Shown here piece after piece: positions 1 through 64,000 of a stretch of DNA of 64,000 bases. How positions within the stretch are numbered: the first letter of the stretch is position 1; each line of letters starts with the position of its first letter. The DNA comes from Rufibacter sp. XAAS-G3-1 (lineage in GTDB: Bacteria; Bacteroidota; Bacteroidia; Cytophagales; Hymenobacteraceae), in the NCBI RefSeq assembly GCF_013623775.1, contig NZ_JABFAM010000007.1:248001-312000 (forward strand), read 5' to 3'. A model generated the notes under the pieces. That model was not told where the DNA came from, searched no databases, and was given only the letters and a program-made list of their open reading frames with translations. A program made the translations under genes and the position numbers.

Positions 1-2608
1 GCAGCTTTTTCAGTTGCTCGGGAGAGAGTTTTTTGCCGCTGGCGTCTTTCAGAAGCAGGATTTCTTGGCGGATGCCTTCCAGCAGCTCATTCTTAGAGAC
101 AATGTTGAGGGCCGAGTTGGCCAACTCGCGGCTTTTTACGGCCAGTTCAGACTCCAGCTGCTCATTGCGGAGCTTCACCAGCTTCTGTTCATTGACAATG
201 GCCTCGCGGCGGAGGTGCTCTTCCTTTTCCTGCTCCAGCTTCAGCCGTATCCTTTCCTTGTCTTGGTGCAGCCGGGCGTGGTACAGATGCCTGAAAAGCA
301 GCAGTAGCAGCAGGCCCACCACCACGTACCCCAGGTAGGCCCAGTACGTGGCATACCACGGCGGCCCCACGGTAAACCTAAACGCAGTGACGGGTGAGGT
401 GGCCTCGTTCTCAATCTTGGCCCGCACCAGAAAACGGTAGTTGCCCTGGGCCAGGTTAAGGAATTCCTTTTGGGAAGCGTACGCCCAGTCTGACCATTCT
501 TTGGAATAGCCTTCCAGAAAATACTGGAATTTGGGTTTCATCTGGCTGTAATAGGGCAAGGAGAAAGCAATGCTGAGGCTGTTTCTCTTGTAAGGAATCT
601 CCAGGTGAACAGAATTCGTCTCGGCCAGGGGGTAGCGGGCTTCTGAATGGTGCTGCACTTTTCTGATGAGCACCGGCGGAAGGGTCTTTTTGGGGGGAGG
701 GGCTACTTCGGTGTTGTACACCGCAAAGCCATCATCAATACTGATAAGGTAGCTGGACTTGCTGATGCGGCTGATGTTTTCATAGTACTGCACCATGTGG
801 CCGCTGAGCAGGTTGAAAGGGGTGGAGCTTACGCGAACGGTGCCCGCCTGGGGCATGTCTACCAAGGCCAGCCGGCCATGGTTTATAAACCAGTACTGGG
901 TGCCCGCCGCCTGAATGATGCGGTTGGAGGACGCGAAAGCCCCCAGTTTCTTGTTGAGCTCAGTGTATTTGGAGAAGCTGTCGCTCACGGCGTCGTACCC
1001 GTAGAAACCGTCCTCTGAGGTGAAAACGGCGCGGCCGTTTAACCGAAACACGTTGATCTGGTCATCGGCCGGAAGGCCTTGCTCCTGGTTGTAGTACGTA
1101 ACGGACTCGGCCCTAGTCATGTCGGCGCTCAGGGTCAGTTTGTACAGGCCGCGGTAGGCGTGGCTCACCCAGATGTGGCCCGTGTTGTCCTGCTCCACAA
1201 ACCGGGACGGCTCCCCAAAGCCCTCTATCCTATGGGAGACCACCCACTTGCCGCCCGCGTCCTTTTTATAGACCACCAGGCCCGTGTAGGTGCCCTGTAG
1301 AAGGGTTGGCGCTGGGGAGGTGAGTTTCTTGAGCGTCCAGCCCCCTTTGAACCCCGACAGTTTCTGAAGCCGGTCGCCCTCTACCCTGAAGGTGCCCTCG
1401 TTATGCCCGCACAGCAGCTGGCCGTCTTGCAGCGTGAGTTCCCACACCTGCCCCTGGCTGCCTTCAATGATCCTGAAATCCAGGGATTGGTACTGCTGGG
1501 CGTGGTTTGGGGCCCAGTCGCTGTAAAAAAGCCCCTGGTTGGTGCCCAGATAGATTTTGCCTTGGTGAATGATGCTGGAATAAACCGTGCCGAAGGTTCC
1601 GGTTTTGTCAAAGTAGAAGTACAGCGGGGAATTGACCTCAATGCGGTCAACGCCGTTGTCTAAACCCGCCCAGAGGTTGTTTTCCCGGTCGGTGAACAGG
1701 CTGAGGACGGTGTTGTTTTGCAGGCCGCCGGCTTTGTTCATGCGGTGCAGGATCTTTCCTTCCTGGTTTAGGATCACCAAGCCGTTGAGGATGGTGCCGT
1801 ACGCCACCGTTTGGTTCTGCAAGACCACCCCGTTGTTCAGCTGGTTGGTTTTCAGGAAATCATTGGCGGCAGGGGAGCCCCACGGCGAAATGGAAGTGCC
1901 GTCAAACAGAAACAGCCCGCTCTTGGCGGTGCCAATCAGAAAGGAATTGCCCTGGAAAGGCAGCACAGACAGTACTCCCGTGTTGCCCATGGCCTCACTG
2001 CCCTTGATGAGCACCAGGGCAGAATCCTTCAGCTCGTAGAGTCCCTTTTCAATCACCTCCACAAAGTACCGGTTGCGGGCTTTCAGCAGAAACAAGAGGG
2101 TGTGCTCGCCTTTCACAACCTGCATCTTGCCTTGTTGGTAAATGTAGATGGCCGAGAAGGACTGGAAGATGACCCGGCCCGGCTCTACGTAGATCTTCCA
2201 GATTTCGCCCTTGAGGGCATTCTCAGCGGGGATTAGGTGGGCAAGAGAGGTGTACACGAAGCGGCCTTGCCTGTTATAGGCCCAATAGCCCAACTCGCCG
2301 AAGCCCCCGGCGTATACCCGGTTGGTTTTAGGGTCAGCGGCCACGGCCCGCACAATGACTTTGTTGGGCATGCGGTACAACTGCCAGGCTTGCCCGTCAT
2401 AGGCCAGCAGCCCCTCAGAATTCCCCAGATACATGACCCGGTCTCTGCCCTGGGCCACCGACCAGTTCTGGTTTCCGGCTTGGTACAGGCTCTTGGGGTA
2501 GTTCTGGATGAGCGGGAAGCTGAGGTCTTTGCTTGGTTGTGCTTTGGAACCAGGGGTTGCCCACAAAACTATCCCTACTATCAGCCAGAATATGCTAGAA
2601 TGCTTCAT
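1..2608 (-). CDS. Triple-tyrosine (Y_Y_Y) sensor protein, C-terminus off window
   Basis: The reading frame is open from an ATG at 2608 to the window edge, giving 869 visible residues. It opens with a signal peptide (MKHSSIFWLIVGIVLWATPG). A long repetitive region follows that resembles the periplasmic ligand-sensing propeller of Bacteroidota sensors, with repeated units such as YLGNSEGLLAYDG and NNLWAGLDNGVDRIE. Next come a Y_Y_Y-type beta-sandwich (about 675-740), one membrane helix (about 750-772) and a coiled coil (about 775-860). In this architecture the missing end is usually a LuxR-type helix-turn-helix or a histidine kinase. The tail SELAVKSRELANSALNIVSK is typical of the LuxR type. 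I infer a membrane-bound sensor-regulator with unknown ligand. It is transcribed away from mutL. Confidence 0.8.
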   Translation of the reverse strand, partial: MKHSSIFWLIVGIVLWATPGSKAQPSKDLSFPLIQNYPKSLYQAGNQNWSVAQGRDRVMYLGNSEGLLAYDGQAWQLYRMPNKVIVRAVAADPKTNRVYAGGFGELGYWAYNRQGRFVYTSLAHLIPAENALKGEIWKIYVEPGRVIFQSFSAIYIYQQGKMQVVKGEHTLLFLLKARNRYFVEVIEKGLYELKDSALVLIKGSEAMGNTGVLSVLPFQGNSFLIGTAKSGLFLFDGTSISPWGSPAANDFLKTNQLNNGVVLQNQTVAYGTILNGLVILNQEGKILHRMNKAGGLQNNTVLSLFTDRENNLWAGLDNGVDRIEVNSPLYFYFDKTGTFGTVYSSIIHQGKIYLGTNQGLFYSDWAPNHAQQYQSLDFRIIEGSQGQVWELTLQDGQLLCGHNEGTFRVEGDRLQKLSGFKGGWTLKKLTSPAPTLLQGTYTGLVVYKKDAGGKWVVSHRIEGFGEPSRFVEQDNTGHIWVSHAYRGLYKLTLSADMTRAESVTYYNQEQGLPADDQINVFRLNGRAVFTSEDGFYGYDAVSDSFSKYTELNKKLGAFASSNRIIQAAGTQYWFINHGRLALVDMPQAGTVRVSSTPFNLLSGHMVQYYENISRISKSSYLISIDDGFAVYNTEVAPPPKKTLPPVLIRKVQHHSEARYPLAETNSVHLEIPYKRNSLSIAFSLPYYSQMKPKFQYFLEGYSKEWSDWAYASQKEFLNLAQGNYRFLVRAKIENEATSPVTAFRFTVGPPWYATYWAYLGYVVVGLLLLLLFRHLYHARLHQDKERIRLKLEQEKEEHLRREAIVNEQKLVKLRNEQLESELAVKSRELANSALNIVSKNELLEGIRQEILLLKDASGKKLSPEQLKKL

Positions 2609-3402
2609 TTCATTGTTTCCTGATACGCCTGAAAGCTACAAAAGGGATGGCACCAGGTTCTTTTAAAATCTTAGGGCTTGTTTAAAGGTAAGGGTTGCAA
2701 GCGAAAATGGCCAGAAAAAGGTTCGGCGGGCGTTGATGTACAAACGCTGGGTGGATGTACAGCCCTGCTCAACCACCCTTGCCCTTTCCAGGAGAGAGAA
2801 TCCTGCAAAATAAAGCAAAATTCCCCGCTTGGGGGGAGATCCCGTAGGGAAAAATCTTTCTGGGCGTTCAGGAGTTGGCTTGCAGCCCGGAGTGGCAACC
2901 AGGCAGAGCGGTACCTGCGTTTTAAGGCTGTTTTCCACAAAACAGCCTTAAAACGCATTTGCAGGAGTGTTTTCGGTCTTCCCCAACCAGGTAGGCCCGG
3001 GAGGAGAATTCCTTTTCTGGGGCAGGGTGGGTTTCAACAGAGTGCACAAATCCCGCCTTTACTTGAATCTGCTGCCTCTGCCGCGTGTTAATGAGCTGGC
3101 TAATTTGCCTTTCAGGCCGCCAATGTTGAACTTCGCCACCCAGCAGCCTTTCCCCTTGCTGCCGTTGGGGCCTTGCTGTGCCCGCAAGCAGAGAGAAAGA
3201 CGTTCAGGGCGGTCTGGCGGGTAGTGACGGTTGACTGAAAGGGGTACCTCCTGGCAAGGGCTGGGGCTGCTTCCGCCATTCTCTTTTGCGGGGGAAGCCG
3301 AAGAAAGACGGGCAGCCACGGAACGTACTGGGCAAAGAGGGTTTTCCTTTGCTGCCCGCTATGCCTTGTTGTTGAACTCAAAATTTACAGAACTAAGTAA
3401 GG
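2609..3402. other. 794-bp intergenic region
   Basis: This gap separates the divergent sensor gene and mutL. Several short overlapping open frames run through it on both strands, but none resembles a known protein and they overlap one another, so I treat it as non-coding. It holds one strong copy of the window-wide palindrome (2916-2957). I see no clear TAnnTTTG promoter box next to mutL. Confidence 0.6.
2916..2957. repeat. Intergenic palindrome, family P, copy 1
   Basis: Near-perfect inverted repeat. The arm TGCGTTTTAAGGCTGTTTT is mirrored by AAAACAGCCTTAAAACGCA around a 4-base loop. It is one of the most symmetrical members of the family described in the findings. Confidence 0.85.
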
Positions 3403-5244
3403 ATGGCAGATATTATCCGTTTATTACCCGAGTACCTGGCCAACCAGATCGCCGCCGGCGAGGTGGTGCAGCGCCCGGCCTCCGTGGTAAAGGAGTTGTT
3501 GGAGAATAGCGTAGACGCGCGCAGCAGCAGCGTTACCTTGATTATCAAAGATGCCGGAAAGCAGTTGATTCAGGTGGTGGACGACGGCGTAGGCATGACC
3601 GAGACCGATGCCCGCATGTGCTTTGAGCGCCACGCCACCTCCAAGATCAAATCTACCGAAGACCTGTTCCGCATCAAGACCATGGGGTTCAGGGGTGAGG
3701 CGATGGCCTCCATTGCCGCCGTGGCACAAGTGGAGCTGAAGACCCGCGCCCGGGGCTCTGAACTGGGTACCTGCCTGAGCATTGAAGGCAACGAGGTCAT
3801 CAAACAGGAGCCGGTGGCCATGGGCGAAGGAACGGTGGTGAGCGTGAAGAACTTGTTTTTTAACGTGCCCGCCCGCCGAAACTTCCTGAAAAGCAACCCC
3901 GTGGAGATGCGCCACATTCTGGACGAGTTCCAGCGGGTAGCTTTGGCCAACCCCGAGATTGCCTTTGCCCTGTACCAGAACGAGGTGGAGGTGATGAACC
4001 TGCCCGCCGGGAAACTGAGCCAGCGCATTGTGAGCATTTTCGGGAAAGAGTACAAAGAACAGATGGCCGCCTGCGAAGAGACCACGCCCTTTCTCACCGT
4101 GAAGGGCTATATCGGCAAGCCGGAGTTCGCCAAAAAGAGCCGGGGCGAGCAGTTCTTCTTCGTGAACAACCGCTACATCAAAAGCCAATACCTGAACCAC
4201 GCGGTGCTCACGGCCTTTGAAGGGCTGCTGCCCAAAGACAGTTTCCCGTTTTACGTCTTGTTTCTGGAAATCGCCCCGGAAACGATTGACATCAACGTGC
4301 ACCCCACCAAGACCGAGATCAAGTTTGAGGACGAGAAAACGGTCTACGCCATTGTGCGGGCAGCCGTGAAGCAAAGCCTGGGCCTGCACAACATTGCCCC
4401 GTCGCTGGACTTTGGGGCCGATGTGAACTATATGCCGCTCCAGCCCATGAAATTTCCGGCCTCCATGGATTTTGAGACCGCCCCCGCCCAAGCCCCCCGA
4501 GCTTCGTCTAAAATGAACCAACCTACCACCTTTACTTCCCGCGCCTCTGGGGGGGGAAGGGGAAATGCTTCTTTTGATTCTACCCCAACCCGGGAAGTTT
4601 CCCGTGCCACCTCTGAGGACAGCAACCTTTTTCCGGAAGAAGATTCATTTGCCCCGGTGACAACCGGCATGACGGGCGGCTCCAAAACCCTGCAGGTGCA
4701 CCAGAAGTACCTGATGGTGCAGGTGAAATCTGGCCTGATGGTGGTAGACCAGCAAGCCGCCCAAGAGCGGATTCTGTACGAAAAATACAGCCAGTCCTTA
4801 GGCAAGCGTACCGGGGCGTCTCAGCAACTGCTTTTCCCGCAAACGCTACAACTCTCGGCCGCCGATTTTTCGTTGGTGATGGAATTGGCCGAGGAGTTCA
4901 GTGCCCTGGGCTTCGTGTTCAATGATTTCGGGAACAATACGCTGGTGGTAAACGGCATTCCGGCCGAGATTCCGCTGCGCGATGAGCGGGAACTGATTGA
5001 GGGATTGCTGGAGCAATATAAAAGCAACCTCTCGGCGTTAAAGGTAGACCGGCAGGAGAATCTGGCCCGGGCTATGGCCAAGCGCGTGGCTTCCCGCCTC
5101 ACAGGGCGCTTAAATGATCAGGAAATGAATGCGTTGGTAGACCGCTTGTTTGGTTGCCAGGTGCCTAATTATACGCCAAGTGGGCAGAAAACATTGGTGA
5201 TTTTGCAGACCGAGCAACTTCAGGATTTGTTCCTGCGGAACTAG
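3403..5244 (+). CDS. mutL: DNA mismatch repair protein MutL
   Basis: The 613-residue product couples MutS mismatch recognition to strand processing. The N-terminal GHKL ATPase is clear: IAAGEVVQRPASVVKELLEN, the DDGVGM loop, GFRGEAM and NVPARR. The transducer domain ends with NVHPTKTEIKFEDE. A poorly conserved linker (about 340-430) precedes the C-terminal dimerisation domain. The site matching the metal-binding endonuclease motif DQHAx2Ex4E reads DQQAAQERILYE (D449-E460), so the His is Gln. The downstream CxxPxxxPxG segment is of the divergent Bacteroidota kind. ATP-dependent coordination is expected; nicking activity is uncertain. The start at 3403 fits the family N-terminus MADIIRLLPE. It is followed by a 211-bp gap and the rhomboid genes. 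Confidence 0.96.
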   Translation: MADIIRLLPEYLANQIAAGEVVQRPASVVKELLENSVDARSSSVTLIIKDAGKQLIQVVDDGVGMTETDARMCFERHATSKIKSTEDLFRIKTMGFRGEAMASIAAVAQVELKTRARGSELGTCLSIEGNEVIKQEPVAMGEGTVVSVKNLFFNVPARRNFLKSNPVEMRHILDEFQRVALANPEIAFALYQNEVEVMNLPAGKLSQRIVSIFGKEYKEQMAACEETTPFLTVKGYIGKPEFAKKSRGEQFFFVNNRYIKSQYLNHAVLTAFEGLLPKDSFPFYVLFLEIAPETIDINVHPTKTEIKFEDEKTVYAIVRAAVKQSLGLHNIAPSLDFGADVNYMPLQPMKFPASMDFETAPAQAPRASSKMNQPTTFTSRASGGGRGNASFDSTPTREVSRATSEDSNLFPEEDSFAPVTTGMTGGSKTLQVHQKYLMVQVKSGLMVVDQQAAQERILYEKYSQSLGKRTGASQQLLFPQTLQLSAADFSLVMELAEEFSALGFVFNDFGNNTLVVNGIPAEIPLRDERELIEGLLEQYKSNLSALKVDRQENLARAMAKRVASRLTGRLNDQEMNALVDRLFGCQVPNYTPSGQKTLVILQTEQLQDLFLRN

Positions 5245-5455
5245 CTTTTTGGCAGGTGACGTAATTGTGGCAGGAAATATGCGGCAAGCCGATAGTTTAA
5301 GCCGGTAGGAGTACCATTAGCAGGCATTCCTCCGTACTGTGTGGAGCAGAACTATTACCTTCGTGACCTGTTACCATAGGTAGGAAAAAGCGGCTGCAGG
5401 GTTTTGGTCGGCTTTTTTGTTTCCTTTTAACTGTACATTTACTTAACCTCCTTCT

Positions 5456-6235
5456 ATGTCACCCATCACGCCCATGGTGCGTAACCTGCTTATTTTGAAC
5501 GTGCTGATGTTCATTTTAAGCGACAGGCTGTTCCCAACGCAATTGTTTGCTTTGCATGATATCCGGTCAGACTATTTCCGGCCTTTTCAGTTTGTCACCC
5601 ACATGTTCATGCACGGGAACCTCATGCACCTGTTCAGCAACATGTTCAGTTTGTTTATCTTCGGGCCCATGCTGGAGCGGTACTGGGGTGAAAAGCGCTT
5701 CCTCATCTTTTTCCTGATTACCGGTTTGGGGGCCAGTCTGCTTTACTCGGCGGTGCGTTACTATGAGATTACCCAGGTCATGGAAGGCGTTGTGGCGTTT
5801 ATGCAGAACCCAGACCCTATAGACTTCAAAAACCTGCTGGAGAAAGGGGGCATTGACGTGCGGGGCATGGAATCTTTCCTGGTTGATTTCAACCGGAACC
5901 CTACCAATGCGCAGATGATCACGGAAGCCAAGGCGTTTGCGGCCCGGTTGTCTGATGTGATGGTCAACAGCCCCATGCTGGGCGCCTCTGGTGCGGTGTT
6001 CGGGATTCTGATGGCTTTCGGGATGCTGTTCCCCAACACAGAACTCATGCTGCTGTTTTTCCCGGTTCCCATCAAAGCCAAGTACTTTGTGCTCATGTAC
6101 GGCGCGTTTGAGATTTACTCTGGGTTGAACCGGATGCCGGGTGACAATGTGGCGCATTTCGCGCATTTGGGCGGAATGCTTTTTGCGTATATTTTACTGA
6201 AACTTTGGGAACGACAACGTAACAACTTTTACTAA
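5456..6235 (+). CDS. Rhomboid family intramembrane serine protease (first of tandem pair)
   Basis: 259-residue polytopic membrane protein of the rhomboid (S54) family, which cleaves membrane helices. HGNLMHLFSNM (from about 53) is the family loop-1 motif. GASGAVFG carries the nucleophile Ser178, and FAHLGGM carries the catalytic His237. A hydrophilic insertion of about 55 residues (about 105-165) sits between helices and is longer than in a minimal rhomboid. The stop is 3 nt before the next rhomboid start, so the two are almost certainly co-transcribed. Substrate unknown. Confidence 0.93.
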   Translation: MSPITPMVRNLLILNVLMFILSDRLFPTQLFALHDIRSDYFRPFQFVTHMFMHGNLMHLFSNMFSLFIFGPMLERYWGEKRFLIFFLITGLGASLLYSAVRYYEITQVMEGVVAFMQNPDPIDFKNLLEKGGIDVRGMESFLVDFNRNPTNAQMITEAKAFAARLSDVMVNSPMLGASGAVFGILMAFGMLFPNTELMLLFFPVPIKAKYFVLMYGAFEIYSGLNRMPGDNVAHFAHLGGMLFAYILLKLWERQRNNFY

Positions 6236-6238
6236 ACT

Positions 6239-7174
6239 ATGACCAGTATTTTTGACGATATCCGTTCGGCGTTCAGCAGGGGCAACAATTCCCTGCACCA
6301 GCTCATTTTCATCAATGTGGTGGTGTTTGCGGTGCTGATCATCCTGCGCACGGTCATGACGCTAAGCGGCTCGGGCGGCACCTTCGCTTACCTGATGACC
6401 TTCCTGAGCGTGCCTTCCAACTTGAGCATACCTTCCGAACTGCCGTCTTTTCCTTACCGCTTCTGGACTATTCTTACCTACTTCTTCACCCACCTGGAGT
6501 TCTTCCACATTCTCTTCAACATGCTCAATCTCTACTGGTTTGGGATGCTGATTAGGGAGTACCTGGGCGACAAGCGGTTGGTGAGCCTGTATGTGCTAGG
6601 TGGTCTGGCCGGTGGCTTGATCTATCTGATCAGCTACAACACCATTCCGTACCTGCAACTACGCGCCGAAGGTTCTTTCATGATGGGGGCCTCTGGCAGC
6701 GTGATCGCGATTATGGTGGCCGCCGCTACCTTGTTGCCCAACTACACCTTCAACCTGATTCTTATTGGCCCCATCCGGATCAAATACATTGCCCTAGTGA
6801 TGGTGCTGCTTTCCATTTCTGGGGCCACCGGCGGCAACGCAGGCGGAAACATTGCTCACTTAGGCGGTGCCCTTTTAGGCTTCTTCTACGTACGGCAACT
6901 GCAAAAAGGCACAGACTGGGGAAGGCCCGTGCAAGCAGTACTAGGCTTTTTCAGTGGCCTGTTCCAGCGCCGTTCTCCGTTGAAAGTGGCCTATAAAAAC
7001 CCAAACCGGCCTTTCACCTCCTCATCGGCCTCTCCCGTTTCTGCCGCGGCCAATACCGCCGCGAACCCCTCACAACTGGAGATTGACCAGATTCTGGACA
7101 AGATTTCCGTCTCGGGGTATGAAAGCCTGACCAAAGAAGAGAAGCAGAAGCTGTTCAAGGCCAGCCAGAAGTAG
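6239..7174 (+). CDS. Rhomboid family intramembrane serine protease (second of tandem pair)
   Basis: 311-residue paralogue directly downstream of the first rhomboid (3-nt gap). It shows hydrophobic helices, the His-containing loop segment HLEFFHILFNMLNLYW, the nucleophile in GASGSV (Ser152) and the His in NIAHLGGALLGF (His207), so both catalytic residues are present. Unlike its neighbour it lacks the long mid-protein insertion and has a soluble tail of about 90 residues rich in Ser/Ala/Pro that ends in a helical segment (LEIDQILDKISVSGYESLTK), as in many Bacteroidota rhomboids. A palindrome copy lies about 20 nt after the stop, and a bidirectional terminator is at 7447-7499. Confidence 0.93.
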   Translation: MTSIFDDIRSAFSRGNNSLHQLIFINVVVFAVLIILRTVMTLSGSGGTFAYLMTFLSVPSNLSIPSELPSFPYRFWTILTYFFTHLEFFHILFNMLNLYWFGMLIREYLGDKRLVSLYVLGGLAGGLIYLISYNTIPYLQLRAEGSFMMGASGSVIAIMVAAATLLPNYTFNLILIGPIRIKYIALVMVLLSISGATGGNAGGNIAHLGGALLGFFYVRQLQKGTDWGRPVQAVLGFFSGLFQRRSPLKVAYKNPNRPFTSSSASPVSAAANTAANPSQLEIDQILDKISVSGYESLTKEEKQKLFKASQK

Positions 7175-7194
7175 TTGTGAGTTGCTGGTTGTTA

Positions 7195-7230
7195 GTTTTA
7201 GGCCCCATTTTCGGAAAAGAGGCCTAAAAC
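7195..7230. repeat. Palindrome family P, copy 2
   Basis: GTTTTAGGCC and GGCCTAAAAC arms around an A/T-rich centre, 20 nt after the rhomboid stop codon. Confidence 0.8.
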
Positions 7231-7377
7231 GCATAAATTCCAAAGCAGTTTTTGGTCTCTAAAATTTTAAGAAGCGTAGTTGGCGCTAGTCTACAGACCC
7301 GTGCCTATGGATAAGGGATAGTCTCTGACTATCCTCGCTGCGTCAGCAGCAAAAACGGGAATTCTGTGCAATTGACC

Positions 7378-7430
7378 TTTACTAAAAGCCTTTCTAGTTC
7401 GTCCACAAGATCCTTTCAGGAGGACAAAAA
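7378..7430 (+). repeat. Dispersed roughly 50-bp repeat (gatcctttcagg type), copy 1
   Basis: Shares CTTTCTAGTTCG, the following bases and GATCCTTTCAGGA with 10650-10700, with a few mismatches. Non-coding. Confidence 0.6.
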
Positions 7431-7446
7431 GGAGGGGAAGAAGAAA

Positions 7447-7499
7447 ACCTAAAATAGAAGGCCCCGCAAATCTAATCTGCGGGGCCTTTTATTTTAGGT
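7447..7499. terminator. Bidirectional terminator
   Basis: A long stem (ACCTAAAATAGAAGGCCCC paired with GGGGCCTTTTATTTTAGGT) with a GC-rich core and A/T tails on both sides. It is well placed to stop both the rhomboid operon and the convergent slipin operon. Confidence 0.8.
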
Positions 7500-7501
7500 G
7501 C

Positions 7502-7541
7502 CTGTTTTAAGGCTTTTTTCTAAAAAATAGCCTTAAAACAG
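7502..7541. repeat. Palindrome family P, copy 3
   Basis: CTGTTTTAAGGCT paired with AGCCTTAAAACAG. It starts one base beyond the stop codon of the slipin gene and could double as its terminator. Confidence 0.8.
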
Positions 7542-7542
7542 C

Positions 7543-8433
7543 TTAACTTTTGCTGCTGTTCAGCATATCGCCAATGGCGCCTATGTTGCCCAAGGTCTCT
7601 ACGGCTGCCGATGGCATGAAAATCTTGTTGGCTGGCCCCATGGCTAATTTCTCAAGCGCCTCAAAAGAACGATAGGTAAGCACCCGCTCATCCAGGCCGG
7701 CCTCAATCAGTAACCGGATACGGGCTTTCTCCGCCTCCGCGATGTCGGTGATGGCTTTGGCCTGGCCTAGGGCATCTAACTCCACGGCAGCGCGATCACC
7801 CTCCGCCCGCAGGATTTTACTGGCCCGGTCGCCCTCGGCCCGAAGGATCATGTCTTGCTTGGCCGCCTCGGCTTCCAGAATGGTGGCGCGGCGGTTCCGC
7901 TCGGCTTTCATCTGCTTGTCCATGGCTTCCTGAATATCTAAAGGTGGTTTGATGTCGATGACCTCCACGCGCTCAATGCGCACGCCCCATTTCTCGGTGG
8001 CTTCGTCCAGGGCAGTCCTGATCTCGGCAGAAATCCGCTCGCGGCCCGATAGGGTTTCATCCAGTTCCAGGTTCCCGATGATCTGCCGCATGGTAGCCGT
8101 GGTGATGTTCCGTACCCCCAGCACGTAGTCAAAGATGCCGTAGGTGGCCTGCTCCGGCCCTACTACCTGGTAGAACACAATGGTGTCAATGAGCACCTGT
8201 ACGTTGTCGCGCGTAATCACTGACTGCGGCGGCACGTTCGTCTGCTGGATACGCAAATCGTGGTACACGCGCACCCGGTCTACAATAGGAATGAACAGGT
8301 TCAGCCCCGGGTGCATGAGGCGCTGGAACTTACCCAACCGCTCTACCACCCCCACCCGCTGCTGCGGAATAATGCGGATAGAGAGTGCCATGAGCACAAT
8401 AACGGCGGCAAGGATAATAAGAGAGGTGGTCAT
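7543..8433 (-). CDS. SPFH/band 7 (slipin, stomatin-like) membrane protein
   Basis: 296 residues: an N-terminal membrane anchor (about 3-20), then a band-7/SPFH domain (RIIPQQRVGVVERLGKF, PGLNLFIPIVDRV, GNLELDETLSGRE) and a long Ala/Glu/Arg-rich coiled coil (about 180-240) with the duplicated segment ILRAEGDRA. Such proteins form oligomeric membrane scaffolds and are usually encoded with NfeD partners, as here, where the nfeD-like gene lies 61 bp upstream on the same strand. The likely role is membrane microdomain organisation or quality control. The exact client is unknown. Confidence 0.93.
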   Translation of the reverse strand: MTTSLIILAAVIVLMALSIRIIPQQRVGVVERLGKFQRLMHPGLNLFIPIVDRVRVYHDLRIQQTNVPPQSVITRDNVQVLIDTIVFYQVVGPEQATYGIFDYVLGVRNITTATMRQIIGNLELDETLSGRERISAEIRTALDEATEKWGVRIERVEVIDIKPPLDIQEAMDKQMKAERNRRATILEAEAAKQDMILRAEGDRASKILRAEGDRAAVELDALGQAKAITDIAEAEKARIRLLIEAGLDERVLTYRSFEALEKLAMGPANKIFMPSAAVETLGNIGAIGDMLNSSKS

Positions 8434-8494
8434 AGTTTTAGTGCGTAAGTGAATGCGTAAATGAGAGACAAACGAATAACCCTCCGTAAAATCT

Positions 8495-8926
8495 TTATTT
8501 GATAGGGACCACTTGTAGAACCGTACTGCTCTGGCTTACCACCAGCACCCGCTGGCCGGGCGGCAGCTCTTCCTGCGCTTTCGCCGACCAAACCTCGCTT
8601 CCTATGCGCACAATGCCCAAACGGCCGGGCATAATGGGTTCCACCACTTCGCCTTGCTTGTTGACCAGTTGGTAAACCGGGTCATGAAACCCCCGGACTT
8701 TGTGCAGGCGGGCCGTTAAGCGCTTGGTTAGCAGGGTAAGCAGCAGCCCCGTAACGCTGGCCCCCAGGGGAGGCAGCCACAGGTTCTGGGGGGAAAGGTA
8801 CGCCAGCACGGCGGCTACCAACGCAGCAATACCCAGCCACAGCAGATAAAAGGTACCTGTGACCATCTCCGCTACCAAAAGTAGGATGCCTGCTATAAGC
8901 CAAAGCCACCAAAGCTCAAATTCCAT
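8495..8926 (-). CDS. NfeD family membrane protein
   Basis: 143 residues. Several hydrophobic segments in the first 70 residues (WWLWLIAGILLLVAEM and onward) are followed by a soluble OB-fold-like C-terminal domain (GRLGIVRIGSEVWSAKAQ, LPPGQRVLVVSQS) typical of short NfeD proteins. These pair with slipin/SPFH partners, and the gene sits directly upstream of one on the same strand, presumably as a two-gene operon. Confidence 0.92.
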   Translation of the reverse strand: MEFELWWLWLIAGILLLVAEMVTGTFYLLWLGIAALVAAVLAYLSPQNLWLPPLGASVTGLLLTLLTKRLTARLHKVRGFHDPVYQLVNKQGEVVEPIMPGRLGIVRIGSEVWSAKAQEELPPGQRVLVVSQSSTVLQVVPIK

Positions 8927-9146
8927 ATTCTTGAATGTTATGTCAGTAATATAGTGAAAATAAAGCGTTTGTGCAAGGCGGCGGGATTCCTAGGGTGCGG
9001 ACAGGGCTTGCCCTGGCCAACCAGGCATTGCCTTCTTTAGCTGGTGGCTTTGGAAGTTTTGCGTTGGCACCGGCACTGTTTTCTTGTTGGCCATTTGCTT
9101 CGGCTGCCGTTTAGGACAGGTCGTGACCTGCCCGTACAGAAGAATG

Positions 9147-9184
9147 CGTTTTGGAGCTCGTTTCTGGAAATGAAGCCCAAAACG
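9147..9184. repeat. Palindrome family P, copy 4
   Basis: CGTTTTGG and CCCAAAACG ends with TTTCTGGAAA in the centre. Imperfect arms. Confidence 0.6.
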
Positions 9185-9245
9185 GAAATAAAAAAGCCTG
9201 ACCAACAGGCCAGGCTCTCCAATTTTATAATCAAAGCTGTTTAGA

Positions 9246-9281
9246 GTTTTGCGCCTGTTTTCCTAAAAACACCCTGAAAAC
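9246..9281. repeat. Palindrome family P, copy 5 (degenerate)
   Basis: GTTTTGCGCCTGTTTTC half followed by AAAAACACCCTGAAAAC. The arms pair only partly. Confidence 0.5.
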
Positions 9282-9328
9282 GGCGGTACAAGCGGATGTT
9301 TGCGGCAGTAGGCCAATAACGGCCTCTT

Positions 9329-9364
9329 GTTTTTGGCCTGTTTTCATAAAAGTAACCTGAAAAC
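9329..9364. repeat. Palindrome family P, copy 6 (degenerate)
   Basis: GTTTTTGGCCTGTTTTC and AAAAGTAACCTGAAAACC. The left arm matches the consensus; the right arm is diverged. Confidence 0.55.
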
Positions 9365-9441
9365 CAGAGGCATAACCGAATACTTGCCTAGAGGAATTGC
9401 TTTAAATGCCGGTTAATGGAAAACTCTAAACAGGTTCATAA

Positions 9442-9603
9442 AGAGCTTGTCTAAATTTCATCTTTGCGCTGCAAACTACCATAAAAAGAACCTGCGGAAG
9501 CGGTTGCGTCGCCCCACAGCGCTGCTACGCGGCTCAAAAAACGCTTCCGCAGAACCTTTCTCTGGCTAGTTGAGCCAGCAAACCTCAAATGTAAACAAGC
9601 TCT
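9442..9603. mobile_element. Candidate MITE, TIR AGAGCTTGT, copy 1
   Basis: 162 bp bounded by AGAGCTTGT and ACAAGCTCT, with weaker terminal similarity continuing inward (TAAATTTCA versus TTTGAGGT). Copy 2 at 36051-36208 is nearly the same length and shares long blocks, including AGCGCTGCTACGCGGC and CGCTTCCGCAGAACC. Internally, CTGCGGAAGCG (9493-9503) pairs with CGCTTCCGCAG (9542-9552). No open frame, so it would be non-autonomous. Confidence 0.65.
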
Positions 9604-9612
9604 AACAAGTGC

Positions 9613-10551
9613 CTACGCGTTGGCAGGCATGTTGTCTAACACGTCCATCACTTCACGCACGGCTTTCTCAGAGGCCTTCAACAAGGCCATTTCGTCCTCG
9701 TTTAGTTGCAGCTCAATTACTTTCTCAATTCCGTTTTTACCCAGCACTACCGGTACACCCAGGTACGTGCCGGTAATGCCGTACTCGCCTTCCAGTTTGA
9801 TACACACCGGGAACACGCGTTTCTGGTCACGCACAATGGCTTCCACCATCTGCGCAGCGGCTGAACCCGGCGCATACCAGGCCGAGGTGCCCATCAGTTT
9901 CACCAGCTCACCGCCGCCGTTTTTGGTGCGGTCAACAATGGCATCCAGTTTGGCAGCGTCAATCAGCTCGGTTACGGGAATACCGCCTACGGTGGTGTAG
10001 CGCGGAAGCGGCACCATGGTGTCGCCGTGGCCGCCCATCAAGACCGCCTGAATGTCCTTAGGAGACACATTCAGTTCTTCGGCTAAGAACGCGCGGTAGC
10101 GGGCGGTGTCCAGGATGCCGGCCATGCCCATCACTTTGGTGCGGGGCAGTTTAGAGGTTACGTGCGCGGCGTAGGTCATCACATCCAGCGGGTTAGATAC
10201 CACAATGATGATGGCCTCCGGCGAATGCTTGATCACGTTTTCGGTGACAGAACGAACGATACCGGCGTTGGTGCTGATGAGGTCGTCACGGGTCATGCCG
10301 GGCTTGCGGGGCAGTCCGGAAGTAATCACCACCACGTCTGAGTTGGCGGTACGGGTATAATCATTGGTAACGCCCACGGTGCGGGTGTCATACAGGTTAA
10401 TCGGCGATTTCTGCCAGATATCCAGGGCCTTGCCTTCGGCGAAGCCTTCTTTGATATCCACTAACACTACTTCATTGGCAATCTCGCGGTACGCCAACAC
10501 GTCGGCACAGGTGGCCCCTACGTTACCGGCTCCAACTACGGTTACTTTCAT
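9613..10551 (-). CDS. mdh: Malate dehydrogenase
   Basis: The 312-residue LDH-like enzyme reversibly oxidises malate to oxaloacetate with NAD in the TCA cycle. MKVTVVGAGNVGATCA is the Rossmann dinucleotide site. GLPRKPGMTRDDLI carries the mobile-loop arginines that bind the dicarboxylate, NPLDVMTY follows, and GGHGDTMVPL carries the catalytic His. I chose the ATG at 10551 because the family begins with MKVTVVGAGN; the frame continues 13 codons upstream to 10590 with no similarity. Isolated gene, with repeat-rich gaps on both sides. Confidence 0.97.
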   Translation of the reverse strand: MKVTVVGAGNVGATCADVLAYREIANEVVLVDIKEGFAEGKALDIWQKSPINLYDTRTVGVTNDYTRTANSDVVVITSGLPRKPGMTRDDLISTNAGIVRSVTENVIKHSPEAIIIVVSNPLDVMTYAAHVTSKLPRTKVMGMAGILDTARYRAFLAEELNVSPKDIQAVLMGGHGDTMVPLPRYTTVGGIPVTELIDAAKLDAIVDRTKNGGGELVKLMGTSAWYAPGSAAAQMVEAIVRDQKRVFPVCIKLEGEYGITGTYLGVPVVLGKNGIEKVIELQLNEDEMALLKASEKAVREVMDVLDNMPANA

Positions 10552-10612
10552 TTGTTTAGGTTTGGTTAGATGATATAAGTAGCAGGACAAATTAAACTAT
10601 CTATTTTGTTTT

Positions 10613-10689
10613 CCTGAAAGGATCTTGGCCACGAACGGCAATTACTTTCAATAAGAGCTTTTCTAGTTCGCCACCGAGATCCTTTCAGG
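10613..10689. repeat. Inverted repeat containing the GATCCTTTCAGG sequence
   Basis: CCTGAAAGGATCTTGG (10613-10628) pairs with CCGAGATCCTTTCAGG (10674-10689), 15 of 16 positions. The right half belongs to the roughly 50-bp repeat also present at 7378-7430. Confidence 0.65.
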
Positions 10690-10951
10690 ATGACAAGAGA
10701 GAAGAAGATATAGTTATTTCTGTCCAATTACTTACTACGCGGTGAAATTAGGAAAAAGGCCGTCACCGGAAAATTATTTCGGGAATATCTTGTGCGCCAG
10801 GTTAGTAGAAGTAGCACACCAACCGTTATTATTCCGCTGTTATTGTCCCTGTAATCTCTTGGTTTCCGCGAAGGGAAGAACTTCTGGTAGAACCGTTGTC
10901 ATCTAATATCATAATTGAACGATTGGTGCGCCTTGGAAGGAGTTGATGGGA

Positions 10952-10998
10952 AGCCAGAACCCACCCCTACCCCTCCCAGGAGGGGAATACGCCTTTGC
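10952..10998 (-). repeat. Repeat module 2 (AGGCGTATTCCCCTCC), copy A
   Basis: The reverse strand reads GCAAAGGCGTATTCCCCTCC followed by a G-rich stretch and GGGTTCTGGCT. The same unit occurs at 33691, 35967 and 43346. Confidence 0.7.
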
Positions 10999-11006
10999 TA
11001 ATGAAA

Positions 11007-11048
11007 GGAATGCGTAGAGACCAGGCATGCCTGGTCTCTACGCATTCC
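11007..11048. repeat. Perfect 42-bp palindrome
   Basis: GGAATGCGTAGAGACCAGGCA followed at once by its exact reverse complement, centred between 11027 and 11028, with no loop. It lies between repeat modules 1 and 2. Confidence 0.9.
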
Positions 11049-11059
11049 ATCATCACTGT

Positions 11060-11265
11060 TTCTGCTCCGTTACTTCTGCTCCTTTCCCCAGTTCCAGTCT
11101 TCCCCGAGCGCGCCTCGCTTTTGGCCATAGATAAACACCAACTAAGAGAGGCAGACCTCACAGGCCGAAAGGGCAGTGCGAGAGGGGAAGACGGGGCCCC
11201 GCGGCCGTGAGCGCTTAGCGGAAACTATGAAACAATACAGTACTTGCACCCACGCAAAAAGCGGC
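11060..11265 (-). repeat. Repeat module 1, copy A (reverse)
   Basis: Shares long blocks with 33299-33510 and 43060-43320: TTGCGTGGGTGCAA, CTCACGGCCGCG, CCCCTCTCGCACTGCCC, GGCCAAAAGCGAGGCGCGCT and GGGAAGACTGGAA. The frame open in the other two copies meets a TAG here, which argues against a gene. Confidence 0.75.
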
Positions 11266-11360
11266 CCCGCCAGTGGAATAGCAAAAGACGTGCACCTACA
11301 AACCCCTCCAATGAAACCATTTCCAAGAAGCTAAACCGCAGAAAGGTATCAATAGGGATT

Positions 11361-11401
11361 TCAGTTTATGGCCTGTTTTCAGAAAAGAAGCCATAAACTG
11401 A
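11361..11401. repeat. Palindrome family P, copy 7
   Basis: TCAGTTTATGGC paired with GCCATAAACTGA. The arm bases differ from the consensus on both sides, so pairing is kept. Confidence 0.8.
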
Positions 11402-11528
11402 GATCTAATAGGGTAGGGGTAATAGGTGAATGTATTCTTTTGAACCTTAGGTTCTGCCGCCAAGAAGCTTTTGACCTGTTTTGAGGAAAACACCGCTAAA
11501 ATGAAAGTAAGCAGGCAAGCTGAATTGC

Positions 11529-12368
11529 TTAAAAAGAGAAATAATCTCCGTCTGCATAGATGCTGATCTTCATGTCCTGCACTTTGATCAATCCCTGGGG
11601 AGTGGTCTGCAAACCCTTGGGTTCTGAAAAATGGATAACCTGGCTGTCGCCTACCACTTTCATGCGGCCGGGGAGCACTACCAGCGCGGTACCTTCATCA
11701 ATGCCCACACAGTCAAAGGAAGGAAAAGCTGCCAAGGCAGAAAATAACCGGGCGTAGCGGCTCCGCTTGATGAAGTGCTGGTCTATGATGACAGAATCCA
11801 GCAAGGCCAGGCCGGGTTTGAATTCTATGTTCTTGTCCCAGAGTTTATCAAAGGTTTCTTTGTAGGTAGTGTCACCCGCCAACTGCTGACCGGTAATCAT
11901 GTACTTACTCATAACGGCCGCCCCCGCACTGGTGCCGGCAATGGTGGCCCCGCCTGCATACGCCGCATGGATGGCAGTATAGACGGGCGAGTTGTGCACT
12001 ACCTGCATGAACCTGTCCTGGCTGCCGCCGGTAATAAAAATCAGTTTGGCCTGCCGCAGGGAATCAAGCCATTTTTTGTTTAGGACAGTGGCCGGTGTGA
12101 AGTTGAAGCAGGTTATTTTGTTTTTGGTGACCGCCTGTAGTTGCTTCTGAATAGCTGCGTATGACTCCACGGGTTCTGCACTGGCCATGGGGAGTACCAC
12201 TATGTAATCTTTTTTCTGCAGCCCAGCGGTTTCCACCATTTCCTTGATCAGGGCCGGGGAGCGTGTGCCACCCCCAATAATGAAGAGGTTTCCCTTAGGG
12301 GACGAAGGTTGCGCCCAAGCCGCTGATGACGTCAGCAGCAGAAAGAAATAAAACAAATATCGTTTCAT
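11529..12368 (-). CDS. Cyanophycinase-like peptidase (S51), exported
   Basis: 279 residues with an N-terminal signal peptide (MKRYLFYFFLLLTSSAAWA|Q). The S51 fold is clear: FIIGGGTRSPAL, TGGSQDRF (Gln117), nucleophile elbow AGTSAGAAVMS (Ser147), IDQHFIKRSRYARL (His198 with the Arg cluster) and GIDEGTALVV (Glu225). These match the Ser-His-Glu triad and the DQHFxxRxRxxRL motif of cyanophycinases, which release beta-Asp-Arg dipeptides from cyanophycin. Isoaspartyl or peptidase-E-like specificity cannot be excluded. It is the last gene of the seven-gene minus-strand set. A 186-bp gap holding a palindrome separates it from the isoaspartyl peptidase gene, so it may have lower or separate expression. 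Confidence 0.9.
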   Translation of the reverse strand: MKRYLFYFFLLLTSSAAWAQPSSPKGNLFIIGGGTRSPALIKEMVETAGLQKKDYIVVLPMASAEPVESYAAIQKQLQAVTKNKITCFNFTPATVLNKKWLDSLRQAKLIFITGGSQDRFMQVVHNSPVYTAIHAAYAGGATIAGTSAGAAVMSKYMITGQQLAGDTTYKETFDKLWDKNIEFKPGLALLDSVIIDQHFIKRSRYARLFSALAAFPSFDCVGIDEGTALVVLPGRMKVVGDSQVIHFSEPKGLQTTPQGLIKVQDMKISIYADGDYFSF

Positions 12369-12466
12369 AATAGGGAGGTTAAGGTTGACCTAGATCTCTT
12401 GTGATTAGAAGCTTTCAGAGAAAACCAGAGGAAGGGATTTGCGGCCGAATGGTATTTCAAGATGGC

Positions 12467-12505
12467 CGTTTTAGGCTTGTTTTGCCATAAACAGACCTAA
12501 AACAG
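12467..12505. repeat. Palindrome family P, copy 8
   Basis: CGTTTTAGGCTTGTTTTG and ATAAACAGACCTAAAACAG. It lies within the gene set, between the isoaspartyl peptidase and the exported cyanophycinase homologue. Confidence 0.75.
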
Positions 12506-12554
12506 CTATTCAGGAAGGTTAAGCATTCAAACTGGGCTCTAACGTTTAAGAAGG

Positions 12555-13634
12555 CTACTCTTTGTAAATTTTGACCTCAATTTTGCCGTCTGCCGTGATG
12601 GTGCCGCGGTACATGCCTTCGGTGTTGAAAGGAGTGGCTACCCGGCCATTTTTATCCAAGGCGATCAATCCGCCGTCGCCACCCAGTTTGCCCACTTTGT
12701 CAAGCACCTGTTGGGAAGCATCGGCCACGGAAAGGTTCTTGTATTCCATGAGGGCCGAGATGTCATGGGCCACCACGCTTCTGATGTAGAACTCACCCCA
12801 ACCCGTGCAGGAAATGCCCACGGTCTGGTTGTTGGCGTACGTGCCCGCGCCAATAATGGGGGCATCGCCTACGCGGCCGTACTTTTTGTTTGTCATCCCG
12901 CCGGTAGAGGTGCCCGCCGCCAGGTTGCCCCGGTTGTCAAGGGCCACGGCACCTACGGTTCCAAATTTGTTGTCTTTGTTGAGAATGCCCATTTTAAGCG
13001 CCGTTTTGCCGTCATGGTCCAGCTGACTTTTGGTGGAGTCTTCCTGAATGGCTTTCTGCAGTCCTTCCCAACGCGACTCGGTAAAGAAATAGGCAGGGGC
13101 CACAATTTCCAGCCCGGCTTCCTTGGCGAATTTCTCGGCCCCTGGCCCCACCATCATCACGTGCTCAGACTTTTCCATGACCGCCCGGGCCGCACTGATT
13201 GGGTTACGCACATTTGTGACACCCGCCACCGCGCCGGCCCCCAGGGTTTTCCCGTCCATGATGGAGGCGTCCAGCTCGTTTTTGCCATCATGGGTGAAAA
13301 CGGCTCCTTTTCCGGCATTAAACAGGGGAGAGTCTTCCAGCACATGAATGGTGGCTTCAATGGCGTCCAAGCTGCTTTTTCCTTGTTTCAAGAGGCTATA
13401 CCCTGCCTGCAGCGCTTGGGTAAGCGCAGCGGTGTACGCCGCCTCTTTCTCTGGGGTCATGTCCTTTTTCAGGATTGTACCTGCCCCGCCATGGATCACC
13501 AGCACGTACTTGGTTGTGTCTGAGGCAGCCGTAGTGCCAGTGGAAGTTTGCTCGTTGTTGGTTTTGGATGTGCAGGAGGTAGCCAACAGGAAAGCCAAGG
13601 CTGCCCACCAACTGTTTTTCAAAGTGAAGTGCAT
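12555..13634 (-). CDS. Isoaspartyl peptidase / plant-type L-asparaginase, lipoprotein
   Basis: 359 residues of the Ntn-hydrolase family T2. The precursor self-cleaves before the catalytic Thr, here Thr226 in NKFGTVGAVALD, followed by GNLAAGTSTGGMTNK and the substrate loop RVGDAPIIGAGTYA. Other family segments are VIHGGAGT, FNAGKGAVF and ELDASIMDG. The N-terminus is a lipoprotein signal (LLATSC, Cys21), which predicts a membrane-anchored envelope protein. Family members hydrolyse beta-aspartyl dipeptides, including beta-Asp-Arg from cyanophycin. Start chosen at 13634: it creates the lipobox and leaves 17 nt from the upstream stop, whereas the longer frame (13703) would overlap that gene. Confidence 0.93.
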   Translation of the reverse strand: MHFTLKNSWWAALAFLLATSCTSKTNNEQTSTGTTAASDTTKYVLVIHGGAGTILKKDMTPEKEAAYTAALTQALQAGYSLLKQGKSSLDAIEATIHVLEDSPLFNAGKGAVFTHDGKNELDASIMDGKTLGAGAVAGVTNVRNPISAARAVMEKSEHVMMVGPGAEKFAKEAGLEIVAPAYFFTESRWEGLQKAIQEDSTKSQLDHDGKTALKMGILNKDNKFGTVGAVALDNRGNLAAGTSTGGMTNKKYGRVGDAPIIGAGTYANNQTVGISCTGWGEFYIRSVVAHDISALMEYKNLSVADASQQVLDKVGKLGGDGGLIALDKNGRVATPFNTEGMYRGTITADGKIEVKIYKE

Positions 13635-13651
13635 GTGTGTGATTAAAGTTA

Positions 13652-14710
13652 TTATTGGTCTTTTTTGTGTAATTGCCCGTTTTCTACCCACCACCAGTAC
13701 CATTTGCCGCCGGCGGCGGAGCTTGGGTGGAACGTATCAACATTGAACTGGCCGCTGCCCGTGTCAGAGGCGGTAATCTCATAGACGGCAAGCGCCTGTT
13801 CGTTGCGTTTCCAGAGTAACGGTTTCCCTTTTTCTACCAGTTCGGGAGCTTTGGCGTCATTGGGGAGGAGGAAATAGGCTTTGCTGCTGCCAAATGCCTG
13901 CGCCATCCCTTGCTGGTCAATACAAACGGCGGTACGCTCATCGGCGGCTATGCCCTGGGCGGCAACGTTCCAGTCCTTCTTGATTCTTGCCAGAAAAGCC
14001 ACGTGCCTACCTTCGCGGGTGCGGGCCAGGTAGTGCTGGTCGGTGATGATATTGCGGAGGAAAGGGGCCTGCACAAAATCATTGTTATACAGCGTGATGG
14101 TACTATGGTACGGGTCGGCCAGGGCGGTGGTAGAGATAGAACTCCCGCTTTCGCCGCTGTAATAGAAGCCTCCCATAATGGCGCAGCCTGCGCTGGTTCC
14201 GCCCACGGGTGCTTTCTTGGTTTGCAGTAAGTAATTGATGGCCTCCTGGGTTTTGGTGCCCCGCCACAGGTTCATGTACTTAGACTGGTCACCCCCGGCA
14301 ATGAACAGCATCTCGGCATTTCTGATAATGCGGGCCACGGTGTCATTGTTGGCCAGGTCGCGGGTGTCAATCTTAAGGGTTTCCACGGATTTGACGGTGC
14401 CCAAGCCTGCAATGAACGGGTTATAGGCATTGGTGCCGGTCACCCTAATCACCACTACGTTGCCGCCGCCGCTTCGCTGGATCATCCATTTAAAAGCAGA
14501 TTCCACATCTTTGCCGCCCCCCATTAAGACCAAGCCCCCCGTCACCGGGGTTTTGACGTCGGTAGAGTCGCCCACTATCCCGAGGGAGGCTGGTCTAACT
14601 GTGCTGGAAGGGGTGGGAGGAAGCGGTGTTGGTTGTGGCAGGGGGGTGGCTTTGCAGCCCCAGAGACCCAGCGCACTCAATGAGAATGAAAGCCAGAAAA
14701 TATATTTCAT
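13652..14710 (-). CDS. Cyanophycinase-like peptidase (S51), lipoprotein
   Basis: 352 residues. A lipoprotein signal (LSALGLWGCK, Cys19) and a Pro-rich linker precede the S51 domain: LVLMGGGKDVESAF, FIAGGDQSKYM (Gln142), VGGTSAGCAIMGG (Ser173), ITDQHYLARTREGRH (His226) and IAADERTAVCID (Glu258). It is more like the CphE/CphI-type secreted cyanophycinases than the gene at 11529, and the two paralogues share little outside the motifs. About 70 residues after the core carry an extra domain ending in Trp-rich KWYWWWVENGQ. It is transcribed after the SusD gene (51-nt gap) and before the isoaspartyl peptidase (17-nt gap). Likely surface or periplasmic polymer cleavage. Confidence 0.9.
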   Translation of the reverse strand: MKYIFWLSFSLSALGLWGCKATPLPQPTPLPPTPSSTVRPASLGIVGDSTDVKTPVTGGLVLMGGGKDVESAFKWMIQRSGGGNVVVIRVTGTNAYNPFIAGLGTVKSVETLKIDTRDLANNDTVARIIRNAEMLFIAGGDQSKYMNLWRGTKTQEAINYLLQTKKAPVGGTSAGCAIMGGFYYSGESGSSISTTALADPYHSTITLYNNDFVQAPFLRNIITDQHYLARTREGRHVAFLARIKKDWNVAAQGIAADERTAVCIDQQGMAQAFGSSKAYFLLPNDAKAPELVEKGKPLLWKRNEQALAVYEITASDTGSGQFNVDTFHPSSAAGGKWYWWWVENGQLHKKDQ

Positions 14711-14761
14711 ATACAGAAAGTAAAAACGCTGCCCTACGCAGGTAAGACAGCGTTCTATAGC

Positions 14762-16165
14762 TTAGTATTTAGGGTTTTGGATGATGTTCTTGTTTACGGA
14801 TATCTCCAGGGCTGGAATAGGGAAGGAGTACTGGGCCTGCGTAGGCTCCAGGCGCACCGCCCCCGAGGTATTGATGGCATCAGCGGGCAGCCTTTCCACC
14901 GGAAGATTTCTTCTCTTGAGGTCAAAGAAGCGGTGCCCTTCAAATGCCAGTTCCTTAAAACGCTCGGTGTACACTGCGCTGATCAAGGCCTCCTTGGAAG
15001 CAAAGGCCATAGGGGTATACCCGGTAATTCTGGCTGTGCGCAAGGCATTCAGGTCATTGGCGCCTTCGGCTAATCCGCCGGCGGTTTCTGCCCGGGCCTC
15101 TGCCCTTATAAGGTACATTTCACCGGTTCTGAATAATTTGATGTCGGCCAGGCCTGGGGCAGATGCCGTTCCTCCAATGTATTTGTTTACTAAATAAGTA
15201 GATTTACCAGCACCCCGGTTCGCATCAGATTTGATATAGGGCGCATAGCGTACATCATTGTCCGCGTCAAACGAGTTGATGAGCTTGAAGGCCGGGGCAA
15301 ACAAGACAATACTCCCGTTTTGGCGGAAGAAGAAATCCCCGATGCGGGCATCACCCACCACCCGTTTCAGTTTCCAGATCACCTCAGCTTCGTTGGCATC
15401 TGTCCAGATGCCGGGGAACTGGGCGCGGGTGGCCAGGGGAGTCGCTTGGATCACTTCCGTGGAGTAGGTAATGGCATCGGGCCAGTTCTTCTCGTACAAC
15501 GCCACCCGGGCCTGTATGGCCGCAACCCCGGTTTTGGTGATTCTGGTTTTGTCATTGAAAGAAGCCGGGATCAGGGCCTTGGCCGCTATCAAATCCGCTT
15601 TCGCGTTGTCAATCACCGCCTTGAACGTATCTCTGCCCGGTGTGCCAATGACAGAAACCTTCATATAAGGCACCCCTAACGCTTCTGGTTCATAGGAAGC
15701 CGCATAGGCACGCAGCAGTTCAAAGTGGGAGTAGGCCCTAAGGGCAAGAAGTTCACCTTGATAGCGGTCTTTCAAGGCTTGTTCTGCGGCAGGAACGGTT
15801 ACCTGATCCAGAGCGGCTAATACCCGGTTTACGCGATCAATGGTGGTATAATATTGGCCCCAGGCCGAGGTCACGGAGCCGCTACCGGCGTTATACAGCC
15901 AACGGTGGGCGTCTGTGTTGCTCACGTTATTCTCAGTGGGCAGCATGACCTCGTCTGAAACGGTGGCGTTGCTGGAAATAAGGGTGTAGTCCAGTACCGC
16001 GTAGGCTCCCAGTAAACCCATGTTCAGGTCATTGATGTTACGGAAGGCCTTGGAAGGGTCAATGCTATCTGAGGGGGCAAGGTCTAATTTGTCACACGCT
16101 AAAGAAGAGGTAGCTAACGCGAGCAGAAAAACGGATCTTTTAATAGAGGTAGGAAACATGGCCAT
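14762..16165 (-). CDS. SusD/RagB family nutrient-binding lipoprotein
   Basis: 467 residues. A lipoprotein signal ends at ATSSLACDKLD, and the acidic Cys-Asp-Lys-Leu-Asp start fits surface export. Typical SusD features follow: an N-terminal helical TPR-like scaffold (YTTIDRVNRVLAALDQ, LLALRAYSHFELLRAYA), TGEMYLIRAEARAE and the C-terminal AFEGHRFFDLKRR, ending in NIIQNPKY. It acts as the lid of the SusC barrel and captures substrate. Its start is 5 nt after the SusC stop, so the two are co-expressed. The ligand is inferred from the downstream hydrolases. Confidence 0.95.
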   Translation of the reverse strand: MAMFPTSIKRSVFLLALATSSLACDKLDLAPSDSIDPSKAFRNINDLNMGLLGAYAVLDYTLISSNATVSDEVMLPTENNVSNTDAHRWLYNAGSGSVTSAWGQYYTTIDRVNRVLAALDQVTVPAAEQALKDRYQGELLALRAYSHFELLRAYAASYEPEALGVPYMKVSVIGTPGRDTFKAVIDNAKADLIAAKALIPASFNDKTRITKTGVAAIQARVALYEKNWPDAITYSTEVIQATPLATRAQFPGIWTDANEAEVIWKLKRVVGDARIGDFFFRQNGSIVLFAPAFKLINSFDADNDVRYAPYIKSDANRGAGKSTYLVNKYIGGTASAPGLADIKLFRTGEMYLIRAEARAETAGGLAEGANDLNALRTARITGYTPMAFASKEALISAVYTERFKELAFEGHRFFDLKRRNLPVERLPADAINTSGAVRLEPTQAQYSFPIPALEISVNKNIIQNPKY

Positions 16166-16170
16166 GGAAG

Positions 16171-19100
16171 TTAAAAGTTGATGTTAAGACCTGCCGTATA
16201 GGTTCTGGCCGCCGGGTACTGGAACCGGCCCGAAACGCCGCTGTTCTCCGGATCCAGTCCGCGCCAATCAGTCCAGGTGTAGAGGTTCTGGGCTTGCAGC
16301 AGCACTCTTACCCCGCGTACCACGCGTAGAGTCTCAATAAGTGAAGCCGGTAGCGTATAGCCCACGTTCACATGGCGCAGCCGCACGAAAGAGGCGTCCT
16401 GGATATCTTTGGAGGTAAAGTTGCGCGGAACGTCTATCCGTTGCAGAGTGGCGTTGTCGCCGGGTTTCTTCCAACGGTCTTCCAGCATCCTGATAGACTG
16501 GTTACTGGTCATGTAGCGTTGGTTCTCGTTGTAGAAGTCCTCGTTGTTCCACCGCATCACGTCAGAGACAAAGGTGAACAGGATGTCGGCGGTAATGCCT
16601 TTCCAGCTAAAGCCTGAGGTAACCCCGCCGGTGAGGGTAGGGTACAGACTACCGTGGCCGGTTACGCTTTGGGTATTTACATTATAGGTGGTGGTAATGG
16701 TGCCATCTGGGTTATAGTACTGCGCTTCTCCCGTCTCCGGATTCACCCCTGCCCATTTGGGGGCGTAGTACGTGCCATAGGGCATCCCTACTTTCAGGAT
16801 ACGGGTATCTCCGTCTGGCACGTTGTCCAGGCCGTTGCCCAGGTCAAGGATCACGTTTTTGTTGTATGCTCCATTGACACCCAACGTCCAGGTGAACGGC
16901 CCGTTGCTGATGACCTCGCCCCGCACGTCTACTTCCACCCCACGGTTTCTCATTTTACCAGTGCTTAGCGATAGGGAGCTAAATCCAGAGGTAGCCGACA
17001 AAGGTTGGTTCACAAACATGTTACGGGTGATCTTGTTGTAGAAATCGGCCATGATGCGGAGGCGGCTGTTCTGGAAAAGCCCCAGGTCAAAGCCAACGTT
17101 GAACTCATCAATATATTCCCAGTCAAACTCTGGGTTTCCGGCGGCAACGGGCCGTAAAGCGGCCTGCCCGCCGTAAGTGGTGTTGGCCGCGAAAGTGGCA
17201 AGGTAAAGGAAGTCGCCCCCAAACGGGCTGGCGGTGGTTCCGTAGCTGGCTCTCAGGCGCAATTCATTCACCAGCGCAACGGTGTTCAGGAAATTCTCTT
17301 CTTTCACGTTCCAGTTGGCGCCTACGGAGTAGAACCCGTGCCACCGGTTTTTCTCTGGCACTTTGGTGGAACCATCATAGCGGTAGCTGGCAGTGAGGGT
17401 GTATTTGTCATTAAAGGTATATCGGCCCACGCCCATGAAAGACATCAGGGCACTTTCGGTTCTGCCACCGCCTAAACCCGGCAGGAACGTTGCACTGCCT
17501 CGGGTTATCCCTGCCGGGGTTTCCGGTAGGCGGGCGTCAACCCCGAAGCCGGTGTAATTGAAAGCGCGGTAGTTGTCATACACGTACTCAAAGTAGCCCG
17601 AGGTCTCAAAGTCATGCCGGTCTATGGTCTTGGAGAACGTAAGGCCAGAGGTGGAAATCAGGCCGAAGTTTCGGCGCAGGCCCTCCTCAAAGCGCCCCTT
17701 CCCGCCCAGCGTGTTGGAGTTGCTTCTGGAACCATAGTAGGAATCTGGGTTGATGTACACCTGATCAGTGGAACTGCGGTAATCTACCCCGGCCCGGGTA
17801 GAAGCCACCAGGCCTGGCAGAATGATGTACCTCAGGTTCACGCCCAGAATGGTTTTGATCTGGTCTGTCTCGCTGGAGGAGTTCTGCAGCCGCTCAAGAC
17901 CCAGCGTGCCTTCCCTCAAATCTAACACGGGAAACGCCTTGTTGCCAGGCAGAATCATGGTGCCGTCGGGGGCATAGGGGTATTCATACGGCAGCGCATA
18001 ATACACCGAAGCCATGGAAGTACCCACCCCGGTGCCGCCTTCCCCTTCGGTAAAGCTTGAGCTGGAGTAACCCAGAGAAAGGTTGACGTTCCCGGAAAAC
18101 TTCTCTGAGTTGAAGTCTACGTTGCTTCGCAAGGTGTAACGTTCCAGACCCGTACGGCGGGCAATCCCTTCCTGGTCATAATAGTTGAGGGAGTTGTAGA
18201 AACGGATGTTGTCGTTCCCGCCGCTGATGCTTACCTGGTGTTCCTGAAACTTACTCCGCTGGAAGAAAAGGTCGCGCCAATCTGTATTAATGCCCCTCAA
18301 GCTGTCCAGGATAAAGTCTGAGCGGAGTCTCTGCTCTGGGGTTTTTGTGGCGTAGGCCGGGTTTAAGGAAGAGTGAGTCCAGCCAGGGCCTATGTTCCTC
18401 CCAATTTCCAAGCCTACCTCTTCCTCAAAACGGAGGCGCTGCTCGGCATCCATCATAATAAAGTTAGGTGAGGTGAGGTCAGAGAAGCCAAACTGGGTAT
18501 TGTAGTTGACGCTTATCTTGCCCGTATCCCCTTTCTTGGTGGTAATCACCACCACTCCGTTAGAACCTCTTGACCCGTACAAGGCTTTGGCAGAGGCATC
18601 CCGCAGAACAGTGACCGTCTCAATGTCATTGGGGTTGATGCTTTGGAAATAACTGGCTTCAATAGGAATACCATCCATCACGTACAAAGGAGCAGAGCTG
18701 CCGTTAATAGTGCCTATTCCCCTAATGGTGACGGTGGCACTGCTGCCCGGTTGGCCCGAAGAGGCAATCACGCTCATGCCCGGTACGCGGCCCTGCAGAA
18801 TCTGGTCAAGCGAAGCCACCGGCACTTGGTTGATGCTTTCTGACGTGACTACGGATGCTGCGCTAGGCGAGCGGTCTCTGGCGTAGTTGGTGTAGCCGGT
18901 AACGGTAACTTCCTGTAATAATTTAGTGTCTGCTTTTAAGGCAATGTTGATATTGGTTTTACCGGCTAGGGGAATCACTTGGGTGATATACCCAATAAAC
19001 GTGAATTCCAGGCTGCTGGCGGTAGACGGGACAGAGAGGTTGTAGTTGCCGTTGCCATCGGTGGAGGTTCCTACGGTAGACCCGGAGACCCGCACTGAAA

Positions 19101-19539
19101 CACCTGGCAACGGAGAGCCTTCCTCGTCCCGCACCTGGCCGCGCACCACCAGATCTTGGGCCGCCGCCTCTGCCGCAGCCGGGTAGATCACCACCAAACT
19201 GTTTTCCTTCAGTTCATAGGTAAGGGCGGTTTTCGCCAGCACCGTTCGCATGATCTCGTCCAGATAAGCCTCTTGCACGTTGATGGAGAGCTTTTTGTCG
19301 GCCGGCACCGTATTGTGGCTGTAAACGAAACGGTAATCGCTCTGGTGCTCTACCTCCTTCAGTAACTTTTTGATACTGACGTTGGAGAGCTTCAGGCTAA
19401 TTTTCTGTTGCGCGAAACTGCCCGCACTTACCTGCAGGCACAGCACAAGTAGGAAAAAGGAAGTTAGTTTCATGGCAAGTACTATTCGCCCAGGCAAGGC
19501 GCGCTTGCCCAAGTGTTCCAAAAACACAAAGATTTCCAT
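16171..19539 (-). CDS. SusC/RagA TonB-linked outer membrane transporter with STN domain
   Basis: 1122 residues. An N-terminal extension and signal peptide (MKLTSFFLLVLCLQVSAGSFAQ) lead into an STN signalling domain (about 45-120, ISLKLSNVSIKKLLKEVEHQ), a carboxypeptidase-regulatory-like domain (about 130-215, VRGQVRDEEGSPLPGVSVRV), the plug (about 225-335, SLDQILQGRVPGM to DASAKALYGSRGSNG) and the beta barrel ending in aromatic INF. It imports substrate with TonB energy. The STN domain is the part that contacts FecR, so transport and induction are linked to the sigma/anti-sigma genes just upstream. RagAB homologues import oligopeptides, which fits a peptide-polymer substrate. An internal start at 19473 would give only the signal peptide; the longer form is usual in this family. 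Confidence 0.96.
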   Translation of the reverse strand: MEIFVFLEHLGKRALPGRIVLAMKLTSFFLLVLCLQVSAGSFAQQKISLKLSNVSIKKLLKEVEHQSDYRFVYSHNTVPADKKLSINVQEAYLDEIMRTVLAKTALTYELKENSLVVIYPAAAEAAAQDLVVRGQVRDEEGSPLPGVSVRVSGSTVGTSTDGNGNYNLSVPSTASSLEFTFIGYITQVIPLAGKTNINIALKADTKLLQEVTVTGYTNYARDRSPSAASVVTSESINQVPVASLDQILQGRVPGMSVIASSGQPGSSATVTIRGIGTINGSSAPLYVMDGIPIEASYFQSINPNDIETVTVLRDASAKALYGSRGSNGVVVITTKKGDTGKISVNYNTQFGFSDLTSPNFIMMDAEQRLRFEEEVGLEIGRNIGPGWTHSSLNPAYATKTPEQRLRSDFILDSLRGINTDWRDLFFQRSKFQEHQVSISGGNDNIRFYNSLNYYDQEGIARRTGLERYTLRSNVDFNSEKFSGNVNLSLGYSSSSFTEGEGGTGVGTSMASVYYALPYEYPYAPDGTMILPGNKAFPVLDLREGTLGLERLQNSSSETDQIKTILGVNLRYIILPGLVASTRAGVDYRSSTDQVYINPDSYYGSRSNSNTLGGKGRFEEGLRRNFGLISTSGLTFSKTIDRHDFETSGYFEYVYDNYRAFNYTGFGVDARLPETPAGITRGSATFLPGLGGGRTESALMSFMGVGRYTFNDKYTLTASYRYDGSTKVPEKNRWHGFYSVGANWNVKEENFLNTVALVNELRLRASYGTTASPFGGDFLYLATFAANTTYGGQAALRPVAAGNPEFDWEYIDEFNVGFDLGLFQNSRLRIMADFYNKITRNMFVNQPLSATSGFSSLSLSTGKMRNRGVEVDVRGEVISNGPFTWTLGVNGAYNKNVILDLGNGLDNVPDGDTRILKVGMPYGTYYAPKWAGVNPETGEAQYYNPDGTITTTYNVNTQSVTGHGSLYPTLTGGVTSGFSWKGITADILFTFVSDVMRWNNEDFYNENQRYMTSNQSIRMLEDRWKKPGDNATLQRIDVPRNFTSKDIQDASFVRLRHVNVGYTLPASLIETLRVVRGVRVLLQAQNLYTWTDWRGLDPENSGVSGRFQYPAARTYTAGLNINF

Positions 19540-19636
19540 AAAGTAGGGTTGTTAGTTTAGGTGGTTACTGTTTGAGTTTGCCTTTAAATTGGAAGGATCT
19601 GAACAAGGGGACGTGTGCCAGCACTTCCCCGCTTTC

Positions 19637-20746
19637 TTATTTACTTATCATGATTTTATCTTGCATCACTTTGAAAGAGAAAGGGTAGGAAAGCTGTAAT
19701 GCCTCCAGAGCCCGGACTACGTTTTCATTCTCGAAAACCCCAGAATAGCGGTATTCCTTCACTTCCTGGTCTGTAAACTCAATGTTGATGCCGTACCATG
19801 TCTCCAGCTTTTGGGCAATTTGTGACAGAGGTTCATTGTCTATGTCCAGCCTGGTTCTAGCCCAGGCGGTCTCTTGCGGGTTGGTTTTGGCGGATGTAAG
19901 CGGCAGGACATTGAATGAAACGGCGGATGTTTTTTGGGAAGGGTTGCCGGACAGACTGCTGATGAGCTTTTGATTGGGTTTGAGGATGACGGGTTTGCCG
20001 GGCTGGGCGGCAGAACTAACTTCTACGCGGCCGGTGAGCAGAGACGTCTCTGTGGCAGTATCTCCGGCATGGGCCCTTAAATTGAAAACGGTACCCAACA
20101 CCTTCACTTGGGTGAACAAGGCATGAACCACGAAGGGGCGAGCTGGATCATGCCTTACATCAAAGAAGGCCTCGCCGGTGAGCCAGACTTCCCGGTTTTT
20201 CTGGTTGAAGGCAGGTTGGAGCGTGAGGGTGCTGCTTTGGCGGAGCGTAACCACAGACCCGTCTGCCAACACCACCGTTTTGCGGGACGCGGTTCCCGCC
20301 TGAATGCGTAGGTTCTCTTTGGATGGGAATGGTTGCTGCGCCAGCAACGAGGGAGCAGGCTTGAAAAAGAATAGATAGGCTAGTACCACAACGGCCAGGC
20401 TGGCAGCAAGCCCTACGGCGTATCTGAAGAAATGGGTAGTAGGAGCAATCCGGTTTTCCTTTTCCCCCCGGTTACGTTGTGCAGGTTGCCCCAAAAGTTG
20501 CTTAAAATGCTCAGACTGTAGAATGCCCGCCCGCAGTTGGCTGAGTTGCTCCAGACGGTTGCCCTGGCGGGCGCTCAGGAGATAAATCAGCTTTCTGGCT
20601 TCTTCTATATCTTCGGCCCGGGCCGGGTTAGCCTTGATCCAATCTTCCCAGAATAATTGATCTGCCATGTTCACCCCCAGGCAGTAATGCTGAAAGGTTT
20701 CCAGGCAAACTAATTCTTCAACTGAAATCTGGGAAGATACAAGCAT
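19637..20746 (-). CDS. FecR family anti-sigma factor
   Basis: 369 residues. A cytoplasmic N-terminal part (LFWEDWIKANPARAEDIEEA), one transmembrane helix (about 108-128), then a periplasmic FecR domain (RKTVVLADGSVVTLRQSSTL, GEAFFDVRHDPARPFVVH, VKVLGTVFNLRAH) and a DUF4974-like C-terminus (DIDNEPLSQIAQKLETWYGI, YRYSGVFEN). It holds the ECF sigma factor until the STN domain of the loaded SusC transporter signals. It lies 76 nt downstream of the sigma gene and 97 nt upstream of susC. Confidence 0.95.
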   Translation of the reverse strand: MLVSSQISVEELVCLETFQHYCLGVNMADQLFWEDWIKANPARAEDIEEARKLIYLLSARQGNRLEQLSQLRAGILQSEHFKQLLGQPAQRNRGEKENRIAPTTHFFRYAVGLAASLAVVVLAYLFFFKPAPSLLAQQPFPSKENLRIQAGTASRKTVVLADGSVVTLRQSSTLTLQPAFNQKNREVWLTGEAFFDVRHDPARPFVVHALFTQVKVLGTVFNLRAHAGDTATETSLLTGRVEVSSAAQPGKPVILKPNQKLISSLSGNPSQKTSAVSFNVLPLTSAKTNPQETAWARTRLDIDNEPLSQIAQKLETWYGINIEFTDQEVKEYRYSGVFENENVVRALEALQLSYPFSFKVMQDKIMISK

Positions 20747-20822
20747 TGTCTATCGCTTTTACAGAGTAGACGGCGTTTGCTTGGTTTTTTCCTAAGGAAA
20801 TAGTGAGATATTTATGAAAATA

Positions 20823-21374
20823 TTAGTTTAAAATTCTCCGCAGCACCCTAATAGCATCATAAATGGTGTTGTAGGCCGTTTTTACGGATTGGGAAGTACG
20901 TTGGGCAATCTGTTCATAGCTTAGCCCGTCAAAGAATTTAAGCTGGATCAACTCCATCTGCCGGGGAGTGAGTTTTTGCAGGGCAAGCTGTAGTTTTTGT
21001 TTTACCTCCACGTCCTGCTGTAGCCTGATGATGATCTCCTCATACGGCATCTCATCCCATTCTTCGTCAAGAAGCTTTTTCTGCACCGCTACATCTAACT
21101 GACTACGATGGCGCACCTCATCTGTGATGGTATGCTTGAGGGTGGTAAAGAGGTAATTCCTGACGTTGTCTACCGGGTGAAGGTGGGCTCTCTTGTCCCA
21201 GAGGTTGAGGAAGATCTGGTTAACGCAGTCTTTGACCAACTCATCATCGGCGGTGGTCTTCAGCCCAAACCTGAGCAGATGAAAGTAGAAAGAGTTGTAT
21301 AGGCTGAATAGTGCCTGCTTATCGCCTTGGCACATGGCTATCCAATTTTGTTTGTACTCTTCTTCAGCAGTCAT
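20823..21374 (-). CDS. ECF RNA polymerase sigma-70 factor (FecI/Bacteroides expansion type)
   Basis: 183 residues with region 2 (ALFSLYNSFYFHLLRFG, VKDCVNQIFLNLWDKR, VRNYLFTTLKHTITDEVR) and region 4 (LTPRQMELIQLKFFDGLSYE, the helix-turn-helix QIAQRTSQSVKTAYNT). It is the first gene of the set and should direct transcription of the susCD-hydrolase genes. Just before the start codon lies GTATAC-CAA-GTATAC (21376-21390), a small symmetrical motif of unknown meaning. Confidence 0.95.
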   Translation of the reverse strand: MTAEEEYKQNWIAMCQGDKQALFSLYNSFYFHLLRFGLKTTADDELVKDCVNQIFLNLWDKRAHLHPVDNVRNYLFTTLKHTITDEVRHRSQLDVAVQKKLLDEEWDEMPYEEIIIRLQQDVEVKQKLQLALQKLTPRQMELIQLKFFDGLSYEQIAQRTSQSVKTAYNTIYDAIRVLRRILN

Positions 21375-21752
21375 CGTATACCAAGTATACTAAAAAAATA
21401 CCGCAGCGCCACATTATTCTACAAGAATATGCTTCGGCCATAGGGGGCAGTGCTGGCGCGAGTTGTATTCCGGTACTCTCTGGAAACAACATGTACCTGC
21501 TTCCCTACCTGTTTCTGCCGCATTTTTAAGAAAACAGCCCCAAAACGGGTTTCTATTCAGCCTGTTGGTAGAGCCTGTTATACTTATCAACCCAAGTTGC
21601 GCTTTGCAAAAGCTGAACAAACGGATAGCCCTAGTCAGCCTCCTCCTCCAGGAGGGGAATTTTTCTTTCTTTGCGGAATTCTCCTCCTGGGAGCTCATCT
21701 GGTAGGGGAACCTTTACCAACGTTGCTGTTCAGGATTTCTAATCCCGAGCGA

Positions 21753-21782
21753 GTGCTTTCAGATTGATAAATCTGAAAGCAC
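21753..21782. repeat. Hairpin GTGCTTTCAGATT
   Basis: 13-bp perfect arms around GATA, with an outer TCCCG...CGGGA pair. It stands alone, distant from any stop codon. Confidence 0.7.
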
Positions 21783-21831
21783 GGGAATATCTATGTTATT
21801 GAGGATTGTTGACTGTCAATTGCTGATTGTT

Positions 21832-21868
21832 GTTTTTAGCCTGGTTTTCTAAAAACAGCCCTAAGAGC
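21832..21868. repeat. Palindrome family P, copy 9
   Basis: GTTTTTAGCCTGGTTTTC and AAAAACAGCCCTAAGAGC. Imperfect; 70 nt downstream of the tilS stop. Confidence 0.6.
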
Positions 21869-21936
21869 AGAATAGCTACGGCTCGCCGCTAAGAAGAAGT
21901 GTTTTCCAGGTTGAGTTAGCAATCAGCAATTAATGA

Positions 21937-23271
21937 TTAAGAACTCCTCCTAGTGACGGTAATTTCCAGCACTTCCTGGGTGTTCTCGGTGACTTTGAAG
22001 CGGTTGTCCAGTTGTTGGCCAATGACCCAGGTCAGCGACGCGTCAGAGACCAGCACCCAGACATCGGGCTTCAGGTTGGCGGGGATTTTACGGTCGATGA
22101 GCAGGTCGCTTACCTTCTTCTTGCCGTTCATGCCCAGGGGGATGAACCAATCGCCCTGCTTCCAGGGGCGAAGTTTGAGCGGAAATTTCACCAGGTCTGC
22201 ATCTAAGGCGGCCACGTCTTTGGAGCGGGGGACTTTGTAGCCTTCGGCGGGTTTACGGGCTATTTTGGCCAAATAAGGCCCAAACTGGAGTTCGGTGGTT
22301 TCTTGAGGAACCGTGATGCTGCCGAATTGCTCCAGCGGCTTGGCGGTGATGACCAAATCCTCCCGGTCTTTCACCAGCACGTGGGTAGGGGAGGAGAACG
22401 TCTTGCCCGAAAGGCCGTCCCAAGCCGCCGCAATTTCCTGCGCCTGGCTATACGAAAACTGGAACGGTTTTAGCAGTTCATGCAGCAAGACTTCCGGGGC
22501 CGGGCTGGTTTGCAGCGGCGCAATGGATAGGTAAATAGCGCCGTTCTCCTGGCGCTGCGTTTTTGCCTTGATTTCCTGAAAAGAGGCCAGAAACACGGCC
22601 TCGGCGCCTTGCAGCCGCTCCAAGGTGTGGGTGAAGGTTTCCTCCAGGTTGGGATTGAGTTTCCTCAGAACCGGAATGACTTCGTGGCGCACCAGATTGC
22701 GGTTGTATTTACGGCTCTCATTGCTGGAATCTTCCCGCCACGCCAAACGTTTGGCTACCAGCCACTCATACAAATCATCTTTGGTGAGGCCCAGGAGCGG
22801 ACGGATGAGGTTGCCGCTTTTGGGCAGAATTCCGTGAAGTCCGGCTAAACCAGTGCCGCGCACCAGGTTCAGGAGCACGGTCTCCAAGGCATCAGACTGG
22901 TGGTGGGCGGTGGCGATGACGTCATACCCCAGTTGCTGGCGCATCTGCTCAAACCATTGGTAGCGCAGGGTGCGGGCGGCCATTTGGGTAGAGATACCCT
23001 CCTGCTGGGCGAAGGCTTGGGTTTGGAACTGCTCACTGTAGAAAGGCGCTTCGTATTGTTTGGCCAGCTTGCGCACGAACAATTCATCGGCGTCCGATTC
23101 CTCGCCCCGCAGCCCGAAGTTGCAGTGCAGCACCGCAAAGGGGAACTTGCCGCGGTGCAGGAGGTCGGCTAGTACCACCGAATCCAGACCTCCGCTGACG
23201 GCGGCAAGAATCCTGGTTTCAGACGTGGCGAGTTGGTGGGTGTCTATATAATGTAAAACTTTCTGGAGCAT
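21937..23271 (-). CDS. tilS: tRNA(Ile)-lysidine synthetase
   Basis: 444 residues. It adds lysine to C34 of the CAU-anticodon tRNA-Ile so that it reads AUA. The PP-loop ATP motif is AAVSGGLDSVVL (26-31), followed by LHCNFGLRGEESDADELFV, TAHHQSDALETVLLNLVRGTGLAGL and REDSSNESRKYNRNLVRHEV. The C-terminal TilS domain contains LRPWKQGDWFIPLGMNGKKK. Start placed at the ATG at 23271 (MLQKVLHYIDTH), although the frame stays open another 118 codons upstream across the divergent gene; that extension is antisense shadow. Essential housekeeping gene. Confidence 0.95.
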   Translation of the reverse strand: MLQKVLHYIDTHQLATSETRILAAVSGGLDSVVLADLLHRGKFPFAVLHCNFGLRGEESDADELFVRKLAKQYEAPFYSEQFQTQAFAQQEGISTQMAARTLRYQWFEQMRQQLGYDVIATAHHQSDALETVLLNLVRGTGLAGLHGILPKSGNLIRPLLGLTKDDLYEWLVAKRLAWREDSSNESRKYNRNLVRHEVIPVLRKLNPNLEETFTHTLERLQGAEAVFLASFQEIKAKTQRQENGAIYLSIAPLQTSPAPEVLLHELLKPFQFSYSQAQEIAAAWDGLSGKTFSSPTHVLVKDREDLVITAKPLEQFGSITVPQETTELQFGPYLAKIARKPAEGYKVPRSKDVAALDADLVKFPLKLRPWKQGDWFIPLGMNGKKKVSDLLIDRKIPANLKPDVWVLVSDASLTWVIGQQLDNRFKVTENTQEVLEITVTRRSS

Positions 23272-23294
23272 CAGTGAAGGAAGGGTATTTTTAG

Positions 23295-23302
23295 TAATTT
23301 TG
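23295..23302 (+). promoter_or_regulatory. Putative -7 box TAATTTTG
   Basis: Matches the Bacteroidota TAnnTTTG element 18 nt before the lptA-like start. No good -33 TTTG lies at the usual distance. Confidence 0.3.
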
Positions 23303-23320
23303 TTTCTATTACATGCATTG

Positions 23321-25072
23321 ATGAAGTTCACAAAGATAGGTTTAGTATCTCTTTTCTCCCTGTTCTCGGTTACTTTGGCTTTCGGCCAGGGTACCCCGGC
23401 CCCGCAGGGAGGCGGGCAACCGGTAGAAGTATCAGCGAATACGCTGCAATCCGGCCGATACAACGGCGAGGAAGTGCGCCGGCTGCTGGGGAACGTGGTG
23501 ATGCGCCAGGGCCAGACTACCTTAACCTCAGACTCGGCGTACCAGTACGTAAGTGACCGCAACAAGCTGGAGGTGTTCAGCAACGTGCACATTACCCAGC
23601 CCGGCATGGATGCCACCAGTACCACCGCCAGCTATGACGGTACCCGGCGCATTGCCACCATGCGGGGCAACGTGACGCTGCGCGATGAGCAGATGACCTT
23701 GACCACGCCTTCGCTGGACTATGATTTGAACGCCAAACGCGCCTATTACACCACTACCGGTAACATTGTAGGCCCAGATTACACCATTAACAGCCAGTTG
23801 GGCACCTACACCTCAGATGATAAGGTGCTCACGTTTAAAAAGAACATTAAATACGTAGGCCAAAACGCCGAGGTGCTGAGCGATACCATGTCTTATAACA
23901 CGGTGACCAAGGTGGTGGAGTTCTTTGGGCCTACCACCATCAAGTCGCCGGACGGTACGCTGCGCGCGAACCGCGGCACGTACAACACCGTTACCCGCGA
24001 GTCTAACTTTAGGGGCAATGCGAGCATCAAAACCCCAGATTACCTCATTAAAGGCGAGACCCTGACCTACGACAAAGCCAAGGAATACTACACCGCTTCG
24101 CGCAACGTGTCCATGACGGCCATCAAAGATACCGCCATTATTACCGGACAGACCGCTTTGTACTGGCGCGCTCAAGGTCGGGCAAAGGTCTTTGGTTCTC
24201 CCGTGATGCGTACCATTGAAAAGCGCGACACCATGTATCTGTCGGCCGATACGCTGGTTTCGGTGGAGAACGTGAAAGACAAAACCAAGAAAGGCAAACT
24301 GTACGCCTACCATGATGTGCGCATCTTTAAGTCTGATTTGCAGGGACTGTGCGATTCCCTTACCTACGACCAGAATGACTCTGTTATCTACATGAACCGC
24401 AATCCGCGTCTATGGGCGAATAAAAACCAGATGACGGCTGATAGCGTGGTTCTGCAACTACGCGGCAACACCCTGGATCAGATGCGCATGTACGGGAATT
24501 CGTTCGCCATTTCTATAGATACGCTGGAAAACTACAACCAGGTGAAAGGCCGCAATATGATCGCGCGCTTTGCCGACGGAAAGATCAGGCGCATAGACGT
24601 AAACGGAAACGGCGAAAGCCTCTACTTTGCCTTGCAGGGCGATACTGCCACCATGGGCATGAACCGGGCCGTATGCAGTGACATGCGCCTGATGTTTGAG
24701 GAAGGCAAGGTGCAGACCATCACTTTCCTGGAACAGCCCGACGCCAAACTCATTCCGCCCCATGAACTGGAGGAGCCAGATACCCGCCTGAAAGGGTTTG
24801 TGTGGCGCAGTGACGAAAAACCTACCCGTGCCTTTGTGCTGGCGAAAAGAGGGGCTAAGAAAGCTGCCGCCAAAGCCACGGGCACCCAAGTTCCGGCCAC
24901 CACAACCAAAGCTGCGGCAAAGGGCAATAGAGCTTCCGCAGAAGCTTCGGTCAAGCCGGAGCCCCGTTCCACAGGCCCTCAAACCCAGCCAAGTTCACCT
25001 AAACCCGCCTCGCCACCGCCCGCTAAAAAAAGAGCGGTTGGGTTTGGGTCTGGTTTCAAGAAGGGTTCCTAA
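23321..25072 (+). CDS. LptA/OstA-like lipopolysaccharide transport protein
   Basis: 583 residues. A signal peptide (MKFTKIGLVSLFSLFSVTLAFG) precedes repeated OstA-type beta strands: VMRQGQTTLTSDSAYQYV, MDATSTTASYDGTRRIATM, GNVTLRDEQMTLTTPSLDY, YTINSQLGTYTSDDKVLTF. These build the periplasmic bridge that carries LPS. The last 90 residues are a low-complexity Ala/Lys/Pro tail. The start at 23321 (ATG) was chosen over TTG at 23300. It is divergent from tilS and heads the run bamD - omega - coaC - coaB - DUF4835 - recN. It is longer than proteobacterial LptA and resembles the Bacteroidota OstA-like family. Confidence 0.88.
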   Translation: MKFTKIGLVSLFSLFSVTLAFGQGTPAPQGGGQPVEVSANTLQSGRYNGEEVRRLLGNVVMRQGQTTLTSDSAYQYVSDRNKLEVFSNVHITQPGMDATSTTASYDGTRRIATMRGNVTLRDEQMTLTTPSLDYDLNAKRAYYTTTGNIVGPDYTINSQLGTYTSDDKVLTFKKNIKYVGQNAEVLSDTMSYNTVTKVVEFFGPTTIKSPDGTLRANRGTYNTVTRESNFRGNASIKTPDYLIKGETLTYDKAKEYYTASRNVSMTAIKDTAIITGQTALYWRAQGRAKVFGSPVMRTIEKRDTMYLSADTLVSVENVKDKTKKGKLYAYHDVRIFKSDLQGLCDSLTYDQNDSVIYMNRNPRLWANKNQMTADSVVLQLRGNTLDQMRMYGNSFAISIDTLENYNQVKGRNMIARFADGKIRRIDVNGNGESLYFALQGDTATMGMNRAVCSDMRLMFEEGKVQTITFLEQPDAKLIPPHELEEPDTRLKGFVWRSDEKPTRAFVLAKRGAKKAAAKATGTQVPATTTKAAAKGNRASAEASVKPEPRSTGPQTQPSSPKPASPPPAKKRAVGFGSGFKKGS

Positions 25073-25136
25073 AATAGAGTCCTATTATACTTGGGGGCTT
25101 TGCTCCTCGTTAAGTGTATTTATAAAAGAATTTTGT

Positions 25137-25144
25137 TATTTTTG
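25137..25144 (+). promoter_or_regulatory. Putative -7 box TATTTTTG before bamD
   Basis: TAnnTTTG match ending 7 nt before the bamD start. That position would give an almost leaderless transcript, so this could be chance. Confidence 0.25.
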
Positions 25145-25151
25145 CGCGATT

Positions 25152-26006
25152 ATGACCAACCGCATTCTTTCTTATTTGCCTATTCTGCTCTTAGTTGTGC
25201 TATTGGGCGCCTGTGGGCAATACAATAAAATCCTGAAAAGCGACGACGTAGATAAAAAATACGCCGCGGCCCTCTCTTACTATGAAAAGGAAGAGTATGA
25301 CAAAGCCGGTGCTTTATTGGAAGACCTTATGCCGTTGTTGAAAGGGCGTAGCGAGTATGAGCGGGCTAATTTCCTGTACGCCTATACCAAGTACCACCAG
25401 CAACTGTACCTGGAGAGTTCTTTCCATTTCACCTCTTTTGGGCAGACGTTCCCCCGCAGCCAGTACGCCGAAGAGGCCGCTTTCATGAACGCCAAGTCGC
25501 TGACCAATGAGTCCCCGTCGGTGAACCTGGATCAGCAGAGCACCGCGCAGGCCATGGCGGCCTTGCAGGAGTTCATGCGCCGCTACCCGCAAAGCAAATA
25601 CATGCCCGAAGCCAACACCATTTATGATGAGCTTTCCCGTAAAATTGAGTTAAAGGCCTTTGACGTAGCCAAGCAGTACTACAAACTCACCAACTATGAC
25701 CCGCAGTACTACAAAGCGGCCGTAGTAGCCCTGGAGAACTTCCGGAAGAGCTTTCCGTCTTCCACTTTCAATGAAGAAGCCGCTTACCTGCGCATAGATG
25801 CCCAGTACAACTACGCCAGAGAAAGCATAGAATCAAAGCAGCGGGATCGTTATGCCGAGGTAGTTACCATGTACCAGACGTTTGTGGATGCGTATCCGCA
25901 AAGCAAATACCTGCGTACTGCCGAGAATATCTATGACTCTAGCCGACAAGCGTTGGAAAGACTCAGCAAAACCACAGCGGCCGCTACCACGGCCACCAAT
26001 AATTAA
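25152..26006 (+). CDS. bamD: Outer membrane assembly lipoprotein BamD
   Basis: 284 residues. A lipoprotein signal (LLLVVLLGACGQY) is followed by TPR repeats, e.g. YYEKEEYDKAGALLEDLMPL, FLYAYTKYHQQLYLESSFHF, FMRRYPQSKYMPEA and FVDAYPQSKYLRTAEN. It is the lipoprotein partner of BamA in inserting beta-barrel proteins. The start is the ATG 79 nt after the lptA-like stop; a frame beginning at 24798 inside the upstream gene is a shadow. A palindrome is notably absent between it and its downstream neighbour, which suits an operon. Confidence 0.93.
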   Translation: MTNRILSYLPILLLVVLLGACGQYNKILKSDDVDKKYAAALSYYEKEEYDKAGALLEDLMPLLKGRSEYERANFLYAYTKYHQQLYLESSFHFTSFGQTFPRSQYAEEAAFMNAKSLTNESPSVNLDQQSTAQAMAALQEFMRRYPQSKYMPEANTIYDELSRKIELKAFDVAKQYYKLTNYDPQYYKAAVVALENFRKSFPSSTFNEEAAYLRIDAQYNYARESIESKQRDRYAEVVTMYQTFVDAYPQSKYLRTAENIYDSSRQALERLSKTTAAATTATNN

Positions 26007-26033
26007 TTTTGTAAAACCCAATTCACCAGACAT

Positions 26034-26363
26034 ATGGCCCAAGTACCAGCATCCATCGTAACGCGTAACATTTCTGACCTGGCGGTTGAGACCGGTAACG
26101 TATATGAGTCTATCTCCATCATCTCTAAGCGGGCAAACCAAATTGCCGTAAAGGTGAAGGAAGAATTGAACTCTAAACTGGCCGAGTTCGCCACCACGGT
26201 TGACAACCTGGAAGAGGTGTTTGAAAACCGCGAGCAGATTGAGATCTCTAAATACTATGAGCGTCTTCCTAAGCCTACCAACATGGCCATTGAGGAGTTC
26301 ATTGAAGGAAAAGTTTACTTCCGGAACGCCGATGATGAAGAGCAAACCTCTTCCGCGTTTTAA
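26034..26363 (+). CDS. rpoZ: RNA polymerase omega/Rpb6-family subunit
   Basis: 109 residues. VTRNISDLAVETGNVYESISIISKRANQIA resembles the Rpb6/omega helix-rich core that clamps the beta-prime C-terminus. The C-terminal half (NREQIEISKYYERLPKPTN, IEEFIEGKVYFR) is the extension typical of the Bacteroidota version. The location between bamD and coaC/coaB is conserved as I recall it in this phylum. Assembly factor of RNA polymerase; small and highly charged. Confidence 0.85.
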   Translation: MAQVPASIVTRNISDLAVETGNVYESISIISKRANQIAVKVKEELNSKLAEFATTVDNLEEVFENREQIEISKYYERLPKPTNMAIEEFIEGKVYFRNADDEEQTSSAF

Positions 26364-26377
26364 TCTCCCGTTTCTGA

Positions 26378-26938
26378 ATGCTTCGGCATAAGAAAATACT
26401 CCTGGGGGTTTGCGGAAGCATTGCGGCCTACAAAGCGGCGTTGCTGGTGCGGCTCCTCATCAAAGCAGAAGCAGAAGTGCAGGTAATCCTGACCACTTCT
26501 GCTTCTGCTTTTATAACCCCCGTCACCTTAGCCACCCTCTCCAAAAGACCGGTGCTCACCGAGTTTGTGCGGAGCGATAACTCTGGTCTCTGGCACAACC
26601 ACGTGGAACTGGGCCTGTGGGCCGATGCGCTGGTGGTGGCCCCGGCCAGTGCCAACACCGTGGGGAAATTCGCCCGTGGTTTGTGTGACAACCTGCTTTC
26701 GGCAACGTACCTCTCGGCCCGCTGCCCGGTGTTTGTGGCCCCGGCCATGGATCTGGACATGTACCAGCACCCGGCCGTGCAGGAGAACTTCCGGCTGCTG
26801 CGCTCCTACGGAAACCACATCATGGAAGCCGGACACGGAGAGCTGGCCAGCGGTTTAGTGGGGCAGGGGCGCCTGGCAGAGCCCGAGGAGATTGTTCAGG
26901 TTTTACAACAGCATTTTACGGCACGCAACCTTGTTTAA
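26378..26938 (+). CDS. coaC: Phosphopantothenoylcysteine decarboxylase (CoaC moiety)
   Basis: 186 residues. A flavoprotein that decarboxylates phosphopantothenoylcysteine in coenzyme A synthesis. KKILLGVCGSIAAYKAALLVR is the FMN site, WHNHVELGLWAD carries the catalytic His, and NTVGKFARGLCDNLLSA and APAMDLDMYQHPA follow. The motif is PAMD rather than PAMN, as I recall for the phylum. In most bacteria this is the N-terminal half of a fused CoaBC of about 400 residues. Here the frame stops at 26936 (CTT GTT TAA), exactly where the CoaB domain begins in the +1 frame. See the finding on this split. Confidence 0.92.
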   Translation: MLRHKKILLGVCGSIAAYKAALLVRLLIKAEAEVQVILTTSASAFITPVTLATLSKRPVLTEFVRSDNSGLWHNHVELGLWADALVVAPASANTVGKFARGLCDNLLSATYLSARCPVFVAPAMDLDMYQHPAVQENFRLLRSYGNHIMEAGHGELASGLVGQGRLAEPEEIVQVLQQHFTARNLV

Positions 26939-27593
26939 CGGCAAAAAAGTCCTGATTACCGCCGGGCCCACCTATGAGCCCCTTGATCCGGTACGCTTCA
27001 TTGGCAATCATTCTACCGGGAAAATGGGTTTCGCCTTGGCGCGGTGCCTGGCCCAGGAAGGGGCGGCGGTGTCGCTCATTGCCGGGCCCACCAGCCTGAC
27101 GTTGTCACACCCTCTGGTGCAGGTGATGCCCGTGATGACCGCCGATGAAATGTTTGCCGCTTGCCAACGGAAATCAGAAGAAGCCGACCTCTGGATTTTT
27201 GCCGCGGCCGTGGCCGATTACAAACCAAAGGACCCTGCTACTTCCAAAATAAAAAAAAATGACGACTCCTTTACTATTGAACTGGTGAAGAACGTTGATA
27301 TAGCAGCTACTTTGGGTAAACAGAAGCGCGCAAATCAGTTTGCGGTAGGCTTTGCCCTGGAAACCGATCAGGAACTGGAGAATGCCCGCGGTAAACTCCT
27401 CAAAAAGAACCTGGACATGGTGGTGCTGAACTCCCTGCGTGATCCTGGGGCGGGCTTTAGGCATGACACCAATAAAATCACCATTGTCAAGCCGTCTACC
27501 GTAGAGGAGTACGCCCTGAAGGCCAAAGACGAAGTAGCACAAGATATTCTGGAATCCATTAAAGCTGAATGGGCATGTTTGCAAAAAAAATAG
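26931..27593 (+). CDS. coaB: Phosphopantothenate-cysteine ligase (CoaB moiety)
   Basis: 220 residues if read from a TTG at 26931 that overlaps the coaC stop. It condenses 4-phosphopantothenate with cysteine. LFNGKKVLITAGPTYEPLDP begins the nucleotide-binding domain; FIGNHSTGKMGFAL, AAAVADYKP, KIKKNDDSFTIELVKNVDI and VGFALETD are family signatures. There is no ATG before 27022, deep inside the domain, so translation must use TTG, another near-cognate start, or a +1 frameshift from coaC. It overlaps the downstream DUF4835 gene by 25 nt. Confidence 0.88.
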   Translation: MFNGKKVLITAGPTYEPLDPVRFIGNHSTGKMGFALARCLAQEGAAVSLIAGPTSLTLSHPLVQVMPVMTADEMFAACQRKSEEADLWIFAAAVADYKPKDPATSKIKKNDDSFTIELVKNVDIAATLGKQKRANQFAVGFALETDQELENARGKLLKKNLDMVVLNSLRDPGAGFRHDTNKITIVKPSTVEEYALKAKDEVAQDILESIKAEWACLQKK

Positions 27594-28483
27594 GTTGGGT
27601 TGTTCTGGGATTGCTGTTTCCGTTCTGGGCGCAGGCGCAGGAATTGCGCTGTGAGGTAACCGTGAACAGTGATCAGGTACAGGCCACCGACCGTCAGGTG
27701 TTTCAGCAGATGCAGAACGCCATCTCTGAGATCATGAACAACACCCGCTGGACAAGTGATGTCTACCAGAACGAAGAACGCATTAGGTGCAAGATGTTCA
27801 TCACGCTTAGGGCCATGCCCCAGATAGGCGTGTACGAGGCCAACACCCAGATTATCTCCAGCCGCCCAACCTACGGTACCGGCTATGAAACCACCGTGCT
27901 TTCCTTTGTAGACACCAAATTTGAGTTTGAGTACAATCCGGCCCAGCCGCTGCAATACGCGCCCAACACCTATACCTCTAACCTGACCGCCATTCTGTCT
28001 TTCTATGCCTACACCATTATTGGGATGGACAACGACAGCTTTTCGCGCTTAGGAGGAGCTAATGCCTTGGCCGAGGCCAGCAACATTCTCAACCTGGTGA
28101 CTTCGGCCGGGGCCGCCAGCGGTGGCTGGAGCGCCACCGCCGATACCCGTAACCGCTATTGGCTCATCAATAACCTGCAAGATCCCCAGTTTGAGCCGCT
28201 TCGTTCGGCCATTTACCTCTACCATCGGCAAGGCCTGGACTTGATGGCGCAAGACCCGGAGAAAGCGCGTCAGAATATACTGGAGGCGTTGCGCAACATC
28301 CAACAGGTAGCCCGCATCCGCTCCGGATCAGCGGCCCTGCGTTCCTTCTTTGAAGCCAAAGCCACCGAATTGAGCAATGCCTTTGCCTCGGCCACGCCCG
28401 CCCAAAAGCAACAGGCCTTTGACCTCCTTACCCAGATAGACCCCACCAACCGCGCCAGGTACGAGACCTTAGTGCAACGCTAA
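27569..28483 (+). CDS. DUF4835 (PorD-like) exported protein
   Basis: 304 residues with a signal peptide (VVLGLLFPFWAQAQ). ELRCEVTVNSDQVQATDRQVF, EIMNNTRWTSDVYQNEERIRC, NTYTSNLTAILSFYAYTIIG and GMDNDSFSRLGG are typical of the DUF4835 family, which is encoded between coaBC and recN in Bacteroidota. As I recall, some databases name it PorD and tie it to type IX secretion; I hold that loosely. A second ATG two codons in (27575) is equally plausible. A palindrome lies 5 nt after the stop. Confidence 0.85.
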   Translation: MGMFAKKIGWVVLGLLFPFWAQAQELRCEVTVNSDQVQATDRQVFQQMQNAISEIMNNTRWTSDVYQNEERIRCKMFITLRAMPQIGVYEANTQIISSRPTYGTGYETTVLSFVDTKFEFEYNPAQPLQYAPNTYTSNLTAILSFYAYTIIGMDNDSFSRLGGANALAEASNILNLVTSAGAASGGWSATADTRNRYWLINNLQDPQFEPLRSAIYLYHRQGLDLMAQDPEKARQNILEALRNIQQVARIRSGSAALRSFFEAKATELSNAFASATPAQKQQAFDLLTQIDPTNRARYETLVQR

Positions 28484-28874
28484 ACGTCCGTTTTGCCTGG
28501 GTTTTCAGGAAAACAGCTCTAAAACGATAACGGAGTTCATCCTTTATCTTTAAGCTGATCTCTTCCCAAGGGAGAACTGTGTCCTTCGCCAATAGCCCAG
28601 CCTTTCTCCTTAAGAAAGGCAGAAGAAGGGGTGGCTTTTTGAAACTCTCTGCAAAACTTGTAAGTTTCTATCACAGAAACCAATGCCTGTCCTTTTACCT
28701 GTGCCGCGCGTACAACAAGGTCAGGTTCTGGAAAGTTATTGTCTTGTATTTCTAAAAAGAACCTCCAAAGAAATAAAATTGGCTATATTTATTAGTTATG
28801 AGACTAAATAAATTAGCATATTTGTCTCTTGGAGTACACCACTACCATCCAAACCGAAAGAGGCATCCTACCTT
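28484..28874. other. 391-bp intergenic region before recN
   Basis: One palindrome copy (28489-28526), then AT-rich DNA leading to recN with no TAnnTTTG match. No gene. Confidence 0.55.
28489..28526. repeat. Palindrome family P, copy 10
   Basis: CGTTTTGCCTGGGTTTTC and AAAACAGCTCTAAAACG, starting 5 nt after the DUF4835 stop. Confidence 0.75.
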
Positions 28875-30533
28875 ATGCTCGTAGACCTTAAGATAAAAAA
28901 TTACGCCCTTATTGAGCAGCTGGAGCTGCAACCATCGCCGCTGCTGAACATTATTACCGGTGAGACAGGTGCCGGTAAATCCATTATGCTGGGGGCCATT
29001 GGCTTGCTGCTGGGTAACCGCGCCGACTCCAAACTGCTGTTCAACCAGAACGAAAAGTGCGTCATTGAGGGCTCCTTCAACATCTCAGAGTACCAGTTGC
29101 AACCTTTTTTTGAAGAGGAAGACCTGGACTTTGAACCCATTAGCCTGTTGCGCCGCGAAATCAGCCCGAGCGGCAAGTCGCGGGCGTTCGTGAATGACAC
29201 GCCGGTTACGCTGGAGCAACTGCGCCGCATTGGTGAGCAACTCATGGACATCCACTCGCAGCATGATACGCTCATGCTGGGTGACCAAAGCTACCAACTC
29301 AACATTGTGGATCTGTATGCCCAGAATGAAGGGCTGCGCACCCCTTACGGCGCAGCGTACCGCACCTATAAAAAGCTGGAGCGGGAATACAAAGATCTGG
29401 AGGGTCAATTAGCGCAGTCCCAGAAAGAGTTGGACTACAACAGCTTCCTGCTGAACGAGCTGGTAGAGGCCAATCTGCAAGCCGAGGAACAGGAAAGCCA
29501 TGAAACGGAACTGAAGCAACTGGAGCACGCCGAGGAAATAAAGCTAAAGCTGAGCCAGGCCCTGCAATACATTTCGGAGAGCGAGTACAACGCCACTGGT
29601 GCTTTGAAAGACGCCAGCCATTTGGTAGGCCAGGTAACCGAGTACGGAGAGAATTTCCAGACTTTGAAACAGCGCCTGGACAGCTGCTTCATTGAACTGA
29701 ATGATATTGCCGGCGAACTGGAAGACGCCGAACGCAAAACCGAGGCCGATCCGCAGCGCGCCGAGCAACTGCAGGAGCGTCTGGATTTGATCTATACCCT
29801 GCAACGCAAGCACCAGGTGCGCACGGTTGAAGACCTGTTAGCCCTTCAGGCCGAGTTGGAGATCAAGGTGAGCAGTGTCCATAACCTGGATGCCGCCATT
29901 GAGAACACCAAAAAAGCGTTGACCGCCGCCCTGCAGGAAGTAGAGACCCGTTCGCAAGCATTGTCCCAAAGCCGCACCGGCGTGTTCACGGTTTTCCAGG
30001 ATGAACTGCACAGCTTGCTCTCCGAGCTAGGGATGCCGAACGCCCGCGTGGTACTGGAGCATAAAACCTCGGCCCCGGCCGCTACCGGTGTTGACGTAGT
30101 GAACATCCTGTTCAGCGCGAACAAGGGTGCCGCGCCGCAGACGCTGAGCAAAGCAGCCTCAGGGGGGGAGTTCTCCCGCCTGATGCTCTGCGTGAAGTAC
30201 CTGCTCGCGGATAAAACGGCCCTGCCCACCATTATCTTTGACGAGATTGACACCGGTATCTCAGGGGAGATTGCCGTGAAAGTAGGTAGAATGATGCAGC
30301 AGATGTCCCAGAAGCACCAATTGATCTGTATCTCGCACTTACCCCAGATGGCAGCCCAGGGCGATACGCACTACTTCGTCTACAAAGAAGACCGCGCCGA
30401 CCGCACCATCAGCCGTGTCCGGCAGTTGAGCCACGAGGAACGCGTAGTGGAGATCGCGCAGATGATCGCCGGGGCCAATCCATCAGAAAACGCTTTCCAG
30501 AGTGCGAAGGAACTGCTAGCCTTGAGTGCCTGA
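28875..30533 (+). CDS. recN: DNA repair protein RecN
   Basis: 552 residues. An SMC-like ATPase of double-strand break repair. Walker A is TGETGAGKSIML (about 30-37), the middle is a long coiled coil (about 150-370), and the C-terminal half holds the signature KAASGGEFSRLMLCVKYLLA, Walker B TIIFDEIDTGISGE and the H-loop ICISHLPQMAAQGDTHYFV. Full length compared with the family. It closes the run that begins at 23321. Confidence 0.96.
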   Translation: MLVDLKIKNYALIEQLELQPSPLLNIITGETGAGKSIMLGAIGLLLGNRADSKLLFNQNEKCVIEGSFNISEYQLQPFFEEEDLDFEPISLLRREISPSGKSRAFVNDTPVTLEQLRRIGEQLMDIHSQHDTLMLGDQSYQLNIVDLYAQNEGLRTPYGAAYRTYKKLEREYKDLEGQLAQSQKELDYNSFLLNELVEANLQAEEQESHETELKQLEHAEEIKLKLSQALQYISESEYNATGALKDASHLVGQVTEYGENFQTLKQRLDSCFIELNDIAGELEDAERKTEADPQRAEQLQERLDLIYTLQRKHQVRTVEDLLALQAELEIKVSSVHNLDAAIENTKKALTAALQEVETRSQALSQSRTGVFTVFQDELHSLLSELGMPNARVVLEHKTSAPAATGVDVVNILFSANKGAAPQTLSKAASGGEFSRLMLCVKYLLADKTALPTIIFDEIDTGISGEIAVKVGRMMQQMSQKHQLICISHLPQMAAQGDTHYFVYKEDRADRTISRVRQLSHEERVVEIAQMIAGANPSENAFQSAKELLALSA

Positions 30534-30589
30534 TAAGAAGGAGGAATTTTCCAAAGAATGGATAGCTGGTTAGGGGGTAGAGCTTTCTT

Positions 30590-30625
30590 GTTTTGAGCCT
30601 CTTTTTGCCAAATAAGGCCTGAAAC
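30590..30625. repeat. Palindrome family P, copy 11
   Basis: GTTTTGAGCC and GGCCTGAAAC ends with TTTTTGCCAAATA in the centre. Confidence 0.65.
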
Positions 30626-30641
30626 GCGATAACATACACAG

Positions 30642-30710
30642 GGTAGTCCTTTGAAAGTAATGATCTCGCTCGCGTCCCGCGAGTGAAATCATTACTTTCA
30701 AAGGACTACC
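30642..30710. repeat. Long hairpin GGTAGTCCTTTGAAAGTAAT
   Basis: 23-bp perfect arms (30642-30664 and 30688-30710) with a smaller inner CTCGCgtcccGCGAG-type stem. Not a usual terminator because no T-run follows. Confidence 0.8.
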
Positions 30711-30778
30711 AAACACATTTTACTTGCTGACTTAACGCAAAAAGGGAGCCTCCCCCACAGAGAAGGGAGCCCTTTGGA

Positions 30779-30820
30779 TGCGTTTTAAGGCTGTTTTGCG
30801 GAAAACAGGCTTAAAACGCA
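30779..30820. repeat. Palindrome family P, copy 12
   Basis: TGCGTTTTAAGGCTGTTTT and GAAAACAGGCTTAAAACGCA. Very close to copy 1 at 2916, 28 kb away. Confidence 0.85.
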
Positions 30821-30821
30821 A

Positions 30822-30854
30822 AAACCTGTGAGGTCTTTAAGACCTCACAGGTTT
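30822..30854. repeat. Perfect hairpin AAACCTGTGAGGTC
   Basis: AAACCTGTGAGGTC and GACCTCACAGGTTT around TTTAA. A similar but imperfect unit lies at 57712-57743. Confidence 0.85.
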
Positions 30855-30868
30855 AAAGTAAACTGGCG

Positions 30869-30916
30869 CGAGACTCCAGTCTCGTGACATGGGAGGAAGC
30901 GAGTCTCCAGACTCGC
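30869..30916. repeat. Two small hairpins of the CGAGACT type
   Basis: CGAGACT-CC-AGTCTCG (30869-30884) and GCGAGTCT-CC-AGACTCGC (30899-30916). They share the CC loop and complementary-sense stems, as if one were an inverted copy of the other. Confidence 0.7.
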
Positions 30917-30956
30917 CGGGAACCACCAACAGTTTTGCGTAATATCAATTAATACA

Positions 30957-30991
30957 CGGGAAGCCCGCGGCAAATAGCAGCGGGCTTTCCG
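30957..30991. terminator. Putative terminator
   Basis: CGGGAAGCCCGC stem with GCGGGCTTTCCG, followed by TTTT. It could end transcripts from recN. Confidence 0.6.
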
Positions 30992-31007
30992 TTTTCAGCC
31001 TGTTCTT

Positions 31008-31043
31008 GTTTTGAGTCTGTTTTCTTAAAAAGAGGCCTAAAAC
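31008..31043. repeat. Palindrome family P, copy 13
   Basis: GTTTTGAGTCTGTTTTC and AAAAAGAGGCCTAAAAC, 52 nt before the cupin stop. Confidence 0.7.
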
Positions 31044-31094
31044 AGAAAGCCTGCCTGGCCCTGACGCCGCTGTTTTCTGAGAAAAAGAAGTACG

Positions 31095-31466
31095 TTACCC
31101 GTCTTCTCTGTTCACGGTATTGATATCAAAGGCAGGCACACAGATAGACCAGTATTCGCACGCCTCGTCAAAGGGATTGGAGTACCGGATGCGGGCTCCG
31201 GCTTTTATGTGCAGGGTTTGTCCGGCAGAGAGCACCACGGTTTCACCGTCTATTTCAATCTGTTTTCTTCCGCGCAGGAGAATGGTGACCTCGTCAAAGG
31301 CTGGGGTCTGGTGCGGCTCACTCCAGTGGGGCGGGGCTACCATGTGGGCTACACTGAAGGCTTCGGTGCGGGTGCTGGCCAGGCCAAAGTGTTCTTCAAT
31401 CAGTTTCCCGTCGGGGGTAGGCACCCTGAAGGGAGCCGTCTGTAGATGGAATTTTTTCTCGCGCAT
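31095..31466 (-). CDS. Cupin domain protein
   Basis: 123 residues forming one small beta barrel. EPHQTPAFDEVTILLRG holds the His/Glu cluster that usually binds a metal, and GQTLHIKAGARIRYSNP is the second cupin motif. It has no signal peptide, so it is cytoplasmic. It is cotranscribed with the Kazal lipoprotein gene 4 nt upstream. Substrate unknown; cupins of this size act as isomerases, dioxygenases or sugar-binding proteins. Confidence 0.8.
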   Translation of the reverse strand: MREKKFHLQTAPFRVPTPDGKLIEEHFGLASTRTEAFSVAHMVAPPHWSEPHQTPAFDEVTILLRGRKQIEIDGETVVLSAGQTLHIKAGARIRYSNPFDEACEYWSICVPAFDINTVNREDG

Positions 31467-31470
31467 GGGC

Positions 31471-31722
31471 TTAGTTGTTAGTGCCTTTGGAGGGGCATTC
31501 GCCTTTGGTGTAAGAGGTTACCCCTTTGGTTTCTGCGGTACAGGCGTTTCCGTAGGTCTTGCCGTCACAGCCGCACACGGGCTCGTATTGCATGGTGCAG
31601 GCGCGCTCATTGTCTATTTTGGCGGGATCAATGCAGGCCGAGGCCGTCTGCTGCTGGTTGCTTTTACAGCTGATGGCCACGGTGCAAAGCAAAAAAGCCG
31701 AAATGATAAGTTGTCTTTTCAT
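31471..31722 (-). CDS. Kazal-type protease inhibitor lipoprotein
   Basis: 83 residues. A lipoprotein signal ([12 protein letters not shown]) is followed by a single Kazal domain: [19 protein letters not shown], then [19 protein letters not shown] and KGEC. The conserved CGCDGxTYxNxC core is present with six Cys in the domain. It would sit in the envelope and may inhibit exogenous serine proteases. Start at 31722 because it makes the lipobox; a further in-frame Met at 31761 lies 13 codons upstream. Together with the cupin gene (4-nt gap) it forms a two-gene unit. Confidence 0.85.
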
Positions 31723-31976
31723 AGGTAGTCTAGTCAGGTGAAATATACGCAAATATGCCAACTGCTAGCCACCCCGGTGATTTCAACCCCCGGTTTTGCC
31801 TTTATTTTCAGAAAGGAGGGGAATGCCTTAACCTGCTCCGGATAAATCCGTACACCGCTTTAATATATATTACAATATATATTTATTGTTTAGCATATTG
31901 CGGGTGCATTGGCGTACGTTGTACAGACACCGGGGCACATGACCCAAATCAAATTTCAACCTTTACCTTTTTTACT

Positions 31977-32264
31977 ATGAAAAATGACAATTCAAAAATT
32001 TTGATCGCCGCCGCCGCTGGTGCCGCTGCTGGTGTGGTTGCAGGTATCTTGATGGCTCCAAGCAACGGAAAAGACTCTCGTAAAGACCTTAAGAAAGCCG
32101 CTGGCCAGCTGGCCGAAAGCGTAAACGGACAGATTGCGCCGTACCTTGAAAAACTGAGTGGCTTAACCAGCTTGTTAAGTAAAGCGGAAGGCGGAAACGC
32201 TGGTGCACAGTCAGCGGGCGGTGAGAACGCGAACGACGCTGCCAGCACTGGTTCGCAGTCCTAA
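31977..32264 (+). CDS. YtxH domain protein (small)
   Basis: 95 residues. A Gly/Ala-rich helix ILIAAAAGAAAGVVAGILMA is followed by an amphipathic segment (GKDSRKDLKKAAGQLAESVN). YtxH proteins are small membrane-associated stress proteins. Its paralogue is 114 nt downstream, and the hydrophobic segment and the (K/R)xxLKKxA portion match between the two. The ATG at 31977 is preferred because the open frame before it has no similarity. Confidence 0.75.
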   Translation: MKNDNSKILIAAAAGAAAGVVAGILMAPSNGKDSRKDLKKAAGQLAESVNGQIAPYLEKLSGLTSLLSKAEGGNAGAQSAGGENANDAASTGSQS

Positions 32265-32378
32265 CCCTCTTTGAGCGCCAGATAAGGTAAAACGGAGGGA
32301 TAACCAAATGTGTTGGCTATCGTTAAGAAGAAACAGACGTAGTATAACGGAACGGTGGTTCCTCTAAAAATAAAGCTC

Positions 32379-32927
32379 ATGAAAGACGATAAAGGAAGAG
32401 TGCTTCTGGCCATGCTGGCCGGCGCTAGCGCGGGGTTAGTGGCAGGTATATTAATGGCCCCCGAGGCCGGAGAAGCTACCCGCGGCAACCTGAAGAAATC
32501 AGCCTCAAAACTGGGCTCAGGTTTAGGATCTACACTGTCTGGCATTGGTTCCAGCGCTGGTGCCCTACTGGGCCGGAAGCCAGCAGGTGGAGGAGATCCA
32601 GATATTGTGAACCTGGGTTCTAACACCACTGCAACTTCCCACCTGGACAATAACCCAACGGGCGGAAACGTAGAGGCAATGACGGGCGATGATCCTAGGG
32701 ATAACACCACCGGAACAGCCCTTTCAGACGTAGGTGCCGGAATTGACGCCGGCGCTCTGGGAGCCGATGCTGGTACCCTGGGAACCGATACTGATCTAAA
32801 TGCGACCTCTACTTCCGCCGGAACTACCACTGGTGCCACTACAAAGCCTAAAAGAGCCAGTAAAGCGAAAGGTGCCTCTAAAAGCGGCAACACCGGTACA
32901 GGGGCTGACACCTCTACCACTACTTAA
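32379..32927 (+). CDS. YtxH domain protein (long, low-complexity tail)
   Basis: 182 residues. MAGASAGLVAGILMAPEAGE matches the hydrophobic segment of the upstream YtxH gene, followed by ATRGNLKKSASKLGSGLGST. The rest (about 60-180) is Gly/Thr/Ala-rich low complexity with repeated D/T/G units (GADAGTLGTDTDL) and ends in a Lys/Ala/Ser stretch. Probably a paralogous pair that diverged by tail expansion. Function unknown; membrane/stress association is inferred from the YtxH name only. Confidence 0.7.
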   Translation: MKDDKGRVLLAMLAGASAGLVAGILMAPEAGEATRGNLKKSASKLGSGLGSTLSGIGSSAGALLGRKPAGGGDPDIVNLGSNTTATSHLDNNPTGGNVEAMTGDDPRDNTTGTALSDVGAGIDAGALGADAGTLGTDTDLNATSTSAGTTTGATTKPKRASKAKGASKSGNTGTGADTSTTT

Positions 32928-32990
32928 TTTATAGTTTCAGGCTTTGACTGTAACCTTGCGTAGGTAGATCCGTTAAAGAGAGAAAGTATG

Positions 32991-33196
32991 ATTGGTTAAA
33001 TAAGAAATCGCGAAACAGATGCCGTAAAGCGAAGTTGTTTGATGACGTTGAAACTTAAATAAAATTGGCCGAATGGTTAAACTTTTTGAGGGATACTAGA
33101 ATAGCTTAGTAACACAGATGAAAGTCACATCATGGAGTAGCGAGTAGAAGTTATTTAACCAATATAAGAAAGCCTTCCCAGACGGGAAGGCTTTCT
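32991..33196 (+). ncRNA. Candidate structured RNA ending in a terminator
   Basis: ATTGGTTAAATAA (32991-33003) is exactly complementary to TTATTTAACCAAT (33151-33163), which would close a roughly 150-nt domain. Four bases later a strong terminator hairpin ends the transcript. Inside, AAGTT/AACTT and GATG/CATC could form smaller stems. Alternatively it is only the 3' UTR of the YtxH gene. I could not assign it to a known RNA family. Confidence 0.35.
33167..33196 (+). terminator. Terminator after YtxH / candidate RNA
   Basis: AGAAAGCCTTCCC paired with GGGAAGGCTTTCT around AGAC. 13-bp perfect stem. Confidence 0.8.
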
Positions 33197-33298
33197 GCGT
33201 TTATAGCCTGTTTTGCCCATAATGAGTCAAAAGCTTTTACCTTGGGGTCAATCTATTTTGTTCTGTTTTTAGGCATGTATCTTGCTTTTGCTGTTCCC

Positions 33299-33510
33299 TT
33301 GGCTTGTCTGCTTCTTGCGTGGGTGCAAATACTTTGTTGTTTCATCTTTGGCGGTAAGCGCTCACGGCCGCGGGGGCCCGTTTTCCCCTCTCGCACTGCC
33401 CTTTCGGCCTGAACTGTCTATTGCTCTTAGTTGGTGTTTGTCTATGGCCAAAAGCGAGGCGCGCTCTGGGAAGACTGGAACTGGGAAAGTAAGTAAAGGA
33501 AGTAGAAGGT
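33299..33510 (+). repeat. Repeat module 1, copy B
   Basis: Aligned with copy A (11060-11265 reverse) and copy C (43060-43320). Its tail TGGGAAGACTGGAACTGGGA is also the fragment at 35652-35695. Confidence 0.75.
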
Positions 33511-33548
33511 AGTTATATCAACTAGTATTTACCCGTTTCCTATGGTTT

Positions 33549-33626
33549 TCTGGCGCAAGCGTCCGCTTGTGTCCGTACGCATTCCTGATTTGCCATGCGT
33601 GCGGACACAAGCGGACGCTTGCGCCA
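33549..33626. repeat. Hairpin module GGCGCAAGCGTCCGCTTGTG
   Basis: Arms of 33 bp (33549-33581 and 33594-33626) with one mismatch around a 12-base loop. A copy with a 96-bp loop is at 35758-35919. The flanking 50 bp on both sides are also shared, but in swapped order and orientation. Confidence 0.8.
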
Positions 33627-33690
33627 GGAGGCATCTAACCAGTGGCGGAAGGTACTTTGGTGATTGGGTTTACTGGTTGTATTGCCCCTA

Positions 33691-33741
33691 TTCTACCGCA
33701 AAGGCGTATTCCCCTCCTGGGAGGGGGAGGGGTGGGTTCTG
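33691..33741 (+). repeat. Repeat module 2, copy B
   Basis: TTCTACCGCAAAGGCGTATT, CCCCTCC and a G-rich stretch, then GGGTTCTG. Shared with 10952 (reverse), 35967 and 43346. Confidence 0.7.
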
Positions 33742-33862
33742 TCTCCCACGCAACACCGCCAACTCCAAAGACCTCACAGCGTCTTCAGACTTGCGAGCGT
33801 CTGCGCCGATGCCGTTTCCAACCTGTTTTCTGCAAATCAGGCAAACGTATACCGAGTGAAAA

Positions 33863-33918
33863 CAGCCCTAAGCCAGGAAAGGCCGCTTCATGAAGCGGCC
33901 TTTCCTGGCTTAGGGCTG
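33863..33918. terminator. Perfect 56-bp palindrome, lysS terminator candidate
   Basis: CAGCCCTAAGCCAGGAAAGG then CCGCTTCA, followed immediately by the exact reverse complement, no mismatch. It lies 40 nt beyond the lysS stop. No T-run follows directly on either strand, so terminator function is inferred from position. Confidence 0.6.
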
Positions 33919-33958
33919 AAAGTAAATTAGCGCATCAGCACATGAAACAATCAGCACA

Positions 33959-35479
33959 TTAATTATTCTCCGGTTTCATTTGCGGGAAGAACAACACGTC
34001 CTGGATAGATTGGGAGTTGGTCATGATCATGCTCAGGCGGTCAATCCCAATGCCCAAACCAGCGGTGGGCGGCATGCCGTACTCCAGCGCCCGCAGGAAG
34101 TCTTCGTCCAGTACCATGGCTTCCGTGTCGCCGCGTTTGCCCAGCTCTAGTTGCTCCTCAAAGCGGGCGCGTTGGTCAATCGGGTCGTTGAGTTCAGAGA
34201 AGGAGTTGCAGATTTCTTTGCCGTTGCAGATCGCCTCAAAACGCTCTACCAGGCCTTCTTTGCTGCGGTGCTTTTTGGCCAGCGGGCTCATCTCTACCGG
34301 ATAGTCGGTGATGAAGGTGGGCTGGATCAGTTGGCCTTCGCATTTCTCCCCGAAGATCTCGTCAATGATCTTGCCTTTCCCGATGTTCGGGTCTAGTTTG
34401 ATGCCCAGGCCAGTCGCGGTTTCGCGCAGTTGGGCTTCGTCCATCACCGAGATGTCAATGCCGGTGAAGTGCTGAATGGCTTCAAACATGGTGAAACGCT
34501 TCCAAGGGCGGGCGAAGTTAATGACGTTCTCGCCCACTTGTACCTCGGTGGTGCCGTGCAGCGCCAAGGCCACTTTCTCCACCATTTCCTCTACCAAATC
34601 CATCATCCAATAGTAGTCTTTGTAGGCTACGTACAGTTCTACCTGCGTGAACTCCGGGTTGTGGAAACGGCTCATGCCTTCGTTCCGGAAGTCTTTGGAG
34701 AACTCGTATACCCCGTCAAAACCACCCACAATCAGACGCTTCAGGTACAGTTCATTGGCAATGCGCAGGTACAAGGTCATGTCCAGGGTGTTGTGGTGCG
34801 TCTTGAACGGACGGGCGGCGGCACCACCGTACAAAGGCTGCAGAATTGGGGTTTCCACCTCCAGGTAGCCGCGCTCGTTCAGGTACGCGCGCATGGTGTT
34901 CACCAGCTTGGTGCGTTTGATGAAGGTGTCGCGCACGTCTGGGTTTACCACCATGTCTACGTACCGCTGGCGGTAGCGCAGTTCAGGGTCGGTGAACGCG
35001 TCATAGACGTGCTCTACGCCGTTCTCGTCTACTTCCCGCTTTACAATAGGCAGCGGTTTCAAAGACTTGGCCAACAGCGTGAGTTCTGTGACGTGCACTG
35101 AGGTTTCACCCACCTGCGTTTTGAACACGTAGCCTTTCACGCCGATGAAGTCCCCGATGTCCAGCATTTTCTTGAACACGGTGTTGTAGAGGTCTTTGTT
35201 TTCGCCGGGGGCGATGTCATCACGCGATACGTAGATCTGGATGCGGCCCGAGCTGTCCATGAGTTCGGCAAACGAAGCCTTGCCCATGACGCGGCGGCTC
35301 ATCAATCGGCCCGCCAGACTCACTTCCTGGTAGTTGTTCTGCTCCGGATCGTAGTTTTGCTTTATATCCTTGGCCGTGGCGGTCACGTCAAAAAGTTCGG
35401 AAGGGTAGGGGTTGATGCCCATCTTCTGGAGCTCTTCGCGCTCATGGCGCCGGCGTAGTTCCTGTTCGCTTAAATGCAT
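33959..35479 (-). CDS. lysS: Lysyl-tRNA synthetase (class II)
   Basis: 506 residues. An N-terminal OB-fold anticodon domain ([39 protein letters not shown]) precedes the class II catalytic core: motif 1 region [20 protein letters not shown], motif 2 [16 protein letters not shown] and motif 3 [12 protein letters not shown]. It charges tRNA-Lys. The full expected length is present. Both flanks consist of repeat modules, and the hairpin modules on the two sides are in opposite orientation. Confidence 0.97.
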
Positions 35480-35651
35480 GGAAACGGTCTTTCAGTTTTT
35501 CTAAAAATCAAAGCGCGAATTTCGGAAATTATTCCCATACATGGAGATGTACGGGAGTAATCCTTGCAATTCGTTTTTCTTAGTTTGGTATAGCTAGCGT
35601 GGCGGCGGCTTTCTGCGGAGCCCTTATGCTGGATTGTTGCATGGTTTCCCT

Positions 35652-35695
35652 TCGTGCGCCCAGGGAAGACTGGAACAGGGAAAGTAAGTAATGGA
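35652..35695 (+). repeat. Repeat module 1, fragment D
   Basis: Only the right end of module 1 (GGGAAGACTGGAACAGGGAA and on) is present, in the same orientation as copy B. Confidence 0.65.
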
Positions 35696-35757
35696 AGGAG
35701 GTGGCGCATATTAAACCCAATCACCTAAAGCATCTTCCATCACTGGTGAGATGCCTC

Positions 35758-35919
35758 CTGGCGCAAGCATCCGCTTTTGTCCGCACGCATGGCTGATTAG
35801 GGATTTGATCTGATTGAAACGCTGTTTTTAGTGTATTTTTAAGAAAAGAGGCTGGAAACAGGTTTTTCTAAAACAGAGGTTTAGGAATGTGTGCGGACAC
35901 AAGCGGACGCTCGCGCCAG
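35758..35919. repeat. Hairpin module, inverted and interrupted copy
   Basis: Arms 35758-35790 and 35887-35919 match the module at 33549, but the loop is 96 instead of 12 bases and contains a P-family palindrome. Flanks at 35710-35757 correspond to the reverse complement of the right flank at 33627-33680. Confidence 0.75.
35822..35861. repeat. Palindrome family P, copy 14, inside hairpin loop
   Basis: CTGTTTTTAGTG and GCTGGAAACAG with TTTTTAAGAAAAGA in the middle. A degenerate copy that appears to have entered the loop of the hairpin module. Confidence 0.55.
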
Positions 35920-35966
35920 AAACCAATGGAAGAAGGTAAATACTAGCAGCTATTGATTGTAATGCC

Positions 35967-36016
35967 TGTATTTTCCTGTAAAAGTGTATTCCCCTCCTTG
36001 GAGGGGTGGGTTCTGG
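35967..36016 (+). repeat. Repeat module 2, copy D
   Basis: CTGTAAAAGTGTATTCCCCT, CC and GGAGGGGTGGGTTCTGG. Diverged version of the module. Confidence 0.65.
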
Positions 36017-36050
36017 CGCTCCACGATCTCCCAAGTATTCATTCTGTTAG

Positions 36051-36208
36051 AGCATGTTTAAATTTCATCTTTGCGCTGCAAATGACCATAAAAAGAACCT
36101 GCGTTCGCCTTTCCCTCGCCCCGTAGCGCTGCTACGCGGCTCAAAAAACGCTTCCGCAGAACCTTTCTCTGGTCATTTTCGCCAGCAAACCTCAAATGTA
36201 AACAAGCT
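36051..36208. mobile_element. Candidate MITE, copy 2
   Basis: 158 bp running from AGCATGTTTAAATTTCATC to CTCAAATGTAAACAAGCT. It shares TCATCTTTGCGCTGCAAA, CATAAAAAGAACCTGCG and AGCGCTGCTACGCGGCTC with copy 1 at 9442-9603. Flanks TTAG (36047) and TTAG (36210) could be a target duplication, one base off the boundary. No open frame. Confidence 0.65.
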
Positions 36209-36233
36209 TTTAGTCTGGACATAGCATAAAAGT

Positions 36234-36269
36234 GTTTCGGGGCTGTTTTTAGAAGAACAGCCCCGAAAC
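36234..36269. repeat. Palindrome family P, copy 15
   Basis: GTTTCGGGGCTGTT and AACAGCCCCGAAAC. Perfect 14-bp arms in which the core is GGGG/CCCC instead of GGCC, a clear paired change. Confidence 0.85.
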
Positions 36270-36592
36270 GCAATAGGAGGTCTTAAACTGCTGAAAATGA
36301 AGCCTTGGTGCAGTAGTTTCAGTTTATCTCTATAAAAAGGGCATCTGAGAGGCTGGGGCTCGTCTGGGAAAGCCGTTTGGAAAATGGCACCACAATGGCA
36401 TTGTGGTCGGTGGGTATGGCAGGTGCACTCTACCCTTTTCCCTAGAAGTACAAGGCCGTACCAAACCAGGAGCAAAACAGCTTTTTTTGCCCGGGGGAGC
36501 CTATCTTTTCTGGATTATTCCCGAAAGGGGAGAAGGGAAGGCTTATCCTTCAGCGGCTTTAGCCGTTAAAGAGTGAAACATATCCCCAAGCT

Positions 36593-37060
36593 ATGAAATG
36601 TGAATTAAGTCTAATCTTTGAGGAAAACGACGGCACGCTCCGTTGGATCTTTAATATTCTGATTTACGCCCACCAGATAAGTGAGCCGCCGGTACGCAAG
36701 ATGCTACAGCCTACCTTGAAGGAGTTCCTGCACAAGCGCAGCTACCAGGAGGTGCTCCGTTTGGCCGAGACAGACATTGACGAGGGCGATTTCGTGCGTG
36801 ATTACCTTAAACAAAACCTTATCAAGTTCAATGCGGCGCAGGTGCGGGTGAAAGGCGAGAAAATCAAGTCCATCTGTTTTACCATTGAGCAAGCCGGGCA
36901 CATGCAGTCCGCCGCTGACCCCGGATCGGTTGAGCCAGAGGTGTTAGCGCTTTTTGAGGGACATGAACTGAAGCTGCGGCAGATAAACCATTGCGCCATT
37001 GAAGCCCTGAAACTTGCCGGTGCCAAGGGGGTGCAGATTGAGAAATTCAGCCATGAGTAG
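36593..37060 (+). CDS. Hypothetical protein, 155 aa
   Basis: Not recognised. It starts MKCELSLIFEENDGTLRWI, has no signal peptide or membrane helix, and is a mixed alpha/beta soluble protein with several charged helices (LKEFLHKRSYQEVLRLAETD) and the segment KGEKIKSICFTIEQAGHMQS. Base use resembles the surrounding genes, and it ends with a normal stop 75 nt before a palindrome. Its neighbour on the other side is a convergent unknown gene. I do not assign a function. Confidence 0.6.
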   Translation: MKCELSLIFEENDGTLRWIFNILIYAHQISEPPVRKMLQPTLKEFLHKRSYQEVLRLAETDIDEGDFVRDYLKQNLIKFNAAQVRVKGEKIKSICFTIEQAGHMQSAADPGSVEPEVLALFEGHELKLRQINHCAIEALKLAGAKGVQIEKFSHE

Positions 37061-37135
37061 GCGGTTCAATTTGAAGATGTGCAGATTTGAAGATGTGCAG
37101 AATTAGACGGGAATGGACAGGCGGGCCTAAAGTGA

Positions 37136-37167
37136 TTTCGGCCTGTTTTTATGAAAACAGGCCGAAA
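37136..37167. repeat. Palindrome family P, copy 16
   Basis: TTTCGGCCTGTTTT-TATG-AAAACAGGCCGAAA, perfect arms. It lies between two convergent stop codons, so a terminator role is possible. Confidence 0.85.
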
Positions 37168-37202
37168 AGCTAGTTGATATATTTCTCCGTGCACTTCTTC
37201 CA

Positions 37203-38240
37203 TTAAGCGGCGGCAGAGAGTTGCAGGGTAGTAGTTCCTGCAGGGAAGAGAGGTTCTACCATCTGGTGTAAGCGGTTCTTTACAAAGCTGCTGCGTAAGT
37301 GCTCCGGCAGTTCGGCCACCACTTTGCGGTATTTCTCCAAACCAATCGCTTGCGCTACGTAGCTCTCGTGCAGTCCGTTCATGTAGCTGACAATAGAGAG
37401 TAGGCACTCATGGAAGAGTTTGAAGTCTATCTGGGCTTCCACAAAGCGCTCAATCTCTTTCTGCGTAGACGAAATGCGCAAACGGCTCAGCAGATCAAAC
37501 AGCGTGGTGTAGCCCATGCGCCAGGTAATCTGCTGCCAGTGCTGCGAAGACCATTTGTCTAAGACTTTCCCGGTTTTGCTGCTTTTGATAGCCGTGGCCG
37601 GATTCTTCTGCACCTGCTGCCGGATAGCATTGGCCGTCAGTTTTCTGGTGGTGCGCAGAAACTGCCCAATCTGGGCCTGGGCCTCAATCTCTTTGCCGGC
37701 AATCTGCAACCCCGCTTTATAGCCCGCCAATGGCAACCGGTGTATGCTGAAATCATTGTACGCACCGGCGGCATAATACCCAATGGCCCTGGGGTAAGCG
37801 TTCTTCACCACCAACCGGCCTGCTTCTCTTTTGATAGCGGCCTCATGGTTGGTTTTGGTGCCCAGCGTGTACAGGAAAGCCTGCAAGCCGGCAAAGATGG
37901 AGTAATACGCCTGCGGAAACGTCCAGTGCAGGGCATTGCGCAGATACGTTTCATCGCCTAGCTCGGCGGTGGCGCGCAAGGCATACTCCGTACTCCAGCT
38001 ATTGTGCAAAATGCGGGCAAGTGCCTCCAGCTCCTGCTCAGATAAGTTGGCGGAATGTTGTCTGAAAAAGGCATTGTTCCTCAGGCCCGCTTCTTCCGGA
38101 CTATGGCTGATGTGGTAGTTGATGGCAAAAAAATAGTTCAGGAATACCTGGGCCGGAATAGATTTCCGCCAGGCAGAATCCTGTGGTTTTTGCTCCTCCT
38201 GGAAGAGCGGGATCACGTTTTCATCTAGTACCTTCTTCAT
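37203..38240 (-). CDS. Hypothetical protein, 345 aa
   Basis: Not recognised. A soluble, predominantly helical protein (ARILHNSWSTEYALRATAEL, TFPQAYYSIFAGLQAFLYTL, WRMGYTTLFDLLSRLRIS). Start chosen at MKKVLDENVIPL (38240); an upstream ATG at 38276 is possible. The Lys/Arg-rich middle (about 190-240) might contact nucleic acid, but that is a guess. Convergent with the gene at 36593. Confidence 0.6.
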   Translation of the reverse strand: MKKVLDENVIPLFQEEQKPQDSAWRKSIPAQVFLNYFFAINYHISHSPEEAGLRNNAFFRQHSANLSEQELEALARILHNSWSTEYALRATAELGDETYLRNALHWTFPQAYYSIFAGLQAFLYTLGTKTNHEAAIKREAGRLVVKNAYPRAIGYYAAGAYNDFSIHRLPLAGYKAGLQIAGKEIEAQAQIGQFLRTTRKLTANAIRQQVQKNPATAIKSSKTGKVLDKWSSQHWQQITWRMGYTTLFDLLSRLRISSTQKEIERFVEAQIDFKLFHECLLSIVSYMNGLHESYVAQAIGLEKYRKVVAELPEHLRSSFVKNRLHQMVEPLFPAGTTTLQLSAAA

Positions 38241-38415
38241 GTTTTTAAAACATATTTGAAGGAGGTTGAGTTGCATGTTTACTAATATTTTTGGTTTGAT
38301 ATTGTATTGATAATCAGTAATTTATGAAATAATTATAAGGTTGTTAGCAGGTGTTGAAAGTAGTTGTTTTGGGTGGTTTGCGGCAGGTTGAGAAAGCGGG
38401 TATTGTTTGGGTTGC

Positions 38416-38464
38416 CAGGCTTCAAATTCAAAGCCTGCCAGAACCTTTCTGGCAGGCTTTTTTT
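38416..38464 (+). promoter_or_regulatory. Possible attenuator in the ggt leader
   Basis: A rho-independent terminator (AAAGCCTGCCAGAA 38430-38443 paired with TTCTGGCAGGCTTT 38447-38460, then Ts) lies 82 nt before the ggt start and points toward ggt. Its left arm can also pair with the preceding CAGGCTT (38416-38422), so two hairpins exclude each other. Confidence 0.45.
38430..38464 (+). terminator. Strong terminator upstream of ggt
   Basis: 14-bp perfect stem with a three-base loop and a run of seven Ts on the plus strand. No plus-strand gene ends before it, so it ends either a short leader or a small RNA starting at about 38280-38400. Confidence 0.8.
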
Positions 38465-38505
38465 ATGCCGATATATTTCCTTACTTACACCTTCTGTGAA
38501 GTTCT

Positions 38506-38541
38506 GTTTTAGGGCTGATTTCATCAAAACTCCGGTAAAAC
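38506..38541. repeat. Palindrome family P, copy 17 (degenerate)
   Basis: GTTTTAGGGCTGATTTCATC and CTCCGGTAAAAC, 4 nt before the ggt start. Confidence 0.45.
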
Positions 38542-38545
38542 CATT

Positions 38546-40261
38546 ATGAAAAAACTTTTTACCTATTCCTTTATATGTCTGTGGCTCCTCTGGCAGTTCA
38601 CCGGCTGCAAACCAGCAGAGAAACCTAGTTCCTCCGCCCAAACCGAAACCGGGGCTACGGGTAAGAAAGGGATGGTGGTAAGCGCCCACCCAGAGGCGTC
38701 CCGCATTGGTCTGGAGATTTTGCAGAAAGGCGGCAATGCCTATGATGCCGCCGTTGCCACCGGTTTCGCTTTGGCGGTGGCGTACCCCGTAGCCGGCAAC
38801 ATTGGCGGCGGCGGCTTTCTGGTGTACCGCAAGCAAGATGGGGAAATAGGGGCCTTAGATTACCGCGAGAAAGCCCCCAAAGCCGCCACCCGTGACATGT
38901 ACTTAGACGCCCAGGGCAATGTGATCGCCGATGCCAGCACCCTGGGGCATTTGGCGGTTGGTGTACCCGGCGCAGTAGACGGCATGGTGGCCATGCACCA
39001 GAAACTGGGCAGCTTGCCATGGGCGCAGGTGGTACAACCCGCCGTTGACCTGGCTCGCAATGGAGTGGTTCTAACGGCGCGTGAAGCCCGCCTGCTCAAC
39101 AATACCAGAGAAAGCTTTCTTAAGGTAAATAAATTTACGCCGCCAGTGGTGAAAAATGCACCCTGGCAAAAGGGAGACGTATTGCCGTTGCCAGAATTAG
39201 CCAGTACACTGGAGCGCATTCGGGACAAAGGGCGGGACGGGTTCTATGCAGGCGAAACCGCCGATCTGTTGGTGAAGGAAATGCGCCGGGGAGGGGGCAT
39301 CATCTCCCATCAAGACCTTCAAGAATACCAATCTGTGTGGCGGCCTGCCATTACCGGTACTTACCGCGGCTACAAAGTGATCTCTATGCCACCGCCCTCC
39401 AGCGGCGGAATAGCACTGCTTCAGTTGCTTAACATGGTGGAGCCTTTTGACTTGAAGCAATGGGGCTGGCAGCAGCCTGCCACCGTGCATGTCATGGCCG
39501 AAGCCCAACGCAGAGTCTACGCCGATAGGGCTACCTACCTGGGAGACCCAGATTTCTTTCAAGTACCCGTTGCTGATCTTTTAAATACCCAGTACCTGAA
39601 AAGCCGGATGGCCACCTTTGACATGGAGCGGGCCACCCCCTCGGCGCAGGTATTGGCGGGGAAACTGCTGGCCCGGGAAAGCGACCAGACTACCCATTAT
39701 TCCATTGTAGACCAGTGGGGCAACGCGGCCTCAGTGACCACCACGTTGAACGGTAACTTCGGCTCTAGGGTAGTAGTGGAAGGAGCCGGATTTATCCTGA
39801 ACAATGAGATGGATGATTTCAGCGCCAAGCCTGGGGTGCCCAACATGTTTGGGTTGATAGGAGGGGAAGCCAATGCCATTGCCCCCGGCAAACGCATGCT
39901 AAGTTCTATGACCCCCACCATTCTGGAGAAAGACGGGGAGCTTTTCATGGTAGTAGGCACCCCCGGTGGTTCTACCATCATCACCTCGGTTTTCCAGGCC
40001 ATCTTAAACGTGGTAGACCACGGGATGGGCATGCAGCAGGCGGTAGCCGCGCCGCGTTTTCACCACCAATGGTTACCAGACCGCATTGAGACAGAAGCAA
40101 AGGCCCTTTCTCCAGAAGTAAGGGAAGCGCTCCAGAAGAAAGGCCATGCCCTGCAAAACAGAGGCAACTACGGCGCGGTAGACGGTATTCTGAGACTGAA
40201 AGACGGCACCTGGGAAGGAGGGGCCGACCCCAGGGGAGATGATACCGCCTTGGGGTACTAA
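38546..40261 (+). CDS. ggt: Gamma-glutamyltransferase, lipoprotein
   Basis: 571 residues. It hydrolyses or transfers the gamma-glutamyl group of glutathione and related peptides. The signal ends in a lipobox (WQFTGCKPAE). The precursor autocleaves before the nucleophile Thr382 in SDQTTHYSIVDQWGNA. ALAVAYPVAGNIGGGGF, DYREKAPKAATRDMY, NEMDDFSAKPG and LSSMTPTILEKDG are conserved parts of the family. It lies downstream of a strong hairpin terminator that could attenuate it. It is followed by a long bidirectional-type terminator (40346-40409). Confidence 0.95.
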   Translation: MKKLFTYSFICLWLLWQFTGCKPAEKPSSSAQTETGATGKKGMVVSAHPEASRIGLEILQKGGNAYDAAVATGFALAVAYPVAGNIGGGGFLVYRKQDGEIGALDYREKAPKAATRDMYLDAQGNVIADASTLGHLAVGVPGAVDGMVAMHQKLGSLPWAQVVQPAVDLARNGVVLTAREARLLNNTRESFLKVNKFTPPVVKNAPWQKGDVLPLPELASTLERIRDKGRDGFYAGETADLLVKEMRRGGGIISHQDLQEYQSVWRPAITGTYRGYKVISMPPPSSGGIALLQLLNMVEPFDLKQWGWQQPATVHVMAEAQRRVYADRATYLGDPDFFQVPVADLLNTQYLKSRMATFDMERATPSAQVLAGKLLARESDQTTHYSIVDQWGNAASVTTTLNGNFGSRVVVEGAGFILNNEMDDFSAKPGVPNMFGLIGGEANAIAPGKRMLSSMTPTILEKDGELFMVVGTPGGSTIITSVFQAILNVVDHGMGMQQAVAAPRFHHQWLPDRIETEAKALSPEVREALQKKGHALQNRGNYGAVDGILRLKDGTWEGGADPRGDDTALGY

Positions 40262-40345
40262 CCCGTTTCCGAAGAGCTTGCTTTCGCTTACGGTACTTAA
40301 AAACACCTGCGCGAGGCAATAATCTGTTTTTGATTCATTTTCTGA

Positions 40346-40409
40346 AAAAGAGGCTTAAAACAAATGCCTTCCCTGCTTGAAGAGGAGGCATTTGTTTTAA
40401 GCCTCTTTT
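40346..40409 (+). terminator. Terminator after ggt
   Basis: 24-bp perfect arms, AAAAGAGGCTTAAAACAAAT and its reverse complement, separated by 16 bases. The left arm shares GAGGCTTAAAAC with the P family, as if two palindromes had combined. Confidence 0.8.
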
Positions 40410-40586
40410 CTTGTAATAAGCCCCATTCTGAGCAACTGGTGTGAGGGAAACGCCAAGTGCTCTATTACAAAAGATGCTAATTCATTTAATTTTTTTTCAA
40501 GACGATTTTATTTCAGGATGCAGCAAGAAGTCGTTGATCCTTAAAAGATTAGTGAAGCTACAAGGCTAATTTTTTATGTATATATT

Positions 40587-40616
40587 TTTATGGGTGTATA
40601 TAGAAGGTTACATTTG
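40587..40616 (+). promoter_or_regulatory. Promoter candidate for porP/sprF
   Basis: TTTA (40587-40590), an 18-bp spacer and TACATTTG (40609-40616). The -7 box fits TAnnTTTG exactly. The predicted leader is about 120 nt. Confidence 0.5.
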
Positions 40617-40742
40617 CATGAACTTAAATTTTCAGTAGTCAGTTGTTTCTGCATCTATTGTAAACACAGCAGTTCTTAATTTTATTTCCCCCGCTCTACG
40701 CTTAGCTTAATTACTTATATTCCCTTTTATTAACCTTAGACA

Positions 40743-41648
40743 ATGAATCTGAAGCAAATTGCTGTCATAGGCTTGCTCCTGCTGGCTACTCGTGTAGCTC
40801 AGGCCCAGGTGAACCCCCAACGCATGGTGATCCCGCGCCTCTACCAACAAAATTATTTTTACCTGAACCCGGCTTTTGCGGGCGCAGAGAAAAGAAAGGA
40901 ATTAGGGGTAACCGGACACCTCAACTCCATTACCGGAAGAACCTCCTCGGCCCCGTTGTCTGTGATGGTGCATTACCAGGGCTTTGTAAATGACCTTAAT
41001 CCCAACGGTATTGGCATAGTGGGGGTATATGATCAGTTCGGCCCGTATTGGTTAGGGAAGTTAGGGTTTACCTATGCCAAACGTTTTAGGCTGGGGAACA
41101 ATAGCAGCGTTGCTGTTGGCGCGCAGCTTGCCGCTGAATACCTGAACGTAGACCTGGCGGAGAAAACCCGGGGCGATGAGAAGAAGATGGTGGGCCATGA
41201 CAATGACCTCAGGCCTGATGTTGACGCGGGTGTCTGGTTGAACGTGCATAATTTCTATGCCGGTGCCACCTTTGCCAGTTTACTGAGCCCTACCTACAAC
41301 TTAGTAGGCGATGCTGAGCACGAAGGCATCAGAGAAGTACTGGTGACCGCGGGTTACAAAATAGTCTTTGCCCATCAGTTCAGTCTGACTCCCTCATTCT
41401 TCATGGGGCAACCCCTCAAAGACGGAAAACAGGAATACCAGTTCGGGACAATGGCTAACATCAAGTTCCTGACGGCCGGGGTCAACTACCGCGGGCAGTT
41501 TGACAAGACCGCTCCCTGGAACGTGAGTGCCGGTCTAAATATCAAAGACAACGTGCAACTCACCACTACCTTTGATATAGTAACAGAAACCTCCGGAGTT
41601 GAGAAACCAGATCCACAGGTAGAAGCAAACCTAAGGGTTAGATTCTAG
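40743..41648 (+). CDS. Type IX secretion membrane protein, PorP/SprF family
   Basis: 301 residues. The signal peptide (MNLKQIAVIGLLLLATRVAQA) is followed by the start QVNPQRMVIPRLYQQNYFYLNPAFAGAEKR, whose YxLNPAfaG block marks the family, then repeated amphipathic strands of an outer-membrane barrel (FTYAKRFRLGNNSSVAVGAQ, SAGLNIKDNVQLTTTFDI) ending in RVRF. PorP/SprF proteins anchor and export gliding/secretion components of the type IX system. It is transcribed alone with its own promoter and a perfect terminator at 41661-41704. Which T9SS substrate it serves is not shown. Confidence 0.9.
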   Translation: MNLKQIAVIGLLLLATRVAQAQVNPQRMVIPRLYQQNYFYLNPAFAGAEKRKELGVTGHLNSITGRTSSAPLSVMVHYQGFVNDLNPNGIGIVGVYDQFGPYWLGKLGFTYAKRFRLGNNSSVAVGAQLAAEYLNVDLAEKTRGDEKKMVGHDNDLRPDVDAGVWLNVHNFYAGATFASLLSPTYNLVGDAEHEGIREVLVTAGYKIVFAHQFSLTPSFFMGQPLKDGKQEYQFGTMANIKFLTAGVNYRGQFDKTAPWNVSAGLNIKDNVQLTTTFDIVTETSGVEKPDPQVEANLRVRF

Positions 41649-41660
41649 TACTGGGAAACC

Positions 41661-41704
41661 ACCAAATAAAAAGGCTTGCCGTACGGCAAGCCTTTTTATT
41701 TGGT
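41661..41704. terminator. Perfect 44-bp terminator
   Basis: ACCAAATAAAAAGGCTTGCC-GT followed by its exact reverse complement. GC core and A/T outer part on both strands; it ends the porP/sprF transcript. Confidence 0.85.
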
Positions 41705-41786
41705 CTTCCTTTTTGGAAACGGCTGATTATCCTTGAAAACCCTTTCTGCGGGCGGTCAGTAAAAAGGAAAAACCACTCTCTGCTGT

Positions 41787-42950
41787 ATGGATCTCTCCTA
41801 TATCCTGAATGAACTTGGCGAAGACCGGGCCGCGTATTTCAATGCCGTAACTCCACCCATTATCCAGTCCAGCAACTTTGCGTGTAGAACCGTGGAAGAA
41901 ATGCGGTATATGCTGCAGCATGAAACCGAGGTGAACCTCTACTCCAGGGGCAACAATCCTACGGTAAGCATGCTGGAAGAGAAGCTGGCGGCACTGGAGG
42001 GCACGGAACAGGCCATTGCGTTTGGGAGCGGGATGGCGGCCGTTGCCGCGGCGGTGCTGTCACAGGTGAAGGCAGGTGACCATGTGGTGTGCGTCAAGAA
42101 GCCCTACATAGGCGCGAATAAGCTGATGCGCCATTTCCTGCCCCGTTTTGGCGTGGAGGTAACCCTGATAGACGGCACCAATGCCCAGAACTTCGCACAA
42201 GCCAGCAAAGAGAACACGGTGTTGTACTATCTGGAAAGCCCCAACTCGTTTACCTTTGAGCTACAAGACTTAGCCCAAGTGGCGTCTATTGCCAAGGCAA
42301 AAAACATTGTGACGGTGGTTGACAACAGCTTCGCCTCGCCTTTGTACCAGAACCCGGCGGCTCTTGGTATTGACCTGGTGGTGCATTCGGCTACCAAATA
42401 CATTGGCGGACACAGTGATGTGCTGGGTGGCGTGGTTTGCGGCACCCGCGAGCGGATACACCAGATCTTTAAGATGGAGTATATGGCGTTGGGTGCGGTG
42501 TTGTCGCCGCACGATGCCTGGCTTCTGTTGAGAGGGCTGCGTACCCTGCCCATCAGGATGGAGCGGGTGGCGCAAACTACCCGCCAGGTAGTGGCCTATT
42601 TGCAGCAAAGAGAAGAAGTGGCTGAGATTATCTGGCCTTTCCTGCCTCAGCACCCGCAGTATGCACTTGCCCAAAAGCAGCTACGCAACAATACGGGGCA
42701 ATTCACCATTAAGCTGAAAACTGATGACCTCAAGCAGGTAGAGACGTTCTGTGACAGTTTGCAACATTTTCTCATGGCGGCTTCCTGGGGTGGGCATGAG
42801 TCGTTGATTTATCCGGCGGCTGCCACTTATAAAGAAGGGAGCTACAAATCTGCTTTGCCTTTTACGCTCATCCGGTTTTATATTGGGCTGGAAGACTCTG
42901 AGTATTTAATCAAGGATTTAGGGCAGGCATTTGCTAAGATGGTGGGATAA
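41787..42950 (+). CDS. Trans-sulfuration PLP enzyme (Cys/Met metabolism family)
   Basis: 387 residues. NLYSRGNNPTVSMLEEKLAA and GTEQAIAFGSGMAAVAAAVL are the start of the PLP fold, and VDNSFASPLYQNPAALGIDL precedes HSATKYIGGHSDVLGG, whose Lys (about 204) binds PLP. The family includes cystathionine gamma-synthase, cystathionine beta/gamma-lyase, methionine gamma-lyase and O-acetylhomoserine sulfhydrylase, and the sequence alone does not decide. Cytoplasmic. Not in an operon with neighbours I can identify. Confidence 0.88.
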   Translation: MDLSYILNELGEDRAAYFNAVTPPIIQSSNFACRTVEEMRYMLQHETEVNLYSRGNNPTVSMLEEKLAALEGTEQAIAFGSGMAAVAAAVLSQVKAGDHVVCVKKPYIGANKLMRHFLPRFGVEVTLIDGTNAQNFAQASKENTVLYYLESPNSFTFELQDLAQVASIAKAKNIVTVVDNSFASPLYQNPAALGIDLVVHSATKYIGGHSDVLGGVVCGTRERIHQIFKMEYMALGAVLSPHDAWLLLRGLRTLPIRMERVAQTTRQVVAYLQQREEVAEIIWPFLPQHPQYALAQKQLRNNTGQFTIKLKTDDLKQVETFCDSLQHFLMAASWGGHESLIYPAAATYKEGSYKSALPFTLIRFYIGLEDSEYLIKDLGQAFAKMVG

Positions 42951-43059
42951 ACTATTGGTTTTTACTGCGCTTTAGCTGCTGGGTTAGAGTGACTTCTTTC
43001 AAGGGATTTTCCTCTTAGGAGAGTTGGGCACTTACATGATCTTGCAGTGCGTGCCGTTT

Positions 43060-43320
43060 GCTGTTCCCTTGGCTTGGCTGCTTTTTGCGTGAGTGCAAGT
43101 GCATGCAGTTTGCTGTTCCCTTGGCTTGGCTGTTTTTTCGGTTGGTGCAAGTGCTGCATTGTTTCATCTTTGGCGGTATGCGCTCACGGCCGCGAGGCCC
43201 CGTCTTCCCCTCTCGCACTGCCCTTTCGGCCTGTGAAGTCTGTCTCTATTAGCTATTGTCTATTCAGGGCCAAAAGCGAGGCGCGCTCGGGGAAGACTGG
43301 AAATGGGGAAAGTAGTAAAG
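43060..43320 (+). repeat. Repeat module 1, copy C, with internal duplication
   Basis: Begins with GCTGTTCCCTTGGCTTGGCTG, which recurs at about 43113 (53-bp period), then the common block CTCACGGCCGCG, CCCCTCTCGCACTGCCC and GGCCAAAAGCGAGGCGCGCT. Confidence 0.75.
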
Positions 43321-43345
43321 CCGCGCCATAGTAAGCATTATCTGT

Positions 43346-43395
43346 ATTCTACCGCAAAGGCGTATTCCCCTCCTCGGAGGGGTAGGGATGGGTTT
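43346..43395 (+). repeat. Repeat module 2, copy C
   Basis: ATTCTACCGCAAAGGCGTATT followed by CCCCTCCTCGGAGGGGTAGG. It carries an extra local CCTC/GAGG symmetry. Confidence 0.7.
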
Positions 43396-43439
43396 CGCTC
43401 TCCATCTCTCCTTCAAAGGCGCTCCAATCACTAACCGTT

Positions 43440-43475
43440 GTTTTCGGTCTGTTTTCAGGAAAAGAGCATCAAAAA
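43440..43475. repeat. Palindrome family P, copy 18 (degenerate)
   Basis: GTTTTCGGTCTGTTTTC and GAAAAGAGCATCAAAAAG. The inner arms no longer pair. Confidence 0.5.
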
Positions 43476-43503
43476 GGCCGCTACTTGGGATAGCGGCCTT
43501 TTT
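43471..43503. terminator. Terminator of the processing protease
   Basis: AAAAAGGCCGCTA and TAGCGGCCTTTTT, perfect 13-bp stem. Confidence 0.85.
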
Positions 43504-43522
43504 GGTTGAAGTGGAATAAAGA

Positions 43523-45631
43523 TTATAACGCGTCTTTCAGGATGGAAACGGCTTCCTGAATGTACAGGTCTTTCTTTGCATTGCGGGTGAAAGCCTGGAA
43601 GCGGGCCGAGGCAGCGGTATCACCGGCTAGTTTGGTCACGTCTGGTTTCAGGCCGACCACGTCTAACTGCGGGATGTTCTTACGCAGATTCTCCAGTTTT
43701 TTAGACTCTTCCTGCGCCCGGCGTTCTTCGGCTAAGTACGAGCTTAACTTCAGGGAGCGGGTAGAAGTCTCCGTTCTTTCTTTCAAACGCAAGGCGCTTT
43801 GATTAATCAATGAGAACGTTGGGCTGGCGGAAATTCTGGTTTTTGCCGTCGCCTTCAGCTTGTCAATGGAGAAGGTAGGGCTGTTCCAGGGGCTGAATCT
43901 CGCTGATTGGATCTCGTCAAACGGAAGCGCGTATTCCTGCTCTTTCTCGCCATACTTCAGATACGTATAGGTGTCTGGTAATATGATGTCTGGGGTAACC
44001 CCACGCAGCTGCACGGTTTTTCCGCTGACGCGGTAGTACTTCTGGGTGGTCAGTTTCAGGTGGCCTAGGGGTTTCACGGCGTCAAAAGAAGCCGGTAGTA
44101 CCTGATCCAGATCAAAGAACTGCTGCACGGTGCCTTTTCCGTAGGTAGAGCTACCCACAATCACGCCGCGTCTGTAATCCTGGATGGCCGCGGCCATGAT
44201 CTCAGAGGCCGAAGCACTGTTCTCGTTCACCAATACCACCAACGGGCCGCCAAACTGAACCTGCGGGTCTCTGTCTTCCAGCACCGCCGCTGGGCCATTT
44301 GCTGATTTTACCTGTACCACCGGGCCAGATTTAATGAAAAGACCCACCATGTCTACCACGTCCTGCAAAGAGCCGCCGCCGTTGTTTCTCAAGTCCAGGA
44401 TAATGCCCTGGGCGTTTTCCTGCTTCAGCTTTTGGATCTCGGCCGCCACGTCTTTTCCGCTGTTACGGCCACCGGCGTTCTTAAAATCGGCGTAGAAGGC
44501 CGGTAAATGGATGTAGCCAATGGGCTTGGCTCCTTTGATTATCAAGGATTTGGCATACCCTTCCTCACGCACCACCACATCTCTGATAATGGAAATCACT
44601 TTCATGCTGCCATCTACCTTTTTCACGGTCAGGCGTACCTCCGTGCCTTTTTTACCTCTAATCATGGAAACGGCTTTGTCTAAGCGCATGCCCTGCACGT
44701 CTACCGGCTCCTGATTTCCCTGGGCTACTTTCAAAATAGCGTCACCCGGTTTCAACTCACCTTGCAGGTAAGACGGACTGCCCGGGGTAATGTCTGACAC
44801 CTTGATGAAACCGTCTTTTTCTGTTAAAGTGGCGCCAATCCCTTCCAAACGACCAGAAAACTCAAAATCAAAGTCTTCTTTCTCTTTAGGGGCAAAGTAT
44901 TCTGTATGCGGATCGTAAATGTTGGCGAAAGAGTTCAGGTAAGAAGAACGGTAGTCTTCATTCTCCATCTGGCCCATCCGCTTAAACAAATCGTCATAGT
45001 TCTCGCGCAGCTTTTTACGGGCTTCGGCCTCCATCTCAGGCATGGTCTTTTTGGGTTCTTTGGAGCCCGCGGTGTCTGCTTTCTGCTGGCTGTCTACCGC
45101 GTCTGCCACTCTTATGAGCGCCTGGTATTTGAGGTATTTTCGCCATTCTTCTCTCAAAGCGGCCGGTGATGAGGCAAACTTCAGTTTCTCTGGTTTTACC
45201 TCAATGGTTTCCTCTTTCTCAAACGCAAACGGTTTGTCCAGAATCTCTTTGTAATAGTTTTCTGCTTCTTTCAGCCTTTTCTGAAAAATGGACATGGAAA
45301 GGTCAAAGAACTTGAAAGAACCGTTCTTGAACTCATCGTCCAGTTGGGTCTGGTAAGCCGCCAACTGGTCTACGTCTGACTGCAACAGGAACTTCTTGTT
45401 ATAGTCCAGCCGCTCCAGATACAGGTCAAAGGCTTTTTTGGAAAAATTATCGTCTAAACGCTCTGGTGAGTAGTGGGCCGAGCTTAAGCCCTGCATGAGC
45501 ACTTTGGTGAGTACTTCGTTTTTCTGATCCCGTACTGTGCCATCTGTCTCCAGAAGTTTATAGGAGGCAATGCCGAACACCACAGAGGCGGCAGTACCGT
45601 ACGTAACCAGTTTTTTCTTAAATGAAAACAT
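43523..45631 (-). CDS. Carboxy-terminal processing protease (Prc/Tsp, S41)
   Basis: 702 residues. An N-terminal helical domain (about 40-240) precedes a PDZ domain (about 255-340, DGFIKVSDITPGSPSYLQGE, KPGDAILKVAQG), the S41 catalytic domain and a C-terminal DUF3340-like part. The catalytic Ser is in VNENSASASEIMAAAIQ (about 472) and the Lys in SSTYGKGTVQQ (about 497). It trims periplasmic and membrane proteins from their C-termini. An N-terminal hydrophobic segment (VTYGTAASVVFGIASY) anchors or exports it. A promoter match is at 45667-45697. Confidence 0.95.
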   Translation of the reverse strand: MFSFKKKLVTYGTAASVVFGIASYKLLETDGTVRDQKNEVLTKVLMQGLSSAHYSPERLDDNFSKKAFDLYLERLDYNKKFLLQSDVDQLAAYQTQLDDEFKNGSFKFFDLSMSIFQKRLKEAENYYKEILDKPFAFEKEETIEVKPEKLKFASSPAALREEWRKYLKYQALIRVADAVDSQQKADTAGSKEPKKTMPEMEAEARKKLRENYDDLFKRMGQMENEDYRSSYLNSFANIYDPHTEYFAPKEKEDFDFEFSGRLEGIGATLTEKDGFIKVSDITPGSPSYLQGELKPGDAILKVAQGNQEPVDVQGMRLDKAVSMIRGKKGTEVRLTVKKVDGSMKVISIIRDVVVREEGYAKSLIIKGAKPIGYIHLPAFYADFKNAGGRNSGKDVAAEIQKLKQENAQGIILDLRNNGGGSLQDVVDMVGLFIKSGPVVQVKSANGPAAVLEDRDPQVQFGGPLVVLVNENSASASEIMAAAIQDYRRGVIVGSSTYGKGTVQQFFDLDQVLPASFDAVKPLGHLKLTTQKYYRVSGKTVQLRGVTPDIILPDTYTYLKYGEKEQEYALPFDEIQSARFSPWNSPTFSIDKLKATAKTRISASPTFSLINQSALRLKERTETSTRSLKLSSYLAEERRAQEESKKLENLRKNIPQLDVVGLKPDVTKLAGDTAASARFQAFTRNAKKDLYIQEAVSILKDAL

Positions 45632-45973
45632 ATATTATTTCTAAGGAATGTCTATTGGTGTATATACAAAAGTAGTGCCTGTTTTTGCGGGTGCAATTCA
45701 TTACGTTAAACGTAGGCAAGCACAAGAAAGGTGTGAACGTCTCAAGAATATTTGCTAAACTCTTGCAAGTAAGCAGAACGCAGCAGTAGTTGTTCTTTTT
45801 GCCGCTTATTTTTTTAACAATGGCAGCGCGGTTTTTGTTTCTCGCTGAGTATCAATAAAGAACAGAATAGGAGGTTTCCTGTATTTTATTTCTGGGCGCG
45901 GAAATGTGGAAACAGGCGGCTTGGCGCATCATGAGGAAAATGAAACTTACCTCACTCTCTAACCACCAACGCC
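45632..45973. other. 342-bp divergent promoter region
   Basis: Separates the divergent protease and tonB genes. It holds a promoter match for the protease; no equally clear box for tonB and no gene. Confidence 0.6.
45667..45697 (-). promoter_or_regulatory. Promoter candidate for the processing protease
   Basis: TACTTTTG on the minus strand (45667-45674) with TTG (45695-45697) 20 bp upstream. Fits the Bacteroidota TTG/TAnnTTTG pattern and gives a short leader. Confidence 0.5.
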
Positions 45974-46807
45974 ATGGAAACAAACACTGCTTACGCCGCC
46001 ACCCTGGATGACCTCATTTTTGAAGGCCGAAACAAAGCGTACGGAGCCTATGTCTTACGCAAGCTGTACGACCGGCACATCAGCCAGGCAACTCTTTACG
46101 CCATCGCCCTTTTTCTGATTGGCTTTTCTGTCCCAATACTAGTGAACAGGCTTCTACCCAAGGCCGAAGTGCCAGCCCGTATGATCAAGCCACATACCGG
46201 AACCTGGGTAGACATTGACTTACCCCACGTGGAAGAAATAAAGGAAGTGAAAGCAGTAGTGCCAGCCGCCGCCCAGCCAACGGGGCCAACGGTGAAAAAC
46301 GTTACCATCAAAGTAGTGGAGGAAACCAAGCCCGTCACCGATGAGATTCCCACCCAAGACCAACTACAGACCGCCAGTTCTGGGCTGGTTACCTCTGCGG
46401 GAGACGGAACCGGCAACCTGAACAACCCCGAACCAAGCGGAGGGAACGGCACTAGCACCGCAACGGGAGTGGAATCTGGGGCAACGGAAACAGAGGTTTT
46501 TATAAGCGTGGAGAACATGCCCCAGTTTGAAGGCGGGTTGCCTAAACTGATGGAGTTTGTAAGCAAGAACCTCCGGTACCCCAGGGCAGCGCAGGCCAGT
46601 GGCATAGAGGGAACTGTGGTGGTAAGCTTTGTGATAGCCACCACCGGCCACATCACCGACATTCAGGTGCTGAAAGGGTTGGGCTACGGCACCGAGGAAG
46701 AGGCCATACGGGTCATGAAGAAGCTACCCCGCTGGAAACCCGGCAACCAGAACGGCAGAAACGTACCCGTTAGAATGACGTTGCCTATCAGATTAGAGCT
46801 GAAATAA
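45974..46807 (+). CDS. tonB: Energy transducer TonB
   Basis: 277 residues. The inner-membrane helix (ATLYAIALFLIGFSVPILVN) sits behind a cytosolic start typical of Bacteroidota TonB (DLIFEGRNKAYGAYVLRKLY). A Pro/Thr/Val-rich periplasmic linker leads to the C-terminal TonB domain (about 185-277, VENMPQFEGGLPKLMEFVSK, YPRAAQASGIEGTVVVSFVI, KLPRWKPGNQNGRNVPVRM). Together with ExbBD it powers SusC-type transporters such as the one in this window, though any TonB could serve. A terminator lies at 46925-46970. Confidence 0.93.
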   Translation: METNTAYAATLDDLIFEGRNKAYGAYVLRKLYDRHISQATLYAIALFLIGFSVPILVNRLLPKAEVPARMIKPHTGTWVDIDLPHVEEIKEVKAVVPAAAQPTGPTVKNVTIKVVEETKPVTDEIPTQDQLQTASSGLVTSAGDGTGNLNNPEPSGGNGTSTATGVESGATETEVFISVENMPQFEGGLPKLMEFVSKNLRYPRAAQASGIEGTVVVSFVIATTGHITDIQVLKGLGYGTEEEAIRVMKKLPRWKPGNQNGRNVPVRMTLPIRLELK

Positions 46808-46844
46808 ACCTATAAATAATAAAGAGTATTAGGCTTGAAATACT

Positions 46845-46892
46845 GCTTCTGTTTTTAGCTTAATTTCGCAAAATCAGCCTAAAGACAGAAGC
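46845..46892. repeat. Palindrome family P, copy 19
   Basis: GCTTCTGTTTTTAGCTTAAT and ATCAGCCTAAAGACAGAAGC. Arms longer than usual (GCTTCTGT/ACAGAAGC), 37 nt after tonB. Confidence 0.75.
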
Positions 46893-46924
46893 AAAAAGGA
46901 AAGACATAATCTAAAATCTATTTT

Positions 46925-46970
46925 ACCTAAAAACGCCCCGGTTCCAAGAGGAGCCGGGGCGTTTTTAGGT
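46925..46970. terminator. Bidirectional terminator between tonB and the stress protein
   Basis: ACCTAAAAACGCCCCGG and CCGGGGCGTTTTTAGGT, perfect 17-bp arms. A/T tails on both strands; the convergent stress gene ends 18 nt beyond. Confidence 0.85.
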
Positions 46971-46987
46971 ATAGCTATTTCTACAGA

Positions 46988-47563
46988 TTAACGGTAGATG
47001 TGCTCACCGCGGTTGGTGCGCCATTCGTTTTCAAAATAATCAGCATCTTCAGGTGAGCGGGGAGTTACGCCCATAACAATGTTTCCTTCTTTGATGCCAG
47101 ACTCATATACTTTGGCACGCTCCTCTGGAATTCCTGAACCTACCAGTGCACCCAGTAAACCACCTGTCAAACCACCTGCTCCGGCTCCTGCCAGACCAGC
47201 TGCCAACGGGCCGGCAATTACTAAGCCAAGCCCTGGCAGCGCCACGGAAGTGCCTATGGCAGCAATGGCTCCTACAATAGCCCCCAGTGTACCGCCAATG
47301 GCAGAACCGGCACCGGCTCCCTCTAAGGCTTTGCTACCCAGTTCAGTGTCATTGTTTTCGCTGTCTGAGAAATGGCGCTTGCGGGCATCATCGCTCATGA
47401 TCACGTTGATGTCATCTCTGTTATAGCCACGGCTGTGTAAAGAATTGTAGGCGCGTTCAGCGCTGTCTCTGTCTCTGAACATGCCCGTCATCATACCTCC
47501 GCCAGTGCTCATTCCGCTGCTATTCATGTTGCTGCCGTAAGTGTTTCCTGTTGTGTTTTCCAT
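46988..47563 (-). CDS. General stress protein with glycine zipper (17M-like)
   Basis: 191 residues. The start of the domain (MMTGMFRDRDSAERAYNSLHSRGYNRDDINVIM) resembles the heat-induced stress protein 17M fold. It is followed by a Gly-rich hydrophobic stretch of repeated GxxxG (GAGAGSAIGGTLGAIVGAI, ALPGLGLVIAGPLAAGLAG, GGLTGGLLGALVGSG) that could pack in membranes. The C-terminus NIVMGVTPRSPEDADYFENEW is soluble. Start at 47563 because the open frame before it has no similarity. Confidence 0.75.
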   Translation of the reverse strand: MENTTGNTYGSNMNSSGMSTGGGMMTGMFRDRDSAERAYNSLHSRGYNRDDINVIMSDDARKRHFSDSENNDTELGSKALEGAGAGSAIGGTLGAIVGAIAAIGTSVALPGLGLVIAGPLAAGLAGAGAGGLTGGLLGALVGSGIPEERAKVYESGIKEGNIVMGVTPRSPEDADYFENEWRTNRGEHIYR

Positions 47564-47700
47564 AGTTCGTTGTTTAATGTTTAGTAGATGTAACATAGTG
47601 GTAATTGCTAGGGCAGCTGCTTTACTGGCAACTGACAATTAGTAGTTAGCATAACGCAAACAATACGTATTAGTTACATGCGCCCAACCTACGGAAAATG

Positions 47701-47729
47701 AAAACGCCAGTGCATTGCACTGGCGTTTT
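47701..47729. terminator. Perfect terminator hairpin
   Basis: AAAACGCCAGTGCA-T-TGCACTGGCGTTTT, one-base loop, T-run on both strands. Lies between the start of the stress protein gene and the end of the S1C protease gene; on the minus strand it would end the sigma-protease operon. Confidence 0.75.
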
Positions 47730-47760
47730 AAGGGCGTTTTCATGAAATTGGCCGTAAAAT
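47725..47760. repeat. Palindrome family P, copy 20 (degenerate)
   Basis: GTTTTAAGGGCGTTTTCATG and AATTGGCCGTAAAAT, directly after the terminator hairpin and 15 nt before the S1C protease stop. Confidence 0.5.
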
Positions 47761-47774
47761 GAAAGCCTTGTTTT

Positions 47775-48890
47775 TTAGTTATAGACCTTTACCATGTACA
47801 CAAATTCCTGTAATTTCTTCAGCTGCTGCGGGCGTGGGTTTCCGGCCAGATTATTCACTTTTGGCAACGAAATAGGTTTAGGTAAACGGTGTTCCGGTAA
47901 CTGATCCAGCAAGGTGAGCAGGTAGGCAGATTTCACCGCGAAGGCGGCTCCGTCAACCCCCAGCATCTTTCCGCTGATGATCCCAATCATGTTGCCGCGG
48001 TCATCCAGCAGCGGGCCGCCGCTGTTGCCGGGGTTCAACGGAATAGAGATCTGGTAAGAGGCGGTATCACCGTAAACGCCGGACTTAGAGCTCAAGGTGC
48101 CTTCGCCAAACACTACGTCTTCCCTGGGGAAGCCCAAGGTGAAAACGCGTTCGCCCAGTTCGCTTTCCTTCTGTTTGAAAGAGTAAGGCAATTTGCCGAA
48201 GCCGGTGAATGCAGTATCGGTCACCCGAAGCAGGGCCAGGTCACGCACTTGGTCTGAGTAGATTTCCTCCACTTTGTACTTGGTGCCGCTCTTGTTCTCA
48301 ATCATCAAAGAATCAGCGCCTTCAATGACGTGGTAGCTGGTTACAAAGTAGCCGTCTGAGGTGAGCACGAAACCGGTGCCCGAGAACTGCCCGGGGTTCA
48401 AGGCATTGGCTTTGGGGGCAACGGTATTTGTGTTCAGAAGAGCGTTCTGTTTACGCTTAAGGTCGTCTACCTCGCGGCGCAGCTCTACGTAACGGGCGGT
48501 CTGCTGCTTGGTGGCAGAGCGCCACATCTCCATGCCCAGCAAACTGCTGAATACCGTGACAATGGCCACAGTGGCCGCCACGCCCATGGTGGCCGCGTAC
48601 CTGCGCATAAAGATTTGCATAGGGGTGCGCCGCCGCAGTACCGGAGCGCTAGCCGGGGCCACTTTCTGGTTTTCCTGCTGCCACTCCTGGTGGTGCTGGT
48701 TTAGACGGTCACGCAGCGATTTCTGCCGGGCGTGGTTTTGCAACGCTGAGGTAAATAACCTCGCCTCCTGTACCCGCTGGGCGAAAACAGGATCAGACGC
48801 CATGCGTTCCTGCAACTCCCGGCGCTCTGTAGAGGTCACCTGGTGCTGTTGGTAGCGTTCAATCAATTCAAGTAATTCCCGGTCACTCAT
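47775..48890 (-). CDS. Membrane-tethered S1C (HtrA-like) serine protease with anti-sigma-like N-terminus
   Basis: 371 residues. The first 60 (LLELIERYQQHQVTSTERRE, MASDPVFAQRVQEARLF) look like the cytoplasmic part of Bacteroidota anti-sigma factors. A single transmembrane helix (about 98-119) and a short coiled coil (about 130-152) follow. The rest is a trypsin-like S1C domain with the full triad: His187 (TSYHVIEGAD), Asp217 (RDLALLRV) and Ser290 (PLNPGNSGGPLL). There is no PDZ domain. It lies immediately downstream of an ECF sigma gene (49-nt gap), so it could both hold the sigma factor and sense envelope stress by proteolysis. That is an inference. Confidence 0.85.
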   Translation of the reverse strand: MSDRELLELIERYQQHQVTSTERRELQERMASDPVFAQRVQEARLFTSALQNHARQKSLRDRLNQHHQEWQQENQKVAPASAPVLRRRTPMQIFMRRYAATMGVAATVAIVTVFSSLLGMEMWRSATKQQTARYVELRREVDDLKRKQNALLNTNTVAPKANALNPGQFSGTGFVLTSDGYFVTSYHVIEGADSLMIENKSGTKYKVEEIYSDQVRDLALLRVTDTAFTGFGKLPYSFKQKESELGERVFTLGFPREDVVFGEGTLSSKSGVYGDTASYQISIPLNPGNSGGPLLDDRGNMIGIISGKMLGVDGAAFAVKSAYLLTLLDQLPEHRLPKPISLPKVNNLAGNPRPQQLKKLQEFVYMVKVYN

Positions 48891-48939
48891 ATATAGACAT
48901 GCACCCGTCCCGGATGCTTTTGTTTGCGTATTCCTTTTC

Positions 48940-49521
48940 TCAGGAAGGCACCTGATAGTCTAAAAAGAACAGTTTCTTCAGACGCATGAGGCACTTGTAC
49001 TTCTGGTTTTTGGCCGAGTCAACGTTGGTGTACCCAAATTTCTCGGTGATCTCTGGCATGCCCATGCTTCTCAGGTAGAAGTCCTCCAGCAGGGTTTTGC
49101 AGGGCTCGCCTAATTGACTTAGGGCGTTGCCCATGGCTTCAAACTTAAGCTCGTTTTGCTCAGCCTGCTCGGCATCGCCGTCCACCTGGGGTGCTAACTC
49201 AGACTCGGTGTCTTCAATCATGCCATGGCTGAACCGGCTGCTTCTGGACAGCCTTTTCAGCCAAAGACGGCGGCAGATGGAGTAGAGGTAGGTTTTGATC
49301 TGGCAGTTCAGTTCCAGCTGACCCGCCTTAATCTTCTCATAGAAGACAATCACCGCTTCCTGGAAAATGTCCTTGGCATCATCCTCCGTGCCGTTGTTAC
49401 TCTGGACGAAGAACAAGACCATGGGGAAGTGGAGCTTGTACAACCTACTCAGTGCCGCATCATCGTCTTGAAGAATCCCTTCTATTATGGCCGCATCGGT
49501 CACTAGCGCCTTACTAATCAT
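48940..49521 (-). CDS. ECF RNA polymerase sigma factor
   Basis: 193 residues. Region 2 (LSRLYKLHFPMVLFFVQSNN, DAKDIFQEAVIVFYEKIKAG, IKTYLYSICRRLWLKRLSR) and a region-4 helix-turn-helix (MPEITEKFGYTNVDSAKNQK). The ATG at 49521 is preferred; a TTG at 49530 lies three codons upstream. Its partner is the transmembrane protease gene 49 nt downstream. An inverted repeat GTAACCCA/TGGGTTAC (49553-49599) sits just upstream, possibly a control site. Confidence 0.92.
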   Translation of the reverse strand: MISKALVTDAAIIEGILQDDDAALSRLYKLHFPMVLFFVQSNNGTEDDAKDIFQEAVIVFYEKIKAGQLELNCQIKTYLYSICRRLWLKRLSRSSRFSHGMIEDTESELAPQVDGDAEQAEQNELKFEAMGNALSQLGEPCKTLLEDFYLRSMGMPEITEKFGYTNVDSAKNQKYKCLMRLKKLFFLDYQVPS

Positions 49522-49552
49522 GCTTGTCAATTAATACAGTTTCAGTCATTTA

Positions 49553-49599
49553 GTAACCCACAGGAAAAAAATAAAAAATTTCTGAAAAGGATGGGTTAC
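49553..49599. promoter_or_regulatory. Inverted repeat GTAACCCA upstream of the ECF sigma gene
   Basis: GTAACCCA (49553-49560) and TGGGTTAC (49592-49599) flank an A/T-rich 31-bp segment in the divergent region between the sigma gene and the Thr-rich lipoprotein. Operator or control site is a guess. Confidence 0.35.
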
Positions 49600-49661
49600 C
49601 TCACGGGGGGTAGTGGTATAAAGGTTGAAATTAACGCTAAAACCCTTTAAAAAAAATCACC

Positions 49662-49904
49662 ATGAAAAAGGTATTTTCTCTTGCCCTAGTTGCTGGTATG
49701 TTCGTTTTCGCTTCTTGCGAGTCTAAATCTGCTGAAGGAACTGAAGGAACTTCTACTGAAGCTACTTCTACTGATGCTGCTGCCACTGAAGGTGCTACTG
49801 ATGTCACTACAACTGGCACTGACACTACCACTACTGGTACTGACGCCACTACAACTGGTGCTGACACTACTGCTACCACCACTGGTGCAACTACCGCTCA
49901 GTAA
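49662..49904 (+). CDS. Small Thr/Ala-rich lipoprotein
   Basis: 80 residues. The lipoprotein signal MKKVFSLALVAGMFVFASC gives a 62-residue mature peptide made almost wholly of Thr, Ala, Gly and Asp with repeated TTTGTDTT/TTTGADTT units. No known domain. The clear signal peptide, the start codon and a downstream terminator (49945-49981) support it as a real gene rather than chance. Divergent from the ECF sigma gene. Function unknown; such mature peptides may be surface-exposed. Confidence 0.75.
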   Translation: MKKVFSLALVAGMFVFASCESKSAEGTEGTSTEATSTDAAATEGATDVTTTGTDTTTTGTDATTTGADTTATTTGATTAQ

Positions 49905-49944
49905 TTAATGGTGTGCGTTGGCACACCTTCTTATTAAGCAAGAT

Positions 49945-49981
49945 AAAAGCGTCTCATACGGTTTGCGTAAGAGACGCTTTT
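49945..49981 (+). terminator. Terminator of the Thr-rich lipoprotein gene
   Basis: AAAAGCGTCTC and GAGACGCTTTT, 11-bp perfect stem, loop 15, followed by a T-run. Confidence 0.85.
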
Positions 49982-50004
49982 ACTTTTTTAGTCTGTTTTA
50001 GAGG

Positions 50005-50048
50005 AAGCGTTTTAGGCCTGTTTAGTCAAAAACAGACCTAAAACGCTT
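50005..50048. repeat. Palindrome family P, copy 21
   Basis: AAGCGTTTTAGGCCTGTTT and AAACAGACCTAAAACGCTT, one mismatch. It ends 6 nt beyond the proline dehydrogenase stop. Confidence 0.85.
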
Positions 50049-50054
50049 TTTGCT

Positions 50055-51239
50055 TTAGGCGCGGCGTTTACGGCGTTCCAGTTCTTTCCTCACCAAAGAG
50101 AATTCGCGGCTGCTTTGGCCGGCAATGGCTGTGTTTTCGTCGGCGCGGCGCAGCAGGTACGGCATCACGGCCTCAACCGGGCCGTAAGGCACGTATTTGG
50201 CTACGTTATACCCGGCGTGCGCCAGATTGTAAGATAAATTATCGCTCATGCCTAGAAGCTGCGCGAAGTAGACGCGCTCATCTGAGGGCTGAAGGTTGAA
50301 CTCGTCCATGAGTTCCAACAGGTAATAGCAGCTTTGCTCGTTGTGCGTTCCGGCGCAAATGGCAATACGGTCAACATGCGCTACACAGAACCGCAGAGAC
50401 TCATCATACAACGCGTCAGTTGCTTTTTTAGTGGGGTTGATGGGGTTGGCAAGGCCTTGTTGTTGGGCTACCCGTCCTTCTTTCTCCATATAGGCCCCGC
50501 GCACCAGTTTTCCGCCCAGGTAAAAGCCCAGTTTCTGAGCCCGCTCGTAGTCGCGCTTGATCACGTCCAGTCGGTCATGGCGGTAGAGTTGGTAGGTGTT
50601 GTAGACAATGGGGCGCTCCTGGTTGTAGAGTTCCATCATCTCTAGGCACAGTTGGTCAATGGTTTCCTGCATCCAGCTCTCCTCGGCGTCAATGAATACG
50701 CGTACCCCGCGTTCAAAAGCCCGTTGGCAGATGGCTTTCACTCTTACCCGCACCCGCCCGAAAGCGGCTTTCTCAGTCTGGGTAAGTTCCTGCGTGGTCT
50801 GGGCTTTGGCCAGTAAAGCTGGATCTGCCACTCCGGTCACCTTGAAAACGCTGAACGGAATATGGCTTGAAGTGGCTGCCATTTCTATGGTGGAGATGAT
50901 TTCCTGCACCGTGTGGTCAAAGCTCTCCTCATTGCTTTCGCCTTCTACTGAGTAGTCCAAGATGGTGCCAATACCAGATCTGCCCAGTTTTTCAATGGTG
51001 GGCCTACATTCCTGAATGGTTTCGCCGCCGCAGAACTGTTCAAAAATGCTTTTCTTGATGAGGAACTTGACCGGCAGGTTCCAGCTCAGGGCCTTTTTCA
51101 TGAGTCCGCCGCCCATCTTCACCATAGAATTGTTGTTCATGGCCGCAAACAGGAGGTAGGTCTTGTAAAGTTCTGCATCTGATTTATCAGCAAATGCAAT
51201 GGCGGTATCTTCAAAAGAAACTTTTGGTGCAGGGGTCAT
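50055..51239 (-). CDS. Proline dehydrogenase
   Basis: 394 residues. An FAD-dependent TIM-barrel enzyme that oxidises proline to pyrroline-5-carboxylate, the first step of proline use. DYSVEGE, VFIDAEESWMQ, NTYQLYRHDRL, GFYLGGKLVRGAYMEKE and PYLLRRADENTAIAGQ are conserved; the last holds the Arg-Arg that binds the carboxylate. It lacks the aldehyde dehydrogenase domain of PutA, as usual in Bacteroidota. A TATCTTTG -7 box lies just upstream (51266-51273). Confidence 0.93.
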   Translation of the reverse strand: MTPAPKVSFEDTAIAFADKSDAELYKTYLLFAAMNNNSMVKMGGGLMKKALSWNLPVKFLIKKSIFEQFCGGETIQECRPTIEKLGRSGIGTILDYSVEGESNEESFDHTVQEIISTIEMAATSSHIPFSVFKVTGVADPALLAKAQTTQELTQTEKAAFGRVRVRVKAICQRAFERGVRVFIDAEESWMQETIDQLCLEMMELYNQERPIVYNTYQLYRHDRLDVIKRDYERAQKLGFYLGGKLVRGAYMEKEGRVAQQQGLANPINPTKKATDALYDESLRFCVAHVDRIAICAGTHNEQSCYYLLELMDEFNLQPSDERVYFAQLLGMSDNLSYNLAHAGYNVAKYVPYGPVEAVMPYLLRRADENTAIAGQSSREFSLVRKELERRKRRA

Positions 51240-51265
51240 AGAGTATGGGCTACATTTAAGCTGTA

Positions 51266-51273
51266 CAAAGATA
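51266..51273 (-). promoter_or_regulatory. -7 box TATCTTTG for proline dehydrogenase
   Basis: Exact TAnnTTTG on the minus strand, about 27 nt before the start. No clear -33 TTTG. Confidence 0.4.
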
Positions 51274-51293
51274 ACGTAAAAACTATTGTTAGT

Positions 51294-51329
51294 TGTTTCT
51301 TGGATGTTTCGTGAAATCCAGCCTAAAAC
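51294..51329. repeat. Palindrome family P, copy 22 (degenerate)
   Basis: GTTTCTTGGATGTTTC and GAAATCCAGCCTAAAAC. GGATgtttcgtgaaATCC core still pairs. Confidence 0.45.
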
Positions 51330-51390
51330 TGTAGCTATCGTCTAGTATATGCAAAGGCCGCAGCGGAACAAGGCTTTTGCATAGACAGGG

Positions 51391-52266
51391 TTACCCCTCG
51401 TTTTTCTTTTTCAGCCTTTCTATTTGTTGGTCAGTCAGCCCCGTAGTCTCTGCAATTATCTCAGTTGATATTCCTTTCTTCAACATGTTTTCGGCAACTT
51501 CCTCTATCCCTTCTAGTCTTCCTTCTAGTCTTCCTTCTTCTTTTGCTGTATCCAGAGAGTTCTTGAGGTCGCGGTAATACTTCAGGCTGTCCTCGTAGGA
51601 GCGGATCTGTTCTGGGGTGAATTTGGCTATCTCGGCCGTCTCAAACAGCTTCTCGAAGACCCGTTCCCGCAGCTTCTCGGGCACCTTGTCCAGCCGGTTC
51701 AGGTTCCGGATCACGTACAGCCACTTGTCAAACCTGGTCTCCAGCTCCTCAATGGTCTTGTTGAACTTGGGCATCTCCAGGTAGATGAAGGTGAGTTTGT
51801 CGTAGAACACCTCTTTTGTTTCGGTGTCAGAGAGTTTGATGTCATACCGGAACTTGGCGGGGTCTTGCTTGTCCTCGTCGAACACGAAGTCCAGGATGGC
51901 GATGGTGTAGACCGCCTTCAGCTCGTAGTTCCAGTCGGCCCGCTTGGCCTGCTCCCTGATGGGGAAGGTGGAGTAGTAGACGGTGCGGTCTTTGAAGAAG
52001 TTCTGCTTGGTCTTTTGCAGTTCCACGATGAACTTCTCACCTTTCTCATTCTCGCAGTACAGGTCGAAGATGGCTTTTCTGTCCAGTTCGCCCGTTCCCA
52101 GGTGTTCGCTCTTCAGGTACGTTAAGTCTATGATTTCGCCCTGTTCCTCTTGCAGGAGCACGTTTAGGAAGTCCAGCAGCAAGTCCTTGTTTGGCTCTTC
52201 CCCGAACAGCTTCTTGAAGCCGTAGTCGGTGAACGGGTTTATATATCTTTCTGTGAACTCAGCCAT
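51391..52266 (-). CDS. Rpn family PD-(D/E)XK nuclease
   Basis: 291 residues. The N-terminus INPFTDYGFKKLFGEEPNKD starts the Rpn/transposase_31-like domain; the active-site strand is KAIFDLYCENEKGEKFIVEL with ELQKTKQ (D...ExQ/K). The C-terminus has the EEGRLEGRLEGIEEVA tandem repeat common in this family and a short helical end. Rpn proteins cut DNA and promote recombination or act in phage defence; which applies here is not shown. A stand-alone gene with its own -7 box (52283-52290). Confidence 0.9.
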   Translation of the reverse strand: MAEFTERYINPFTDYGFKKLFGEEPNKDLLLDFLNVLLQEEQGEIIDLTYLKSEHLGTGELDRKAIFDLYCENEKGEKFIVELQKTKQNFFKDRTVYYSTFPIREQAKRADWNYELKAVYTIAILDFVFDEDKQDPAKFRYDIKLSDTETKEVFYDKLTFIYLEMPKFNKTIEELETRFDKWLYVIRNLNRLDKVPEKLRERVFEKLFETAEIAKFTPEQIRSYEDSLKYYRDLKNSLDTAKEEGRLEGRLEGIEEVAENMLKKGISTEIIAETTGLTDQQIERLKKKNEG

Positions 52267-52282
52267 TGTTGTTTACTTTACT

Positions 52283-52290
52283 CAAAGATA
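52283..52290 (-). promoter_or_regulatory. -7 box TATCTTTG for rpn
   Basis: Exact TAnnTTTG on the minus strand, 17 nt before the start codon. No clear -33 box. Confidence 0.4.
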
Positions 52291-52406
52291 CTGATTTCTC
52301 ATGACGGCTGTTTCCGCCTTTTAAACGAGGGTAACAGCAACGCTTACGCAGTTAAAGCTTATTTTCTCAAAATAGGTGAGGCTACTTACCGCAAGTTGGC
52401 AGTATC

Positions 52407-52435
52407 TTGCAACAGCCTCTACAAGATTATGTTTG
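52407..52435 (+). promoter_or_regulatory. Promoter candidate for aroB
   Basis: TTG (52407-52409), 18 bp, then TATGTTTG (52428-52435). Exact -7 box and fitting spacing; leader of about 115 nt. Confidence 0.45.
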
Positions 52436-52505
52436 TAGCCGGAAGAATTTCTGCCCGTTTTATTTTGAACTACAGCAGACATTCCCTTTTTTAGGGCATC
52501 ATCCT

Positions 52506-52541
52506 GTTTTAGGCTTGTTTTCCAAAAAACAGCCCCAAAAC
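52506..52541. repeat. Palindrome family P, copy 23
   Basis: GTTTTAGGCTTGTTTTC and AAAAAACAGCCCCAAAAC. It lies in the predicted aroB leader, 16 nt before the start. Confidence 0.7.
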
Positions 52542-52557
52542 CATAACTAGAAATACA

Positions 52558-53598
52558 TTGACCGAAGAGATTTTCATAGGCCAGGAAGCGGTAGGCCAGC
52601 TCCGGGAACTGTTGCAGAACCGGGCCTTTAAAAAAGTGGTGCTGCTGGTAGACGAGAACACCCACCGGCACTGCTACCCACTCCTGAAACCTTCCCTGCC
52701 CCAGAACCACCACGTGGTGCAGATTCAAAGCGGCGAGGAGAACAAGAACCTGGCTACCTGCGAGCACGTGTGGCGTGAACTCACCCAGCAGGGGCTAGAC
52801 CGCTGGAGCTTACTGGTGAACCTGGGTGGCGGCGTTCTCACCGATTTGGGCGGTTTCTGCGCCAGCCTGTACAAACGCGGCATCCGGTTCGTGAACGTGC
52901 CTACCACTTTGCTGGCGCAGGTAGATGCCAGCGTGGGCGGCAAAACCGGGATTGATTTCATGGGCTTCAAAAACCACATCGGGGTTTTCCAGGAGCCCCT
53001 GGCGGTGCTGGTGAACCCCGCGTTTCTGCAGACCCTGGACATGCGCCAAATGAAATCGGGCTACGCCGAAATCATCAAGCACTGGCTTATCATGGATGCC
53101 GACAAGTTCTTTGAGCAACGCTACATTGGCATGTTCACCCAAGACTGGACAGGTCTGATCCGGCATTCCATTGATATTAAATCACGCGTGGTCACCGCCG
53201 ATCCGCTGGAAAACGGCCTGCGCAAGATCCTCAACTTCGGGCACACCATTGGGCACGCGGTAGAGAGCTTTTACCTGGAAAAACCGGGGAAGATGCTGCT
53301 GCACGGCGAAGCCATTGCCGTAGGCATGCTGTGTGAAGCCTGGCTATCGGTGCAGCATGGTTTGCTGCGGGAAGAAGAGCTAACGCAGATAGAAACCTTT
53401 CTGCAATCTATCTACGAGAAAGTGAACGTTCCGGAAGCTGATGTCCAGGCGATCAGCCATCTGTGCCTGCACGACAAAAAGAACGACGGCACTACCATTA
53501 ACTGCACCTTGTTGCAGAACATCGGCGAAGCCGTCTATGACCAACCTATCACCTTACCCGAGGTACAGAGTGCCTTGCGCTATTACCAATTACTATGA
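52558..53598 (+). CDS. aroB: 3-Dehydroquinate synthase
   Basis: 346 residues from a TTG start. It converts DAHP into 3-dehydroquinate, the second step of the shikimate pathway, using NAD and a metal. SGEENKNLATCEHVW, NLGGGVLTDLGGFCASLYKR and VPTTLLAQVDASVGGKTGID form the NAD site; KSGYAEIIKH, NFGHTIGHAVE and LHGEAIAVGM carry the metal ligands. No ATG occurs in frame upstream, so TTG is the likely start. It overlaps aroA by 4 nt (ATGA), so the two are translationally coupled. Confidence 0.95.
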   Translation: MTEEIFIGQEAVGQLRELLQNRAFKKVVLLVDENTHRHCYPLLKPSLPQNHHVVQIQSGEENKNLATCEHVWRELTQQGLDRWSLLVNLGGGVLTDLGGFCASLYKRGIRFVNVPTTLLAQVDASVGGKTGIDFMGFKNHIGVFQEPLAVLVNPAFLQTLDMRQMKSGYAEIIKHWLIMDADKFFEQRYIGMFTQDWTGLIRHSIDIKSRVVTADPLENGLRKILNFGHTIGHAVESFYLEKPGKMLLHGEAIAVGMLCEAWLSVQHGLLREEELTQIETFLQSIYEKVNVPEADVQAISHLCLHDKKNDGTTINCTLLQNIGEAVYDQPITLPEVQSALRYYQLL

Positions 53599-54836
53599 TT
53601 TCAGCTGCTGCCGTGCGCGTATCGCACCCCACGGGCGTGTTGCGCGCACGCGTGACCTTGCCCGCCTCTAAGAGTGAAGCCAACCGCGCCCTCATCATCC
53701 GGGCTCTGTCTGGGAAAGATTTCCCCGTCCATAACCTGTCAGACGCCAATGACACCCAACTCCTGAACCGCTTGCTTTCCACGCCGGCTGGCGAGGAGGT
53801 AAGTGCCGAGGATGCCGGTACCGTCATGCGTTTTCTAACGGCCTACTACGCGGCCACCGGCCAGAAGCTTACCTTAACCGGAACGCCCCGCATGTGCCAA
53901 CGCCCCATTGGCGTGTTGGTAGACGCGCTCAGACAGCTAGGTGCGCAGATTGAGTATCTGGGGCAGGAGGGATATCCGCCGTTGAAAATGAACGGGTTTG
54001 AGCCGTCGGGTACCAATCGGTTAACTGTTCGTGCTGATATCAGTAGCCAGTATATTTCGGCGCTGCTCATGATTGCTCCGCTGTTGCCGCAAGGCCTGGA
54101 GCTAACGCTGGAAGGTAAGATCAGTTCTGAGCCGTATATCAGAATGACGTTGGCGCAGATGGCGCATTTTGGCGTGCAAGCCACCTTTGAAGGGCAGAAA
54201 ATAACGGTTGCCAAACAAGAATACCAGGCGAAGGAGTACACGGTAGAGTCTGACTGGTCAGCGGCCAGTTACTGGTACAGCATTGCGGCCCTCGCCAAAG
54301 AAGCCGACCTCTTCCTGCCCGCGCTTCGGGCTGATTCTCTGCAGGGCGACAGTGTGCTGCCGGAATTGATGGCTCCCTTTGGCGTACGAACAGAATTCAG
54401 CCCCAAAGGCGTGCAGTTAACCAAACAGCCGGTACAGGAATCTCTGGAGCGCATTGATTTCTTCGCCTGCCCAGATCTGGCCCAAACCGTAGCCGCCTTG
54501 GCCGCTGGGCTGGGCGTAGAAGTAGAAATGACCGGCCTGGAAAGCCTCCGGATAAAGGAAACCGACCGTATTGCCGCGCTTCAGGCCGAATTAGTGAAAC
54601 TTGGAGCGGAGTTGCGCGAAACAGAGCCAGACGTTTTCAAGGTCTTTCTAGCAAAACAGCCCCAAAACGAGGCCACCATCCATACGTATGAAGACCATAG
54701 AATGGCCATGGCATTTGCACCGCTAGCGTTGAAACAGCCCTTGGTAGTAGAGGAGCCTAGGGTGGTGCGCAAGTCCTACCCAAAGTACTGGGAGGAACTG
54801 GAAAAAGCCGGGTTTATAGTAAACGAGGTACAATAA
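53595..54836 (+). CDS. aroA: 3-Phosphoshikimate 1-carboxyvinyltransferase (EPSP synthase)
   Basis: 413 residues. It joins phosphoenolpyruvate to shikimate 3-phosphate. TLPASKSEANRALIIRALSG, AGTVMRFLTAYYAATGQ, LTGTPRMCQRPIGVLVDALR and LRIKETDRIAALQAE are conserved, as is EDHRMAMAFA near the C-terminus. Its start overlaps the aroB stop; a clear terminator follows at 54852-54887. The pairing of aroB and aroA forms a tight shikimate-pathway operon. Confidence 0.95.
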   Translation: MISAAAVRVSHPTGVLRARVTLPASKSEANRALIIRALSGKDFPVHNLSDANDTQLLNRLLSTPAGEEVSAEDAGTVMRFLTAYYAATGQKLTLTGTPRMCQRPIGVLVDALRQLGAQIEYLGQEGYPPLKMNGFEPSGTNRLTVRADISSQYISALLMIAPLLPQGLELTLEGKISSEPYIRMTLAQMAHFGVQATFEGQKITVAKQEYQAKEYTVESDWSAASYWYSIAALAKEADLFLPALRADSLQGDSVLPELMAPFGVRTEFSPKGVQLTKQPVQESLERIDFFACPDLAQTVAALAAGLGVEVEMTGLESLRIKETDRIAALQAELVKLGAELRETEPDVFKVFLAKQPQNEATIHTYEDHRMAMAFAPLALKQPLVVEEPRVVRKSYPKYWEELEKAGFIVNEVQ

Positions 54837-54851
54837 TCATCTGCTGCTTGA

Positions 54852-54887
54852 AAGAAAATCCCCTTGCGGTAGCAGGGGGATTTTCTT
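54852..54887. terminator. Terminator of aroBA
   Basis: AAGAAAATCCCC and GGGGGATTTTCTT, followed by G/T-rich DNA. 12-bp stem. Confidence 0.8.
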
Positions 54888-54897
54888 GTTTTATGGG

Positions 54898-55056
54898 AGC
54901 TGTTTAGAGTTTTAAAGAAGTGTTGTTTCCCCTACCACGAAGACTACGTATGCGCTGCCGTTTTCGGCCCGATTTCTGATAAACAGGCCGAAAACGGCCA
55001 TAAAGGCTAGCGTTCTCTAACAGGGTAAGTGTTCGGTAAACTAACTCTAAACAGCT
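54898..55056. mobile_element. Candidate miniature element, TIR CTGTTTAGAGTT, copy 2
   Basis: AGCTGTTTAGAGTT at 54898-54911 and the exact reverse complement AACTCTAAACAGCT at 55043-55056. 159 bp, no open frame, palindrome inside. The ends equal those of 9235-9433 while the interiors differ. Confidence 0.5.
54957..54998. repeat. Palindrome family P, copy 24
   Basis: GCCGTTTTCGGCC and GGCCGAAAACGGC, perfect 13-bp arms. C/G in place of A/T after the TTTT. Confidence 0.85.
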
Positions 55057-55070
55057 ACTGGGTTTTCCAA

Positions 55071-55129
55071 GCACCGGAGCCGCCCCGCTTGCTGTGTGTT
55101 CCCACCAGTAAGCGGGGCGGCTCCGGTGC
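55071..55129. repeat. Large GC-rich hairpin GCACCGGAGCCGCCCCGCTT
   Basis: 20-bp perfect arms (55071-55090 and 55110-55129) with a 19-base loop. GC content far above its surroundings. Confidence 0.85.
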
Positions 55130-55432
55130 CATTTCTTTATTAAACAGGTTCACTTCAGAAAAAAGTTTTTGATGAATTCAGTTTACTCAGTTTTAAAGTG
55201 ATCCCACTTCAAGAATTGCTTTGGAAGGAGTACAAATCAGAGTTTTACCTCGTCTTATCTGCTTATTCCATTTGTGTTGAAGAGATAGTGAAAGAATGTG
55301 AAATGTAATTATTCTCTCTTGTTAATTGTAATATTGAGGGCGTTGCAACAATGCTTCTGAACTTTTTCAATATGTGCCTCGTTTTAGGGTTATACTGATC
55401 GAAAACCTCAGGAAGCACTAAAAAATACGACT

Positions 55433-55984
55433 ATGAAAAAATTCAATGTTTGGATGCTTGCATCATCGTTCGTTATGGGCAGTATGACATTGGTTTCTTG
55501 TAATAAAGTAGATAAAGAAGCCGTCGCAGCAGACCAAGAAAAGGTAGAGCAGTTCCTAAAGCAGGCCGCTACCAACGATAACTTTCAGCTAATGGCCGGT
55601 ATGATGGCCGAAGACCAGGCTGAGAAAGGGGCAGTTGGGGCCTTGGGGCAGAAAATATACCATGTGCATTCCAGAACAACTCCGGTTTTGGCCGAGATAG
55701 CGAAGAAAAAAGACGTGACGCTGCCCGCTGAAATGGGGAGTGAGAAAAAAGCCTTGGTAGATAGTCTGGAAACCAAAGAAGGAGAGGAGTTTGACCAAAC
55801 CTTCGCCGAAGTAGAGGTAGCCGCCCACGAAGAGGCCATTGCCCTTTATGAGAAAGCAGACAAAGAAGTAACCGACCCAGATGTGCAGTCTTTCATTGAC
55901 CAGATATTACCTGTCTTGAAAGAGCATTTGGCCGAGGCGCAAGAGTTGAAGAACACCGTAGCGCAGGTTGAGAAATCCAGATAG
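55433..55984 (+). CDS. DUF4142 (ferritin-like) lipoprotein
   Basis: 183 residues. Lipoprotein signal (FVMGSMTLVSCNKVD), then a helical domain (KVEQFLKQAATNDNFQLMAG, YHVHSRTTPVLAEIAKKKDV, VEVAAHEEAIALYEKADKEV) that fits the DUF4142 family of envelope helical-bundle proteins. Function unknown; often linked to stress. Own terminator at 56001-56043. Confidence 0.8.
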   Translation: MKKFNVWMLASSFVMGSMTLVSCNKVDKEAVAADQEKVEQFLKQAATNDNFQLMAGMMAEDQAEKGAVGALGQKIYHVHSRTTPVLAEIAKKKDVTLPAEMGSEKKALVDSLETKEGEEFDQTFAEVEVAAHEEAIALYEKADKEVTDPDVQSFIDQILPVLKEHLAEAQELKNTVAQVEKSR

Positions 55985-56000
55985 TTTTCAAAAAAACAGG

Positions 56001-56043
56001 AACGAAGAGGCGCGTTGCAGTCACTGCAACGGGCCTCTTCGTT
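56001..56043. terminator. Bidirectional terminator
   Basis: AACGAAGAGGC-G-CGTTGCAGT and ACTGCAACG-G-GCCTCTTCGTT with one mismatched pair. It ends 5 nt before the metal-receptor gene stop. Confidence 0.85.
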
Positions 56044-56047
56044 TGCT

Positions 56048-56851
56048 TTAAGAAGTTGTTCCTGTTTGCACTGTTACCTCGCTGATTAAGCGCTGTAGAT
56101 AAGGCACAGTGTACAATAAGCGGCTACCGTACCAACTGAATAATTCTCCGTCTACTACTTTAATCTGGGCGTTTGGGCAAATGGACTGGAACTCGGCTAT
56201 ATGTTTTTCTTTGAAAGGATAAGGCTCTGAGGAAAGCAAAATCAACTTTGGGTGAGCTGCCTGCAGTTGCTCAGGTGTGACTTCTGGGTATCTGGACAAA
56301 TGCCCAAGCACGTTTTGAAAGCCGCAGCGGGAAAGGAGGTGGTCTATAAAGTTCTGGTTGCCTATACCCATGTACGGGTTGCGCCAGATGAAATACGCCG
56401 TTGGGAGAGGCGGAGTAACTGGCTGTAGCAAAGCAAACTGTTGTTGAAGAGTAGAGACCAATTCCCCGGCCTGTGGCTCTGTGCCGGTTAACTGACCAAT
56501 GGCTGCCATCATCTGAAACGTATCTTCCAGCGTATAGATGTCGCTCATCCAAACCGGGTATTTCTGCTGTAACCGTTCAATTCCTGCGTGGTAGTTTTCC
56601 TCTTTGTTGCCAATAATCAGATCGGGCTGCAATTGGTCAATAGCGTCAAAGTTGAAGTCCTTGGTACCTCCGATCTTCTTTTTCTGCTTTACCTGCTCTG
56701 TAGGGTGAATGCAGAATTTAGTGACCCCCACCACTCTGTTCCCTAAACCTACATGAAACAGTAACTCGGTTTGGGAAGGAACCAGCGACACAATCCGCTT
56801 CGGCGGCTGCGGTAAATGCAATTGGCGGTTCATTTGGTCAATAAAAAACAC
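56048..56851 (-). CDS. Helical-backbone metal receptor (BtuF-like), no signal peptide
   Basis: 267 residues. PPKRIVSLVPSQTELLFHVG, VVGVTKFCIHP, FDAIDQLQPDLIIGNKEENY and FWRNPYMG-like segments mark the class III periplasmic binding fold used for cobalamin/iron-chelate uptake. Unlike a normal ABC receptor it has no signal peptide or lipobox, and no permease or ATPase gene is adjacent. It may be cytoplasmic, or the true start may lie elsewhere; another ATG is at 56833. Confidence 0.8.
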   Translation of the reverse strand: MFFIDQMNRQLHLPQPPKRIVSLVPSQTELLFHVGLGNRVVGVTKFCIHPTEQVKQKKKIGGTKDFNFDAIDQLQPDLIIGNKEENYHAGIERLQQKYPVWMSDIYTLEDTFQMMAAIGQLTGTEPQAGELVSTLQQQFALLQPVTPPLPTAYFIWRNPYMGIGNQNFIDHLLSRCGFQNVLGHLSRYPEVTPEQLQAAHPKLILLSSEPYPFKEKHIAEFQSICPNAQIKVVDGELFSWYGSRLLYTVPYLQRLISEVTVQTGTTS

Positions 56852-56922
56852 TTTTGTGGAATTAGGATCACTTTAAAAGTAATGAAATTTTGCCAAGAGG
56901 ATTGTTCAATCGTGTGGAATTC

Positions 56923-56957
56923 GTTTTTGGTCTGATTTTCAGAAAACAGACAAAAAA
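56923..56957. repeat. Palindrome family P, copy 25
   Basis: GTTTTTGGTCTGATTTTC and GAAAACAGACAAAAAAG, 30 nt after the GNAT stop. Confidence 0.65.
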
Positions 56958-56987
56958 GGAAGTGAACTCCTGCCTGATTCTTAATTC

Positions 56988-57539
56988 CTAAATTTTACTT
57001 CTTAATTGATTCTTCCACTCATAATCCAGAAGGGCATAGACATAGGAGTCGCACCAGGCACCTTTGATGAAGATGTTTTCTTTGAAATGGGCTTCGCGGC
57101 GCATGCCCAGCTTTTCCATGATACGGTAAGAGCCAATGTTGCGGGGATCGCAATCGGCCCAGATACGGTGGAGGTGCAGTTCCTCAAAGCCGTACTGCAT
57201 CAGGGCCGCCGCCGCTTCTGTGGTGTAACCCTTGTTCCAGTAGGTTTGGTTGAGGATGTACCAGAGTACCGCTTCTTCGGCATCATAGTCCACTTTCATG
57301 CCTACCCGTCCAATCAGCATATCTGTTTTCTTCAGAACAATGGCTAGATCAAACAGCGTGCGCGGGTATTCTTCGGCTTCTTCCAGGCAGTGCCGTATGT
57401 ATTCCAGACTTTCCTGGCTGCTGCGCACTTCACTGGTCTGGTACCGCATCACCTCTTCATGGGACTCATACAAGTGGGTGAAATGCCAGTCCTCTTCTTT
57501 GAATTCGCGCAAAAGCAAACGGGAAGTGTGTAATTCCAT
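56988..57539 (-). CDS. GNAT family N-acetyltransferase (RimJ/RimL-like)
   Basis: 183 residues. SRLLLREFKEEDW start, MLIGRVGMKVDYDAEEAVLW, YWNKGYTTEAAAALMQYGFE (acetyl-CoA loop), RIWADCDPRNIGSYRIMEKL and GMRREAHFKENIF are typical of RimJ/RimL acetyltransferases that modify ribosomal proteins, small molecules or antibiotics. Specific substrate not shown. Single gene. Confidence 0.9.
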   Translation of the reverse strand: MELHTSRLLLREFKEEDWHFTHLYESHEEVMRYQTSEVRSSQESLEYIRHCLEEAEEYPRTLFDLAIVLKKTDMLIGRVGMKVDYDAEEAVLWYILNQTYWNKGYTTEAAAALMQYGFEELHLHRIWADCDPRNIGSYRIMEKLGMRREAHFKENIFIKGAWCDSYVYALLDYEWKNQLRSKI

Positions 57540-57671
57540 GGGTAAGCAAAAGAGTGCTGACGGTGAAGATAGGCAATAATGTGATTTCTGTTGCGGCTAC
57601 TTACATGAATAGAGGTGCGAGGTTTCGTTTTGATGCGCAGCTATTGGTCTTCATGCGAACCACCGTAATGC

Positions 57672-57708
57672 TGTTTGTGGGCCTTTTCTAAAAAGTAGCC
57701 TGTAAACA
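57672..57708. repeat. Palindrome family P, copy 26
   Basis: TGTTTGTGGGCCTTTTC and AAAAGTAGCCTGTAAACA. Confidence 0.6.
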
Positions 57709-57711
57709 CAA

Positions 57712-57743
57712 AGACCTGTGAGGCTTTGGAAACCCCACAGGTC
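57712..57743. repeat. Hairpin AGACCTGTGAGG
   Basis: AGACCTGTGaGG and CCcCACAGGTCT. Related to 30822-30854. Confidence 0.7.
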
Positions 57744-57755
57744 TGTTAACTTCTG

Positions 57756-57795
57756 GCGTTTTCAGTCTGTTTTCTAAAAAACGAGCCAGAAACGC
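57756..57795. repeat. Palindrome family P, copy 27
   Basis: GCGTTTTCAGTCTGTTTTC and AAAACGAGCCAGAAACGC. It ends exactly at the M42 gene stop. Confidence 0.7.
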
Positions 57796-58866
57796 TTATT
57801 TCAGATACCGGAAATCATGGCCGCTTTGCAGTTGCGTTAAGAACTGGTAATACAGCTTAATGATGCTGTCTACGTCGTCTTTGTGCACGGTCTCCACGGT
57901 GGTGTGCATGTATTTAAGCGGCAGGGAAATCAAGGCAGAGGCCACGCCTTCAGAAGAATACGCGAACGCATCGGTGTCAGTGCCGGTGGCGCGGGTGGCG
58001 GCGGCGCGCTGGAACGGAATCTCGTTCTTTTGGGCTACGGCAATGAGCATGTCCAGCAGGTTGTTCTGTACGGCGGGGCCATAGGTAAGCACCGGGCCTT
58101 TTCCGCAATGCAGGTCGCCGTTGGTTTTCTTCTCGTAGCCCTGTGACTGCGTGTCATGGGTTACGTCTGTGATAACCGCTACATTTGGCTTGATGCGGTG
58201 CGCAATCATCTCGGCCCCACGCAGGCCTATTTCTTCCTGCACCGCGTTTACAATGTATAACCCAAACGGAAGCTTGGTTCCGTTTTCTTTCAGCATACGA
58301 GCTACTTCGGCAATCATGAATCCCCCGATTCTGTTGTCCAAAGCGCGGCCCACATAGAACTTGTCGTTCATCACCCAGAACTCATCGTCAAAGGTGACCA
58401 CGCAGCCCACGTGAATGCCCATCTCTTCTACTTCCTGTTTGTTGGCTGCGCCGCAATCCAGGAAAATGGTTTCAACAGTGGGGGCTTTGTCCTGGTCTGG
58501 CTTGCGCACATGAATGGCCGGGTACCCAAAGACCGCTTTCACCATTCCTTTCTTGGTGTGGATGTTCACCCGCTTGGAAGGGGCAATCACGGCATCAGAA
58601 CCACCGTTCCGGCGCACGTAGATGAAGCCTTCCGGCGTGATATAGTTTACAAACCAGGCAATCTCATCGGCATGGGCCTCAATGACCACCTTATACTCTG
58701 CCTCGGGATTGATGACGCCCACCACTGTGCCGTAGGTATCCACGAAGTACTCGTCAATGTACGGTTTAATGTAGTCTAGCCACAGTTTTTGGCCCGAGGA
58801 CTCAAAGCCAGTGGGCGCGGCGTTGTTGAGGTAGGTTTGCAAGAATTCAAAGCTTTCTTCTCTCAT
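57796..58866 (-). CDS. M42 family metallopeptidase (aminopeptidase)
   Basis: 356 residues. A cytoplasmic dinuclear-metal aminopeptidase. Ligand-bearing segments are IEAHADEIAW (His/Asp), VGRALDNRIGG, QEEIGLRGAE (catalytic Glu), TDVTHDTQ and the C-terminal KYMHTTVETVHKDD (His). No signal peptide. Start placed at 58866 (MREESFEFLQTYLNNAAPTG) because the 32 codons before it show no similarity. It may cleave N-terminal residues of peptides; target not known. Confidence 0.93.
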   Translation of the reverse strand: MREESFEFLQTYLNNAAPTGFESSGQKLWLDYIKPYIDEYFVDTYGTVVGVINPEAEYKVVIEAHADEIAWFVNYITPEGFIYVRRNGGSDAVIAPSKRVNIHTKKGMVKAVFGYPAIHVRKPDQDKAPTVETIFLDCGAANKQEVEEMGIHVGCVVTFDDEFWVMNDKFYVGRALDNRIGGFMIAEVARMLKENGTKLPFGLYIVNAVQEEIGLRGAEMIAHRIKPNVAVITDVTHDTQSQGYEKKTNGDLHCGKGPVLTYGPAVQNNLLDMLIAVAQKNEIPFQRAAATRATGTDTDAFAYSSEGVASALISLPLKYMHTTVETVHKDDVDSIIKLYYQFLTQLQSGHDFRYLK

Positions 58867-59063
58867 AGCTTTCTGTTTAGGTGGAGCAAAGCACTCTCCG
58901 CTGGTTGTTTGTCGGTTGAAGTAGTAGTAAGGTGGCTGGGGTGCTTTGTCATCACCAGCCACAGGCGCAATTGAATATTGAATGTAGTCTATTGAAAGTA
59001 CGTCAGTTGCCGGAAAGTAGCTGTAAAACGGGGTTTCGGGCTCCTAACCGCAAAGACCTTTCC

Positions 59064-60626
59064 TTACAGAGGAATGTTGCCGTGCTTTTTCCTGGGTAAT
59101 TGGTCTACTTTGTTTTCCAGCATTTTGAACGCCTTGATCAGCTTAGCCCGGGTTTCTGACGGGTAAATCACCTCATCCACAAAACCGCGGTGGGCGGCTC
59201 GGTACGGCGTCGCGAATTTTGATTGGTACTCCGCCACTTTCTCGGCTAACTTAGCTTCCGGGTCTTCGGCGGCGGCAATCTCGCGTTTGAAGATGATCTC
59301 AGCGGCTCCTTTGGCGCCCATCACGGCAATCTCGGCCGTAGGCCAGGCGTAGTTCAGGTCAGCGCCAATGTGCTTGGAGTTCATTACGTCATAGGCGCCA
59401 CCATACGCTTTTCTGGTAATAACGGTTACACGCGGCACGGTGGCCTCGCAGAAGGCGTACAGTAATTTAGCCCCGTTGGTGATGATGCCGCGCCACTCTT
59501 GGTCGGTGCCAGGTAAGAAGCCCGGAACATCTTCCAGCACTAGAAGCGGAATGTTGAATGAGTCACAGAAGCGCACGAAGCGGGCGGCTTTGGTGCTGGC
59601 GTTAATATCCAATACCCCAGCCAAAACCGCAGGCTGGTTGCCTACAATGCCAATGCTGCGGCCTGCCAATCTGGCAAAGCCCACCACAATGTTCTCCCCG
59701 AAATTCTTGTGCACCTCCAGAAATGAGCCGCTGTCAATGATGCCTTCTATCACTTCCCTAATGTCATACGGCTGGTTGGGGTTTTCCGGGATAATGGTAT
59801 TCAGGATTTCACGGGTTTCGTTTCCGGAAGATTCGTACGGCAGGGCAGGAGGGAGCTCTTCGCAGTTCTGCGGCATGTAGCTGAGCAATTGCTTTATGTT
59901 CTGGATACAGACTACCTCGTTGGCACAGGAGAAATGCGTGACGCCGCTTTTGGTGCTGTGGGTGCTGGCGCCGCCCAGTTCCTCAGAAGTCACGGTTTCA
60001 TGGGTTACCGTTTTCACCACGTTAGGGCCGGTCACAAACATGTAGGAGGTGTCTTCCACCATCAGGATAAAGTCTGTGATGGCCGGGGAATACACCGCGC
60101 CGCCCGCGCAAGGCCCCATAATGCCCGAAAGCTGCGGGATAACGCCGGAAGCCAACGTGTTCTTGTAGAAAATATCGGCGTAGCCGCCCAGGGAAACCAC
60201 CCCTTCCTGAATACGGGCGCCGCCCGAGTCATTGAGGCCAATCACGGGGGCGCCGTTTTTCATGGCCAGATCCATGATCTTGACAATCTTCTCGGCGTGG
60301 GTTTCTGAAAGGGAGCCGCCAAACACCGTAAAATCCTGGGAGAAAACGTAGACCAAGCGGCCATTTACGGTACCGTAACCAGTCACCACGCCATCGCCCA
60401 GGTAGTATTCTTTGTCCAGCCCGAAATCTTTGGAGCGGTGCATCACAAATTTGCCGATCTCCTCAAAAGAACCTTCGTCCAGGAGTAAGTCAATGCGTTC
60501 GCGGGCGGTCAGTTTCCCCTTTTTGTGCTGTGCATCTATGCGTGCTTGGCCACCTCCTAAGAGCGCCTCGGCATTTTTGCGGTCTAATATCTCAAATTTG
60601 CTGTTCGGGGTATTCTGGTCTGACAT
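59064..60626 (-). CDS. Acyl-CoA carboxylase, carboxyltransferase (beta) subunit
   Basis: 520 residues, the typical length of propionyl-CoA/methylmalonyl-CoA carboxyltransferases. [99 protein letters not shown] and [12 protein letters not shown] are conserved. It transfers carboxyl from biotin to an acyl-CoA; propionyl-CoA is the commonest substrate of this clade. No biotin carboxylase or carrier gene is adjacent in the window. Start chosen at 60626 (MSDQN); an upstream open frame is a shadow. -7 box TAAATTTG at 60656-60663. Confidence 0.94.
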
Positions 60627-60655
60627 TGAAGCAGTTTGCTGTTGGTACAAGAAAT

Positions 60656-60663
60656 CAAATTTA
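60656..60663 (-). promoter_or_regulatory. -7 box TAAATTTG for the carboxylase
   Basis: Exact TAnnTTTG on the minus strand, 30 nt before the start. A TTTC lies 19 bp upstream as a weak -33. Confidence 0.45.
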
Positions 60664-60779
60664 GGAAAGATTAGGGCAGTGTGAAATTTTTGTTGTGTTT
60701 TTCTTAACAGTCTTACCGCGGAAAGAAAGACCTCACCCCCAGCCCCTCTCCCACGGAGAGGGGAGCCCTTGCTACGCCT

Positions 60780-60814
60780 GTTTATGGCTGTTTTTGGGAA
60801 AACAGGCCTAAAAC
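60780..60814. repeat. Palindrome family P, copy 28
   Basis: GTTTATGGCTGTTTTTG and GAAAACAGGCCTAAAAC. Confidence 0.7.
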
Positions 60815-60819
60815 TGAAC

Positions 60820-60992
60820 TGTAGCGTTGTTACCCTGTAACGACGTGCTTCTACGCCCCTAAAACGCCCCTGACTACTAAGAACCATTCTTTGCAACTAG
60901 TGCCTTCTTTTTTGGCCAGGACGTGAAGATTGCTTTTGGGTTAGGCGGTGTTGTTTCATGGAGACACGTCATTACAGGGTAACGACGCTACA
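60820..60992. mobile_element. Candidate inverted-repeat element TGTAGCGTYGTTACCCTGTA
   Basis: 28-bp ends (60820-60847 and 60965-60992) are inverted copies with two mismatches, separated by 117 bp without an open frame. Only one copy in this window. A miniature element is possible but unproven. Confidence 0.45.
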
Positions 60993-61005
60993 TTTTCTGA
61001 TATGC

Positions 61006-61041
61006 GTTTTTGGGCCCATTTCCAGAAATGAGCCCGAAAAC
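61006..61041. repeat. Palindrome family P, copy 29
   Basis: GTTTTTGGGCCCATTTCC and GAAATGAGCCCGAAAAC. GGGC/GCCC core, nearly perfect pairing. Confidence 0.75.
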
Positions 61042-61044
61042 AAA

Positions 61045-61073
61045 AAAGGCTGACAGTTTGTCTGTCAGCCTTT
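61045..61073. terminator. Terminator of clpC
   Basis: AAAGGCTGACAG-TTTGT-CTGTCAGCCTTT, perfect 12-bp stem just beyond the clpC stop. Confidence 0.85.
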
Positions 61074-61091
61074 CCAAAAATCAGGTGGTAT

Positions 61092-63698
61092 TTAGTCTTT
61101 TTTCTTGCCGTCTGAAGGCGTGGCTTCTTCCTCTTCAGAAGAAGAGGCCTCGGGTAGATCATCAGACGTGTCTGGCATCACGTTCTCGCCCTTGCGGTTG
61201 GCGAAGGTGAGTTCCTCTTTGCCTTCTTCGTAGTCAATCACGATGGTGTCTCCCTGGGCCAGTTCGGCTTTCAGGATTTCCTCTGCGATGGGATCTTCCA
61301 TGTACTTGGTGATGGCGCGGTTCAACGGACGGGCACCATACTTGGAGTCATATCCTTTCTCGGCCACAAAATCTTTGGCTTTGTCAGTGATCTCAATGGT
61401 GTAACCCAGCGTTTTAATGCGGCTCAACAGCTTGGCAAGGGAGATATCAATGATTTTATGGATATCTTCTTTCTGTAGGGAGTTGAACACGATCACATCA
61501 TCCAAACGGTTCAGGAACTCAGGGGAGAACGTTTTCTTCAAGGCAGAAGCAATGGTGCCTTTCATGATGTCGTCCATGTTGTCTTGGCGGGTTTTGGTCG
61601 CGAAACCAACCCCGGCCCCAAAATCCTGCAAGTCACGCGCCCCAATGTTGGAGGTCATGATGATGATGGTGTTTCTGAAGTCCACCTTGCGGCCTAAACC
61701 GTCGGTCAACACCCCGTCGTCCAGTACTTGCAAGAGCAGGTTGTACACGTCTGGGTGCGCTTTCTCAATCTCATCCAGCAATACCACTGAGTAGGGCTTG
61801 CGGCGGATTTTTTCGGTCAGCTGACCACCTTCTTCGTACCCCACGTAGCCGGGAGGCGCTCCCACCAAGCGAGATACGCTGAATTTCTCCATGTACTCAC
61901 TCATGTCAATGCGCACCAAAGAATCTTCCTTGTCAAACAGATAGGTAGACAGCACTTTGGCCAGCTCGGTTTTACCAACCCCGGTTGGGCCCAGGAATAC
62001 GAACGAACCGATGGGGCGCTTAGGATCTTTCAGGCCCACGCGCGTCCGCTGGATAGCTTTCACCAACTGGGTGATGGCTTTCTCCTGGCCAATCACTTTG
62101 CCTTTCAGCTCTTCGCCCATGTTCAAAAGCTTCAGGCTTTCTTTCTGCGCGATACGTTTCACCGGAATGCCGGTCATCATGGCGATTACCTCGGCCACGT
62201 TTTCCTCTTTCACGGCGTAACGCTTCTTCTTGGTTTCCTCTTCCCAGCTCTTTTTAGCAGCTTCCAGTTGGTCAAGAAGTTTTTTCTCTTTGTCGCGCAG
62301 TTGGGCCGCCTCTTCATACTTCTGGCTTTTCACTACGCGGTTTTTCTCGTCCTTGATGTTCTCAATCTGTTGCTCTAGTTGAAGAATATCCTCCGGCACC
62401 ACAATGTTGTTGATGTGCACGCGGGCACCGGCCTCATCCAAGATATCAATGGCTTTGTCTGGCAGGAAACGGTCGCTCATGTAGCGGTCGCTCAGCTTCA
62501 CGCAGGCCTCAATGGCTTTGTCGGTGTAGGTGACGTGGTGGTGGTCCTGGTATTTGTCTTTGATGTTGTGCAGGATCTCAATGGTTTCCTCGGGCGTGGT
62601 AGGGTCTACCATCACAATCTGGAAACGACGGGCCAAAGCGCCATCTTTCTCTATATACTGACGGTACTCGTCCAGCGTAGTAGCCCCAATGCATTGAATC
62701 TCGCCCCGGGCCAACGCAGGTTTGAACATGTTGGAGGCATCCAGTGATCCGGAGGCGCCACCAGCACCCACAATGGTGTGCAGCTCATCAATGAACAGAA
62801 TCACGTCCGGAGATTTCTCCAGCTCGTTCATCACGGCTTTCATGCGCTCCTCAAACTGACCGCGGTATTTGGTACCGGCTACCAAGGAAGCCAAGTCTAA
62901 GGTTACCACCCGTTTTCCGAAAAGCACCCGAGAAACCTTCTTCTGGATGATGCGCAGGGCAAGACCCTCGGCAATGGCCGTTTTACCAACACCTGGCTCT
63001 CCAATTAGAATGGGGTTGTTTTTCTTACGACGGCTCAATACCTGGGCCACGCGCTCAATCTCTTTTTCACGACCCACAATCGGGTCCAGTTTGCCTTCCT
63101 CGGCTAGTTTGGTCAGATCACGGCCAAAGTTGTCCAGCACCGGAGTGCGGGATTTCTCGGCACCCTTCTTGGCGGCGGCGCCAGCGCCTCCTTTAGAGGA
63201 AGAGCCGAAGAGTTTGTCGTTGTCGTCATTGTCATCAGTATCTGAGGAGGCAAGAGGGTTGTTAGCATGATAGTCTAACGAATCCCGGATAGCTTCATAG
63301 TTCACGTTGAATTTGGCTAAGGTTTGCGATGAAATATTATCCTCATCCCGCAAAATGGACAGCAACAGGTGTTCTGTACCTATGATGTCTGACTTGAAGA
63401 TTTTAGCCTCCAAATACGTTATTTTCAGGACCTTCTCCGTCTGTTTAGTAAGCGGAATACTACCAGTTATATTGGTGTTTGGGCTGGCGGTATTCTTGGT
63501 GGCTTGCTCAAGCGCGTACTTGAGTTCCTCCATGGGTACCCCCAGTTTTTTAAGCAAAGCGATAGCCGTGCCTTCTCCCTCGCGGATCATCCCCAGGAGC
63601 AAATGCTCCGTACCAATGTAATCATGGCCCAGGCGGATGGCTTCCTCGCGACTGAGAGAGATCACCTCTTTCACTCTATTTGAGAATTTGGCTTCCAT
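61092..63698 (-). CDS. clpC: ATP-dependent Clp protease ATP-binding subunit ClpC
   Basis: 868 residues. Two N-terminal Clp repeats ([37 protein letters not shown]) are followed by an AAA+ module with [15 protein letters not shown] (Walker A, about 237), a UVR-containing middle domain (about 455-490, [17 protein letters not shown]) and a second AAA+ module with [15 protein letters not shown] (about 570) ending in an acidic Ser/Glu tail. It unfolds proteins for ClpP. No ctsR/mcsAB heat-shock operon around it, as expected in Bacteroidota. Terminator at 61045. Confidence 0.97.
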
Positions 63699-63794
63699 GT
63701 AAGTTCTTGTCTAGTAAGTTGTTGTTGTGCGTGTACTGCAAAGTGCTGCCAAGGCTACGCATTAAAAAAATAACAAAATGAGTGGGGCAAATGT

Positions 63795-64000
63795 TCAACA
63801 GAAAGCCGCAGGATTCTGAAGATAAGTAGATGCCTCTGGGCCAAGGTTAAACAACAAATCCAGTATACTCAGGTTCATTGCAAATTGTTTGCCAAACACC
63901 TGCCGGTATGGCGTAAGGCGCAAAATGTCAGGCTCCTTCTTGGGGTGAAGTGTCCCGCGCCAATCCAACACCGGTGCCTCGTATGTTTTTACATACGTTT
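63795..64000 (-). CDS. WbqC family protein (C-terminal part, start off window)
   Basis: The last 67 residues are visible and the frame is open to the window edge. The end reads YRQVFGKQFAMNLSILDLLF then NLGPEASTYLQ, close to the WbqC-like ending (Y..VF..F..NLSILDLLFN.GP). WbqC homologues are found in polysaccharide/O-antigen gene clusters and are linked to sugar synthesis. It ends 97 nt before the clpC start. Identity rests on the C-terminus only. Confidence 0.7.
   Translation of the reverse strand, partial: TYVKTYEAPVLDWRGTLHPKKEPDILRLTPYRQVFGKQFAMNLSILDLLFNLGPEASTYLQNPAAFC

Follow-up and report, generated by a model that had tools for sequence, protein, structure and literature searches.

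Organization of the Seven-Gene Run

The window analyzed here, a stretch of 64,000 nucleotides from Rufibacter sp. XAAS-G3-1 (contig NZ_JABFAM010000007.1, positions 248,001 to 312,000), contains a run of seven minus-strand open reading frames at 11529-21374, encoding a sigma/anti-sigma pair, a SusC/SusD pair, and three hydrolases here termed S51A, T2, and S51B (Table 1). A check of the open reading frames recovered all seven at the positions given by an earlier sequence-only reading of this DNA, and the families it had proposed for this single run were confirmed by Pfam and NCBIfam profile matches, on which all domain calls are based. In the translations, sequence patterns predict lipobox cysteines in SusD, S51A (LWGC), and T2 (ATSC) and an ordinary signal peptide in S51B, agreeing with the export assignments of that reading. 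The susC and susD genes are adjacent and share the run with predicted substrate-degrading enzymes, an arrangement corresponding to a Sus-type locus. The gene content, comprising an ECF sigma factor, a FecR protein, and an STN-bearing receptor, also corresponds to FecI/FecR/STN control; the STN domain previously read in SusC was indeed detected, as a marginal match.

Table 1. Predicted genes of the run, listed from the sigma factor gene that opens it
Feature	Position	Strand	Evidence
ECF sigma factor, FecI-like	20823..21374	-	Sigma70_r2/r4; Sig70_bacteroi1 90.5, below cut-off of 126.4
FecR-type anti-sigma factor	19637..20746	-	FecR and FecR_C matches
SusC/RagA TonB-dependent transporter with N-terminal STN signalling domain	16171..19539	-	TIGR04056 738 bits; STN 28.9 bits, cut-off 28.4
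SusD-family lipoprotein	14762..16165	-	SusD_RagB and SusD-like_3; clade of n=29, all adjoining S51/T2
S51A, S51-fold lipoprotein of its own subfamily	13652..14710	-	Peptidase_S51; below cyanophycinase cut-off; Ser/His/Glu kept
T2, lipoprotein IaaA-type isoaspartyl aminopeptidase, nucleophile Thr226	12555..13634 (ORF opens at 13703)	-	Asparaginase_2 400 bits; NF007589 371 bits; PDB 2zak
S51B, exported cyanophycinase homologue, signal peptide I	11529..12368	-	Peptidase_S51; TIGR02069 140.3 bits, cut-off 126.6

Base composition gave no sign of recent foreign DNA, with the GC content of 2-kb bins ranging from 0.484 to 0.547 in the run and from 0.475 to 0.564 in the whole window, and no relatives were found among 67 pattern-matching stretches in viral contigs. 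The consensus of the Bacteroidota promoter matched once in the window, away from the locus (1.5 matches expected by chance), and scans for sigma-70 promoters and terminators remained near chance level (6 vs 8.4 and 17 vs 14.2, respectively).

The S51 and T2 Hydrolases

The two S51 enzymes share the S51 fold of the cyanophycinases CphB/CphE (TIGR02069; PDB 3en0, 7uqw). S51B exceeds the TIGR02069 equivalog cut-off, as do all ten of its tested orthologues from other loci (11/11 including the window enzyme). In contrast, S51A scores 69.9 bits against this model, and none of the 11 S51A proteins tested passes it (50-89 bits; cut-off 126.6). S51A further differs from CphB/CphE in its predicted lipoprotein nature and in approximately 70 extra residues beyond the region matching the model. 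Judged by these profile comparisons, S51A is an S51-fold protein in a subfamily of its own and is not filed as a cyanophycinase; the "two cyanophycinases" previously proposed are too strong a label, S51B being the one that exceeds the family cut-off.

Alignment confirmed the conservation of the catalytic Ser, His, and Glu already noted in both window enzymes. Law et al. are said to have reported in 2009 that Ser132, His174, and Glu201 are critical in CphB, with a pocket formed by Gln101, Asp172, Gln173, Arg178, Arg180, and Arg183. All nine of these residues are present in S51A and S51B. The solved pseudo-CphB (7uqv), a reportedly inactive protein, retains all nine as well, and it ranks first among the PDB matches to S51B and among the fold matches to S51A. 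Among S51A proteins, the motif is retained in 27/34 SusCD-linked versus 26/78 unlinked sequences; after correction on a quick tree with one support value, from which rows longer than 600 aa were excluded, six independent pairs remained, none agreeing and at most one opposing. The higher retention in SusCD-linked S51A is thus not independent of descent, and since pseudo-CphB also carries the full motif, the nine residues were rejected as proof of substrate.

For T2, a lipoprotein start at 13634 is better than the upstream opening at 13703, and with this start Thr226, which the sequence-only reading had named as the nucleophile, is the processing threonine. It is invariant in seven aligned sequences, and the GTVG motif at the nucleophile is invariant too. 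The closest solved relative of this predicted Ntn-hydrolase is the plant-type asparaginase IaaA/EcAIII (PDB 2zak, 328 bits, versus 128 for the best glycosylasparaginase), from which T2 differs in its predicted export by a lipoprotein signal or signal peptide. Enzymes of the IaaA type split beta-Asp dipeptides. The score against the beta-aspartyl-peptidase equivalog NF007589 lies under its cut-off of 567 bits, so T2 is placed by profile as a relative of IaaA and not as an assigned orthologue. IaaA enzymes are described as promiscuous (PMC10206079), and T2 would therefore be compatible with any isoaspartyl peptide. According to the same source, 32 genomes possess both cyanophycinase and IaaA but no cphA1, and the two genes are clustered in 30 of them.

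Across loci, a crude sequence pattern calls S51A a lipoprotein in 31/32 cases, gives S51B an ordinary signal peptide in 20/26, and predicts export of T2 in 23/27, a count that includes one call (L151) that looks wrong; T2 has no signal peptide in L091, L092, and L094.

The SusC/SusD Pair and Its Linkage to the Hydrolases

RagAB-type SusCD systems, such as that of Porphyromonas gingivalis, import peptides, and RagA is the nearest relative of the window SusC among solved structures, best by 43 bits. As evidence for peptide import, this kinship was rejected because the controls show no specificity: one of three SusC proteins without S51 or T2 genes in the surrounding stretch examined is also RagA-best, and the SusC of the flavobacterial-type locus L094 is not. 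RagAB is not known to be associated with S51 or T2 enzymes.

The complete order of ECF sigma factor, FecR, STN-bearing SusC, SusD, S51 lipoprotein, exported IaaA-type T2, and exported S51 is also found in Daejeonella, Pedobacter, and Sphingobacterium, and abbreviated forms of the run are present in Mucilaginibacter, Flavisolibacter, Niabella, Chitinophaga, and Flavobacterium. This recurrence of the predicted run in other genera shows that it is not a chance neighbourhood. In a survey of S51A loci covering the best 80 of at least 493 candidate relatives, SusC and SusD lie in the same-strand run of S51A at 25 of the 80, 15 of which additionally contain both T2 and a second S51; half or more of the S51A genes lack SusCD in their run (50 of the 80). 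Several loci affect how these counts are read: L126 and L133 have no S51A open reading frame by the overlap rule, L126 still possessing sigma factor, FecR, SusC, SusD, and T2; the contigs of L129 and L139 are short; a second S51 is present at L178, with SusCD outside the run by the rule applied; and L191 was counted as unlinked, its SusCD-T2-S51B run being on the opposite strand. The two S51A locus sets overlap (L079/L116, L086/L163, L088/L165, and L089/L188 are identical), and their counts are not additive.

The linkage was also approached from the transporter side, by a reciprocal draw from 395 genomes of the phylum that started from SusD rather than S51, with at most four candidates scored per genome. 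The four closest SusD relatives (57-67%) all adjoin T2 or S51 genes, versus none of the next eight (36-47%). In a SusD tree (a quick tree with one support value, SusD shorter than 380 aa excluded, most rows found through S51A), one clade of 29 members has all 29 beside S51/T2 genes; in Flavobacteriaceae, the same enzymes are linked to a second lineage of SusD. The linkage between SusCD and the hydrolases is specific, and the co-travel on which the sequence-only reading had staked its proposal is supported from both ends.

These observations bear on the idea that the hydrolases are peptidases for housekeeping of the envelope or for defence, directed for example against aspartyl-nucleotide antibiotics, that came to lie behind an unrelated SusCD by chance. 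Some S51 peptidases are described as conferring microcin C resistance (PMC9239234), and 50 of the 80 S51A loci (best 80 of at least 493) are without SusCD, T2, or a second S51 in the run; against the 29/29 association in the SusD clade, the 4/4 in a draw not begun from S51, and the occurrence of these enzymes beside a second SusD lineage, such an origin appears highly improbable. Eight genomes have a lone S51A of the SusCD-locus clade; the seven of these that were searched yielded SusD at E<=1e-60 in 0/7 and no close S51B (one match, 33% identity), both positive controls having SusD and S51B.

Arginine Genes, cphA, and the Host Genome

Three relatives of the locus (L091, L094, and L092) additionally contain a YfcC-like permease gene together with genes resembling arginine deiminase or DDAH, and two of the three relatives also encode the citrulline hydrolase CtlX (454 and 447 bits; cut-off 334). 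These predicted arginine-catabolism genes point to arginine; within the window's own seven-gene run, no arginine gene or inner-membrane transporter gene was found.

They also weigh on a broader reading, in which the locus would scavenge isoaspartyl-containing peptides in general, or other polymers with beta-aspartyl linkages (aged protein, Asp-Lys variants), instead of cyanophycin specifically. Such a range would suit the promiscuity of IaaA enzymes, the position of S51A outside the cyanophycinase equivalog, the ability of SusCD to import peptides, and the reportedly inactive pseudo-CphB, which suggests that S51 look-alikes need not act on cyanophycin. It is nevertheless judged unlikely, given the 11/11 S51B proteins above the cyanophycinase cut-off and the arginine-specific genes in three relatives, and two S51 enzymes with one T2 would probably fit a polymer better than dipeptides.

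The Rufibacter sp. genome (G000) itself encodes a cyanophycin synthetase, CphA, with an adjoining intracellular cphB, on a contig (C36) other than that of the seven-gene locus. Matches to cphA were obtained in 10/28 locus genomes tested, namely the host and 9/27 others. Since these genomes carry cphA, the locus may not be devoted to scavenging, and it could serve to recycle the species' own cyanophycin from lysed sister cells rather than to feed on cyanobacteria. This would be a variant of the cyanophycin reading, not a different machine, and seems very unlikely, as 18/28 locus genomes have no cphA match and the locus, besides its separate contig, has a sigma/anti-sigma gene pair of its own at its head. 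A search of 15 same-genus genomes recovered no orthologue of S51A or SusD, and at the family level an S51A of this kind was found only in G028 (1/21), standing alone.

Proposed Function

The most probable reading, to which a probability of roughly three in four is assigned, is that the run represents a Sus-type locus for the capture and digestion of external cyanophycin outside the cytoplasm. The core of the earlier proposal, that SusCD here serves an isoaspartyl polymer and most likely cyanophycin, is thereby retained on the basis of the family assignments, the two-ended synteny, and the arginine genes of relatives; weaker points are the existence of an already published locus, the label of cyanophycinase for both S51 enzymes, and the kinship with RagAB. 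We infer cyanophycin as the substrate, together with the membrane side of S51A and T2, the order of steps, and induction. In this scheme, (beta-Asp-Arg)n from other bacteria or lysed kin would be the source polymer, soluble pieces of which would be captured at the surface by SusD and SusC and imported via TonB. The exported S51B, and S51A within or upon the envelope, may cleave along the polyaspartate backbone to release beta-Asp-Arg, which membrane-anchored T2 would split into Asp and Arg, still outside the cytoplasm, for uptake by ordinary amino-acid permeases. Substrate in SusC would signal through the STN domain to FecR, freeing the ECF sigma factor and switching on the run.

A bolder extension is more tentative and less likely than not. 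S51A could belong to a novel kind of depolymerase, a lipoprotein of the envelope that acts on cyanophycin at the surface of the cell as a counterpart of SusG and feeds a dedicated SusCD. An exported IaaA would complete the extracytoplasmic digestion to free Asp and Arg, and such a machine might have arisen in Bacteroidota two or more times, each time from a different SusCD lineage.

Relation to Known Systems and Implications

The abstract of Ben Hania et al. 2017 reportedly mentions a transport complex homologous to those of typical polysaccharide utilization loci. The sequence-only reading knew of no described SusCD-linked cyanophycin locus; that work had already placed a "cyanophycin utilization locus" of a Bacteroidetes, Salinivirga cyanobacteriivorans L21-Spi-D4, in print (cited in PMC10206079 and PMC6243061), and the novelty of the present locus is reduced because of it. 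As summarized in PMC10206079, the Salinivirga locus likewise combines cyanophycinase genes, an isoaspartyl dipeptidase, and a transporter, its dipeptidase being cited as IadA instead of the exported IaaA found here. Of the S51 enzymes of Salinivirga, one is described as bearing a Por (T9SS) domain and the other as lacking it (PMC6243061), a pair resembling, by that description, the type II loci L105-L109, which have a TonB receptor, a T9SS S51, and a YfcC-like permease, and in which SusD was not detected. A cyanophycin-scavenging cluster with cyanophycinase and isoaspartyl dipeptidase is also named for another member of Bacteroidota, Flammeovirga pacifica WPAGA1 (PMC10206079). Outside this phylum, a TonB receptor beside a cyanophycinase in Citromicrobium led to an earlier genome-context proposal of cyanophycin import, in an account whose relevant passages mention one cyanophycinase gene and no SusD (PMC3400609). 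New here are the breadth of distribution, the exported dipeptidase, the predicted FecI/FecR/STN control, the unassigned lipoprotein S51 subfamily, and the pairing of this enzyme set with another SusD lineage.

If the proposed function is correct, SusCD machinery would serve a nitrogen-rich, non-glycan storage polymer, SusD would gain a candidate non-glycan ligand, and a so far uncharacterized lipoprotein S51 subfamily would come into view. The SusD clade could act as a marker for candidate cyanophycin users in metagenomes, and, as several of the locus genera have been cultured (Pedobacter, Chitinophaga, Sphingobacterium, and Niabella), cyanophycin turnover outside cyanobacteria would become directly testable. 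Firmicutes and Bacteroidota are said to have isoaspartyl dipeptidases that remain undiscovered (PMC10206079); in cphA-bearing genomes with the full locus, the exported IaaA relative would supply such an enzyme.

Gene organization

All seven minus-strand reading frames attributed to a cyanophycin locus by the sequence-only reading were recovered by translation of the window, and profile matches (Pfam/NCBIfam) confirmed every family assignment. By ORF coordinates, SusC and SusD lie 5 bases apart, SusD and the first S51 gene (S51A) 51, and S51A and the IaaA-type gene (T2) 17, given a T2 start at 13634; the widest gap among the hydrolases, 186 bases, separates T2 from the second S51 gene (S51B). 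In the translations, a crude pattern identified lipobox cysteines in SusD, S51A and T2 and an ordinary signal peptide as the export signal of S51B. Between S51B and the next gene lies a perfect 19-pair hairpin. Its 32-base core recurs with 2 and 3 mismatches elsewhere in this genome, on contigs C14 and C2, and the reversed control gave no near-copies; the element may be a small dispersed palindrome or may serve as a terminator.

Features of the locus and of the genome's own cyanophycin genes
Feature	Position	Strand
ECF sigma factor	20823-21374	-
FecR	19637-20746	-
SusC with STN domain	16171-19539	-
SusD	14762-16165	-
S51A, lipoprotein	13652-14710	-
T2, IaaA-type lipoprotein	12555-13634	-
S51B, exported	11529-12368	-
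Hairpin	11007-11048	-
cphA with adjoining intracellular cphB	C36:193683-197078 (locus L015, 5648-9226)	

Conservation and linkage

The locus is real and recurrent. A scan with an S51A alignment yielded at least 493 relatives, the best 80 of which were kept and annotated automatically. SusC and SusD share a same-strand run with S51A in 25 of these best 80, with both T2 and a second S51 in 15, T2 only in 5, a second S51 only in 4 and neither in 1. In fifty of the best 80 the run lacks SusCD, T2 and any second S51, and the other five comprise two loci with no S51A ORF called (L126, L133), two on short contigs (L129, L139) and one with SusCD outside the run by rule (L178). In an overlapping set chosen from phylum genomes by S51A similarity, window included, SusC and SusD are in the run in 9 of 34 loci, 7 of these with T2 and a second S51. 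All seven genes recur in the same order in Daejeonella (L112), Pedobacter (L115, L116) and Sphingobacterium (L143), while a locus of an uncultured Mucilaginibacter (L117) starts with FecR at a contig end. Automatic annotation detected no FecR in Flavisolibacter L113 and neither sigma factor nor FecR in Niabella L145 and L146; S51B is missing from five Chitinophaga loci (L128, L130, L131, L135, L136). Directly after S51B, eight loci of Chitinophagaceae type or from Sphingobacterium (L081, L137, L138, L140, L141, L143, L145, L146) encode a PKD-domain protein, possibly an extra surface binding protein; that of L081, the sole one scanned, also matches DUF5050.

The expectation that SusCD and the hydrolases travel together was borne out from the SusD side. 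When the window SusD was searched against 395 phylum genomes (at most four candidates scored per genome), its four relatives at 57-67% identity (L079, L080, L081, L233) all adjoined T2/S51; beyond them identity falls to at most 47%, and none of the next eight by score had an S51 or T2 gene beside it within the sequence read around it. Distant flavobacterial SusD proteins of genomes G229 and G083 were not among the matches listed. A quick SusD tree of 67 proteins placed the window in a clade (SH-aLRT 100) whose 29 members all adjoin S51/T2, with a separate clade of L091, L094, L151, L190 and L191. Most rows of this tree were found via S51A, and it is therefore the 395-genome search that provides evidence not starting from S51.

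In the S51A tree, a 37-row clade surrounds the window (SH-aLRT 99), with 27 members linked, 8 unlinked and 2 on short contigs. Seven of the eight genomes with unlinked S51A were searched: none contained SusD at E<=1e-60, and close S51B was absent from the same seven (one match at 33%), both positive controls matching in each search. Seven Mucilaginibacter S51A proteins (L114, L118, L119, L120, L122, L124, L125), 63-66% identical to that of the window over the best segment, lie in runs without SusCD, T2 or second S51; SusD at E<=1e-60 was found elsewhere in none of the six genomes tested (all but that of L124).

Hydrolases

Both S51 enzymes had been read as cyanophycinases, an assignment that the NCBIfam equivalog supports for S51B (140.3 bits against a cut-off of 126.6), whereas S51A falls below it (69.9 bits). 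The cut-off was exceeded by 10/10 S51B orthologues tested, and 10/10 S51A relatives tested were under it (49.9-88.6 bits). The AlphaFold model of S51A (pLDDT 87.3, 27 sequences) most closely resembles pseudo-CphB (7uqv) and cyanophycinases (7uqw, 3en0), with TM-scores by target of 0.77-0.81; PepE-type proteins fit it less well (0.57-0.66). Law et al. (2009) reportedly found nine residues critical in Synechocystis CphB; by alignment, all nine are present in S51A and S51B. This motif is necessary at most, because 7uqv, reportedly inactive, also keeps all nine in the alignment. T2 is nearest to E. coli IaaA (2zak, 328 bits), with glycosylasparaginase far behind (128 bits), and is under the NF007589 equivalog cut-off.

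The same genome also encodes cphA with an adjoining cphB without one of the nine residues (DTHF for DQHF), as well as three further S51 and two further T2 genes. Of 28 genomes with the locus that were tested for cphA, 10 have it.

Distribution and origin

Searches of 15 genomes of the same genus gave no S51A orthologue (best E 2.3e-10); in the family, 1 of 21 genomes has one, without SusCD. Among the matches listed, SusD proteins from genus and family reach at most 39% identity, bar two partial ones (~120 residues, 48-49%). The nearest relatives in the S51A and SusD trees belong to Sphingobacteriaceae and Chitinophagaceae, and the distribution as a whole suggests either gain by horizontal transfer or widespread loss. 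No sign of recent gain was seen in the base composition.

Relation to known systems and proposed function

Ben Hania et al. (2017) are said to have described a cyanophycin transport complex homologous to typical PULs. The cyanophycin utilization locus of Ben Hania et al. is cited in a passage of PMC10206079, and excerpts of other papers report that Salinivirga has a pair of S51 proteins, of which one bears a Por domain (PMC6243061), and propose a TonB receptor for cyanophycin in Citromicrobium (PMC3400609). A SusCD-S51-T2 locus is not described in the available portions of PMC11573002, PMC12590107, PMC9723704 and PMC10687191, nor among the matches listed from the open literature, a scope outside which most subscription papers fall. 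The present locus is a variant within a kind already proposed.

A second cyanophycinase-bearing layout occurs in loci L105-L109 (genomes G321, G317, G064, G290, G188), which contain S51B, a YfcC-like permease, a PorV-like protein, a T9SS-tailed S51, an M14 peptidase and a TonB receptor of ~820 aa, with no SusD detected. Their conserved ~920-aa protein, scanned against Pfam in a single member, matched no family.

A locus for cyanophycin utilisation is the best explanation of the run in the window. Most likely, SusD and SusC would bind the polymer or its soluble pieces, S51A and S51B would set free beta-Asp-Arg, T2 would convert this to free Asp and Arg, and the STN-FecR-sigma system would tie expression to uptake. 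T9SS-tailed S51 proteins in some sister loci (L101, L105) suggest that cutting can begin outside the cell there.

The runs of L091, L094 and L092 also hold a YfcC/DcuC-like permease (in L092 at 372 bits, under the cut-off of 500) and an arginine-deiminase-like or DDAH-like protein, with the citrulline hydrolase CtlX in L091 and L094 (454 and 447 bits, cut-off 334). L091 and L094 group with Flavobacterium loci in the SusD tree, and L092 has the window's order. The window's run contains no arginine gene; the single CtlX of this genome lies on the window's contig, ~60 kb outside the window. T2 of L091, L094 and L092 is without a signal peptide, so there are two layouts: the window type, in which the dipeptide would be split in the envelope, and the flavobacterial type, in which this would happen in the cytoplasm.
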